The position numbers were made by a program, and so were the translations under genes. The notes beneath the pieces are model-generated. The model was given only the letters and a program-made list of their open reading frames with translations. It had not been told where the DNA came from and did no database searches. 46,076 bases of DNA from Nesterenkonia salmonea (lineage in GTDB: Bacteria; Actinomycetota; Actinomycetes; Actinomycetales; Micrococcaceae). The DNA lies in contig NZ_VAVZ01000021.1 in the NCBI RefSeq assembly GCF_005771525.1, positions 10,975 to 57,050 on the forward strand, written 5' to 3'. Below, piece by piece: positions 1 through 46,076 of this stretch (the first letter of the stretch is position 1; the number at the start of each line of letters is the position of its first letter).

Positions 1-34
1 AGACCCCGATCACCTGATCACGGGCAGAAACCGG

Positions 35-57
35 CCCTAGCCGAGCCTGCCCTAGGG
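35..57. terminator. Short hairpin upstream of the prpC 3' end
   Basis: CCCTAG at 35-40 pairs with CTAGGG at 52-57 across an 11-base loop. It lies between the left edge of the window and the stronger hairpin at 122-146. It may end transcription of a gene outside the window. There is no T-run, so the terminator call is weak. Confidence 0.25.
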
Positions 58-121
58 GCACCCACAATGATGTGGGCACCCAGCACCATAACCATCAAGT
101 ACTAACAAGCACCCCGAGGGG

Positions 122-146
122 GCCGGGAGGACGAGTGCCTCCCGGC
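122..146 (-). terminator. GC-rich hairpin after prpC
   Basis: A perfect 9-bp inverted repeat, GCCGGGAGG at 122-130 and CCTCCCGGC at 138-146, has a 7-base loop and lies 18 bases beyond the prpC stop. No U-run follows, which is common for actinobacterial terminators. It is the probable end of the gntR-prpDBC transcript. Confidence 0.6.
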
Positions 147-163
147 AAGTAAAAGGCGCTCTG

Positions 164-1300
164 TTAGAGGTGTCGTTCGTCTGGGCCGTTGTATTCGCTC
201 AACGGTCGGATCAGGGCGTTGTTCGCACGCTGCTCCATGATGTGAGCGGTCCACCCCGTGATGCGTGAAGCGATGAAAAGCGGAGTGAACATCTCGGTGT
301 CAAAGCCCATCAAGTGATAGGTGGGCCCAGCGGGGTAGTCGAGGTTGGGTTTGATGCCCTTCGCTTCATCCATGGCCGCCTCCAACCCGTCGTAGAGTCC
401 CATGAGTTCGCCGCGGCCATAGTGCTCCACCATGGCGTCCAGCGCCTCCTTCATGGTTGGGACACGGGAATCACCATGTTTGTAGACCCGGTGGCCGAAA
501 CCCATGACCTTGCGCTTCTCAGCCAGGGCGTTCTCCATCCACGCCTTGGAACGCGCGGCAGCTTCCTCGCGGGTTTCCTCCTTGCGGATTCCGATCTCCT
601 CGAAGGTGTGCATCACAGCCTCATTGGCCCCGCCGTGCAACGACCCCTTCAGTGCGCCGATAGCCGCCGTCACTGCAGAATGCAGATCAGCCAACGTGGA
701 GGTGACCACACGAGCTGTGAACGTTGAGGCGTTGAACGAGTGCTCTGCATACAGCACCATCGACACGCGGAAAGCGTCCACGACCTCTTCGGGGGCTTCC
801 TCACCAAAGGTCATCCATAGGAAGTTCTGCGAATAGTCCAAGTCATCGCGAGGCTCCACCACGTCCTGGCCCCGCCGACGGCGCTGATCGTAGGCGACCA
901 CTGCAGGGAAGGCTGCAAACAGCTTCTTGGCCTTCACCAGCTCAGTGGCCCGGTCAGACTTCTCCGAATCGGGATCATTCGCGCCCATCACAGACACTGC
1001 AGTCCGTCCCACATCCATGGGGTGACAATCGGTCGGCAGCAGATCAATGGCCTGGCGCACATTCGGCTCCAAAGTACGGTGGCTACGCTCAAACTCAACG
1101 AACTCCTTGAGCTCGTCCTCACTCGGCAGATCACCGTTCCACAGCAGTAGCGCCACAGCTTCAAAGTTGAGCTCAGCGGCCAGCTGCTGCACCGGATAGC
1201 CCTGGTACAGCAGAGAGTTCGTCTCCGGGTTCACCTTTGACACGGCGGTATAGTCGGCAACAACGCCGGCTAGGCCTTTGTACACAGTAGTCTCAGTCAT
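164..1300 (-). CDS. prpC: 2-methylcitrate synthase
   Basis: 378-residue citrate-synthase-fold enzyme that condenses propionyl-CoA with oxaloacetate to 2-methylcitrate and CoA in the cytosol. The family active-site segments are visible: SLHGGANE near residue 222, GFGHRVYKHG near 268, and the C-terminal DYPAGPTYHLMGF segment carrying the catalytic Asp near 320. Its length is normal for the short PrpC/type-II-like synthases. The ATG at 1300 overlaps the prpB stop by four bases, so translation is probably coupled. The prpD-prpB-prpC context separates it from a TCA-cycle citrate synthase. Strong hairpin 122-146 follows. Confidence 0.95.
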   Translation of the reverse strand: MTETTVYKGLAGVVADYTAVSKVNPETNSLLYQGYPVQQLAAELNFEAVALLLWNGDLPSEDELKEFVEFERSHRTLEPNVRQAIDLLPTDCHPMDVGRTAVSVMGANDPDSEKSDRATELVKAKKLFAAFPAVVAYDQRRRRGQDVVEPRDDLDYSQNFLWMTFGEEAPEEVVDAFRVSMVLYAEHSFNASTFTARVVTSTLADLHSAVTAAIGALKGSLHGGANEAVMHTFEEIGIRKEETREEAAARSKAWMENALAEKRKVMGFGHRVYKHGDSRVPTMKEALDAMVEHYGRGELMGLYDGLEAAMDEAKGIKPNLDYPAGPTYHLMGFDTEMFTPLFIASRITGWTAHIMEQRANNALIRPLSEYNGPDERHL

Positions 1301-2223
1301 CCTTGGGCTCCTTCATCGTTAAAACGTTCCGGCACATCGAAGTCGAAGATCCCGGCATCAAAGCTGCTGTATGCCTCGTAATCCACCAGCTCATAGAGCC
1401 GTGCACGAGTCATCATCTCCTGTACAGCGGTCTCTTGGGTACCCTCTGCGGAAATGGTGTCCAGTGTGCGCTCAATAGCGCCCATCGCTGAGCGCAGGGA
1501 AGTGACCGGATAAATGATCAGCGCAACCCCGGCCTCAGCCAACTGCTCACGGGTGAACAACTCCGATTTGCCGAACTCAGTCATATTCGCCAGCACCGGC
1601 ACATCCACCGCACTGCACATGGCCTCGAACTCGCTAAGATCCTTCATAGCCTCTGGGAAAATCGCGTCAGCACCAGCGGCCACCAACGCCTTCGCACGAT
1701 CCACCGCCGCATCCAAACCCTCGGCAGCGCGAAGATCAGTCCGCGCCATGATCAGGAAGTTCTCATCCCGGCGGGCTTCAGCAGCGGCGCGGATCCGTTT
1801 GCTCGCAGTCTCCGCATCCACTGTGGCTTTCCCATCCAAATGCCCGCAGCGCTTCGGGTTGACCTGATCCTCGATATGGCAGCCGGCCAGACCAGCATTC
1901 TCCAGCTCGTGGATGGTCCGCGCCACGTTCATCGGCTCACCGAAACCCGTATCCGCATCAGCGATAGTCGGCAGATCAGACATCCGGGCGATCTGCCCAG
2001 CTCGCTGCGCGACCTCAGTCAGCGTGGTCAGCCCAATATCCGGCAGGCCCAACTCATTGGCCAACACAGCACCGGAGACATACAGTCCGTCGAAGCCCTT
2101 CTCCTGAATCAGCGGAGCGCTCAGGGGAGTGAACGTGCCCGGGAACTGGCGTGCGGCCCCAGGTGTGAGGATCTCGCGCAGATGGGCGCGCTTCTGCTCA
2201 GGTGTGGTCTTCGCATACAACAT
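1297..2223 (-). CDS. prpB: 2-methylisocitrate lyase
   Basis: 308-residue member of the isocitrate lyase/PEP mutase superfamily. It splits 2-methylisocitrate into pyruvate and succinate, the last step of the cycle. The family motif KRCGHLDGK is present with its catalytic Cys, preceded by CHIEDQ, and a metal-binding DADTGFGEP segment lies near residue 90. The ATG at 2223 shares one base with the prpD stop (TAATG), and AAGGGG lies just upstream as ribosome-binding site. Gene order regulator-D-B-C with one- to four-base overlaps indicates one operon. Confidence 0.95.
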   Translation of the reverse strand: MLYAKTTPEQKRAHLREILTPGAARQFPGTFTPLSAPLIQEKGFDGLYVSGAVLANELGLPDIGLTTLTEVAQRAGQIARMSDLPTIADADTGFGEPMNVARTIHELENAGLAGCHIEDQVNPKRCGHLDGKATVDAETASKRIRAAAEARRDENFLIMARTDLRAAEGLDAAVDRAKALVAAGADAIFPEAMKDLSEFEAMCSAVDVPVLANMTEFGKSELFTREQLAEAGVALIIYPVTSLRSAMGAIERTLDTISAEGTQETAVQEMMTRARLYELVDYEAYSSFDAGIFDFDVPERFNDEGAQG

Positions 2224-3740
2224 TAGAACAGCCCCTTGGGTGAGACAGAAAGATCGACGACGCCGCCAGTAGCCTCAATATTGAGACCCACCAGTTCCTC
2301 TGCGGTGAGGTGGGGCAGCCGCTGTACGGTGTCCAGGAAACGGTCGGCCTCGGCGTCGTCGATGATCCCGGCAGCCAGGGAGCGGAACTTGGCAATGTAC
2401 TGTTCGCGGGCAAATGGTCGAGCACCCAGAGGGTGGGCGTCCGCCACAGCGATCTCGTCAGTGATGGTGCGCCCATCGGTGAGCCGGATCTCCACAGAAC
2501 CGCCGAAGGCCTTCTCCGAAATATCCAAGGAGTGGTAGCGGCGGGTCCACTCCGGGTCTTCCTCGGTGGTGACCTTGTGCCACAGCTCCACAGTGTCTGG
2601 GCGTCCCGCGCGCTCCGGCGCATAGGAGTCCCCGTGGTGCCAGCTGCCGTCCTGCAGGGCAACGGTGAAGATGTACGGAATGGAGTGGTCCAGTGTTTCC
2701 CGGGATGCGGTGGGATCGTACTTCTGCGGGTCGTTGGCGCCGGAGCCGATCACATAGTGAGTGTGGTGGCTGGTGCGGATCAGTACCGAGTCCACATTCG
2801 CTGGGTCGGTGACCTCAGGATGTTCGTGGTGGAGCTTCCGGGCCAGGTCAATCCATGCCTGGGCCTGGTACTCAGCGGAGTGCTCCTTGGTGTAGGTGTC
2901 CAGGATCGCCCGCTTAGCCTCACCGGGGGCAGGCAGCGGGACCGTGTACTCAGCGTCGGGTCCGTCCAGAATCCAGGCAATGACCCCGTCTTCACCTTCG
3001 TAGATCGGCACTGGGGAGGTCTGACCGCGCATGGCACGGTCAACAGCCTCCACTGCCATTTTTCCTGCGAAGGCCGGAGCGTGGGCTTTCCACGTGGAGA
3101 TCTCGCCCTTGCGGGACTGGCGGGTCGCCGTTGTGGTGTGCAGGGCTTGGCCTACGGCTTGAAAAATGGTCTCAGTGTCGAGTCCAAGCAGGGTGCCGAT
3201 ACCTGCGGCCGCCGAGGGTCCCAGGTGGGCTACGTGGTCAATCTTGTGCTTGTGGAGGCAGATGGCCTTGACCAGGTCCACCTGGATCTCGTAGCCGGTG
3301 GCCAGGCCGCGAATGACATCGGCCCCTGTCCGCCCGGTGTGCTGTGCGACGGCGAGAATGGGCGGGATGTTGTCGCCCGGGTGGGAGTAGTCCGCCGCCA
3401 AGAACGTGTCGTGGAAGTCCAGTTCGCGCACGGCCACACCATTGGCCCAGGCCGCCCACTCGGGGGAGGACTTCTGATTGATGCCAAAGATGGACGCCCC
3501 AGAGCCGTTGGCGGAGACCGGGTGGTCCAAAGCCTGGGCGCGGGCGGAGACAATAGGCGCACGAGTCAGTGAGGCAACTGCGACAGAGGCGTTATCGATG
3601 ACCCGGTTGATGACCATCTCGGTGACATCATCGTCAACAGCTACCTCATCGACAGCGACCTGGGCGATCTTATAGGCCAGCTGGTCCTCGCGGGCCAGGT
3701 TGTCCTTGCTGGGGTGGACGCGGACATTGTGTTCGATCAT
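2223..3740 (-). CDS. prpD: 2-methylcitrate dehydratase (MmgE/PrpD family)
   Basis: 505-residue PrpD that dehydrates 2-methylcitrate on the way to 2-methylisocitrate. The sequence is typical of MmgE/PrpD proteins: an all-helical N-terminal half with the [11 protein letters not shown]-type segment, and a C-terminal part with the [15 protein letters not shown] stretch (HSIPY is a family hallmark). The frame stays open to 3908, but the start at 3740 (MIEHNVRV) is preferred. It has AGAGGA about 12 bases upstream and lies 16 bases after the regulator stop, whereas the longer version would overlap the regulator. No separate aconitase-like 2-methylaconitate hydratase is seen here, so that step must use an enzyme encoded elsewhere. 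Confidence 0.95.
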
Positions 3741-3756
3741 GGGGTGAGGTGTCCTC

Positions 3757-4398
3757 TCATGGTGACGGTACCGGTTCTGTGCGGCGCAGTTCGGAAATAT
3801 AGGCAAGGCTTCGGCGCAGGTGCAGGCTCGTGGCAGCTTCAGCCATCTGGGGGTCGCCGGAGGCGATGCCCAGACAGATGTCGCGGTGCTCGGCGGCAGA
3901 TTCAGCAAGCCGCTGCGGCTGGTCTTTGGCTAGGCGGCGCACCCGGATCAGGTGCACGCGGAGATTGCCGAGCATTGAGCTTAGGTACGGATTCCCCACC
4001 GAGGTATCGATGGCCTCATCCATGCGGGCGGCCAGCTTGTAGTGGCTTTCGGCCTCAGGTGCTTGCTGGGCTTGCCGGAACTCCTCGGCCAGTGCGGCGA
4101 ACACCTCAGGTGTGCCCCGCTGAGCGGCGAGCCCCGCGGCCTGAGTCTCAAGAGGGATGCGCACTTCAAAGAGCCGGTCAACATCCTCCAGGGAGATGTC
4201 ACTGACCACAGTGCCGCGGCCAGGCTGCTGGACGGCGAGCCCCGCGGCGACCAGCCGTGAGAACGCCTCCCTGATCGGAGTGCGGGACACTCCGAGCCGT
4301 TCCGACTGCCCCACTTCGCCCAGGACGGTACCCGGGGCCAGCCGGCCCTCAAGGATCTCCTCCTGCAGCGCCGTGTAGGCCGCGTCACTTGCTCGCAT
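3757..4398 (-). CDS. GntR/FCD-family transcriptional regulator of the prp locus
   Basis: 213-residue regulator. The N-terminal GntR winged helix is clear (about residues 5-70, with [14 protein letters not shown] as recognition helix and [10 protein letters not shown] as the wing end), followed by a helical FCD effector domain (DEAID, HRDI and HLRRS segments). The frame extends to 4455, but an ATG there would place the TGTATACA palindrome at 4407-4414 inside the coding region. The ATG at 4398 is therefore chosen. It has no clear ribosome-binding site, and a TATACA -10 lies 8 bases upstream, so the mRNA may be leaderless. It leads the operon into prpD and probably senses a methylcitrate-cycle intermediate; this role is inferred from position. 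Confidence 0.85.
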
Positions 4399-4406
4399 AC
4401 CTGCAG

Positions 4407-4414
4407 TGTATACA
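4407..4414. promoter_or_regulatory. TGTATACA operator, regulator-proximal copy
   Basis: Perfect 8-bp palindrome within GTTGTATACACTG (minus strand), 8 bases before the regulator ATG. It includes a TATACA -10-like hexamer, so binding would block the gntR-prpDBC promoter. The T-G-T-A-T-A-C-A type is typical of FCD-subclass GntR operators. An identical copy lies at 4481-4488. Confidence 0.6.
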
Positions 4415-4480
4415 ACCCGCGCCGATTTGGGCACCCACTCATCAGAAAAGAGCACATTTTCGCGCCGTTCTCAGTTCTTG

Positions 4481-4488
4481 TGTATACA
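4481..4488. promoter_or_regulatory. TGTATACA operator, prpE-proximal copy
   Basis: Second perfect TGTATACA, 74 bp (about seven helical turns) from the first, in CTTGTGTATACAGCAC and 70 bases before the prpE ATG. It again contains a possible -10 (TATACA). One copy serves each divergent unit, which suggests joint autoregulated control. Confidence 0.6.
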
Positions 4489-4557
4489 GCACGAGAGTGG
4501 ACGGATACACTAACAGTGACTGACGCCACATCACTGCTGCTGTGCGAAGGAGCTCCA

Positions 4558-6477
4558 ATGTCACCCTCCCATTCCTCCACCTCCTACCGTGAGATCCACC
4601 GCAGATCCATCACAGAGCCGCAAGACTTCTGGCTTGAGGCCGCGTCCGGACTGGAGTGGGAGACCTTCCCCACCACAGCCGTTGACGACTCCGCAGCCCC
4701 GCTCTACAGGTGGTTCACGGACGGCACGCTCAACATCACCCGCAATGCGCTGGACCGCCACGTCGATGCTGGACATGGTGACCGGACAGCCCTGATCTAC
4801 GACTCCGCGGTGACTGAGAACTCCCGCAGCTACTCCTACGCAGAACTTCTCAAAGAGGTCTCTGCCGCGGCCGGAGCGCTCAAAGGGCTAGGAGTCGGCT
4901 CAGGGGACAGAGTGCTGCTCTACATGCCGATGATCCCGCAGGCTGTCATAGCCATGCTTGCCTGTGCCCGCCTGGGTGCGGTGCACTCCGTGGTCTTCGG
5001 CGGATTCGCCGCCAAAGAGATCGCCGCACGGATCGACGACGCCGCCCCCGACACCGTCATCACCGCCACCGGCGGCATAGAGCCCTCCCGCCGCATCGAA
5101 TATCTGCCCAAAGTGGCAGAGGCAGTCCAGCGCGCCCAGCACAAGGTCCGCGACGTCGTCGTCGTTCACCGTGAGGGTTTTGCCAACAGTGTGGAGCAGG
5201 CCTCTGAGCAGACGCAGGCGCAATGGCATGCCTGGGACACCGTGACAACCCAGGCTGAGCCGGCCGGTGCGGTCAGTGTGAAGGCGACGCACCCGCTCTA
5301 TGTCCTCTACACCTCAGGAACCACGGGCAAACCCAAAGGCGTAGTGCGCGACCAGGGCGGAACTGCGGTGGCGCTGAGCTGGTCAGTTCCGGCGATCTTT
5401 GACATAGGTCCCGGCCAGACCATGCTCACTGCCTCAGACGTCGGGTGGGTGGTGGGGCACTCCTATATTGTGTACGCGCCACTGCTGGCCGGGGCCACCA
5501 GCGTGCTCTACGAAGGCAAACCCATCGGCACTCCAGATGCAGGAGCGTTTTGGCGGATGGTCCAACAGCACCGCATCACCTCCCTCTTCACCGCGCCCAC
5601 CGCTCTGCGCGCCATTCGCAAAGCGGACCCTGGGGCGTCCGCGGTCGCCGACTATGACATCTCGAGCCTGAAATACCTCTTCTCCGCGGGGGAGCGGCTC
5701 GACCCAGAGACGCAACGGTGGATCGGCCAGGCACTGAATGTACCGGTGATCGACAACTGGTGGCAGACCGAGACAGGCTGGCCGATCGCCGCCAACCCGG
5801 TGGGCATAGAACAGCTCCCGGTCAAAGAAGGTTCAGCCACTCTGCCCATGGTCGGCTACGACATCTCAGTCCTCGATCCACTGGGCGAGCCACTGCCAGC
5901 AGGGCAAGAAGGCAACATTGCCATCAAACTGCCGCTTCCCCCAGGAACCCTCTACTCCCTCTGGGGTGACGATGCCCGCTATATCGAGTCCTACCTCAGC
6001 GCATTCGACGGCTACTACACCACCGGGGACTCCGGCTACATCGACCAGGACGGCTACATCTTTGTCATGGGTCGCACCGATGATGTCATCAACGTTTCCG
6101 GGCATCGGCTCTCCACCGGAGAGATTGAGGCCGCTGTGGCCGAACACCCGGCCGTGGCCGAGTGCGCGGTGATCGGTCTGGCCGATGAGCTCAAGGGTCA
6201 GCGCCCGGCCGGCTTTCTGGTGTTGAAAACCGGAGTGGACATTACCGAGGATCAGCTGCGTCAAGAGCTGGTCGCCCATGTCCGCTCCAGTATCGGCCCG
6301 GTCGCAGACTTCAAAGAAGTCGCAGTGGTGCAAGCCCTGCCGAAAACCCGCTCGGGAAAGATCTTGCGGAAGACCATGCGGCAGATAGCCGACGGTAAGG
6401 ACTACACAGTACCGTCCACTATTGAGGACGCCGGGGTGATCGAGGATCTCCTGCCTGTGCTGCGAAGAAACCTGTAG
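4558..6477 (+). CDS. prpE: Propionyl-CoA synthetase
   Basis: 639-residue AMP-forming acyl-CoA synthetase that activates propionate to propionyl-CoA, the entry to the 2-methylcitrate cycle. The adenylate-forming motifs are intact: YTSGTTGKPKGV near residue 250 (P-loop), WWQTETGWPI near 400, YYTTGDSG near 480, GRTDDVINVSGHRL near 500, and the C-terminal PKTRSGKILRK with the lysine that is acetylated in this family. The start is ATG at 4558 with GAAGGAG 7 bases upstream; the frame continues upstream into the operator region. It could be an acetyl-CoA synthetase, but the divergent prpDBC operon and shared operators favour PrpE. Confidence 0.93.
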   Translation: MSPSHSSTSYREIHRRSITEPQDFWLEAASGLEWETFPTTAVDDSAAPLYRWFTDGTLNITRNALDRHVDAGHGDRTALIYDSAVTENSRSYSYAELLKEVSAAAGALKGLGVGSGDRVLLYMPMIPQAVIAMLACARLGAVHSVVFGGFAAKEIAARIDDAAPDTVITATGGIEPSRRIEYLPKVAEAVQRAQHKVRDVVVVHREGFANSVEQASEQTQAQWHAWDTVTTQAEPAGAVSVKATHPLYVLYTSGTTGKPKGVVRDQGGTAVALSWSVPAIFDIGPGQTMLTASDVGWVVGHSYIVYAPLLAGATSVLYEGKPIGTPDAGAFWRMVQQHRITSLFTAPTALRAIRKADPGASAVADYDISSLKYLFSAGERLDPETQRWIGQALNVPVIDNWWQTETGWPIAANPVGIEQLPVKEGSATLPMVGYDISVLDPLGEPLPAGQEGNIAIKLPLPPGTLYSLWGDDARYIESYLSAFDGYYTTGDSGYIDQDGYIFVMGRTDDVINVSGHRLSTGEIEAAVAEHPAVAECAVIGLADELKGQRPAGFLVLKTGVDITEDQLRQELVAHVRSSIGPVADFKEVAVVQALPKTRSGKILRKTMRQIADGKDYTVPSTIEDAGVIEDLLPVLRRNL

Positions 6478-6570
6478 GGGTTGAACCTGCACCTTGCCCT
6501 CAACACAGCAAGCGGTAATCTGGTCTGGACATCGACAGCCGTCGCATCAGACCACACCGGAGGGCCGCAC

Positions 6571-7458
6571 GTGAACGCCGATCAGCCGCGAACGCTCTTC
6601 ACCATCCAAGGTGAGGCGATCATCGGCCCTACCGGCCGCCCCAAGCATGACTTCGCGGACCCCGAGCCGTTGGAAGGTCACGGCCCGGCACGGATCATCG
6701 CCATGGTCAACCAGAAGGGCGGGGTCGGCAAGACCACTTCAGCCATCAACCTGGCCGCAGCCCTCGCGGAATACGGGCGCAAGGTCCTCATGGTGGACTT
6801 CGACCCGCAGGGCGCACTCTCGGCCGGATTTGGCGCCAACCCGCATGAGCTCGACACCAGCGTCTACAACGTCATGATGGAGAAGGACGTCACCGTCCAT
6901 GACGCCCTGGTCTCCACCCACGTGCCCGGAGTGGATCTGCTTCCGGCCAATATCGACCTCTCCGCCGCTGAGGTCCAACTGGTCACCGAGGTAGGCCGCG
7001 AACAGGTCCTGCAGCGCGCGCTGCGTCCGGTCCGCAATGACTATGACGTCATCATCATTGACTGCCAGCCCTCCCTGGGGCTGCTGACGGTGAATGCGCT
7101 CACTGCCGCCCATGGGGTGCTCATCCCGCTGGTGGCGGAATTCTTCGCCCTGCGCGCAGTCGCCCTGCTGAAGGACACCATTGAAAAGGTCCAGGACCGC
7201 ATCAACCCGGATCTGGAGATCGATGGTGTCCTCGTCACCATGGTGGATCTGCGGACCACCCACTCCAAGGAAGTCATTCAGAGGATTGTGGAGGCCTTCG
7301 GGGAGAAAGTCTTCGAAACCGTCATCAAACGGTCAGTGAAATTCCCTGACGCCACCGTGGCCGCAGAACCCATCACCAGTTACGCGGCCAAGCACGAAGG
7401 CGCTAAGGCCTACCGTCAGCTGGCACGCGAGCTCATCAGCCGGGGATGCTCGCCATAA
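6571..7458 (+). CDS. parA: ParA/Soj-type chromosome segregation ATPase
   Basis: 295-residue deviant-Walker ATPase. NQKGGVGKTTSAINLA near residue 50 is the Walker A' motif with the signature lysine, VLMVDFDPQGALS is A', and DYDVIIIDCQPSLGLL is Walker B. The start is GTG at 6571 with GGAGGG upstream; TTG at 6481 opens the same frame but lacks family similarity and a ribosome-binding site. This is the ParA paralogue that sits beside scpA-scpB in actinobacteria, not the oriC-proximal parAB pair, as no parB follows. It shares 13 bases with scpA and probably acts in nucleoid organisation or segregation together with SMC-ScpAB. Confidence 0.92.
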   Translation: MNADQPRTLFTIQGEAIIGPTGRPKHDFADPEPLEGHGPARIIAMVNQKGGVGKTTSAINLAAALAEYGRKVLMVDFDPQGALSAGFGANPHELDTSVYNVMMEKDVTVHDALVSTHVPGVDLLPANIDLSAAEVQLVTEVGREQVLQRALRPVRNDYDVIIIDCQPSLGLLTVNALTAAHGVLIPLVAEFFALRAVALLKDTIEKVQDRINPDLEIDGVLVTMVDLRTTHSKEVIQRIVEAFGEKVFETVIKRSVKFPDATVAAEPITSYAAKHEGAKAYRQLARELISRGCSP

Positions 7459-8318
7459 ATATGGTCGCCTCCGAACCTGAGGCTACGTCCGGGTTCCAGG
7501 TGAGCCTGGACGGGTTCGACGGTCCATTCGATCTGCTCCTGGGGCTGATCGCCAAACGCCGGATGGACATCACCACAGTCGCTCTCGCTGAGGTCACCGA
7601 TGAGTTCATCACCTACGTGCGCACCCTCGATGCGCAGCGAGCACTGGATGAGTCGTCCAATTTTGTGTTCGTGGCGGCGACCCTGCTGGACATGAAACTG
7701 GTGCAGCTGCTCCCCGGATCGGAGGTCGAGTCCGAAGAAGACATCGCCGTGCTGGAGGCCCGGGACCTGCTCTTCGCGCGGCTGCTGCAGTTCAAGGCGT
7801 TCAAACAGATCGCCGAGCAGATGGGTGCTGCTGTGGAAGACAACTCCGGCCGGTTCCCGCGCCGCCCCGGGAGGCATCCGGATATGGCGAACCTCCTGCC
7901 GGAGCTGGTGTGGAACACCACCGCGGAAGACCTCAAGGAGCTGGCGGAGCGTGCTCTGCTGCGGCAGCAGATGGAACCAGACCATGTCGGGATGGAACAC
8001 CTGCACGCCCAAACCGTCAATATCCAGGCGGAGATGGCGGAGATGGCCCAACAGCTGCGCAGTGCGGGCTCATGCCGGTTCCAGGAGCTGGTCGCCGGAG
8101 CTGAGAGTCGACTGGTTGTGGTGGTGCGGTTCCTGGGACTGTTGGAGCTCTTCCGTGACCGCACGGTGGAGTTTGACCAGAAGGCGCCCCTGGGGGAGCT
8201 GACCATCACCTGGGCTGGAGATCAGAACGACGACGCCACCGCGGCCGCCATTGCCCGGGCCGCCGTTGAATGGGACGGGGCAGAAACTCGCGGTGCTGCA
8301 CAGGAGGGCAAGTCATGA
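7446..8318 (+). CDS. scpA: Segregation and condensation protein A (kleisin)
   Basis: 290-residue kleisin subunit of SMC-ScpAB condensin. The N-terminal ScpA signature FDGPFDLLLGLI lies near residue 25, followed by the RMDITTVALAEVTDEF segment, and a C-terminal winged-helix part (RFLGLLELFRDRTVEF) would contact the SMC head. ATG 7446 overlaps the parA stop. A second in-frame ATG at 7461 would give 285 residues, and neither has an obvious ribosome-binding site at ideal spacing. Translation is coupled to scpB at the other end through an ATGA overlap. Confidence 0.92.
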   Translation: MLAINMVASEPEATSGFQVSLDGFDGPFDLLLGLIAKRRMDITTVALAEVTDEFITYVRTLDAQRALDESSNFVFVAATLLDMKLVQLLPGSEVESEEDIAVLEARDLLFARLLQFKAFKQIAEQMGAAVEDNSGRFPRRPGRHPDMANLLPELVWNTTAEDLKELAERALLRQQMEPDHVGMEHLHAQTVNIQAEMAEMAQQLRSAGSCRFQELVAGAESRLVVVVRFLGLLELFRDRTVEFDQKAPLGELTITWAGDQNDDATAAAIARAAVEWDGAETRGAAQEGKS

Positions 8319-8938
8319 GTGAACCCCGGAGCCATTATCCGGCTCTTGAAGAGTTGGACTCCGATCAGCTGGTCTCCCATGAGGAGTACCTAGCCGCAGT
8401 GGAGGCGGTGCTGATGGTCACCGAGGAATCGGTCACCCCAGCCGAATTGGCCGCTGCCGTCGATGTACCTGAACACCAAGTGGTGGTGCTGCTGGATCAG
8501 CTCAGGGCAGAGGCCGACGGCGCAGCAGGTGGTAGGCAGCGCGGCTATGAACTGCGCGAAGTCGCCGGAGGATGGCGGTACTACTCGAGGGCACGCTACG
8601 CCGAACAAGTCTCGGCATTCGTTCTCGGCACTCAGACTTCCAGGTTGTCGGCTGCGGCCCTGGAGACCCTAGCCGTGATTGCCTACCGGCAACCGGTTGC
8701 CCGCTCAGCTGTCTCCGCGATCCGCGGGGTGAACGTCGATGGCGTGGTGCGCACCCTGGTTCAGCGCGGACTGCTGGACACCGCAGGGCACGATCCGGTC
8801 ACTGGTGCCACGCTGTATGTCACCACCTCGCAGCTGCTGGAGAGGCTCGGTCTGGATTCATTGGCGGACCTTCCTCAGCTATCCCCGCACCTTCCGGGGG
8901 TCGAAGACCTCGGAGAGAATGACCACCCCGCGGTATGA
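8315..8938 (+). CDS. scpB: Segregation and condensation protein B
   Basis: 207-residue ScpB, the tandem winged-helix partner of ScpA. Family segments are clear: AVEAVLMVTEESVTPAEL (residues 25-45) and TLAVIAYRQPVARSAVSAIRGVNVDGVVRTL around residues 115-150, the most conserved part of ScpB. The start is ATG 8315 in an ATGA overlap with the scpA stop, with AGGAGGG upstream; an in-frame ATG at 8270 would lie inside scpA. It works with ScpA and SMC to organise and separate chromosomes. Confidence 0.92.
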   Translation: MSEPRSHYPALEELDSDQLVSHEEYLAAVEAVLMVTEESVTPAELAAAVDVPEHQVVVLLDQLRAEADGAAGGRQRGYELREVAGGWRYYSRARYAEQVSAFVLGTQTSRLSAAALETLAVIAYRQPVARSAVSAIRGVNVDGVVRTLVQRGLLDTAGHDPVTGATLYVTTSQLLERLGLDSLADLPQLSPHLPGVEDLGENDHPAV

Positions 8939-8986
8939 GGTTGCCAGGAGAATTCCGGGCCACTGCTGGGCGGTAGGATTATCGGC

Positions 8987-9922
8987 ATGACTTTTTCGGG
9001 GAAAGACGGCCGGAACACCCCACCCCAGCGGGCTACCAGGGCGGCTCGCACCCCCAAACCAGGCTCTGACGGTGGACCCTTCGCCCACACCAAACCGGAG
9101 CGTCTCATTTCTGCGCAACCCAAACCGGTCAAAATCCGCGCTGATGAGGCGGAGGTGAACTTCCGTGCCGTCCACCAGGAGGACGGCACTCGGCTGCAGA
9201 AAATCCTCGCCCAAGCCGGAGTCGCCTCCCGCCGCGTCTGTGAGGACCTCATTGCTGAAGGTCGGGTGACCGTCGGTGGAAAAGTGATCGTTGAACCTGG
9301 GGTGCGCGTTGACCCGGATACGGTGTCAATTCACGTGGACGGTGTCCGGGTCACCCTGGATGTGAAGCACCGGTATGTGATGTTCAACAAGCCAGCCAAG
9401 GTCATGACCACTATGCGCGACCCGGAAGGCCGGCGCTGCGTCGGCGATTTTCTGGACGAGAGTATGCGGGAAGCTCGATTGGTCCACGTGGGACGGTTGG
9501 ACTATGAAACGGAAGGCCTGCTGCTGCTCACCAATGATGGTGACCTGACCAATAAGTTGACCCACCCCCGCTATGAGGTGCCCAAGACCTACATGGTCGA
9601 GGTGCAGGGGAAGATGCCGGTCAAGGCCGCCAAGCAGCTTCAATCCGGAATTGAGCTTGAGGACGGCCCGATCGCCGCCGACCGCTGCTGGGTGATGGGT
9701 TCCACTGGTTCACGCACCATGGTGGAAGTGACCCTGCACTCTGGGCGGAACCGGATTGTTCGGCGGATGTTCGAGCACATCGGGTTCCCCGCCACACGGC
9801 TTGTGCGCACCGCCATCGGCAAAATCGTCATCGGAGATCAGCCCCAAGGTGCTCTGCGTGACCTGGAGAAGCAGGAGATCGGCCACTTGCAGGACCTCGC
9901 AGGAGGCGCCCAGGATGGCTGA
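8987..9922 (+). CDS. rluB: 23S rRNA pseudouridine synthase, RluB family
   Basis: 311-residue protein with an S4 RNA-binding domain (LQKILAQAGVASRRVCEDLI, about residues 70-115), then the RsuA/RluB catalytic domain. The catalytic Asp lies in VGRLDYETEGLLLLTNDG near residue 180, and the C-terminal GRNRIVRRMFEHIG motif is present. The about 65-residue basic, low-complexity N-terminal extension is common in actinobacterial homologues. ATG 8987 has a TAGGAT hexamer 7 bases upstream that could be a -10 (leaderless start) or a weak ribosome-binding site. It probably modifies helix 89 region of 23S rRNA, as the family does. The stop overlaps the tyrA start. Confidence 0.9.
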   Translation: MTFSGKDGRNTPPQRATRAARTPKPGSDGGPFAHTKPERLISAQPKPVKIRADEAEVNFRAVHQEDGTRLQKILAQAGVASRRVCEDLIAEGRVTVGGKVIVEPGVRVDPDTVSIHVDGVRVTLDVKHRYVMFNKPAKVMTTMRDPEGRRCVGDFLDESMREARLVHVGRLDYETEGLLLLTNDGDLTNKLTHPRYEVPKTYMVEVQGKMPVKAAKQLQSGIELEDGPIAADRCWVMGSTGSRTMVEVTLHSGRNRIVRRMFEHIGFPATRLVRTAIGKIVIGDQPQGALRDLEKQEIGHLQDLAGGAQDG

Positions 9923-11045
9923 AGCGCGGGAGACCGTCCTGGTGCGTGGCACAGGACTGCTGGGAACCAGCATCGGCCTGGGCCTGCGCGCCGCCGGCCA
10001 TGAGGTATGGCTTTCTGACCCCTCACCCACCGCCCAGCGCATCGCCGAGGATGTGGGCGCCGGCGTCTCATGGTCACCGGAGAAAGATGTCGAACTCGTA
10101 GTGGTCGCCTCACCGCCGGAGGTCACAGCCCAAGAGGTGGCCCACGCCCTGCAGAATCACCCGCACAGCGTGGTGATGGACATAGCCTCCGTCAAAGCCG
10201 CCGTCTTGAAGGACCTGCTGGACTGGGCAGACGATCCTCAACATGCTTTGAGCCGGGAGGGCATTCGGCGATATGTGGGGACGCACCCCATGGCAGGGCG
10301 CGAAAAGTCCGGACCGGTAGCCGCGCGTGGAGAGCTGTTCACCTCCATGCCATGGGTGATCTGCCCCGTCGTGGATCCCCACACGCAGGAACAGCTCACT
10401 CAGCGGGAAGCAGTCGACACAGTGACCGCACTGGCTCGGCGTCTCGGGGCGAGCGCGCACCAGATGAGCGCGGTCAAACACGACCAATCGGTGGCGTTGA
10501 TCTCTCACCTGCCGCAGATCGCCGCCTCATTGGTGGCCTCACGGCTCCAGGAAGCTGAACCGGGGGCGTTGGCGCTCTCCGGTAACGGATTGCGCGATGT
10601 CACCCGGATCGCTGCCAGCGACCCGAACCTTTGGGTACAGATCCTCAGTGCGAACTCGGCCCCCGTGGTGGAGATCCTCTACGGTGTGCGCGAAGACGTC
10701 GAACGGCTGATCAGCACACTGGAAGACCCAGCCGCGCCGGGTGGTCATGCGGATATCGCGCAACTGATCGCTGAAGGAAACTCCGGTGTGGCCAGAGTGC
10801 CGGGCAAACACGGGGCACCGCCGCAGTCGTTCTCCCAGCTCACTGTTATCGTTGACGACCGGCCCGGGCAGATCGCCGCTGTCCTCAACGACGTCGCTGA
10901 AGTCGGCGTCAACGTCGAAGACCTGCACATGGAGCATTCGGCAGGCCACCAAGTCGGTATGGTGGAACTGTCAGTGCTGCCCGCCCGCCGCAATGAGCTG
11001 GCTGAGGCCCTGACAACTATGGGATGGAAGGTAGTTCTTTCGTGA
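9915..11045 (+). CDS. tyrA: Prephenate dehydrogenase with ACT domain
   Basis: 376-residue NAD(P)-dependent enzyme of tyrosine synthesis that converts prephenate to 4-hydroxyphenylpyruvate. It has an N-terminal dinucleotide fold (VRGTGLLGTSIGLGLRAAGH, residues 7-26), the substrate segment GTHPMAGREKSGP near 125 with the family His, SALISHLPQ-like region near 195, and a C-terminal ACT domain from about residue 300 (LTVIVDDRPGQIAAVLNDV) expected to bind tyrosine for feedback control. The start is ATG 9915 with AGGAGGC upstream, overlapping the rluB end by 8 bases. tyrA between rluB and cmk is a known actinobacterial arrangement. Confidence 0.93.
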   Translation: MAEARETVLVRGTGLLGTSIGLGLRAAGHEVWLSDPSPTAQRIAEDVGAGVSWSPEKDVELVVVASPPEVTAQEVAHALQNHPHSVVMDIASVKAAVLKDLLDWADDPQHALSREGIRRYVGTHPMAGREKSGPVAARGELFTSMPWVICPVVDPHTQEQLTQREAVDTVTALARRLGASAHQMSAVKHDQSVALISHLPQIAASLVASRLQEAEPGALALSGNGLRDVTRIAASDPNLWVQILSANSAPVVEILYGVREDVERLISTLEDPAAPGGHADIAQLIAEGNSGVARVPGKHGAPPQSFSQLTVIVDDRPGQIAAVLNDVAEVGVNVEDLHMEHSAGHQVGMVELSVLPARRNELAEALTTMGWKVVLS

Positions 11046-11758
11046 GTACACATACTGATGAGGCGCCCCCGGGGGCCCCGCAGTACACGGGACGCATGGT
11101 GATTGCTGTCGATGGGCCCTCAGGCTCTGGCAAATCCAGTGTCTGCCGGGCCGCGGCCTCCGAGTTGGGCGCGGCCTATCTCGACACCGGTGCTATGTAC
11201 CGGGCAGCCACGTGGTACTGCCTCCAGCAAGAGGTTGGCCTCGACGATCATGATGCGGTTGAGGTGGCGGTTGAGGAACTTCCGCTGAACATCTCCACCA
11301 ACCCCGACCACCAGGTGATCACCGTGGGCCAGGCCGATGTCACTGAGGCCATCCGGGATGCCAGCATCTCCGAGAACGTCTCCGCAGTGGCCACCAACCC
11401 CAAGGCGCGTGCGCTGCTGATTGCCTCCCAGCGCGGCATCATTGACCGCGAGGGCTTCATCGTCGCTGAAGGCCGGGACATCACCACGGTGGTCGCCCCC
11501 GATGCCCAGGTGCGGGTACTGCTGACAGCATCAGCTGAGGCGCGCCTGCGCCGCCGGGGAGCCCAACTGGGCGGCACTCAGGATGCTGAGGCGTTGAAGA
11601 GGCAGGTCCTTGACCGCGATACCAAGGATTCCGCGGCGTCGAACTTTACCGAGGCCGCCGATGGCGTGGCCGTTCTGGACTCCTCAGATCTGAGTTTCCA
11701 GGAGACAGTTGATTCATTGATTAGCCGGGTGCAGCTTGCCCAGGGAGCACGGACTTGA
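11042..11758 (+). CDS. cmk: Cytidylate kinase
   Basis: 238-residue kinase that phosphorylates CMP and dCMP. The P-loop [15 protein letters not shown] lies at about residues 24-38, DTGAMYRA near 47 is the cmk signature, and GRDITTVV near 142 is conserved. The start is GTG 11042 overlapping the tyrA stop (GTGA), with GGAAGG 10 bases before it; ATG 11024 is in frame but inside tyrA. The stop TGA overlaps the der ATG (TGATG), so cmk-der is translationally coupled, as in many actinobacteria. Confidence 0.94.
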
Positions 11759-13290
11759 TGGTGCACGATTCGCAAGACACCGGCGAGGACTTTGTTCCTA
11801 CCGGAGATGATGAAAGGCTCGCCCAACGGCTGGCTGCGATCACCGAAGAAGAGGCAGAAGCCCGTGCCGCTGCGCTGCGTGCCGGCTTGGAGGACTACGA
11901 GCTTGATCCGGAAGACTCGGCGCTGCTGGACATCGATGAAGACGATGTCGAAGACCGCCCTTATGTGCCCGCACCACCAGTGCTGGCCATTATCGGGCGC
12001 CCCAATGTGGGCAAATCCACCCTGCTCAACCGGATCATCCAGTCCCGCGAGGCCGTGGTGGAGGACGTACCAGGTGTGACCCGCGACCGGGTGTCCTACC
12101 CGGCGGAATGGAACGGTCGAGACTTCACCCTGGTCGACACTGGCGGTTGGGAGGCTGACGCTAAGGGCCTGCATAAGCGGGTCGCTGAGCAGGCTGAGTT
12201 GGCGGTGGATGAGGCCGACGCTGTGGTGTTTGTCCTGGACGGTCTGGTCGGGGCGACCGCTGTGGATGAGGCCGTGGTGAAGATGCTGCGCCGGAAGAAA
12301 AAACCGGTTCTCCTGGTGGCTAACAAAATCGATTCCAACGCTCACATGTCTGAGGTGTACCCGCTGTGGAACCTCGGCATGGGGGAGCCTTTCCCGGTGT
12401 CAGCGCTGCACGGCACCGGAACCGGTGACCTGCTTGATGCTGCGCTGAAGCACTTGCCTAAGACGGCTCAGCACGGGGGAATGGTTCCCCTTGGCGGGCC
12501 ACGGCGGGTAGCGCTGGTGGGCCGGCCTAACGTGGGTAAGTCATCATTGCTGAACAAGCTCGCTGGAGCCGACCGAGTGGTTGTGGACAAGGTTGCCGGC
12601 ACCACTCGCGACCCGGTGGATGAGCTGATTCAGCTCGGCGGCGAGGAGTGGACTTTCGTGGACACCGCCGGTATTCGGCGTCGTCAACATATGGCGTCTG
12701 GTTCTGAGTACTACGCGATGCTGCGTACCCAACGCGCCCTGGAGCGCGCTGAGGTGGCCGTCATTCTGCTCTCCGTGGAGGAGCCGGTCAGTGAGCAGGA
12801 CGTGCGTATCGTCCAGATGGCACTGGATTCTGGCCGTGCTGTGGTCCTCGCGTTCAACAAATGGGACCTGTTGGACGATGAGCGCCGCTACTATTTGGAG
12901 CGCGAGATCGAGCGAGACTTGGCGCATATCGCCTGGGCACCAAGGGTGAACGTTTCCGCACTCACCGGGTGGCATAAGGACAGACTGGCTCCAGCCCTGC
13001 AGCGGTCTCTGCAGAACTGGGAGCAGCGGATCCCGACAGGACGGTTCAATGCTTTCCTGGGGGAGCTGGTCGCGGCGCATCCGCACCCGGTGCGCGGGGG
13101 GAAGCAGCCACGTATCCTCTTTGGCACGCAGCCTTCAACGCGTCCGCCGACGTTCGTGTTGTTCACCACAGGCTTCTTGGACCCAGGCTACCGGAGGTTC
13201 ATCATCCGCAGGCTTCGTGAGACCTTCGACTTCAGCGGAACCCCGATTCAGGTGCAGATGCGCGTTCGGGAGAAGCGCAAACGCCGTTAG
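11758..13290 (+). CDS. der: Ribosome-assembly GTPase Der (EngA)
   Basis: 510-residue double GTPase required for 50S subunit maturation. GTPase domain 1 has [13 protein letters not shown] near residue 80, DTGGW, and NKID; domain 2 has [13 protein letters not shown] near 255, DTAGI, and NKWD. A C-terminal KH-like domain ([16 protein letters not shown] to [12 protein letters not shown]) binds RNA, and the tail is basic (RVREKRKRR). The about 75-residue acidic N-terminal extension is typical of actinobacterial Der. AGGGAG precedes ATG 11758. It ends 6 bases before the converging beta-lactamase-like gene, with no obvious terminator. Confidence 0.95.
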
Positions 13291-13296
13291 GAGCCC

Positions 13297-14622
13297 TCAG
13301 CCATACAGCGCAGACTCAATGTCGCGGGTGATTCCAGCCAGGGAGTCCCAGCTCGAACCCTGGCTGAGGATCGTCAGCACGTAGGTCCCTGATGGGTGGT
13401 GGACGATCGCCGTGTCGTGGAGGTTGCCGCTGATGAAGCCCGGCTTGTTGAGCACCCGTCCGGCGGAACCGGCCGGAATGCCCTGCCTGTGGACATTAGC
13501 GGCTAAGGCGTTGCGCAGGCGTTCATGCCCGGAGTCGCTCATGGACATCGACCCAGTGGCTAGGTTGGTCATGAATCGAGTCAGGTCCAGCGCGTTGGTG
13601 CGGATGCCGCCTTCACCAGCGCCTGTGTTGGTGGCACCCATCGCGGCTGCGTCAGCATAGATGTTCGCCCACCCGAGGTCGGGGCCGATGGCCTCCGGGC
13701 ATGGGTTGTCGCTCACGGTGAGCATGTCGTTGAAGCACTGCGCCAGATCGCGGTCACCGAGTGCGGTGTCATCCCAGCTGCGTTCACCCGCTTCAACTTC
13801 TCGAATAAGGCTGTAGCCCACCAACAGTTTGTAGGTGCTTGCGGTGACAAAGGAGTCTGAACCTCCAGTGGAGCCGCTGCGGGATTGACCGCCGACCTCT
13901 TGAAGGCCGATGGAGATCCGCCCGGGGTAGGCACTGGCGGTCTGGGCAAGGAACGTACTGAGGTCACCGTCGAACGTGACATCAGAGGAGTCTGGCACTG
14001 GCTCTGGGGCCGGTGCGGGCTCCTCGGCCTCAGACTCAGGCTGCGGGGCTTCAGGCTCCGGTTCGGCCTGCTCCTGCTCAGGAAGCTCTTCTTCGGGTGC
14101 TTCCGCTTCAGCTTCCTGCTCTGCTTCTGCTTGACGCTGGGCCTCTTCCTCGGCTTCAGCCTCAGCCTGACGCTGGGCTTCTTCTTCCGCTTCAGCTTGC
14201 TGCTGGTCGCCGTCTTGCTCGCCATCCTGCTCGGAGGCTTGGTGAGCGCGCGCGATGGCCTCTGCCCATTCTTCCAGCTCTTGGGTGCCGGTGTCTGTCG
14301 ACTCTTCAGTCCGCTCGGGCTCGTCAACCTCCGGAGTCTCCTCAGAGGCTTCGGAGCTCGGCTCCTCAGAGGTTGCGCTGCGCTCCTGCGGCTGGTGCTC
14401 AGCTACCTGTTGTGCGACGGCCGCGGCAGCGTCGCGCATTGTGCTATCGGCGGTGTTCTTCACCGTTTCCGGCACATCCTGGTGTTCGCTGGCCGGCACA
14501 AGGTTGGCGGGCTCGGGGGCTTGGAAGTTCGGTGCGCAACCGGAGACCAGCAGAGCCGCAGTGACTGCAACGACGGAGAGTCGTCCGGGCACACCCGCAA
14601 ATTGGGGAAGACGCGAGTGCAT
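13297..14622 (-). CDS. Lipoprotein with class A beta-lactamase-like domain
   Basis: 441-residue exported protein. The N-terminal signal peptide ends in a lipobox (LLVSGC, Cys near residue 29). Then come about 170 residues very rich in Glu, Ala, Gln and Pro, probably a cell-wall-spanning spacer. The C-terminal about 220 residues resemble class A serine beta-lactamases: STYKLL (S-x-x-K nucleophile), SDNPC (SDN motif), and KPGFISGN where KTG is expected. The third motif thus reads KPG, and a clear Omega-loop Glu is not evident, so this may be a transpeptidase-like or penicillin-binding enzyme instead of a resistance enzyme. The start at 14622 gives a proper signal peptide; the frame opens upstream to 14673. 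No strong ribosome-binding site is seen. Confidence 0.8.
   Translation of the reverse strand: MHSRLPQFAGVPGRLSVVAVTAALLVSGCAPNFQAPEPANLVPASEHQDVPETVKNTADSTMRDAAAAVAQQVAEHQPQERSATSEEPSSEASEETPEVDEPERTEESTDTGTQELEEWAEAIARAHQASEQDGEQDGDQQQAEAEEEAQRQAEAEAEEEAQRQAEAEQEAEAEAPEEELPEQEQAEPEPEAPQPESEAEEPAPAPEPVPDSSDVTFDGDLSTFLAQTASAYPGRISIGLQEVGGQSRSGSTGGSDSFVTASTYKLLVGYSLIREVEAGERSWDDTALGDRDLAQCFNDMLTVSDNPCPEAIGPDLGWANIYADAAAMGATNTGAGEGGIRTNALDLTRFMTNLATGSMSMSDSGHERLRNALAANVHRQGIPAGSAGRVLNKPGFISGNLHDTAIVHHPSGTYVLTILSQGSSWDSLAGITRDIESALYG
14114..14203 (-). repeat. Degenerate 36-bp tandem repeat in the spacer of the lipoprotein
   Basis: TGACGCTGGGC recurs at 14132 and 14168, and flanking bases follow the same 36-base period. 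Encoded units are near EEEAQRQAEAEA (12 residues). Repeat number may vary between strains and would change the length of the extracellular stalk. Confidence 0.55.
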
Positions 14623-14808
14623 AAGGGGTACCGTATCCAGGCCCGGCCCATTGACCTGGGATTTCAACCACAATTGCGAGTTACGGTTTCATCACGGGTG
14701 CGGAGCTGTCCCAAGATATGGCGATCTCCGGCGTCAAGACCACTCCGGGAATCATGTAGACTGTTCCGGTGCTTCAGCCGGCTTAGCCGGTTTCAGAAAG
14801 TGCGATCA

Positions 14809-14885
14809 CGGGCTATAGCGCAGCTTGGTAGCGCGTCCGTCTGGGGGACGGAAGGTCGTGGGTTCAAATCCCGCTAGCCCGACCA
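14809..14885 (+). tRNA. tRNA-Pro (anticodon GGG)
   Basis: Full cloverleaf: acceptor CGGGCTA/TAGCCCG, D arm GCGC...GCGC, anticodon stem TCCGT/ACGGA around loop CTGGGGG (anticodon GGG), T arm GTGGG-TTCAAAT-CCCGC. The CCA end is encoded (14883-14885). A possible -10 (TAGACT) lies near 14756. Confidence 0.97.
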
Positions 14886-15424
14886 TGTGATGTCTCAATA
14901 CATCGGAAAGGCCCTGATCAAACGGCTTTAGAGCCTGAAAGGTCGGGGTTTTCTGCTATCTCTAGAATTGCTCCCAGGAGTCATTGAGTACGTAGCAGCG
15001 TCGAGAGTTTCTCCCCAACCGGCGTAGTGCTCAGGATGCGGGGCCGACCAGTCTCAGAGCCTCAGACAGATTCACCAATGCGGAGACCGAGTTGAACTAT
15101 GCTGCTCAGCGCGGCCTCACAATCTTCTGCTTGCCTGCCGGCCAGGGGCGTGGCTCCCACTGGGCACGTGCGAGGGGGTCTGTTCCCAGAGGCCTACGTT
15201 CACGGACTCCTGCGAGCGCGTGCCATCATGCTTGATGTTGGAGGTCTGAATGCCCTGGCAGCACTCGTTGAACTCCTCAAGGTAGCGCCATTCATCTAGC
15301 CACGCTCGGGCAGTCGGCGCAACATCGGCTAGGGTCAGCGGGGTTGATCATCTCGGTCACGTTCGCCGGATACGCTTCCTCACACTTAGTACGGGCTACC
15401 AGAGATTTGGAGGTTCGGCTCGCA
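14886..15424. other. Gap between tRNA-Pro and the EamA gene
   Basis: About 540 bases without a convincing gene. A 66-codon plus-strand frame at 15099-15299 lacks a ribosome-binding site and family features. A minus-strand frame is open from 15347 to a stop at 15117 (76 codons, with segments such as ARAWLDEWRYLEEFNEC) but has no good start; it could be a gene remnant. Nothing else is recognised. Gaps downstream of tRNA genes often hold scars of old integrations, but no repeat of the tRNA 3' end was seen here. Confidence 0.4.
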
Positions 15425-16315
15425 ATGACGAGGGCCCATGCCTACATCGCATGCTTGTTCGTGGTGATTTTCTATTCGGGGAACATCCTCGTGGGTAGTG
15501 CGCTCAATGAGCTTCCTCCGATCACCGTGGCGTTTTTCCGGGTTGCCATTGCCGCTGCAGTGCTAGTGCCCCTGGGGTGGCGCTCCGCCTGGAGCAATAG
15601 GTCGGCATTTCGCCGGCACATCGGGCCGCTGCTGCTGCTGACGCTGACGGGTGTGACTTTCTTCAACACGTTCATCTACGGAGCCTTGCAGTTCACGTCC
15701 GCTACGAACGTCTCAGTACTGGAAGCCATCATCCCCGTGGCCACCGCACTGCTGAGTGCGTGGTTGCTGCGCGAACGGTTGCGCTTGGTGCAGTGGGCCG
15801 GGGTTCTTGTCTCCTTCCTCGGGGCTCTGTGGGTGGTCATGGGGGGCGTCGTCGACCACGCTCTCGGAGGCTGGAACGTCGGAGACCTCATCATGGTCGG
15901 GGCGATCATGTCCTGGGCCCTATACTCCATTGCCGTCAAGCGGTACCTCCACTTGTTTCCCGAATATGGCACCCTGCTGGTCATGACGTCACTGTCGGTG
16001 GCTGTGCTGGCGCCACTGGTGGCGCTGGAGTGGGCCATTGTGGGAGTTCCAGAGCTCGGGCAGTGGGCCTATTGGCCGGGGCTGGCGTACCTGGGCATCT
16101 TCCCCTCCATTGTTGCTCTCCTGCTGTACAACCGGGCAGTGAGTGTGCTGGGGGCTTCTCAGGCTGCGGTTTTCCTGAACTTTCTTCCCGTGGTCACGAT
16201 GATCGGCGCCTTCCTCTTCCTCTCAGAGGCCGTTACTGCGGCGCAGGTCGGCGGAGCAGGGCTGGTCATCGCCGGTGTGATCCTGACGACGCGCCCGGCG
16301 CGGAATAAACAATGA
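15425..16315 (+). CDS. EamA/DMT-family transporter
   Basis: 296-residue integral membrane protein with ten predicted hydrophobic segments in two EamA repeats. The first repeat runs from ACLFVVIFYSGNILVG to VLVSFLGALWVVMGG, the second from DLIMVGAIMSWALYSIAVKRY to GLVIAGVILTTRP. The family's end-of-repeat pattern (AVFLNFLPVVTMIGAFLFLSE) is plain. The start is ATG 15425 with GGAGG 11 bases upstream; the frame is open to 15344. The substrate is unknown: DMT relatives export amino acids, nucleosides or drugs. It stands alone on its strand and converges on the SDR gene. Confidence 0.88.
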   Translation: MTRAHAYIACLFVVIFYSGNILVGSALNELPPITVAFFRVAIAAAVLVPLGWRSAWSNRSAFRRHIGPLLLLTLTGVTFFNTFIYGALQFTSATNVSVLEAIIPVATALLSAWLLRERLRLVQWAGVLVSFLGALWVVMGGVVDHALGGWNVGDLIMVGAIMSWALYSIAVKRYLHLFPEYGTLLVMTSLSVAVLAPLVALEWAIVGVPELGQWAYWPGLAYLGIFPSIVALLLYNRAVSVLGASQAAVFLNFLPVVTMIGAFLFLSEAVTAAQVGGAGLVIAGVILTTRPARNKQ

Positions 16316-16400
16316 GCGGAACATCTGCGCTCAGTTCAGGCGAGGGTGCTGGTGTCGCACGTCGGACCACCTAGTGGTGTTCGGGTCCAGGTGGCAACTC

Positions 16401-17090
16401 TTACCAGGAAAGCTCCCTGCGCGGCCTGACATGAATTTCGGTGAGTTGGGTGTCGCCGGTTGTCGTAATGGCGTCAACGATTGCTCGTGCCACAGTTTCG
16501 GGTTGGATCAGCTGCGACCGGTCGACGTCGCCAGTGAACAACGGTGTGTCAGTCGGGCCCGGGAAGACTGACGTCACCCTGACTCCGTGGTCTTCCTCAT
16601 CTTGCCGCAGCCCATTCGCAAGGGCGCGAAGGGCGTGTTTGGTTGCTCCGTAGAGCGTGTTGCGCGGCAGAGGGGTAACCCCTGCGCCAGAGTTCACGAA
16701 CACCACCGTCCCCTGACGCTCTCGCAGCTTGGTGAGTGATTGACGGACGAGTTCTGCCCCGGCGGTGACGTTGAGGGCAAAAGCAGAATGCCACTCCTGG
16801 GGTGTTGCCTTCTCGACGGACCCTGTAGGTACGATGCCTGCCGCATGGACGACAGCGTCGACGCTGTCAGGGATCAGATCTGGGTAGGGGAAAATCGTGA
16901 GATCTGCGGGACGCGGGTCGATCCCGGGCGCTTCGGCCGCGAGCTGTTTGAGGCTCTCTTCTCGACGTGCGATGGCGACGACACGCCAGCCCAGATTCGA
17001 CAGTTTCAGCGCGACCGCCCTCCCAATTCCGCTGGTGGCGCCGGTGACAATAGCTGTCATCTGATCCGAGGTGCCTTGGCGCGCGATCAC
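16401..17090 (-). CDS. Short-chain dehydrogenase/reductase
   Basis: 229-residue classical SDR. The TGATSGIGRAVALKL coenzyme motif (TGxxxGxG) lies near residue 17, and VHAAG replaces the usual NNAG. The catalytic Ser is in VFVNSGAGV and the Tyr-Lys pair is YGATK. It ends with the PGPTDTPLF segment typical of the family. Arg in the ARREE loop after the second strand suggests NADP(H) preference. GTG at 17090 is chosen as start because AGGGAGG lies 6 bases upstream; an ATG at 17060 is in frame with a poorer site. The substrate cannot be told from sequence. Confidence 0.88.
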   Translation of the reverse strand: MIARQGTSDQMTAIVTGATSGIGRAVALKLSNLGWRVVAIARREESLKQLAAEAPGIDPRPADLTIFPYPDLIPDSVDAVVHAAGIVPTGSVEKATPQEWHSAFALNVTAGAELVRQSLTKLRERQGTVVFVNSGAGVTPLPRNTLYGATKHALRALANGLRQDEEDHGVRVTSVFPGPTDTPLFTGDVDRSQLIQPETVARAIVDAITTTGDTQLTEIHVRPRRELSW

Positions 17091-17312
17091 TCAGAACCTC
17101 CCTACTCAATTGTGGTCGGTAGTACTGGTGAAGACCTTACTCGTGGGGCGGAGGTTTTCGCAGGTGGCTGGAACCAGCGTGTGGCGCAGTGCCCACCCGG
17201 AGCGTGGACGCGGCGGAGGTGCCAGAGTCAAGATAACCTCTTCGGTGGGGAAGTGCCGCTTGCCCACACCCACTGAACGAAGATATCGGAAACACTCATG
17301 AAAGAGGATGAT

Positions 17313-17624
17313 ATGACCGTTGTTGTGACAGCAGTTTTCCAGCCGAAAGAGGGCAAGAAAGCGGAGCTTGTGGAGGCTATGCGCCGGGGGATCGAGGCCG
17401 TCCACCAAGAAGATGGCTGCGAACTCTACGCGATTCACGACGCTGAAGATGGCACCGTCACGATGCTGGAGAAGTGGACCTCAGTCGAGGCCCTGGATAC
17501 CCACGGTGAGGGCGAACCGGTGCGTCAGCTCCTGGCCGACATCACGGACCTGATCGACGGCGTACCCGTGGTGACGCGCATGACGCCCATACCCATGGGC
17601 GCCGACAAGCAGGGCGCGCTCTGA
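17313..17624 (+). CDS. Antibiotic biosynthesis monooxygenase (ABM) domain protein
   Basis: 103-residue single-domain protein of the ABM/YgiN dimeric alpha-beta barrel fold. The pattern VTAVFQPKEGKKAELVEAMRRGI, DGCELYAIHDAEDG and MLEKWTSVEALDTHGEGEPVRQL is that of YgiN-like quinol monooxygenases, including the conserved EKW and H. ATG 17313 has AGAGG at 5 bases; ATG 17298 is also in frame. It is divergent from the SDR gene, so the two could act on a common substrate such as a quinone, but that is inference. Confidence 0.85.
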   Translation: MTVVVTAVFQPKEGKKAELVEAMRRGIEAVHQEDGCELYAIHDAEDGTVTMLEKWTSVEALDTHGEGEPVRQLLADITDLIDGVPVVTRMTPIPMGADKQGAL

Positions 17625-17637
17625 GAGGCAAGCGGTT

Positions 17638-17877
17638 CTAGGAAATGATGCCTGCAATGTAGCCGATGAAGATCAGCAGCAGCACCGCCACACCAATGCT
17701 CCCAATGATGATCAGGGGCTTGGCGCTGCTGGGCGACTTGGCCGGTGGAGCCCCATGGCTCTGGTCATCGGCGGTACCAGCGTCGGGAGGCGTGTCGCCG
17801 GGGCGGACACTGTTTCCACCATCTAGACCTGGGGACTCTTCTGGGCTCGGTCCGGGCTCGTTGTGACGTTCACTCAT
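17638..17877 (-). CDS. Small C-terminally anchored membrane protein
   Basis: 79-residue protein. Residues 1-50 are hydrophilic and rich in Pro, Gly, Ser and Asp; residues 53-77 form one transmembrane helix (LIIIGSIGVAVLLLIFIGYI) at the very end. No family is recognised. The start at 17877 leaves a plausible short protein; the longer upstream frame to 18060 crosses the promoter region of the SRAP gene and looks non-coding. It converges on the ABM gene. Confidence 0.6.
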   Translation of the reverse strand: MSERHNEPGPSPEESPGLDGGNSVRPGDTPPDAGTADDQSHGAPPAKSPSSAKPLIIIGSIGVAVLLLIFIGYIAGIIS

Positions 17878-17985
17878 GGCCCCAGCGTACTGCGGTTGAT
17901 CCGATGCCGCGACTATCGGCCATGCCTCACTGCGCTCACGTGTCAGCTCCTGACCTGGGCCTAGCGTGATCAGCGTGCTGCGGCG

Positions 17986-17991
17986 TATGGT
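17986..17991 (+). promoter_or_regulatory. -10 element (leaderless) of the SRAP gene
   Basis: TATGGT lies 6 bases before ATG 17998, with no ribosome-binding site between. This places the transcription start at the ATG itself, as expected for a leaderless mRNA. Confidence 0.45.
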
Positions 17992-17997
17992 CGTTCT

Positions 17998-18732
17998 ATG
18001 TGCGGCAGATACGTTCAAGCTCGTGCCGGGGCGGACCTCGCAGCGGACCTCGGAGTGCATCTCGCTGAAGGTGTGGAGGTGCGGCCCTCATGGAATGTCG
18101 CCCCCACCACCGGTGTGCCCATCGTCGTGGAGCGTCTCAACGAGGATGAACTCTTTCGAGAAATACACATAGCCCGCTGGGGCCTCCTGCCAGGCTGGGC
18201 CAAGGATCCCAAACAGTCTTATAAGACGTTCAACGCCCGCAGCGAGACCGTGGCAGAAAAGCCCACCTTCCGCTCAGCGCTCAGATCCAAACGATGCGCA
18301 GTACCGGCGGACGCCTACTACGAGTGGCTGACAGAGGGCAGTCACAAGAGGCCCCACGTCATCAAGCCCGCCGATGGGCGAGTGATGACTTTCGCGGGAC
18401 TCTACGAATGGTGGAAAGACCCAAGCACCGATGAGTGGCTGCTCTCCACCACAATCCTCACAGGCCCATCACCAGAGCCCGGGCCTGGCGGAGTCCTGGA
18501 TGATCTTGCGGCACTGCACGATCGGATGCCCTTGCCGATTGGGCCCAAGCACTTCGGTGACTGGCTGACCCCAGAAAAACTGGAGAAGGACGACGCCGCC
18601 CTGCTCCTCACCCAGGTGCGTGCTGAGGCGCTGGAAGTCGCCCTGGGCTGGGAAATCTACGAGGTCGGTCGGGACGTCGGAAACGTCCGGAACAACTCAC
18701 CCGAGCTTGTGGAACCGCTCCAGGCAAGCTGA
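17998..18732 (+). CDS. SRAP (SOS-response-associated peptidase, HMCES/YedK type)
   Basis: 244-residue SRAP-domain protein. The catalytic Cys is residue 2 (MCGRY), exposed once Met is removed, and forms a thiazolidine crosslink with abasic sites in single-stranded DNA. The other family motifs are present: WNVAPT, RWGLLPGWAKDP, FNARSET, PADAYYEW with the active-site Glu, and LHDRMPLPI with the catalytic His. It protects replication forks from abasic sites. Length is normal. The Cys2 requirement fixes the start at 17998. No SOS box was seen upstream. Confidence 0.93.
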   Translation: MCGRYVQARAGADLAADLGVHLAEGVEVRPSWNVAPTTGVPIVVERLNEDELFREIHIARWGLLPGWAKDPKQSYKTFNARSETVAEKPTFRSALRSKRCAVPADAYYEWLTEGSHKRPHVIKPADGRVMTFAGLYEWWKDPSTDEWLLSTTILTGPSPEPGPGGVLDDLAALHDRMPLPIGPKHFGDWLTPEKLEKDDAALLLTQVRAEALEVALGWEIYEVGRDVGNVRNNSPELVEPLQAS

Positions 18733-18754
18733 TAGCCCTGGGCCTGGGGCGTGA

Positions 18755-19585
18755 CTATTCGTCCAGAGAGGTCAGGAACGGCCCGATCGCCTCATAGGTG
18801 AGCGCGCGAGCCTCGTCGTCAGAAATCGTGGGGTCCCCGTCGCCTCGCTGTGGTCCATAGTCACCAAATTGAGCGTGAGTCGCACCCTCAATATCGACGC
18901 GTTGAGCCCCCGGTGGCATCAGCGCTAGTGAAGAGCGCAGATCTTCCTCCGCGACGAGCTCGTCCTGTGTGCCGGTTACAGTCAGGGCCGCAAGATCATC
19001 ACGGTCGGAGAGGTCACCAAGGGAGCAGTACGATGCGAGCAGAATGAGGGCGCGCACCTCGGCGTCCTCGGCATAGGTGCACGCCCGGACACCACCCATG
19101 CTGTGGCCGCCCACTGACCAGTTCTCAATATCCGGGGCTAGAGCAGTGAAGTCTTCCCATGGGCGACGTTCGAGAATCGCGAGGTTCAGGAACGGTTTGA
19201 TGATCACCACGGTCGTGCCCTCCGCGGTGAGCTCTTGGAACGTGGGCGCGTAGGCCTGCGGCTCGACTTTCGCTCCGGCAAAGAAAACCAGGCCGCCCCC
19301 GTCGCCACCCTCAGCAGGACCCATGACGACGGCGTCGCCTTGGTCGTCCACAGAGAGGCGAGGATCCTCCTGCACCGAGTCAAAGCCATCCGGGGTGACG
19401 GCGTAGGTGTCGTTGGCCCATAGGAGGAATGCGCTGAGAGCGACAATCAGCAGCCCGAGCAGCGTGAACCCGGCAATGAGGATCCCTCTGCGGACACGGC
19501 GTCGCCCGGTAGCAGCGGGCGCACCACCTGCAGGTTCTGGGTCGGAGAGTGGCTCCGAGGGGTTGCGCTTCTGGCTGCGTGGCAT
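18755..19585 (-). CDS. Membrane-anchored alpha/beta hydrolase
   Basis: 276-residue protein. A basic cytosolic N-terminus (RRRVRR) is followed by one transmembrane helix at about residues 36-56 (ILIAGFTLLGLLIVALSAFLLW), then an extracellular alpha/beta-hydrolase domain. The nucleophile elbow is GHSMGG near residue 160, the acid is probably in TGTQDELV near 205, and the base is the His in GATHAQFG near 240. The substrate is unknown. GGGAGAAG precedes ATG 19585. It follows the GAF-ANTAR gene by 23 bases on the same strand, so the two may share a transcript. Confidence 0.82.
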   Translation of the reverse strand: MPRSQKRNPSEPLSDPEPAGGAPAATGRRRVRRGILIAGFTLLGLLIVALSAFLLWANDTYAVTPDGFDSVQEDPRLSVDDQGDAVVMGPAEGGDGGGLVFFAGAKVEPQAYAPTFQELTAEGTTVVIIKPFLNLAILERRPWEDFTALAPDIENWSVGGHSMGGVRACTYAEDAEVRALILLASYCSLGDLSDRDDLAALTVTGTQDELVAEEDLRSSLALMPPGAQRVDIEGATHAQFGDYGPQRGDGDPTISDDEARALTYEAIGPFLTSLDE

Positions 19586-19608
19586 GAGTCTTCTCCCGCA
19601 GGGGGCGT

Positions 19609-20340
19609 CTACGAGTCGAAGTCAGTGACTGGTGCGGTGTCGCTCACGGAGGCGATGATCTGTTCGGCCAGTTCACGGAGCTTGATGTTGCGGTGGTTCG
19701 ACGCTCGCTTGAGAATGTCCACCGCTTTGTCCTGGCTGCACCGGTTCTGCCCCATAATGATTCCCACCGCAAGGTCGATGGTGGTCCGGGACTCCATGGC
19801 GCGGCGTCGATCCTCAGCGGTTTCTGAATGCTCCGCAATGCGCAGGGCAATAGCTACTGTGGTTGAGGCGACCTTGGCGTACTCCAGCGCGATGTCCAGC
19901 GCTTCACCGTCGAAGTCACCGACCTGGTAGGAGTAGAAGTTCATTGCAGCTGTCGCTGAGGTGTTGATCCGCAACGGCACCGCAAGCACGCTCATGGGGC
20001 CGTTGTTGCGGACCTCATCCATGTACGGTTTCCAACGCTTTTCGTAGCGCACGTCTGGAATCCGGATCACGTTGTCGCTGCGCTGGGCCTCCAAGCACGG
20101 ACCGTCGCCGAAACCAGTCTGAGTCTCTTCCATCTGCTGGGCTTCAGCAGAACCACTCGCGACTACCATGTTGCGTTTGGGGCGTTCCAGCACAATGCCA
20201 CACCGCACCGTCCGACCCATCGAAAGTCGCTGTTCGGCGAGCTTCGCCAGAGAGTTTAATACCTCGACGATGTCGTGATCCTCCAGCAGCAGCTCACTCA
20301 GCTCCACCGAGAAGTCTCGGGTGCCTTCGAGAGTACTCAC
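19609..20340 (-). CDS. GAF-ANTAR domain regulator
   Basis: 243-residue cytosolic protein with a GAF sensory domain (about residues 15-165; GFGDGPCLEAQRSDNVIRIPDV is the usual ANTAR-linked GAF segment) and a C-terminal ANTAR domain (about 175-235; AMESRTTIDLAVGIIMGQNRCSQDKAVDILKRAS, with the conserved Ala/Met core). ANTAR domains bind paired RNA hairpins and cause antitermination. The GTG start at 20340 has AGGAG 7 bases upstream. It is divergent from the STAS-CBS pair with a 189-base shared control region that holds an 8-bp inverted repeat (20414-20440). The signal for the GAF domain is unknown. Confidence 0.9.
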   Translation of the reverse strand: MSTLEGTRDFSVELSELLLEDHDIVEVLNSLAKLAEQRLSMGRTVRCGIVLERPKRNMVVASGSAEAQQMEETQTGFGDGPCLEAQRSDNVIRIPDVRYEKRWKPYMDEVRNNGPMSVLAVPLRINTSATAAMNFYSYQVGDFDGEALDIALEYAKVASTTVAIALRIAEHSETAEDRRRAMESRTTIDLAVGIIMGQNRCSQDKAVDILKRASNHRNIKLRELAEQIIASVSDTAPVTDFDS

Positions 20341-20413
20341 CGCAGTCTCCTGTTCTCTCTGTTCGACATTTCGGGAGAAACAACAATAATTGCCACCTCG
20401 TACCCGGGTCTAT

Positions 20414-20440
20414 CCTGCGGCGTCGCCGCTGAGCCGCAGG
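20414..20440. promoter_or_regulatory. Inverted repeat between the GAF-ANTAR and STAS genes
   Basis: CCTGCGGC at 20414-20421 and GCCGCAGG at 20433-20440 pair perfectly over 8 bp with an 11-base loop. It lies in the 5' region of the GAF-ANTAR transcript and upstream of STAS-CBS. It could be an operator, an attenuator stem, or an ANTAR RNA target; only one hairpin is clear, whereas known ANTAR targets have two. Confidence 0.4.
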
Positions 20441-20529
20441 GGTTCTATCGTAAGAGGTGATCTGGTAACGTAAGTTTCTCGCTCAAGCAGAGGGCTCTTG
20501 TTGTATTAATCCAAGGGTAACTGTATCTA

Positions 20530-20832
20530 ATGGAGCATTCATCTCAGCTCACCATCAGCCTTTCAGACGTCAATGGACCGCTTAACTTAGTGGTGACCGG
20601 CCCTCTGACTCTCGAGAGTTCGAAATCTCTCACGGCTGCTCTTGACCGCGGAATCCACCCGGCGGCCTGTCCAGACCTCACTCTGGATCTGAAGGACGCC
20701 GAACACATTGAACCCGCAGGACTCGCCGCGCTACAGCTGTACCTCACGCAGGTGCGCCAGGCGCTGGGGCTCCCGGAACCCGCCGTTGAGTTCCCGGTCC
20801 TGCCCTTAGAAGGAGAGAAGGTGCTGCCATGA
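20530..20832 (+). CDS. STAS-domain protein
   Basis: 100-residue single STAS domain, related to anti-sigma-factor antagonists. Pattern: LTISLSDVNGPLNLVVTGPLTLESSKSL, then LTLDLKDAEHIEPAGLAALQLYLTQVRQ, where IEPAGLAAL occupies the place of the D-S-xG-hh motif. The usual phosphorylatable Ser/Thr is replaced by Pro-Ala, so switching by a serine kinase is doubtful. The start is ATG 20530 with AAGGG 12 bases upstream. Its stop overlaps the CBS gene in an ATGA junction, indicating a functional pair. Confidence 0.75.
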   Translation: MEHSSQLTISLSDVNGPLNLVVTGPLTLESSKSLTAALDRGIHPAACPDLTLDLKDAEHIEPAGLAALQLYLTQVRQALGLPEPAVEFPVLPLEGEKVLP

Positions 20833-21236
20833 CTCACGTCAGCGACCTTATGTCACCCATCACTAGCGTCATCTCGATGACCCAGTCCGTGGCCGAAGCG
20901 GCCCAGTTCCTCAGTGGCGAGGACGATGCCGTGCTTGTGCTCGGAATGACCAATCAGCCCCGTGGGCTGATCACCGAAGAGGCTGTCGCGCAGGTGATCG
21001 CAGAGTATCCCGAGACGTGGCCGAAGAAACGCTGCGCATGTGTCATTCCCGAAGAACTCGAGTTCGTGAGACCGGACGACACCGCCGAAGAGGTCATCCG
21101 CCTCTACAAAGATGGTGGAGCGCGGCCGCTGACGGTTGTCGAGAATGACTATGCGGTCGGGATCCTCTACCCGAACCCGGTCTTCCTAGAGAGCCTGGAA
21201 CAGCCAGAATCCCGGATGAGCGGAAGCTCCGAATAG
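20829..21236 (+). CDS. CBS-domain protein
   Basis: 135-residue protein with two CBS motifs: VSDLMSPITSVISMTQSVAEAAQFLSGEDDAVLVL in the first half, and ELEFVRPDDTAEEVIRLYKDGGARPLTVVENDYAVGIL in the second. CBS pairs bind adenosine nucleotides and act as energy sensors. It is coupled to the STAS gene through ATGA. A STAS-CBS unit divergent from a GAF-ANTAR regulator suggests a small signalling module, but its output is not visible here. Confidence 0.8.
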   Translation: MTHVSDLMSPITSVISMTQSVAEAAQFLSGEDDAVLVLGMTNQPRGLITEEAVAQVIAEYPETWPKKRCACVIPEELEFVRPDDTAEEVIRLYKDGGARPLTVVENDYAVGILYPNPVFLESLEQPESRMSGSSE

Positions 21237-21259
21237 CCAGTTCTAGAGAGTCACACCGC

Positions 21260-22360
21260 TTATGCGCGGAGGGCCTCCACTGTGCGCCGGAGGTCCTCTG
21301 CGGACACATCAGCACCGAAGGTGAAACGGACCGCAGTCTGCGCTTCATCCGGCGAGAAACCCATGGCACTGAGCACAGGGCTGGGCTCACTACTCCCAGC
21401 CGCGCAGGCCGAGCCAGAAGAACACCACACCCCCTGCTGCTGAAGATCCAACAGCAGCGACTCTCCACTGCGTCCAGCAAACAGAAACGATGCGTGTCCA
21501 GGCAGGCGCTGATTCTCGGACCCCGTCAGTCGTGCACCCGGAACGGTTTCCTGAACCTCGGCAATGAAGTCATCACGACGACGCCGCCACTCCACCACAT
21601 CTGCCCGGGCGGCAGATTCCAGTGCTGTAGCCATACCCACAGCACCAGCTGCGTCCTCGGTGCCGGAACGGTGACCTCGTTGCTGGCCACCTCCATGGAT
21701 CAGCGGCTCAAAGCGGGTCCGGCGGTCCATATAGAGCACCCCTACGCCCTTGGGAGTTCCGAGCTTATGCCCGGCTAGGCTCAGGGCCTGCACTCCGAGG
21801 TCCTTCACCCGCAGCGGCATCGCGCCAGCTGCCTGGACCGCATCGGTATGGAACGGCACACCGTATTCTGCGGCGACTGCACTGAGTGCAGCAATGTCTT
21901 GGACTGTGCCGACCTCACCATTGGCGCTCTGCACACTCACCAGTGTGGTGTCTTCGCGCAGTGCCGAGTGCAGGGTCTCGGCTGTGACTACGCCCTCGGC
22001 GTCAACCGGTAGACGCTCCACTGTGAACCCCATGCGGCCCAGCCAGTCCGCGGACTCCAGTACCGCTGGGTGTTCCACAGCTGAAATGAGTACATGCCGT
22101 CCCCTGGGTTCCGCCAACGCGATGCCTTTGACAGCGGTGTTGTCAGATTCGGTCCCTCCGGAGGTGAACACGATCTCCGCTGGTCGGGCACCTAACTGGT
22201 GCGCTACGCGGCGTCGTGCATCCTTCACCGCACGCTCGGCCTCCAGGCCAGGATCGTGCCTGCTGGCCGGGTTGGCGAAGTGAGCCGTCATATGCGGCCA
22301 CATAGCCTCGAGTACTTCACGCCTCGGCGGGGCCGAGGCCGCCTCATCCAGGTAGATCAT
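21260..22360 (-). CDS. Cysteine desulfurase (NifS/IscS-like) of the NAD operon
   Basis: 366-residue PLP-dependent enzyme. YLDEAASAPP is the N-terminal signature, TSGGTESDN binds the cofactor phosphate, SLAGHKLGTPKGVG holds the Schiff-base Lys near residue 200, and CSSGSACAAGSSEPSPVL near 320 holds the catalytic Cys on the loop typical of IscS/NifS class I. It takes sulfur from cysteine. Located last in nadA-nadC-nifS with ATGA overlaps, it most likely supplies sulfur for the 4Fe-4S cluster of NadA, as proposed for such operons in other bacteria. Confidence 0.92.
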   Translation of the reverse strand: MIYLDEAASAPPRREVLEAMWPHMTAHFANPASRHDPGLEAERAVKDARRRVAHQLGARPAEIVFTSGGTESDNTAVKGIALAEPRGRHVLISAVEHPAVLESADWLGRMGFTVERLPVDAEGVVTAETLHSALREDTTLVSVQSANGEVGTVQDIAALSAVAAEYGVPFHTDAVQAAGAMPLRVKDLGVQALSLAGHKLGTPKGVGVLYMDRRTRFEPLIHGGGQQRGHRSGTEDAAGAVGMATALESAARADVVEWRRRRDDFIAEVQETVPGARLTGSENQRLPGHASFLFAGRSGESLLLDLQQQGVWCSSGSACAAGSSEPSPVLSAMGFSPDEAQTAVRFTFGADVSAEDLRRTVEALRA

Positions 22361-23235
22361 GTGCTGACCTGAAAATCCAGCCCCAAGTCCAACGCCCGGG
22401 CGCTCTGAGTCAAAGCGCCCACACTGATGACGTCCACACCGGTGCGTGCAATGCTGGCCACCGTCTCGAGGGATACTCCGCCTGAGGCCTCCACTATGGC
22501 GCGGCCGGCGATCAGCTTCACCGCCTGGACCATGTCCTCGGGGGAGAAGTTGTCCACCATGATGGTGTCCGCACCACCCTCCAGGGCGGGGAGAATCTGC
22601 TCCATCCGGTCGACCTCCACCTCAATATGTGCAGTGTGCGGAAGTCGGGCCTTCGCGGTACGGATCGCCTCAGTAAGATCAGTCCCTTCCGCAGTGACCG
22701 CCGCCAGGTGGTTGTCCTTGGCCATCACCGCATCTGAAAGGCTGAACCGGTGGTTGTGCCCACCGCCGCAGCGCACGGCATAGCGTTCCAGTGCCCGCAG
22801 CCCCGGGGTCGTTTTGCGAGTGTCCGTGATCCGCACTTCGGTGCCCTGCACAGCGGCCACGAACTCTGCGGTGACGGTGGCGATCCCTGACATGCGCTGC
22901 ACGAGGTTCAGTGCTGTGCGCTCGCAGGTCAGGATTCCGCGGGCCGGGCCCTGTACCCGCGCCAACACATCCCCGGAAACGAACTCCGCACCTTCTTCGG
23001 CAGCTAGGTTCACTTCCACCGTGTCATCAACAGCCTGTATGGCGCGGCTCAAGACGTTCCCGCCGGAGAAGACTCCTGGTTCGCGTGCGCGCAGTTCCGC
23101 CGTGGCGTGAGCGTGCTCGGGGACGAAGGCCTCGGTGGTGAGGTCTCCGAAAGGGACATCTTCAGCTAGTGCCATCTGAATTACCCGGTCTATCTGTTGC
23201 GCCGAGAGCCCTGTCTGGGTCACTGGTGTGCTCAT
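22357..23235 (-). CDS. nadC: Nicotinate-nucleotide pyrophosphorylase (quinolinate phosphoribosyltransferase)
   Basis: 292-residue NadC that converts quinolinate and PRPP to nicotinate mononucleotide, CO2 and PPi. Family segments: ALAEDVPFGDLTTEAF at the N-terminus, ERTALNLVQRMSGIAT near residue 130, TRKTTPGLRALERYAVRCGGGHNHRFSLSDAVMAKDNHL near 160-195, and EASGGVSLETV near 255. Length is normal. The start ATG 23235 and the stop overlap neighbours by four bases each. Confidence 0.95.
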   Translation of the reverse strand: MSTPVTQTGLSAQQIDRVIQMALAEDVPFGDLTTEAFVPEHAHATAELRAREPGVFSGGNVLSRAIQAVDDTVEVNLAAEEGAEFVSGDVLARVQGPARGILTCERTALNLVQRMSGIATVTAEFVAAVQGTEVRITDTRKTTPGLRALERYAVRCGGGHNHRFSLSDAVMAKDNHLAAVTAEGTDLTEAIRTAKARLPHTAHIEVEVDRMEQILPALEGGADTIMVDNFSPEDMVQAVKLIAGRAIVEASGGVSLETVASIARTGVDVISVGALTQSARALDLGLDFQVST

Positions 23236-24506
23236 TTTGGCGCGGCTGCCAGCATGCGGTCCAGGGCCACACGGGCCGGTTCAGCGACGTCTTCGGGGAC
23301 GATGATCTGGTTCGGCGTGCGGCCTTCGACGATTTCGTCGAGCACCCATGCCAGGTAGCCGGGGTGTATCCGGTACATGGTCGAGCATGGGCAGATCACC
23401 GGGTCCAGGCAGAAGATGGTCCGGTCGGGGTATTCGGACGTCAGCCTGTTCACCAGGTTGATCTCGGTGCCGATGGCGATCACGTCCCCTGGTGAGCTGG
23501 CAGCGACGTATTTCCTGATCGCATCAGTGGATCCGGCGGCGTCGGCGGCGTCCACCACTGGCATGGGGGACTCCGGATGCACAATGACGCGGCACCCAGG
23601 GTATTCCTCCCGGGCTTTCTCAATCTGGCGGACGTTGAAGCGTTTGTGCACTGAGCAGAACCCATGCCAGAGCAGCACTTTGGCCTGCTGAAGGTCTTCT
23701 GCGGTGTTGCCGCCCAGCGTGCGGCGGGGGTTCCACATAGGCATCTGCTCCAGCGGGACCCCCATGGCCTTGGCCGTGTTGCGCCCCAAATGCTGGTCAG
23801 GGAAGAACAGCACCCGGTGGGCACGTTCGAACGCCCACTCCAGGACGGTGGTGGCGTTTGAAGAGGTGCAGACGATCCCGCCGTGCCGGCCGCAGAAGGC
23901 CTTCAGCGCGGCTGAGGAGTTCATATAAGTCACCGGAAGAATGGGAAGCTTTCCATCGGCTCCGGGCTCCACATGCTCCGGATCCACCCCGTAGACCTCG
24001 CAGATGTCCTCCCATGCTGCCTCCACGGAGTCCTCGTCAGCCATGTCGGCCATGGAGCAGCCTGCGGCCAGGTTGGGCAGGATGACCTGCTGGTGTTCTT
24101 CGGAGAGGATGTCAGCTGTCTCCGCCATAAAGTGCACACCGCAGAAGACGATGTGTTCGGCCTCAGGCTTGGACAGGGCTGCTTTGGCCAACTGGTAAGA
24201 ATCACCCAGGAAGTCAGCGTGCTGGACCACCTCGTCACGCTGATAGAAGTGCCCCAGGATGACCAGCTTCTCCGCCAGTGTTGCCTTAGCCCGGCGGATC
24301 CGCTCATGGAGCTGTTGCTGTGACATCTCCTGGTACGCCTGGGGCAACTGGCCCGGGCGGGTGGTGGCATCAGGGATCGGGTCTGCTTCGGAAGATCCGG
24401 GCCCGTAACCAGGTTGAAGGTCAAACGCCCAGGGGTCATCGGCCAGTTTCGTATTGCAGGAACTGGAAGGCGACAGCTCGATGCGTTGCGTCACTGACAG
24501 CGTCAT
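23232..24506 (-). CDS. nadA: Quinolinate synthase A
   Basis: 424-residue 4Fe-4S enzyme that condenses iminoaspartate with dihydroxyacetone phosphate to quinolinate. Cluster-ligand Cys candidates are in VFCGVHFMAE, WHGFCSVHKRFN and DPVICPCSTMYRI; other NadA segments include LGHFYQRDEVVQHADFLGDS and HPESPMPVVDAAD. The about 70-residue N-terminal extension before the core is usual for the long actinobacterial form. The start ATG 24506 overlaps the nrtR stop. nadB for aspartate oxidation is not in this operon. Confidence 0.95.
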   Translation of the reverse strand: MTLSVTQRIELSPSSSCNTKLADDPWAFDLQPGYGPGSSEADPIPDATTRPGQLPQAYQEMSQQQLHERIRRAKATLAEKLVILGHFYQRDEVVQHADFLGDSYQLAKAALSKPEAEHIVFCGVHFMAETADILSEEHQQVILPNLAAGCSMADMADEDSVEAAWEDICEVYGVDPEHVEPGADGKLPILPVTYMNSSAALKAFCGRHGGIVCTSSNATTVLEWAFERAHRVLFFPDQHLGRNTAKAMGVPLEQMPMWNPRRTLGGNTAEDLQQAKVLLWHGFCSVHKRFNVRQIEKAREEYPGCRVIVHPESPMPVVDAADAAGSTDAIRKYVAASSPGDVIAIGTEINLVNRLTSEYPDRTIFCLDPVICPCSTMYRIHPGYLAWVLDEIVEGRTPNQIIVPEDVAEPARVALDRMLAAAPK

Positions 24507-25204
24507 GGGGTCTCCTCGATGGTGAGTGCGTAGCGGCTGCTCTTGGGTGCCGAGCGGTAGAGCTTAGGGGGTCGGTGTGCGGTGCCTGTCATTCGGCGTC
24601 CGGTGTCTTCCACTGTTCCCTGGGAAAGGATCTGACGGCGGAAATTCGATGGGTCCAACGCCCGGTTGAGGATCGCCTCGTACACCCGGCGCAGATCCGC
24701 GAGGGAGAACTCCTCAGGCAGGAAAGCATGCGCGATGGGGGAGTAGGTGACCTTGGCCCGCAGCCGGTCCACGGCGTAACGGATGATCAGATCATGATCG
24801 AATGCCAGAGGGCTCGGGATCTCCTCCACTGGGTGCCACTCCACGTTCTCAGCATCCACCACTTGGAGGTCCTCATCTTGACGGACCAGCGCCCAGTAGA
24901 CGATCGAGACGACCCGTTCCGGGGCGTCAGGTGAGCGGTCCACATCTCCGAAAGCGTAGAGCTGCTCCAAATGCCGCGGCTGCACCTGTGTGGTGCGGTG
25001 CATGGTGGACTTGGCCGCCTCTGCCAGGTCCTGTGTATTGTCCAGCGGTCCGCCGGGCAACGCCCATCGTTTCTTGAATGGGTCACGGATGCGCCGCACC
25101 AGGGGCAGCCAGAGGGTGAACTCTCCGGTGTCCGGGTGCGGACGCAAAGAGAAGATCACTGTGGATACGGCCAGCACCATGTGCTGTTCCGGGTCTGCGG
25201 ACAT
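24503..25204 (-). CDS. nrtR: NrtR-type Nudix-related transcriptional regulator
   Basis: 233-residue protein with an N-terminal Nudix-like domain (residues 10-145) and a C-terminal winged helix (EEFSLADLRRVYEAILNRALDPSNFRRQIL, about 165-205). The Nudix box is degenerate: GGPLDNTQDLAEAAKSTMHRTT lacks the REx2EE metal-binding residues, as in regulatory members that bind ADP-ribose or other NAD metabolites without hydrolysis. It heads the nadA-nadC-nifS operon and so most likely represses it. ATG 25204 has AGGA 7 bases upstream. Possible operators lie at 25244-25316. Confidence 0.85.
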   Translation of the reverse strand: MSADPEQHMVLAVSTVIFSLRPHPDTGEFTLWLPLVRRIRDPFKKRWALPGGPLDNTQDLAEAAKSTMHRTTQVQPRHLEQLYAFGDVDRSPDAPERVVSIVYWALVRQDEDLQVVDAENVEWHPVEEIPSPLAFDHDLIIRYAVDRLRAKVTYSPIAHAFLPEEFSLADLRRVYEAILNRALDPSNFRRQILSQGTVEDTGRRMTGTAHRPPKLYRSAPKSSRYALTIEETP

Positions 25205-25243
25205 CTCACCATCCTGAAGCGGTAGACCCCCAAGGGGCTTCTG

Positions 25244-25316
25244 GTACAGGTGACACTATCTCCTGGGACTTGTGGTCAGGTCAACCTGAAGGTTGGCCGC
25301 AATCCCTCACCTGTAC
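25244..25316. promoter_or_regulatory. Inverted pair of 10-bp boxes between nrtR and the dehydrogenase
   Basis: GTACAGGTGA at 25244-25253 and its exact complement TCACCTGTAC at 25307-25316 face each other 63 bp apart (box to box), about six helical turns. Between them lies CAGGTCAACCTG (25278-25289), with the same AGGT/ACCT core. The right box overlaps the TACTCT -10 of the dehydrogenase; the left lies in the nrtR leader. These are candidate NrtR operators, by position only. Confidence 0.5.
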
Positions 25317-25319
25317 TCT
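25314..25319 (+). promoter_or_regulatory. -10 element (leaderless) of the dehydrogenase
   Basis: TACTCT ends 7 bases before ATG 25327, and no ribosome-binding site is present between them. It partly overlaps the right-hand box of the inverted pair. Confidence 0.4.
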
Positions 25320-25326
25320 GTTGCGC

Positions 25327-26295
25327 ATGGGCCACATTTATCTCACCCGCCCACTGGGCGACGTCGTAGAACAGTTCCGGCAGCAGCTCCCTGGCGAGCT
25401 GCGCACTCACTACACGGCGGACTTTCCGCCCAGCCGTGAGGAACTCCTGGAATCAGTGCGGGGTGCAGAGGCGATAATCAGTCTTGTCACCGACCGGATT
25501 GACGCCGAGGTGCTCGACGCCGCCGGTGATCAGCTGAAGGTTGTCGCCAACGTAGCCGTCGGTTACGACAACATTGATCTTGGCGCGGCCGCCGAACGCG
25601 GTGTGCTCGTGACCAACACGCCGGGAGTTCTCGATGAGGCGGTCGCAGATCTGACTCTGGCGCTGATCCTCGCTACTACGCGGCGGGTGGCTGAAGGTGA
25701 CCGATTCATCCGGACCGGCACCGAGTGGATCTGGAGCCCTGAAGGTTACGTGGGGCTCGATATCTCTGCCGGCGCCACCCTCGGCATCGTGGGGCTTGGC
25801 CGGATCGGAATGGCCGTTGCACAACGCGCCCAGGCCTTCGGCGTGAAGATCATCGCCACCGGACGGCGGGCACATGACGACGACGCCCGCAGCCTGGGTG
25901 TGAGCCCGGCGTCGTCCCTCAATGAACTGCTCAGCGCTGCCGATATTGTCAGCCTGCACTGCCCACTGACCGAAGACACCAAACACCTGATCGGTGCGCA
26001 GCAGCTCCAGGCCATGAAACCCGGCAGCTACCTCATCAACACTGCCCGTGGGCCACTTGTTGACGAGGAGGCTTTGGCTGATGCGATCGAGTCCGGGCAC
26101 CTCGGCGGGGCTGGTTTGGATGTCCACGAGTTTGAACCGGCGACCAATCCGCGGCTGCGGACCATGGACTCGGTGGTCATGCTTCCGCACATCGGCTCAG
26201 CCGGCGATGTCACCCGCAATGAGATGGCCTCCCTGGCGTTCCGCAACGTGGTCGCCGCGCTCAACGGTGAGAAGCCCATCACCGCTGTGGGGTGA
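25327..26295 (+). CDS. D-2-hydroxyacid dehydrogenase (glyoxylate reductase-like)
   Basis: 322-residue NAD(P)H-dependent dehydrogenase. The Rossmann motif is GIVGLGRIGMAVAQRAQAFG near residue 150; catalytic residues appear as Arg in NTARGPLVDEEAL (near 240), Glu in DVHEFEP (near 268), and His in LPHIGSAG (near 287). ATGRRA after the second strand carries Arg residues suited to NADPH. Closest by eye to glyoxylate/hydroxypyruvate reductases. The start ATG 25327 lacks a ribosome-binding site but has a TACTCT -10 at 7 bases, so leaderless expression is likely. It is divergent from nrtR and could be co-regulated by NAD status. Confidence 0.88.
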   Translation: MGHIYLTRPLGDVVEQFRQQLPGELRTHYTADFPPSREELLESVRGAEAIISLVTDRIDAEVLDAAGDQLKVVANVAVGYDNIDLGAAAERGVLVTNTPGVLDEAVADLTLALILATTRRVAEGDRFIRTGTEWIWSPEGYVGLDISAGATLGIVGLGRIGMAVAQRAQAFGVKIIATGRRAHDDDARSLGVSPASSLNELLSAADIVSLHCPLTEDTKHLIGAQQLQAMKPGSYLINTARGPLVDEEALADAIESGHLGGAGLDVHEFEPATNPRLRTMDSVVMLPHIGSAGDVTRNEMASLAFRNVVAALNGEKPITAVG

Positions 26296-26303
26296 GTGAT
26301 TGT

Positions 26304-27602
26304 CTAGGTCTTGCCCTTATAGCGGGCGAGGGCGGCGTCGCGGAATTCTGAAAATCTGCCCTCAGTGATCGAGGTGCGGATATCGGCCACCAACTGCACG
26401 GTGAAGTACTCGTTGTGGATCGTGCACAGCGTGGAGTAGAGCATCTCCTTGGCCTTGAACAGGTGATGCAGATACGCCTTGGTGTAGTGCTGGCACGTGT
26501 AACACCCGCAGCCCTCTTGGATGGGGGAGAAGTCCTTCTTGAACTTCGCCTGCGGAATGTTGAAGTACCCATCCGGGGTGTAGACCCGACCAGTGCGGGC
26601 AACCCGTGAAGGCTGGACGCAGTCGAACGTGTCCGCGCCGTTCTCAATGGCGGTGAAGAAGTCCTCCGGCTCAGAGATGCCCAGCAGGTGCCGCGGTTTG
26701 TTCTCCGGCAACTCCTCGCTGACCCACCGCACAATAGTGCCCAGATTCTCCTTCTCCAGAGCTCCGCCAATGCCGAAGCCGTCGAACTCCTGGCCGTCGA
26801 TCATCATGGTGCCTAGGTCGCTGGCTGCCTTGCGGCGCAGGTCCTCATACTGCGCACCCTGCAGCACGCCGAACAGTGCCTGATACGGCTTGTGGCTGCG
26901 CTGCTCGGTGAGGTCACGGTGCGCGCTGAGGCAACGCTCCGCCCACAGCCGGGTCCGCTCCAGTGACTCCTCCTGGTAAGCGCGGGTGTTGAACAGGGTG
27001 GTGAGCTCATCGAAGGCGAAGATAATGTCCGCGCCGATCTCATGCTGCAGCCGCATCGAAATCTCTGGGGTGAAACGGTGCTTGGTACCGTCAATATGGG
27101 ACTTGAACGTCACGCCGTCGTCATCAACGAACGCTCGGCGCTCATGCTCCTCAGACATCGCCTCATCATTGGTGACCCGACTGGCATCCATCTGGATGAC
27201 CTTCTTGAACCCCACCCCGAGGCTCATCACCTGGAAACCTCCGGAGTCCGTGAAGGTCGGGCCCGGCCAGTTCATGAACTTGCCCAGCCCGCCGGCGGCA
27301 TCGAGCACATCCGTGCCGGGCTGCAGGTTCAGGTGATACGCATTCGCCAACACGGCCTGGGTGCCGAGCTCGGCCATTTCCTCAGGGCGCACCGCTTTGA
27401 CCGTCGCCTTGGTGGCTACCGGGATAAACGCTGGAGTCTGAATGACACCGTGCGGGGTGGTGATGGTGCCGGTGCGGCCCAGGAACCCATCAATCCGGTC
27501 GTGGACTTCGAAGGCGAAGTCCCCTTGGACATGGTCAGGGGGCAACGGCGACGACGCCGGGTCATTACTGGGTGGACGTTGCAGAGACTGGGAGCCGGGC
27601 AT
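26304..27602 (-). CDS. tgt: tRNA-guanine transglycosylase
   Basis: 432-residue bacterial TGT that exchanges G34 of GUN tRNAs for a 7-deazaguanine base. Seen: TPAFIPVATKATVKAVRPEEM, FTDSGGFQVMSLG with the catalytic Asp near residue 125, GIGGALEKE, FDCVQPSRVARTGRVYT with the nucleophile Asp near 305, and the zinc site GCGCYTCQHY plus a downstream His (CTIHNEYF). The about 30-residue N-terminal extension is unremarkable. No other queuosine genes (queA, queG, queC-F) are present in the window. The ATG at 27602 has a TAGACT -10 six bases upstream, so it is probably leaderless. Divergent from the XRE-cupin gene by 37 bases. Confidence 0.94.
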   Translation of the reverse strand: MPGSQSLQRPPSNDPASSPLPPDHVQGDFAFEVHDRIDGFLGRTGTITTPHGVIQTPAFIPVATKATVKAVRPEEMAELGTQAVLANAYHLNLQPGTDVLDAAGGLGKFMNWPGPTFTDSGGFQVMSLGVGFKKVIQMDASRVTNDEAMSEEHERRAFVDDDGVTFKSHIDGTKHRFTPEISMRLQHEIGADIIFAFDELTTLFNTRAYQEESLERTRLWAERCLSAHRDLTEQRSHKPYQALFGVLQGAQYEDLRRKAASDLGTMMIDGQEFDGFGIGGALEKENLGTIVRWVSEELPENKPRHLLGISEPEDFFTAIENGADTFDCVQPSRVARTGRVYTPDGYFNIPQAKFKKDFSPIQEGCGCYTCQHYTKAYLHHLFKAKEMLYSTLCTIHNEYFTVQLVADIRTSITEGRFSEFRDAALARYKGKT

Positions 27603-27608
27603 CAGAAC

Positions 27609-27614
27609 AGTCTA
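27609..27614 (-). promoter_or_regulatory. tgt: -10 element (leaderless) of tgt
   Basis: TAGACT on the minus strand lies 6 bases before the tgt ATG with no ribosome-binding site between. It faces the XRE-cupin promoter in a 37-base intergenic region. Confidence 0.5.
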
Positions 27615-27627
27615 CGGTGGGCGTGGA

Positions 27628-27633
27628 TATGCT
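27628..27633 (+). promoter_or_regulatory. -10 element (leaderless) of the XRE-cupin gene
   Basis: TATGCT lies 6 bases before ATG 27640, again without a ribosome-binding site. The two facing leaderless promoters overlap in their -35 regions, so they may compete. Confidence 0.5.
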
Positions 27634-27639
27634 TGAGCT

Positions 27640-28245
27640 ATGGTCGACGCCCCCGAACACACGAAGAATGCCACTGACAATGGTGCGCTTGCGTTAGGAA
27701 TGGCAGTCCGCTCGACTCGCAGCCGCCTCGGACTGTCAGTTCAGGCTTTGGCGCACCGGGCGGGAGTGAGCCTGGGTTCAATCAGTCAGATCGAACGTGG
27801 TCTGGGGAACCCTTCTCTGCAGTCCATCCAGCGCATTGCGCACGCTCTTGGGGTCTCTGCCAGTCAATTGCTGGAGCCACCCGCTGATGAGCTGGCCGTG
27901 GTCCAGGCAGACAAGCGGCATGTTCTCAAGAATCCGGAGGATCAGCGTGAGGGGCGGGTCGCGGCGGTCCGAGAGTTGCTTTCTCCTCCCGCTGATTCGC
28001 GAATCCAATTCATTCGGACGGTTCTACCTGTCGGATTCTCTAATGAAGGGCGCCCGTATCGTCACATTGGTACGGAGTCGATCACCGTGTTGGAAGGTCA
28101 ACTCCTGGTCACGCATGGTGATCGTCAAGAGACACTCGGCGTGGGAGATAGCGCCACATATGGATGCTCCGCCCCACATTGGTGGGCGAACATCGCTGAC
28201 ACAGAAACCACGGTCTTGGGCGCCTCCACCCCCATCGAGCGGTGA
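27640..28245 (+). CDS. XRE-family regulator with C-terminal cupin domain
   Basis: 201-residue regulator. The HTH (about residues 22-76) reads VRSTRSRLGLSVQALAHRAGVSLGSISQIERGLGNPSLQSIQRIAHAL, the standard XRE pattern. A cupin_2 domain follows (about 120-195): GRPYRHIGTESITVLEGQLLV and LGVGDSATYGCSAPHWWAN. Such proteins sense small metabolites and often control neighbouring transport or catabolic genes. The DUF1028 gene and peptide importer next to it are likely targets. It converges on the DUF1028 gene with a gap of 6 bases. Confidence 0.88.
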   Translation: MVDAPEHTKNATDNGALALGMAVRSTRSRLGLSVQALAHRAGVSLGSISQIERGLGNPSLQSIQRIAHALGVSASQLLEPPADELAVVQADKRHVLKNPEDQREGRVAAVRELLSPPADSRIQFIRTVLPVGFSNEGRPYRHIGTESITVLEGQLLVTHGDRQETLGVGDSATYGCSAPHWWANIADTETTVLGASTPIER

Positions 28246-28251
28246 GCTGTT

Positions 28252-28923
28252 TCAGCGAGTTGCGTGCGGCATCCTGTCGGCGATACCGCGGTTGACGAGC
28301 ATATTCAGTTGGGGGATCGGGTCGTCATGATGATCGACCCTGAAATCTACAGCCAGGTCTGGTGGGCTGAGCCACCTGTCGCGGACATGGGCGACCATGA
28401 CCGCCGCACTCTCTCTTCCGCGCGCATCACCACCAGCTGCTTCTCCGGCCATCAGTGACGCTATCAAGCGCTTCGCCATCCACAGTGCCGGAGCTGATCT
28501 CTCACCGGGAGGCACCGCTGAGGAGTCGTATTCATCGGACATGGACTGCAGAACGTCCGGTCCGGTGAGGAAGTTTCCTAGAGCCACGTGTCCGCGACCG
28601 AACAGGTGGCCCGTCCATGGTGATGTTCTTTCTCCGGTATAAGCGGCGACCGAACCGTGTAGGTCCACTGCCGCCACCTGGCGGTACGCGAACTCGTCAT
28701 CAATCTCGGGGAGCCGGGCCACCGCGTCTTCAACACTGGACCCATTCCGCACTTCGGAGAGTATGTGGTGCCGAAGGCTTCGATTCGTCCATGCCTGTGA
28801 GGCGACGACACCCACTGTGGGGTCGATAGCGGGTACTGAGGCGCCCAGCGCCAGGGACTTGCTTGCCGTGGCAACACCCAGAAGGCCGTGTTCAGGGTCT
28901 GCCGCAAGAAGGGTGAAGGTCAT
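28252..28923 (-). CDS. DUF1028 family protein (Ntn-hydrolase-like)
   Basis: 223-residue DUF1028 protein. The N-terminal signature is clear: MTFTLLAADPEHGLLGVATASKSLALGASVPA with later VGVVASQAWTN. The family has an Ntn-hydrolase-like fold and often lies beside dipeptide ABC transporters and peptidases; a biochemical role is not established. Here it is divergent from a dipeptide-type importer, consistent with peptide or amide use. ATG 28923 has AGAGGATG just upstream as ribosome-binding site. DVRDRW-like and PQLNMLVNRGI parts at the C-terminus match the region that in longer members precedes a peptidoglycan-binding domain, absent here. Confidence 0.85.
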   Translation of the reverse strand: MTFTLLAADPEHGLLGVATASKSLALGASVPAIDPTVGVVASQAWTNRSLRHHILSEVRNGSSVEDAVARLPEIDDEFAYRQVAAVDLHGSVAAYTGERTSPWTGHLFGRGHVALGNFLTGPDVLQSMSDEYDSSAVPPGERSAPALWMAKRLIASLMAGEAAGGDARGRESAAVMVAHVRDRWLSPPDLAVDFRVDHHDDPIPQLNMLVNRGIADRMPHATR

Positions 28924-29000
28924 GAGTGGTCATCCTCTCACTAGTCCCACATCGGATGGGTGGTGGTTTGTGAAGATTGCGTTACGTGCGGTGGACCGTC

Positions 29001-29028
29001 TTGTGATCCAGGCGTACATGCATAATAC
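29001..29028 (+). promoter_or_regulatory. Predicted promoter of the peptide ABC operon
   Basis: TTGTGA at 29001-29006 and TAATAC at 29023-29028 are separated by 16 bases, the best sigma-A-like promoter in the window. The start codon at 29071 follows a 36- to 40-base leader with GAGGGG. Confidence 0.55.
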
Positions 29029-29070
29029 TGAAAATATCTTCAACAAAATGAACGATAGAGGGGAAACACC

Positions 29071-30597
29071 ATGACGAAGGTGCCGAAGTCCGCCGTAGCA
29101 AGCCTCGCACTACTAAGCCTGGCAGCATGCAGCACAGGTGAAAGCGTTGACCTGGACGGGTCTGCGGATGAAGTCGACAGTGCCGTTCTCAGGGCGGCAA
29201 TCGGGGGAGAACCTGATCAGTTGGATCCTCACCGCACATCCGCGTATTTCTCTTTCCAGGTCCTAGAGAATATCTTCGACACACTCGTTGAACCTGACGA
29301 GAACCTCGAGATGCAGCCCGCATTGGCCGAGTCTTGGGAGCTCAGTGACGATCAGCTCACATGGACCTTCCACCTACGCGACGACGTGAGTTTTCACGAT
29401 GGCTCAGACTTTATGAGTGATGACGTGGTCTACTCATACGAGCGAATCATCAATGAAGAGCTGGCCAATGCCTGGAGATTCGACGCTGTCGAATCCGTCG
29501 AAGCACTTGATGACTATACGGTCGAGATCACAGTGTCGGCGCCCACGCCAAACCTTCTTTCGAATCTCGGCGGCTTCAAGGGAATGGCGATCGTCAGTGA
29601 AGAAAATGTTGAATCAGGCGACATTTCGAGTAACCCGGTGGGTACGGGGCCGTTTTTGTTGTCTTCCTACACCTCCGGAGACCAAATCGCCTTGGAAGCA
29701 AACCCGGACCACTGGAGTGGAAGCCCAGAACTCGCCGGTGTGGAATTCAGCTTCATTTCTGAGCCCTCCACCGCCATGGCAGCGCTCACTAGTGGGGAGG
29801 TTGACTGGACAGACAACATTCCGCCCCAACAGGTGGAGGACCTTGTGGACTCAGACTCCTTGGAAGTGGAAGTCATCCCCTCGAACGATTATTGGTATCT
29901 GGCCATGAACATCAACGAGGAGCCATGGGACGATGCTCGCGTCCGCCAGGCTATTGCGTATGCGGTCGATCGTGAGGCCATTATTCAGGCAGTCAGCTAC
30001 GGCACGGCCCAGGAGAATCAGCTTGCCGTACCCGAGGAGAGCATCTGGTACACCGAATACGATCAGTATGCTAACGACCCTGACGAAGCTGAACGGCTCT
30101 TGGACGAAGCCGGCTTCTCCGGCGGAAGCATCGAGTTCCTCGCGACCAATGAGTACCCGGAGACGGTGACAGCCGCGCAAATTATCGCCGACAATCTTGA
30201 GCCACTGGGCTTCGACGTCTCGATCAGCCAGCCTGACTTCTCTACGTGGCTAGATGAGCAGAATTCGGGCAACTTCGACATGTTGATGATGGGGTGGCTG
30301 GGCAACATAGATCCCGATGACTTCTACTACGCGCAGCACCACAGCGATGGAGGCAGCAACGCCCAAGGGTATGTCAACGACGATGTGGATGCCCTGCTCG
30401 AAGCTGGCCGAACAGAAACTGACGAATCTAACCGCGCCGACCTATACTCCGAGGCGGCACAGATCATCGCCGATGAGGCCAGCTATGTCTATCTCTACAA
30501 CCCTGCTGTGATTCAAGGCTGGGTCCCAGAAGTCGGCGCATACCAAGTGCGCTCTGATGCTGCGATCCGCTTCCGTGACACCACATTGGAAGAGTAG
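29071..30597 (+). CDS. Peptide/dipeptide ABC transporter substrate-binding lipoprotein
   Basis: 508-residue extracellular family 5 solute-binding protein (DppA/OppA type). A signal peptide ends in a lipobox, SLAACS, with Cys near residue 20. Family segments: LDPHRTSAYFSFQVLENIFDTLVEPDENLEMQPALAESWELSDD, TWTFHLRDDVSFHDGSDFMSDDVVYSYERI, and NPVGTGPF. It delivers oligopeptide-like substrates to the permeases encoded downstream. GAGGGG is the ribosome-binding site for ATG 29071. The protein is strongly acidic overall, which fits a salt-tolerant organism. Substrate unknown. Confidence 0.93.
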   Translation: MTKVPKSAVASLALLSLAACSTGESVDLDGSADEVDSAVLRAAIGGEPDQLDPHRTSAYFSFQVLENIFDTLVEPDENLEMQPALAESWELSDDQLTWTFHLRDDVSFHDGSDFMSDDVVYSYERIINEELANAWRFDAVESVEALDDYTVEITVSAPTPNLLSNLGGFKGMAIVSEENVESGDISSNPVGTGPFLLSSYTSGDQIALEANPDHWSGSPELAGVEFSFISEPSTAMAALTSGEVDWTDNIPPQQVEDLVDSDSLEVEVIPSNDYWYLAMNINEEPWDDARVRQAIAYAVDREAIIQAVSYGTAQENQLAVPEESIWYTEYDQYANDPDEAERLLDEAGFSGGSIEFLATNEYPETVTAAQIIADNLEPLGFDVSISQPDFSTWLDEQNSGNFDMLMMGWLGNIDPDDFYYAQHHSDGGSNAQGYVNDDVDALLEAGRTETDESNRADLYSEAAQIIADEASYVYLYNPAVIQGWVPEVGAYQVRSDAAIRFRDTTLEE

Positions 30598-30602
30598 GCC
30601 TG

Positions 30603-31568
30603 ATGAGAATGTCGCCTCGAGCCGTTACACGGTTCTTGGGAATGCGGTTGATCCATTCCGCAGTGGTGCTCTTCGGCGTGATGGTGGTGACCTTCGCGCT
30701 CATCCAGCTTGTGCCAGGAGATCCGGTGAGACTTGCCTTGGGAACCAGATACACCCAAGAATCTTACGATGCCCTGATGGCGGCCTCCGGGCTGGACCGC
30801 CCCATGGGCGAACAGTTTTTCGCGTATATCGGCTCCGCCGCCACCGGCGATTTGGGTGTGAGCTTCCGCAGCGGCCAGCCAGTCACGGTGCTCCTGTTTG
30901 AGAGGCTACCGGCCACCCTCTCGCTGGCGGGCGCAGGCCTACTGATCGGCTTGCTGATCGCAGTACCGGCCGGGCTGTGGGCAGCCCTCCGTGAGGGCAG
31001 ACTGGCTGACGGGGTGGTTCGCATCACCAGCCAGTTTGGTGTCTCGATCCCAGATTTCTGGATGGGAATGCTGCTCATTCTGGTGTTCTCCACGGGGCTC
31101 GGTTGGCTCCCCTCCAGCGGCTACATCCCCATTAGTGAGAGTCCGGGGGGTTGGCTCAGACAGGTCACGCTCCCTGCCATTACCGTCGGCACTGTCGCTG
31201 GAGCCATCCTTACTAGGTATGTGCGGGCGGCCACCCTGGAGGTGGCGAATATGGGATATGTACGCACCGCGAAGTCCAAGGGCTTAGCGCCCTCGGTGGT
31301 TACTCTCCGCCATATTGCGCGTAACGCCCTCGTTCCTGTGCTCACTGTTGCCGGTATTCAACTGGCGACCATACTCTCCGGGGTCATCGTCGTCGAAGTG
31401 GTGTTCGCTTGGCCCGGTCTGGGCAGACTCGTCTTCGACTCGGTTGCTTCAAGGGATTACCCCATGATCCAGGGTGCGGTGCTACTCATCGCGGTGATGT
31501 TCCTACTCATCAATTTCATCGTCGATGTTCTCTACGCTGTCGTTGACCCAAGGATCCGATTGGCATGA
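30603..31568 (+). CDS. Peptide ABC transporter permease (DppB-like)
   Basis: 321-residue permease with six expected transmembrane segments. The N-terminal MRLIHSAVVLFGVMVVTFALIQLVPGDPVRL is the classic DppB/OppB start, and the cytoplasmic EAA loop GYVRTAKSKGLAPSVVTLRHIARNALVPVLT near residue 215 contacts the ATPase. ATG 30603 starts 6 bases after the binding-protein stop; a second ATG at 30609 is possible. The stop overlaps the next gene in an ATGA. Confidence 0.93.
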   Translation: MRMSPRAVTRFLGMRLIHSAVVLFGVMVVTFALIQLVPGDPVRLALGTRYTQESYDALMAASGLDRPMGEQFFAYIGSAATGDLGVSFRSGQPVTVLLFERLPATLSLAGAGLLIGLLIAVPAGLWAALREGRLADGVVRITSQFGVSIPDFWMGMLLILVFSTGLGWLPSSGYIPISESPGGWLRQVTLPAITVGTVAGAILTRYVRAATLEVANMGYVRTAKSKGLAPSVVTLRHIARNALVPVLTVAGIQLATILSGVIVVEVVFAWPGLGRLVFDSVASRDYPMIQGAVLLIAVMFLLINFIVDVLYAVVDPRIRLA

Positions 31569-32491
31569 AACAGACATCAGAAACCGGTGGAGAGGCTTCC
31601 CAGGACCCATCAGGCTCGGCTTCACCCGCCTCGGGGCGTGTAGCGGCCTGGAAGCTCCTCGCAGCGCACCCTGTGACCCTGTTCAGTATCTTTGTCTTGA
31701 CGTGCATCGTAGTAGTGGCACTGGCTGCCCCTTGGATCGCACCCTACGGAGTCAATCAGACGGATGTCTCCCGTGCCCTGCAACCACCTAGTGCCGCCCA
31801 CTGGATGGGAACCGATGACCTCGGTCGGGATGTCATGTCGCGAATCATCGCCGCCACCGGGACTTCGATGCAGATTGCTGTGGCGTCCGTCGTTTTCGCT
31901 TTCATGGTGGGAGTTCCTATCGGCATCCTTGCCGGATACGTGGGAGGTCTCGTCGATGCTGTGCTGATGCGCGTAGTCGACGTGATGTTCGCTTTTCCCG
32001 TCTTGCTCCTTGCGCTGGCCATTGTCGCGATCCTCACTCCCGGCCAACTCACCACCATGATTGCGATAGGCGTAGTGTTCACGCCCATCTTCGCTCGCGT
32101 GGCTCGTGCAAGCACGCTATCGGTCCGAGTAGAGCCCTTCGTCCAAGTATCGCGGACCATGGGCACCCCGGGGTGGTGGATCCTGCTGCGCCACATCTTG
32201 CCGAACATCACAGGGCCGATTGTGGTCCAGACATCACTTTCTTTGGCTTTCGCCATCCTGTCCGAGGCCGCCCTATCTTTCTTGGGACTCGGCATCCAGC
32301 CGCCATACCCCTCGTGGGGAGGCATGCTCTTCGACGCTCAAGGATTCATGTCGCAGGCCTGGTGGATGAGTGTTTTCCCTGGTGCCGCCATCTTCATCGC
32401 GGTGTTGGCATTCAACCTGCTGGGAGACGGCCTCCGGGATGTCCTAGACCCCAAACAGAGAACGTTGGCTGAACTGAGGAGGAAACGGTGA
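31565..32491 (+). CDS. Peptide ABC transporter permease (DppC-like)
   Basis: 308-residue permease. A hydrophilic 30-residue N-terminus leads into a first membrane helix, then HWMGTDDLGRDVMSRI near residue 80, the DppC/OppC signature, and the EAA loop EPFVQVSRTMGTPGWWILLRHILPNI near 185. It pairs with the DppB-like subunit to form the membrane channel. ATGA coupling upstream and GTGA coupling downstream. Confidence 0.93.
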   Translation: MKQTSETGGEASQDPSGSASPASGRVAAWKLLAAHPVTLFSIFVLTCIVVVALAAPWIAPYGVNQTDVSRALQPPSAAHWMGTDDLGRDVMSRIIAATGTSMQIAVASVVFAFMVGVPIGILAGYVGGLVDAVLMRVVDVMFAFPVLLLALAIVAILTPGQLTTMIAIGVVFTPIFARVARASTLSVRVEPFVQVSRTMGTPGWWILLRHILPNITGPIVVQTSLSLAFAILSEAALSFLGLGIQPPYPSWGGMLFDAQGFMSQAWWMSVFPGAAIFIAVLAFNLLGDGLRDVLDPKQRTLAELRRKR

Positions 32492-34116
32492 CTCCAGTCC
32501 CCACCAGTGCTCCCGTCCTCCAAGTGGAGGATCTGTCCGTCAGTATCGGACGGACAGAGATCGTCCGAGGCGTTAGCTTCGCCGTCAACCGCGGCTCGAC
32601 GCTCGGGATTGTCGGTGAATCTGGTTCCGGCAAGTCCATGAGCGTTCTGGCCGCTACCGGACTCCTCGACGCCCCTGGAGCCTCAGTCACAGGTCTCAGT
32701 CAGCTTCACGAGGACACGCGGAGCCTCACGCTGACCTCCGCCACCGCGAGGGAACTCCGAAGAGTGCACGGAAACTCTGTGGGCTTCGTATTTCAGGACC
32801 CCAGTACGTCCTTGAACCCCTTGCTCACCCTTGAACGCCAGATATCTGAAACTCTGGAAACGCACCGGGGGATGACACGAAGGGCAGCGCGGTCACGGGC
32901 GCTAGACCTACTAGAGTCCGTGGGAATCCCAGAGGCTGAATCTCGGCTTGATTCCTACCCGCACCATCTGTCGGGCGGGCAACGCCAACGGGTGATGATT
33001 GCCATCGCCCTAGCGTGTGACCCCGCGCTTCTTATCGCTGACGAGCCCACGACAGCCTTGGACGTTACTACCCAAGCCCAGATCATCGATCTAGTCAAAG
33101 AGCTGCAAGCCGAAAGAGGCACAGCGGTGGTGTGGATCAGTCACGACTTGGGGGTGATCGGGCAAGTTGCCGAAGAGGTCCTGGTACTGAAGTCAGGCCA
33201 AATTGTTGAGCAGGGCCCCACGAGTTCGGTGATGGAACAACCGAAACACACTTATACCCAGCAGCTGCTGTCAGCGCGGCCCACCTTGGGTCGGCACCCT
33301 GATTCCGCAGACCCCGACGCTGAGGTCGTCCTTGAGGTGAAGGACCTCAAGGTCGACTTCTCTGTCTCTGCAACGACCGGCCGGAAACGTATCCAGGCAG
33401 TCGACGGCGTCTCCTTTTGTGTCAGGCGCGGACAGACACTTGGCATTGTGGGAGAGTCAGGTTCCGGGAAGTCAACAATTGCCAATGTCTTGACCGGATT
33501 GGTCAAACCTACTGCGGGAACGGCCGAACTGCAGGGTGCAGATCTGCTCTCGGTTCGGGGGGCCTCCGGACGTTCTTTGCGCCGGAGAGTAGCCATGGTG
33601 TTTCAAGATCCGTTCTCATCTCTCGATTCCCGCATGCGCGTCAGTGACTCGATCGGAGAACCTCTGCGGGTCCACCGGCTACCCACAGGAGGTAGCCGAG
33701 ACGACCGCATTCGTGAATTGCTCCAGCTGGTGGACCTGCCAGAAGAGTTCGCCTCTCGCTTTCCCCACGAGCTCTCTGGCGGGCAGCGGCAGAGAGTGTC
33801 CATCGCACGTGCGCTCGCACTGGAACCAGACGTGGTGATTCTGGATGAGTCCACCTCAGCACTGGATGTGTCCATCCAGGCGCATGTCCTTGCCCTCCTG
33901 GAAAGACTCCAAATAGAGCTTGGTCTAACCTACGTTTTCATCGCACATGACCTGGCGATAGTGCAGCAAATGAGCCATGACGTACTCGTCATGCGCGGTG
34001 GAAAGTCGGTGGAACAGGGCTCGGCCTCTCAGATTTTCTTGGCACCGGAGCAGGAGTACACGAAGATGCTCCTGGCGGCGATACCTCCGGAGAAGCCAGC
34101 GGTGGTGCGGCGCTGA
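32488..34116 (+). CDS. Fused peptide ABC transporter ATPase (DppD-DppF type)
   Basis: 542-residue protein holding both ATPase domains of the importer. Domain 1 (residues 8-255): [11 protein letters not shown] Walker [17 protein letters not shown] signature, [12 protein letters not shown] Walker B. Domain 2 (about 272-535): [40 protein letters not shown]. The Asp-Glu pairs are intact in both, so both sites should hydrolyse ATP. The GTG start is in a GTGA overlap with the DppC-like gene, after GGAGGAAA. Fusion of the two ATPases is common in actinobacteria. Confidence 0.94.
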
Positions 34117-34128
34117 CGGGGTGCCCCC

Positions 34129-34134
34129 TACACT
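34129..34134 (+). promoter_or_regulatory. -10 element (leaderless) of the YeiH-type gene
   Basis: TACACT lies 6 bases before GTG 34141, with no ribosome-binding site. It lies 12 bases after the stop of the ABC ATPase gene, which suggests that the transporter gene has its own promoter. Confidence 0.45.
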
Positions 34135-34140
34135 GATGCG

Positions 34141-35175
34141 GTGCCAACTTTTGACGCCGAGCGGTGGGTAGACCGCGGTTATCAGATCATGCCCGGTGCC
34201 ATCCTTGCCTTCGTGGGCGCTGTGCTGTCCCACCGGTTCCTCGGCGAATGGCTACCGGTCTCCAGTCTGCTGATCGCCATTGTGATCGGCATGCTCATCC
34301 GGACCTTCGGCTGGGTTCCCCATTGGGGCGAAGACGGGCTGAAGTGGGCTGCGAAGTTCCCGCTGCGCCTAGGGATCGTGCTGCTGGGCTTGCAATTGGC
34401 GCTCGCCGACATTCTGGGCCTGGGGTGGGAAGTTCTCCTCATTGTAGTGCTCACTGTGACAGTGACGTTTATCGGCATTCGCGTCCTGGGCCCGCTGTTC
34501 CGCGCCGATCGGACCACCTCGGCATTGGTCGCTACCGGGACCGCGATCTGTGGGGCCTCAGCGGTCGCAGCGGGTGCGGCTGTCTTAGACCGTGGTGATG
34601 GGAGAGATCGGCAGAACCGAGACATCGCAGGGCCGACGGCCACGGCACTGGCGGTGGTGACCATTTGGGGAACTGTGGCCATGGTCGCCTTGCCTGCGAT
34701 GAGTGCTGGGCTGGGGCTGGGGGAGCGGCCTGCAGGAGTGTGGATCGGTGCCAGTGTCCATGAGGTGGGTCAGGTGGTAGCAGCCGGCGGGATCGTGGGG
34801 GCGACGGCGCTCACTGTTGCCACCGTGGTGAAGCTCGCCCGGGTGCTGCTGCTGGCCCCGGCAGTGGTGGCGCTGCGCCTAGGCGATACCTCAGGCGCCG
34901 CTGACCGAGGAAAACGCCCGCCGATCATGCCCTGGTTTGTGGTCGGTTTCCTGGTGGCCGTTGCGGTGAACTCGGTGGTCGACATCCCTGCCAATAGTGC
35001 CGAGTTCCTTGCTCAGATCACCACCATGCTCATCACCTTCGCCATGGTCGGCATAGGCGCTGCGGTCGACCTGCGGAAGATCCTGCGCACCGGGGCGCCA
35101 GCGTTGCTGCTGGGCGGGGCAGGTAGTGTCTTGGCGGCAGGGACTGCCCTCGGCGGCGTCGTGCTATTACTCTGA
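34141..35175 (+). CDS. YeiH/UPF0324-family putative sulfate exporter
   Basis: 344-residue integral membrane protein with about ten hydrophobic segments. Family features: PGAILAFVGAVLS at the N-terminus, FPLRLGIVLLGLQLALADI near residue 75, GTAICGASAVAAGAAVL near 135, WIGASVHEVGQVVAAG near 200, and ITFAMVGIGAAVDLRKI near 300. YeiH-type proteins are annotated as putative sulfate exporters; some homologues respond to sulfonate metabolism, but the substrate is not fixed. GTG 34141 has TACACT at 6 bases, so it is probably leaderless. Confidence 0.88.
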   Translation: MPTFDAERWVDRGYQIMPGAILAFVGAVLSHRFLGEWLPVSSLLIAIVIGMLIRTFGWVPHWGEDGLKWAAKFPLRLGIVLLGLQLALADILGLGWEVLLIVVLTVTVTFIGIRVLGPLFRADRTTSALVATGTAICGASAVAAGAAVLDRGDGRDRQNRDIAGPTATALAVVTIWGTVAMVALPAMSAGLGLGERPAGVWIGASVHEVGQVVAAGGIVGATALTVATVVKLARVLLLAPAVVALRLGDTSGAADRGKRPPIMPWFVVGFLVAVAVNSVVDIPANSAEFLAQITTMLITFAMVGIGAAVDLRKILRTGAPALLLGGAGSVLAAGTALGGVVLLL

Positions 35176-35189
35176 CTTCCCGGGCGTGA

Positions 35190-35450
35190 CTAGCGGAGAG
35201 CCAGCCGAGTCTGAGTGTGGGACGCGCCCCCGTCACTCTTGATTCTTCGCAGTAGTCGGTCGAGTGCTCTGGTGTCGGCGACACGGATATGCACGAGATA
35301 GTCGTACGCTCCTGTGACATGGACGGCGTCCCGGATCTCGGGAATGCGCCTAGCCCACACAAGAAATCCCTCTGACTCGTGCGCCGGGTCGAGACGCACA
35401 TCTACGAATGCCTCTAGCCCACCTCCCGGAGTACATCTACAATTGCTTCG
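35190..35450 (-). pseudogene. Remnant of an AsnC/Lrp-family regulator
   Basis: Minus-strand frame of 86 codons that encodes only the C-terminal ligand-binding (RAM) domain of an Lrp/AsnC protein: LEAFVDVRLDPAHESEGFL, IRDAVHVTGAYDYLVHIRVAD, LDRLLRRIKSDGG, SHTQTRLALR. The expected N-terminal HTH (about 70 residues) is missing: a TGA at 35451-35453 closes the frame upstream and no HTH-like sequence is seen before the LysE gene. The only start (GTG 35399) would cut into the first strand of the domain. It is probably the leftover of a regulator that was divergent from the neighbouring exporter. Confidence 0.7.
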
Positions 35451-35533
35451 TCAATGGCGTCCATACAGAACATTCTCCTGGCAAACTGATCAATCACCCA
35501 GTCGCTCGGGAGGCCGTGCCGCACAGTTCTTCC

Positions 35534-36160
35534 ATGATCAACTCAGTGGCACTGCTCTCGGGCATCGTTGTTGGCGTGGCTCTGGCAGTACCTCTGGGAG
35601 CCATTGGCTTACTCCTCATTCAAGAAGGGGTGGCGCGAGGAATGCGCAGAGGTTTCCCAGCGGCCGCAGCCGTCTCCCTCGTGGACATCATGTACTGTGC
35701 TGTTGCCGTAGCGGCAGGGTCGCTCGTCGGGCCGATCATCAGCAACTGGGTACCATGGCCGCAAGTCATTGGCGGGGTGACGCTCATTGCCCTTGGCGTC
35801 CTTCGACTTATCGGACGCCCACGCCCGAAGGTATCCTCATCCGACGGTACTGCGGCGCATTCAGGCGCAACGGTTCATCGATTCGTTCTCTTTTTGGGAC
35901 TTACCGCGATCAACCCGGCAACGGTGGTGTATTTCGCCTCGATCCTCCCGGGTCTGGATCAGATTTCGGCTTCGACGGCGGCTAGAGTCAGCTTTGTTAT
36001 TGGTGTCGGCCTCGCTTTGGCTGGTTGGCAGACTCTGCTTGTCGCGTTGGGGGCCATCTTGCGTCACAAGGCGGGACCCGCTCTCCAGAAATGGACAGTG
36101 GCTGTCGGAAACGGTCTTGTGGTGGTCCTAGGTGCCGTTCTCATCATCCGGTCCCTTTAA
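35534..36160 (+). CDS. LysE/RhtB-family exporter
   Basis: 208-residue membrane protein with six hydrophobic segments. The N-terminal SGIVVGVALAVPLGAIGLLLIQEGVARGMRRGF is the LysE signature (G-x-x-P-G-P replaced by VPLGAIG), and FLGLTAINPATVVYFASI in the middle is also conserved. Members export basic or other amino acids. ATG 35534 starts directly at the first membrane segment; GTG 35516 is an alternative with GGGAGG very close. A TACAAT -10-like hexamer lies at 35438. Its likely regulator next door is broken, so expression may be unregulated. Confidence 0.88.
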   Translation: MINSVALLSGIVVGVALAVPLGAIGLLLIQEGVARGMRRGFPAAAAVSLVDIMYCAVAVAAGSLVGPIISNWVPWPQVIGGVTLIALGVLRLIGRPRPKVSSSDGTAAHSGATVHRFVLFLGLTAINPATVVYFASILPGLDQISASTAARVSFVIGVGLALAGWQTLLVALGAILRHKAGPALQKWTVAVGNGLVVVLGAVLIIRSL

Positions 36161-36264
36161 CGACCAAAGCTCATGCAGCAAGGGTGGGTGTCGCAAGGCG
36201 CGGTAGGTGTGGTTGGGTGCCAACCAGCAAGAGCACCGCGTGTCATGGGAACGCCTTGAACCCG

Positions 36265-36284
36265 ATTCGAATATGTGTTCGAAT
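36265..36284. promoter_or_regulatory. LexA-type SOS box
   Basis: ATTCGAA at 36265-36271 and TTCGAAT at 36278-36284 are perfect 7-bp arms around TATGTG. The core TCGAATATGTGTTCGA (36267-36282) matches the actinobacterial SOS consensus TCGAAC-N4-GTTCGA at all but one position. It ends 6 bases before the radical SAM ATG, so LexA bound here would block transcription. Confidence 0.8.
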
Positions 36285-36290
36285 GGCTGC

Positions 36291-38411
36291 ATGCGTTGGG
36301 ACAGTCAGAGGATCAATGAGGCTGCTGCTCCGGCGCTGCTGCCCATGCAGAACTTGGTGCGAACGGTCCGGACTCCAGAATTCGAAGGTGTCACTTTCCA
36401 CGAGGTCGCAGCGAAGACCGCACTGAACAAGGTGCCCAAGGCGTCGAACATGCCCTTTGGATGGACGGTGAACCCCACACGTGGATGCCTCCACCAGTGC
36501 CGTTACTGCCTGAGTCCCGACACCCTGATATTGATGGCGGACGGCAGAAATAAACGGCTGGACGAGATCCGGGTCGGCGACCGCATTGTGGGAACCTCAC
36601 TGGGTGACCGTTACCGCTACTACGTGGAAACTGAAGTCCATGCGCTGTGGGCGACTCGAAAGCGTGCTCATCGCATCGTCCTTCAGGATGGAACTGAGCT
36701 TGTAGCGAGTGGTGATCACCGGTTCCTGACGGAACGAGGATGGAAGTATGTTGCACCTCCGCGGTCAGGCATGGGCCAGCATCCATACCTGACCACCAAC
36801 AACTCGCTCATGGGTTTTGGGCTTGGAAGTGCAAGCAGCGCATACCCAAGGCCGCTGAAGAACGCGTCGTACCGACGTGGCTACCTTACGGGCATGATCC
36901 GTGGGGACGGCATGCTTATCGACAAAACATACACCCGTCGTAGCAACGGTGCTCCGTATCGCGTGACCATTTTCCGGCTTGCATTGGTCGACGCCGACGG
37001 GCTTGCCAGGAGCCAGGCATATTTAGCACAGGAGGGCATCACAACAACACTGAAGCCCTTCTTAGCTGCGACGTCATCCCGCAAGGCGCTCAACATGATT
37101 GTGACAAGCAAACGCGACCACTTCAGCCGAATACAGGAACTGATCTCCTGGCCGAGGGTCCCCGATGGCCAATGGGAAAAAGGGTTCCTGGCAGGCGTTT
37201 TCGACGCCGAAGGATCACTGTCGGGAAATGTTCTGAGAATTTCGAACTCGGATGAAGAAATTCTCAGTCACGCAGAAGAAGCATTGACGTACTTTGACAT
37301 GCCGTTCGTGCGGGAAAAGGCCCGTGAGAACGGAGTCGCGACGATCCGACTTACCGGTGGCAGGAGCGGTCACAGAAAGTTCCTTCATGTTGTCGAGCCA
37401 GCAATCACCAGAAAACTCGCAATACTGGGAAAAGCAGTGAAGACCTCTTGCGACCTTGGAGTAGCGAAGGTTGAGGACCTTGGCGTTGATGTGCCCATGC
37501 TAGACATTTCGACAGGGACCGGCGATTTCATCGCTAACGGAGTTGTCAGCCATAACTGCTTCGCGCGGAAAACGCATGAGTACCTCGATATGGACTCAGG
37601 CCAGGACTTCGACACCCAGATCGTGGTCAAGACCAATGTAGCCGAGGTCCTGCGTGCAGAACTGGCCAAGCCCAGCTGGCAGCGCGAACATGTGGCTCTT
37701 GGGACCAACACCGATCCCTACCAGCGGGCGGAAGGGCGCTACCGGCTGATGCCCGGGATCATCACAGCACTCGCCGACTCAGGCACCCCGTTCTCCATTC
37801 TCACCAAAGGCCCCCTGCTGAAGCGCGACCTCCCCCTGCTCAAAGAAGCCGCTGAGAAGGTGCCCGTCTCCGTGGCGGTCTCACTGGCCATCATGGACAC
37901 TGAGCTCCAGCAGAAGGTCGAACCAGGAACCCCCGACCCGCGCGCCCGGCTCAACCTGGTCAAAGCCATTGCGGATGCGGGACTGGAATGCAATGTGCTC
38001 GCCATGCCCATCCTGCCCTGGCTCACCGACTCCGCTGAGCACCTGGACCTGCTCCACAAAGAACTCGCGCGGGCCGGTGCCGGCTGGGTCACCACAGGAG
38101 CGCTGCACCTGCGCCCCGGTGCCCGCGAGTGGTACATGCAATGGCTGAAAGAGGAGTACCCGCTGCTGGTGCCGCGCTATGAGGAGCTCTACCGAGGAGC
38201 GCGCGGCGGATTCGCCACCTACGCCTCCGCGGACTACAAGAAGTGGCTCGGCCAACAAGCTGCTTCAGCACGACGACGCCACGGATTCCTCGACCACGCT
38301 GAGGCCACCTGGCGCGGACGCACCTCACCTGAGAAACCAACCGCTGACCACGAGTCACAGCTAGTGCCCCTGGACATCCCCACAGGGCCCGCCCAGCCAG
38401 CGCTCTTCTAA
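36291..38411 (+). CDS. Rv2578c-family radical SAM protein, intein-containing precursor
   Basis: 706-residue precursor. After removal of the intein (residues 73-422) the host protein is 356 residues, the normal length for this SplB-like radical SAM family. N-extein: MRWDSQ start, PFGWTVNPTRGCLHQCRY. C-extein: CFARKTHEYLD, GTNTDPYQRAEGRYRLM, ITALADSGTPFSILTKGP, and ARAGAGWVTTGALHLRPG. The 4Fe-4S motif CLHQC-RY-C is whole only after splicing, as its third Cys is the +1 residue of the C-extein. ATG 36291 matches the family start; an upstream frame to 36207 covers the SOS box. No ribosome-binding site is seen, so the start may be leaderless. In mycobacteria Rv2578c is, to my knowledge, a LexA target, which fits the SOS box here. 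The reaction is not known. Confidence 0.92.
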   Translation: MRWDSQRINEAAAPALLPMQNLVRTVRTPEFEGVTFHEVAAKTALNKVPKASNMPFGWTVNPTRGCLHQCRYCLSPDTLILMADGRNKRLDEIRVGDRIVGTSLGDRYRYYVETEVHALWATRKRAHRIVLQDGTELVASGDHRFLTERGWKYVAPPRSGMGQHPYLTTNNSLMGFGLGSASSAYPRPLKNASYRRGYLTGMIRGDGMLIDKTYTRRSNGAPYRVTIFRLALVDADGLARSQAYLAQEGITTTLKPFLAATSSRKALNMIVTSKRDHFSRIQELISWPRVPDGQWEKGFLAGVFDAEGSLSGNVLRISNSDEEILSHAEEALTYFDMPFVREKARENGVATIRLTGGRSGHRKFLHVVEPAITRKLAILGKAVKTSCDLGVAKVEDLGVDVPMLDISTGTGDFIANGVVSHNCFARKTHEYLDMDSGQDFDTQIVVKTNVAEVLRAELAKPSWQREHVALGTNTDPYQRAEGRYRLMPGIITALADSGTPFSILTKGPLLKRDLPLLKEAAEKVPVSVAVSLAIMDTELQQKVEPGTPDPRARLNLVKAIADAGLECNVLAMPILPWLTDSAEHLDLLHKELARAGAGWVTTGALHLRPGAREWYMQWLKEEYPLLVPRYEELYRGARGGFATYASADYKKWLGQQAASARRRHGFLDHAEATWRGRTSPEKPTADHESQLVPLDIPTGPAQPALF
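36507..37556 (+). other. Intein with LAGLIDADG homing endonuclease
   Basis: 350-residue in-frame insertion. Block A: CLSPDTLILMADGRNKRLDEI with Cys1. Block B: GTELVASGDHRFLTERGW with the conserved His. Endonuclease motifs: YLTGMIRGDG at intein residue 126 and GFLAGVFDAEG at 226, each with an acidic residue, so nuclease activity is possible. Blocks F/G: DISTGTGDFIANGVVSHN, ending in His-Asn followed by Cys+1. All splicing residues are present (class 1 mechanism). Base use is visibly richer in A/T than in the flanking exteins, consistent with horizontal transfer. Confidence 0.95.
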
Positions 38412-41400
38412 ATGAAGTCCTTCGGGGTGGCCGGACCAGGTTCGTAATTCCCCGCCCCAGAAGAGACGATCAGACCTTCAGCCAGCGCGCATTGGAACAC
38501 CTCATCCAAACGCTTCTGAATCTTCGGCCCCATCCGCTGATGACCGTACAAGCGGGCCACCGACCGTAGGATGTCATCCTCCGGGGCGCGGAAAGCCCTC
38601 CGGAGCACCTGGACCATCACCTGGGACAACTCGTCGTAAGACACCTTCTCCACATGGCGCTCCTCCACCCGGATTGGACCTGATTCATCGGTTCCTGATT
38701 CAGCGGTTTCTGAGTCCGTGCCGTCCGGTTCACCCGCCTCCGGGGCTGTTGATTCAGGGTGTGCGGGGGCAGTGAGGGTCTGGTCGGGAGCGTCTTGAGC
38801 GTGCTTGGCGGCACTCTCGGCGGCAGAGCGGATACGTTCAACAACAGCCTCTGCATCCCGCAACCACTCGGGCAACCAGATACGCTCCACCTCAGACCAG
38901 CCCATGGTGCCGACGAGCACCGACTGCGGAAGCGCATCTCGGTCACCCACCGTGCTGCGCTGAGCCCACTCCGGACCATCCAGAAGCACCGCCACCCACG
39001 GCTGGCCCGCCCAACGCACCGCGAAGTCCACATGAAAATCCGACAGTCCAACCCGCGGAATGACCTCAAGGCCGGCCTTCAGCAATCGGTTGTGCACTTG
39101 CTCAGCATGACGATCCGCTGCGGCACCTGCTGAATCCTGCGTACCCGTGAGTCGTTCAGTGCCGTCGCGGGCGGCCAGCAGATACTCCTTCAGATCAGCC
39201 AAACCCTGAGATGTAGAGTTGCGCAGATCCAGCTCATGAGGCTCGAAAGAGCAGATGATCCGCACCGCTTGACGAGCACGAGTGACGGCCACATTAAGCC
39301 TGCGCTCACCACCGGCGGTGGTCATCGACCCCCACTGCAACGGAACCCGGCCATTGGCATCCCGGGAGAACGCCAGGGTGAAGATCACCGCATCGCGCTC
39401 ATCACCCTGGACGTTCTCCAAGTTCTTCACGAACAGCGGTTCCTCATCACGGGCCAGAGCATCCTGAATGAGCTGTTCCTCGCTGGCCTCCAACATGTCC
39501 AGCAGCAGATCACGCTGCTGCACATTGAACGTCACCACGCCGATGCTCTGGTCTGGATCCTCGGTGAGCAGCTCGATGACTTCGGCGACAACCTCCTCAG
39601 CCTCCACACGGTTGACCCTGGCGGCACCGCGCCCACCCTCCCACTCGCCATCGACTACGCGCAGCCGCACAGCATCAGAGCCAGAAGCACTAGGTGGCGC
39701 AGGGAAAGTCGACAGCCGGTCCTGGTAGTACTGCCTGTTGGAGAACGCAATGAGGGACTCGTCCTTGGACCGGTAGTGCCAGGTGAGCCAAAGTCGGGGG
39801 AGTCCTGACTCGTGGGCCTCAGAGAGTATCGAGTCCAGATCCGCAGGAACCAGGGCGTCGTCGTGATCATCCTCGCTCTCAGCATGGGCAAACGTCGAGG
39901 TCGGGGGCATCTGTTTGGTATCACCGACGACCACCACGGAACGTCCCCGGCCCATGGCCCCGATAGCCTCCGGCACACGAATCTGTGAAGCCTCATCAAA
40001 GACGACCACATCAAAGTCCACTGCATCAGCAGGCAGGAAGCGAGCCACCGAGTCCGGGCTCATCAGCAGACACGGTGCGGCCTCGGTGATGAGGTCGCCG
40101 AATCGGTCGAACAGCTGCCTGATGCGCAGTCCGCCCCGCCTCCGGCCGATCTGCTGCTGCAGCTGCGCCACCGCGCCCACATCAGCATTCGGCGCGAATT
40201 GGCGGGCCTCGATCAGCTCAGCTGGCAGCTGGGTGCGCAGCATGTGCCGGCGGCGGCCGGTGGCCTCAGTGAACTGTTGGATACGGCGGCCATGGGCGGT
40301 CTGATCGAACCGGTGAAGACCCGTGGTGTGCAGCCGTTCATCCAACACAGCCTCAGTGAGCGCCCTGCGCAGTCCCTGCTCGACGTCGCCGGCGGGAATC
40401 TGCTCATTCAGGGCGGCCTCGGTCACCGTTTCCAACCCTCGTGAGCGGAGGGCTTCTGCGGCAGCAGCCAGTGCAGACCACCTGCCCAGTTCCAGCAGCA
40501 CCTCGTCATAGGAATCTGCCCGCCATGCATCAGCGCAGGCTGTCAACGCTGCGGAGAGTGTCGGGTTTGGATGGCCGGTGATGCCGCGCGCCCAGCGCAG
40601 GACTGAGCGGTCGTCAGCGGCCAAAAGGTCGAGCAGATGAGACCAAGCGGCAGCGAACCGTTCGTTCTGCCCTGCAGACACATGGAGAAGCTGACCGTTG
40701 TTGAACACTTCTTGAGCTAATCGGCGGGCCTCCTCGGCGTGGTCCGAGGAGCGGAAAGCGGCCTCCACGTCCGCCCAGGCCTGCCTCAAAGCAGCCAGCG
40801 AACGGAAATGATCCGCCAAGTGATCGGGATCGATCGCGCTGCGCAGGCTGACGTGTTGGCTGATGTCGTCCAGAAGGCGTTCCTTGCGGCGTCGCTTCCC
40901 AAACGGCCAGAACCTGTCATCAATCTCCTGGGCCCGCTGAGCCAAATGCTCAGTGTCCAGATCAAGTGCCGAGGCGGTGAAACCCGGGGTCAGCGCCCTG
41001 ATCCACCCGAGTACGGCCTCAGCTTGTTCGGAGGTGAGCGCCAGGCTGAACAGCTGCGCCGCCGGGGAGTCAGGAACATCGTGGTGGGCATCCAGCAGTT
41101 CGGTCACAGCATGGGTGGCCTCCTGTGGGCTCCACTGGTCAGGTGTTACGCGTGCCAGGGCCCAAGGGTGAGAGGTGGGGTTGGTGCCCAGGTCGATCAG
41201 GGCACGGTCGGCTGCGGCGGCGTCGTCGTACACGGTGCTCAGATCTCCCAGTGTCCGGGCCGTTTCCCGGTCGATGGAGAGCCCAGCCTGGGGTGCGCCG
41301 TCTTCTGCGGAGAGTTCTAGGCTCAGTTGGTGCGCCTGCCATGCGCTCAATTCCGCTGGCCCGGGGGAGTGGAGGCGCTTCGGGTAGTCAGCCAGTTGCT

Positions 41401-43774
41401 GGGCCGACGAGGTCGCGCGGGATTGGACCGCATCCCACGCCACAGGTTGTGCAGCTGAGACCTCCAATGCCTGACGGATCTGTTCACGCACTGCAGTCAG
41501 CGATTGGTTGCGGCCGTGAACATCCAGTGTGAACGGTCCCAGCCCGACATCTTCCAGTCGGCGCTGGACCACATCCAGGGCCGCCTGCTTCTCCGCGACG
41601 AACAGCACCTTCTTCCTGCGGTGCACACATTCGGCGATCAGGTTGGTGATGGTCTGGGACTTCCCCGTCCCAGGTGGGCCCTCAAGGATGAAGCTCTTGC
41701 CAGCGCTTGCCCACTGCACCGCCTGAATCTGGGAGCCATCAGCCGGCACGGGGAGCCGCATGGTGGTCTCAGCAAGGGGTTCCAGGTCGGGGGTGGCGAC
41801 GGCGTCGTCATAGGGTTCCCCGGGATGCTCCACCAGGTGCCTGACATGTGGCCGGGTCATGAAGTGCTGCCAGTTCTCACCCATATCCCGCCACAGGTCC
41901 AAGGTGGAGAACTGGGCCAGAGCAAGATGCGCAGATTCCTCCACGGTGAAGTGCTCCAGCCGCTCATCCAGCAGAGTGCGGCGGACGTGTTCCAGCGCGG
42001 TGTGCACATCGACCCGGCCATCACGCATCGGCGGATTCAGCAGCGACTCAAGCGTCAGGCCCAGCTCAGAGCGGATCTTCTCCACCACGGAGATGTTCGC
42101 GACCGTTTCCCTGGTCTCATCCAGGGTGACCCGGAACGGCGTGCTGCCACGTCCCCCGCTCAGGTTCACAGGTACCAGGAACAGTGGGGCGCGGCCGCCA
42201 CGGTTGCGTCCGCCGCGTGGGCCGGCTTCCTCCCAGGTCAGCAGCCCTGCGGCAATATACAGCGGATTCGCGCCCGTCTCCTCTGCGGTGGTGCGGGCCC
42301 GGCGCTGCAGTGAGCGCAGCCGGCGAAGAAACTCAGTGAAACCCAGGACCGCGAAGATACGGTGTTCGTGTTCCAGAATGGTGGTCAGCACCCCGGAGTC
42401 CACATCGGCGGCGGTGCGAGCCCCCTGAGCTTTGTGCAGATCGTCGATATCGCCGTGTTCATCCACTGTTAGCCGCATCCCCGAGGCCAGCAGCTCCACC
42501 AGAAGGTCCAGGGCGCCTGCCGGAACGTGCAACTCGGCTGAGTACGTTGCTCTCAGCCGCAGCAGCGGGTTGCGGTAACTGAGGTCCAATAGGGAACGCC
42601 GCCAGCGTTGAATCCTCAGCGGGGCCTCTGGGCTCCCCGCCTCCTTCGGACGTTCCTCGGTGGGCTGGGCTGGAGTGGATCTCTGGGTCGACGACGCCGG
42701 GGCAGTCTTCACGACCTCCACCACTCGGGTGTCGCCCTCCCACCGAATATTCGGCAGGGCAGAGATGCGCCGTTGGGCAGCGTGAACGTCAATGAGGTAG
42801 AGGCCCTCGCGTTCATAGCTGGACCACCAGTGCAGGGCGTGGCCGGCGGCGTCGTCGAATGTCATGGTCTGCTCACCACGGCAGAGACCGGTGACCTCAA
42901 GCGTTTCGAACATCTGCGAATCAGCGATGGTCGCGATCGCGGCAGGGGAGTCCACCACCGGGGCGGGGAGTCGGTGCGGCTCTGCAAGCCAGCTCAGCAG
43001 GGCATGACGCTCGCTGACGGCCACCACGCTGTGGATGCCTGCGCGTTCGATGGCGGCGGCCATCATGGTCACCAGCTCAAGGGTGGTTGCCCGGCCGCGC
43101 TCCAGCACATCAGAGGGCGAACCAATGCGGTGCCGGCCGTCCATCAGGCTCTCAGCTGTGCTGATATGACCCAGTTGGAGGGTACTGAGCACATGGTAGA
43201 TCCCGCGGACGATTTGCCTGACCCGCCCGGGGCCGGAGTGGTATCCGGCAATCTCTGCTGAGCCTGTGAAGTGCTCCAGGGCGGCGGAGGTTTCATCCAT
43301 AAGCTCGGTGATTGCGGGGTCGTGGGGCCGGATGAAAGCGGCCAAGGATTCGCGGATGCCCTCAGCACCCCACACATCCTCGGGTAGTACCGTGATCGGT
43401 GCAGTAGCAGGAGTGGCGCCCGAGGTTTTTTCTTGGGCGTGGAGGTAGGTCTGAGCGGCTGAGTCCAGACTCAGCAGCGCAGGTAAGCTCAGCGGCCAGT
43501 GGAGATCCCGGGCCGGGGTGCTGTAGATCTCTCCGGCGGTGAGCGCGGGAACGTGTAGTGTGTGCGGTGCCGCAGCCAGTTCGAGCTCTGGGCCAATGGG
43601 GTCGAGGTGGAGCTCGAGGTCCAGCGGCGGTGAATCCTGCGTGCTGGTGTTGGTGATTTCTGCCGCTGAGATCAGCGGCACCTGATTGTGCATCAGGGCA
43701 TAGTTGAGCGATTCGCGGAGATGGATGACCACGCCGATACGGCCGTCCTGTGCGCTCAGTTCCAGTGTGCCCAT
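38408..43774 (-). CDS. DUF4011 - SF1 helicase - PD-(D/E)XK/Vsr-like nuclease - DUF3320 protein
   Basis: 1788-residue multi-domain protein. Residues about 1-190: beta-rich N-terminus. About 220-290: transglutaminase-like segment (VLERGRATTLELVTMMAAAIERAGIHSVVAVSERHALLSWL) in which the usual catalytic Cys is Thr. From about 388: DUF4011 (RRSLLDLSYRNPLLRLR). Helicase core: EGPPGTGKSQT Walker A near 698, VVVFDEASQIRVPEA Walker B near 1258, GDTKQMPPTS, WHYRSKDESLIAFSN, NVQGDERDAV, LNVAVTRAR. Then a nuclease-like domain near 1565-1650 (GLSDFHVDFAVRWAGQPWVAVLLDG), and DUF3320 near 1715-1770 (YDELSQVMVQVLRRAFRAPEDDILRSVARLYG). The start ATG 43774 has AGGA 7 bases upstream; the longer frame to 44080 overlaps the MhuD-like gene. 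The architecture resembles the reported antiviral DUF4011-helicase-Vsr (Hhe) type. Confidence 0.88.
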   Translation of the reverse strand: MGTLELSAQDGRIGVVIHLRESLNYALMHNQVPLISAAEITNTSTQDSPPLDLELHLDPIGPELELAAAPHTLHVPALTAGEIYSTPARDLHWPLSLPALLSLDSAAQTYLHAQEKTSGATPATAPITVLPEDVWGAEGIRESLAAFIRPHDPAITELMDETSAALEHFTGSAEIAGYHSGPGRVRQIVRGIYHVLSTLQLGHISTAESLMDGRHRIGSPSDVLERGRATTLELVTMMAAAIERAGIHSVVAVSERHALLSWLAEPHRLPAPVVDSPAAIATIADSQMFETLEVTGLCRGEQTMTFDDAAGHALHWWSSYEREGLYLIDVHAAQRRISALPNIRWEGDTRVVEVVKTAPASSTQRSTPAQPTEERPKEAGSPEAPLRIQRWRRSLLDLSYRNPLLRLRATYSAELHVPAGALDLLVELLASGMRLTVDEHGDIDDLHKAQGARTAADVDSGVLTTILEHEHRIFAVLGFTEFLRRLRSLQRRARTTAEETGANPLYIAAGLLTWEEAGPRGGRNRGGRAPLFLVPVNLSGGRGSTPFRVTLDETRETVANISVVEKIRSELGLTLESLLNPPMRDGRVDVHTALEHVRRTLLDERLEHFTVEESAHLALAQFSTLDLWRDMGENWQHFMTRPHVRHLVEHPGEPYDDAVATPDLEPLAETTMRLPVPADGSQIQAVQWASAGKSFILEGPPGTGKSQTITNLIAECVHRRKKVLFVAEKQAALDVVQRRLEDVGLGPFTLDVHGRNQSLTAVREQIRQALEVSAAQPVAWDAVQSRATSSAQQLADYPKRLHSPGPAELSAWQAHQLSLELSAEDGAPQAGLSIDRETARTLGDLSTVYDDAAAADRALIDLGTNPTSHPWALARVTPDQWSPQEATHAVTELLDAHHDVPDSPAAQLFSLALTSEQAEAVLGWIRALTPGFTASALDLDTEHLAQRAQEIDDRFWPFGKRRRKERLLDDISQHVSLRSAIDPDHLADHFRSLAALRQAWADVEAAFRSSDHAEEARRLAQEVFNNGQLLHVSAGQNERFAAAWSHLLDLLAADDRSVLRWARGITGHPNPTLSAALTACADAWRADSYDEVLLELGRWSALAAAAEALRSRGLETVTEAALNEQIPAGDVEQGLRRALTEAVLDERLHTTGLHRFDQTAHGRRIQQFTEATGRRRHMLRTQLPAELIEARQFAPNADVGAVAQLQQQIGRRRGGLRIRQLFDRFGDLITEAAPCLLMSPDSVARFLPADAVDFDVVVFDEASQIRVPEAIGAMGRGRSVVVVGDTKQMPPTSTFAHAESEDDHDDALVPADLDSILSEAHESGLPRLWLTWHYRSKDESLIAFSNRQYYQDRLSTFPAPPSASGSDAVRLRVVDGEWEGGRGAARVNRVEAEEVVAEVIELLTEDPDQSIGVVTFNVQQRDLLLDMLEASEEQLIQDALARDEEPLFVKNLENVQGDERDAVIFTLAFSRDANGRVPLQWGSMTTAGGERRLNVAVTRARQAVRIICSFEPHELDLRNSTSQGLADLKEYLLAARDGTERLTGTQDSAGAAADRHAEQVHNRLLKAGLEVIPRVGLSDFHVDFAVRWAGQPWVAVLLDGPEWAQRSTVGDRDALPQSVLVGTMGWSEVERIWLPEWLRDAEAVVERIRSAAESAAKHAQDAPDQTLTAPAHPESTAPEAGEPDGTDSETAESGTDESGPIRVEERHVEKVSYDELSQVMVQVLRRAFRAPEDDILRSVARLYGHQRMGPKIQKRLDEVFQCALAEGLIVSSGAGNYEPGPATPKDFI

Positions 43775-43843
43775 GGGCCCATCCTGCCCTGTGTGCAGTG
43801 AGCAGGGGTGCCCATGACACGGTGACAGTGCCAGAATAGGTTC

Positions 43844-44158
43844 ATGAGCAGTGTTATCAAGATCAACGCCATCACCGTCCCCGAAGACTCCGGAGATCAA
43901 CTGGGTGAGCGGTTCGCCGCCCGACGCCACTCCATGGAAGGTACCCCGGGATTCCAGGGATTCGAGCTGCTGCAGCCCACCGATGGGCGCATCTCTTGGT
44001 TGGTGCTTACCCGGTGGGACTCGGAGGAAGCCTTCGAGAACTGGCGGAACTCCCAGAGTTTCGGTGCCTCGCATGGTCACAAGGACGGCGAAGCGCCTCA
44101 GAAGCCTGTGGGCATGTCCAGCGAACTGTGGAGCTACACGGTGTTCACCACTGGCTAG
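43844..44158 (+). CDS. MhuD/HmoA-like haem-degrading monooxygenase
   Basis: 104-residue ABM-fold protein close by eye to mycobacterial MhuD: VIKINAITVPEDSGDQLGERFAARRHSMEGTPGFQGFELLQP, LVLTRWDSEEAFENW, SHGH and ELWSYTVF. The Asn that orders haem oxygen chemistry (KINAI, residue 7) and the axial His (SHGHK, about residue 78) are both present. It would open haem to release iron in the cytosol. The start is ATG 43844; CAGAAT six bases upstream may be a -10 for leaderless expression. It is divergent from the giant helicase gene by 69 bases. Confidence 0.88.
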   Translation: MSSVIKINAITVPEDSGDQLGERFAARRHSMEGTPGFQGFELLQPTDGRISWLVLTRWDSEEAFENWRNSQSFGASHGHKDGEAPQKPVGMSSELWSYTVFTTG

Positions 44159-44222
44159 GTGGCATGGGCAGTACCTGGTAATCTAGATCGGTCAGCGCGA
44201 CGGCGACGTCGTGAGGACCCCC

Positions 44223-45758
<1,536 letters not shown>

Positions 45759-46009
45759 TGACCCCTGAGTAGTGGACACTGCATTGTGTACTATCAGGCG
45801 GCAAGATCGAGCATAGGGGCCTGGCCCGCTTCGAAGTCAAGCGGGGATCGATAACTCAATGAGGAGTGCCTCCTACGGGTGTTGTACCGGGTGATCCACC
45901 GGAAGACCTCGGCGCGGCACTGGACCTGGGTTTCCCAGCGTTTGGCCCCCTGCAGGGTCTCTCGCTTCAGGGTGGCGTTGAACGATTCCGCCAGCGCATT
46001 ATCGGCACT
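45759..46009 (-). mobile_element. IS3-family insertion sequence, 3' fragment
   Basis: Minus-strand C-terminal part of an IS3-type OrfB transposase, from SADNALAESFNATLKRE through EVFRWITRYNTRRRHSSLSYRSPLDFE, ending at a stop at 45794-45796. The segment includes the last catalytic Glu of the DDE triad (in ALAESF). The element end is TGACCCCTGAGTAGTGGACA (plus strand, from 45759), which starts with TG as IS3 ends do. Upstream coding sequence stops abruptly at about 46009, where a TAA (46010-46012) breaks the frame. Confidence 0.85.
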
Positions 46010-46076
46010 TTATCCGGCTAATTGGGGTTCTTTTGGGCTATTGGCCGGTTAATCTTTTCAGCGGCGCAGCCGGCGG
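46010..46076. mobile_element. Unidentified sequence joined to the broken IS3 element
   Basis: From 46010 the sequence (TTATCCGGCTAATTGGGG...) no longer encodes the IS3 transposase and is richer in A/T. CCGGCTAATT and CCGGTTAATC recur as a loose repeat. It is probably the end of a second inserted element or a deletion join; too little is in the window to name it. Confidence 0.4.

Follow-up and report, generated by a model that had tools for sequence, protein, structure and literature searches.

An intein that interrupts the cluster motif of a radical SAM enzyme may serve as a switch or may be a parasite. We asked which of the two applies to the intein gene in a 46,076-nucleotide stretch of Nesterenkonia salmonea DNA (the window). 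We consider it highly probable that the element is a functional mobile intein of class 1 whose splicing has to precede enzyme activity, and that any redox sensitivity is no more than a by-product.

Anatomy of the precursor and its splice junctions

A single open frame on the forward strand (36207-38411; 734 amino acids from the first start codon) spans host and intein. Against a cut-off of 700, the precursor reached 773.1 bits (E 2.1e-232) with the NCBIfam model NF038136, intein-containing Rv2578c family radical SAM protein; with NF038135, which models the host, it reached 498 bits (cut-off 430). By host, intein and whole-length score the gene is a member of the NF038136 family with no difference of substance, and it was the only match to the gene in its genome. 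The alignments to both models open at residue 29, i.e. at position 36291, and the ATG there is likely the true start. The host scored 49.4 with Pfam Radical_SAM (PF04055; cut-off 29.5) and has the CX3CX2C motif of the radical SAM superfamily after splicing.

The N-extein (36291-36506, forward strand like all features below) ends with RGC(-7)LHQC(-3)RY(-1) by codon reading and by alignment to intein-free alleles. The codons of the first and second cluster cysteine are at 36486-36488 (Cys-7) and 36498-36500 (Cys-3), and the Tyr-1 codon finishes at 36506. The intein follows with 350 residues at 36507-37556, so that both coordinates and length agree with the initial annotation, which had placed it between RGCLHQCRY and CFARKTHEYLD. 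The C-extein (37557-38411; codon reading, profiles and empty alleles) opens with Cys+1 (37557-37559), where the host resumes as CFARKTHEYLD. Codon reading bore out that Cys+1 is both the splicing nucleophile and the third cysteine of CX3CX2C. Joining the exteins restores CLHQCRYC at the junction and yields a host of 356 amino acids counted from the Met at 36291.

The insertion directly before the third cluster cysteine had been described as flush, and it is exact to the codon. Intein-free alleles continue straight across the junction, e.g. the empty allele L008, which reads RGCLHMCRYCFARKTHEYL without interruption. The extein of L008 is 93% identical over 356 columns, which is the seamless alignment to an intein-free homologue that the initial annotation had called for.

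Class 1 inteins have Cys or Ser at position 1, a block B His, a terminal Asn and Cys, Ser or Thr at +1. The corresponding residues are C1 (36507-36509), H71 (36717-36719), H349-N350 of block G (37551-37556) and C+1, and splicing is predicted from them. Among 117 distinct inteins all have the His at residue 71 and the Asp at residue 333 (37503-37505), and all close with HN. Cys1 was likewise found in 117 of 117, partly by construction, because the site-reading scripts required Cys at position 1; rows with Ser1 were read separately. We take residues 71 and 333 to belong to block B and block F, respectively. Block B reads SxxH in place of TxxH and the customary His is absent from block F, presumably departures from the expected residues that might slow splicing.

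The Pfam profile Intein_splicing (PF14890) missed its gathering score of 35.8 with 21.5 bits, and the intein assignment is carried instead by the Hint fold match and the splicing residues. TIGR01445 (intein_Nterm) was passed by the intein alone only, by a margin of 0.3 bit (24.8 vs 24.5). In the fold comparison Hint and LAGLIDADG folds were matched, with rows covering residues 70-424, the intein part only. PDB sequence searches returned only weak matches for the intein, and no matches for two intein-free alignments. LAGLIDADG_3 (PF14528) was passed with 26.7 (cut-off 22.5). The endonuclease domain lies approximately at 36858-37421 and has two motifs, LTGMIRGDG and LAGVFDAEG, with the catalytic acids Asp134 (36906-36908) and Glu235 (37209-37211). 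DNA cutting is predicted. I-DmoI (PDB 4unb and others) differs in being intron-encoded and free-standing, while the endonuclease of the window resides inside an intein.

Because the chain of the precursor is interrupted at the cluster loop, the precursor would be inactive as a radical SAM enzyme; from the site we infer that the normal enzyme requires prior splicing. Spontaneous cis-splicing would be the default. Cys1 would attack at Tyr-1, the reaction would pass to Cys+1, and cyclisation of Asn350 would end it. Joining RGCLHQCRY to CFAR would make the motif and remove the insert in a single step, and the cluster would be loaded afterwards.

As the initial annotation pointed out, Cys1 occupies the place of the third ligand in the precursor: C-7, C-3 and C1 form a contiguous CX3CX2C. 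This correct spacing (C-LHQ-C-RY-C1) speaks for an early cluster, which would bind to the three cysteines of the precursor and keep Cys1 from splicing for as long as it stays in place. Yet the structural model has residues 73-422 as a Hint fold and places Cys1 at its start, with low pLDDT at the motif (59 for residues 61-70) and at the C-side junction (55 and 47 for 421-440), and variants with Ser1 (see below) could not form such a cluster at all. We regard this trap as very improbable.

Downstream the intein gene overlaps by 4 bases with a convergent gene on the reverse strand (38408-44080). It encodes an 1890-residue DUF4011 helicase with an MTES_1575 nuclease domain and is a PADLOC candidate for PDC-S37 (852 bits) and Hhe (386 bits). 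The adjoining gene (44234-45784, reverse strand) encodes a large serine recombinase with Resolvase, Recombinase and zinc ribbon domains. Helicase and recombinase may together make up a mobile defence island.

Full, mini and empty alleles

The state of the site was compared in 30 genomes of the genus Nesterenkonia and was readable in 29; the 82% complete genome G025 was the sole one with no match to the gene. Six of the 30 have a full intein (348-352 amino acids), nine have a mini-intein of 158-188 amino acids from which the endonuclease is gone (i.e. 9 of the 15 intein-bearing genomes), and 14 have an empty site, including a broken gene in G016. All inteins of the genus are flush, C-x3-C-x2-/C1...HN/C (slashes mark the junctions).

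An extein tree of 31 rows was calculated from the 29 genus sequences, L007 (another genus of the same family) and L030 (order level). On this quick tree, in which two long branches meet, presence and absence of the intein require eight changes, and the nearest extein relative of the window, 93% identical, has an empty site. Mini forms appear in about five places on a quick intein tree (L010; L012; L011; L018 with L019; L015, L016, L020 and L021). The endonuclease was thus probably lost several times within the genus, as far as tree topologies with some weak forks can tell. Much of the intein history inside the genus appears to be vertical, a point against the mobile reading, because inteins and exteins are correlated in their distances (Spearman 0.80, 120 pairs). 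To look for traces of co-conversion, the window gene was compared with the empty L008: identity dipped to 0.77 in one bin, the last 30 bases ahead of the site, and was 0.84-0.94 in the other bins.

The mini-inteins are under purifying selection. In nine mini-mini pairs the intein dN/dS was 0.11-0.27, compared to 0.04-0.09 in their exteins; one full-mini pair gave 0.42 for the intein, and in three full-full pairs the intein dS was saturated. The extein of the window gene had a dN/dS of 0.10-0.11 against two other full-intein genes. That value, together with the open frame of 734 residues and the presence of all junction residues, stands against a dead insert, i.e. loss of splicing in what is now a pseudogene. 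The variant residues of block B and block F would fit such a loss, as would L031, a broken radical SAM gene without an intein in the 62% complete genome G016. On balance a dead insert can hardly be believed.

GC3 of the window intein was 0.606 vs 0.753 in its extein. GC3 was rejected as a clock of residence, because the difference (splicing domain minus extein) averaged -0.11 in seven full and -0.05 in nine mini alleles, which was not significant (p 0.07).

A scan of genome contigs found at least 554 relatives, which, together with NF038136 membership, means that the intein element is not new. Eighty relatives were retained and all are flush, 79 with Cys1 and one with Ser1. The latter, L068 (2501-3580) of Cryobacterium algoritolerans, is a natural Ser1 variant of the window's intein. 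In 396 evenly sampled Actinomycetota genomes the precursor was matched at 1e-25 in 129 and the intein at E 1e-5 or better in 39. The intein is present in 35 of the 128 sampled genomes that have an Rv2578c/PA0069-type gene, a count that leaves out G285 (DUF5131), G172 (QueE), and G185 and G221, whose weak matches fall into long frames of other genes. Of 29 loci from sampled genomes other than the window's own, 28 have flush junctions on both sides, while L139 is truncated at the edge of its contig. The intein is common in actinobacteria. One actinobacterial intein gene was found in a contig titled Stenotrophomonas maltophilia (L051, JACEFY010000027.1), probably a contamination.

The third-cysteine site in other enzyme families

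Judged by sequence, homologous inteins are at the equivalent motif position in PA0069, DUF5131 and QueE proteins. PA0069 is represented by seven loci assigned by their junction motif, with L121 scoring 452.9 (cut-off 360). The DUF5131 protein of a Streptomyces sp. P9-2B-2 plasmid (PF07505, 320.6 bits) reads GCDRVSKGCDN/C1...THN/CYALTLAKRLK, next to a TcmP gene, and that of G285 reads GCDQTSPGCDN/C1...THN/CYAMTLSKRLQ. Here the cysteine spacing is Cx7CxxC. Kinship of DUF5131 to radical SAM proteins is suggested by a match to TIGR04471 (radical SAM mobile pair protein A) with E 1e-18 and 67.6 bits, far under the cut-off of 355. When the profiles of DUF5131 and Rv2578c were compared, only 30 columns at the Cys motif matched (probability 25).

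The QueE intein was present in one genome, G172 (TIGR03365, 309.7; cut-off 206.1). Its junctions are GGCDYRCSW/S1VTCNTPIM...SRN/CDSKFAV, i.e. it begins with Ser1. QueE proteins of other genomes and of viral contigs have GGCDYRCxWCDS uninterrupted; 33 of 34 such loci (6 from genomes, 28 viral) were intein-free, and L268 showed no motif. The window intein matched the G172 QueE intein with E 6.4e-13 and the G285 DUF5131 intein with E 6.1e-26, and sequence blocks are shared. A 49-row intein tree places the PA0069 inteins as a single group (support 94) inside those of Rv2578c and leaves the DUF5131 and QueE inteins outside, QueE on a very long branch. In annotation, intein-bearing PA0069, DUF5131 and QueE proteins fall under the NF038136 cut-off.

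No relative turned up when viral contigs were searched with the intein profile for a phage vehicle, and 79 of 80 viral DUF5131 loci were intein-free, the remaining one, L165, starting inside the gene. A relative with 26.5% identity over its full length was seen in Virus Rctr197k, where the host is SNF2-like and not radical SAM. This gene (L033, 1792-5061 of KX853510.1) is titled "radical SAM protein-like", so that a viral helicase has a radical SAM name that probably comes from its intein. Weaker matches were to Gordonia phage portal genes, mycobacteriophage terminase genes and long frames of actinobacterial genomes (G185, G221 and others). The third-Cys rule holds for the rows read, and some relatives sit outside radical SAM proteins. 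Two Halobaculum plasmids (L285, L286) have LAGLIDADG intein-like genes that resemble the DUF5131 intein and show no readable splice junctions or host.

A literature search for inteins with radical SAM or queuosine found nothing on the third-Cys site in the portions of the papers it covered, and a search with Rv2578c or DUF5131 found no paper. Subscription journals lay mostly outside the coverage of both, which makes this weak evidence of absence.

Redox lock or parasite?

The closest precedent appears to be the intein of Pyrococcus abyssi MoaA (Callahan et al. 2011, as reported in PMC3922620 and PMC10663303), which is missing from the initial annotation and would strengthen its idea of gating. 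According to excerpts of these papers, a native disulfide of Cys-3 and Cys1 can control the activity of this intein (PMC3922620) and blocks the first splicing step under oxidising conditions (PMC10663303). As in the window, the host is a radical SAM protein with Cys at -3 and Cys1 in the intein; Cys-3 of the window is at the redox-trap position reported in PMC3922620. From the spacing alone, the MoaA intein would likewise lie before the third cluster cysteine, making five enzyme families in all with the fifth coming from the literature only. Yet MoaA is another enzyme from another domain of life, and disulfide control is reported for MoaA, whereas the window intein has the Cys-3/Cys1 geometry only. 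The MoaA disulfide is the best model for gating, better than an early cluster.

The catalytic Cys of the DnaBi1 intein of Mycobacterium smegmatis DnaB is reversibly blocked by oxidants and zinc, according to sections of PMC6195587 and PMC7360933, which is the kind of control initially proposed. DnaBi1 is a class 3 intein in which the disulfide is made to an internal Cys, while the splicing region of the window intein has no conserved second Cys. The M. tuberculosis SufB intein also has an Fe-S related host, but this is a cluster assembly protein, and the portions of PMC8891592 considered concern N-extein histidines, not cluster ligands.

Do these precedents make the intein an adaptive switch? 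Oxidants would link Cys-3 to Cys1, or zinc would bind Cys1; splicing would halt, and the oxygen-labile enzyme would stay an inert precursor until reduction, for which purpose the intein, mini forms included, would be kept. MoaA (parts of PMC3922620 and PMC10663303) and DnaB (parts of PMC6195587 and PMC7360933) are consistent with this, as are the persistence of mini-inteins under purifying selection and the related inteins at one position in four families of radical SAM or radical SAM-like proteins. However, C-3 and C-7 are the enzyme's own, so that Cys1 of every Cys-initial intein at this site comes to lie beside Cys-3. Since the cluster cysteines serve the enzyme in intein-free alleles, too, the presence of Cys-3 does not point to adaptation. 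The Ser1 variants, L068 and the G172 QueE intein, are unable to make the disulfide, and the intein is missing from 14 of the 30 genus genomes, the nearest extein relative among them. A mini-intein should in any case be under purifying selection, given that the enzyme is lost when splicing fails; repeated use of the site and persistence of mini forms are also expected of a parasite where only exact loss is tolerated. Conserved cysteines were surveyed for a second redox partner and none was found, the commonest (54 of 106) being inside the endonuclease. Thus gating by oxidants or metals as a regulatory device was not upheld, and we consider an adaptive switch unlikely.

We favor the view of a mobile intein. 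Its endonuclease would home to the third cluster Cys codon of intein-free alleles; as the enzyme depends on this position, both its DNA and its protein sequence are conserved. Oxidants or zinc might slow splicing, through a Cys-3/Cys1 disulfide or bound metal, as a by-product of the site. A bolder extension, to which we give little credence, sees the third radical SAM Cys as a niche that a single intein lineage has occupied repeatedly, moving between Rv2578c, PA0069, phage- and plasmid-borne DUF5131 and QueE; Cys-3 would give each an inherited redox lock on an oxygen-labile enzyme, and the mini-inteins would be the domesticated lock.

The kind of element is known; its recurrence across radical SAM families and the three states in one genus are its most noteworthy features. 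Nesterenkonia offers one enzyme in three allele states (full, mini and empty). Together with natural variants in which Ser1 leaves no Cys-3/Cys1 pair, four families at one position and an archaeal redox-trap precedent in MoaA, this makes the site a clean natural test of the intein as a switch versus a parasite.
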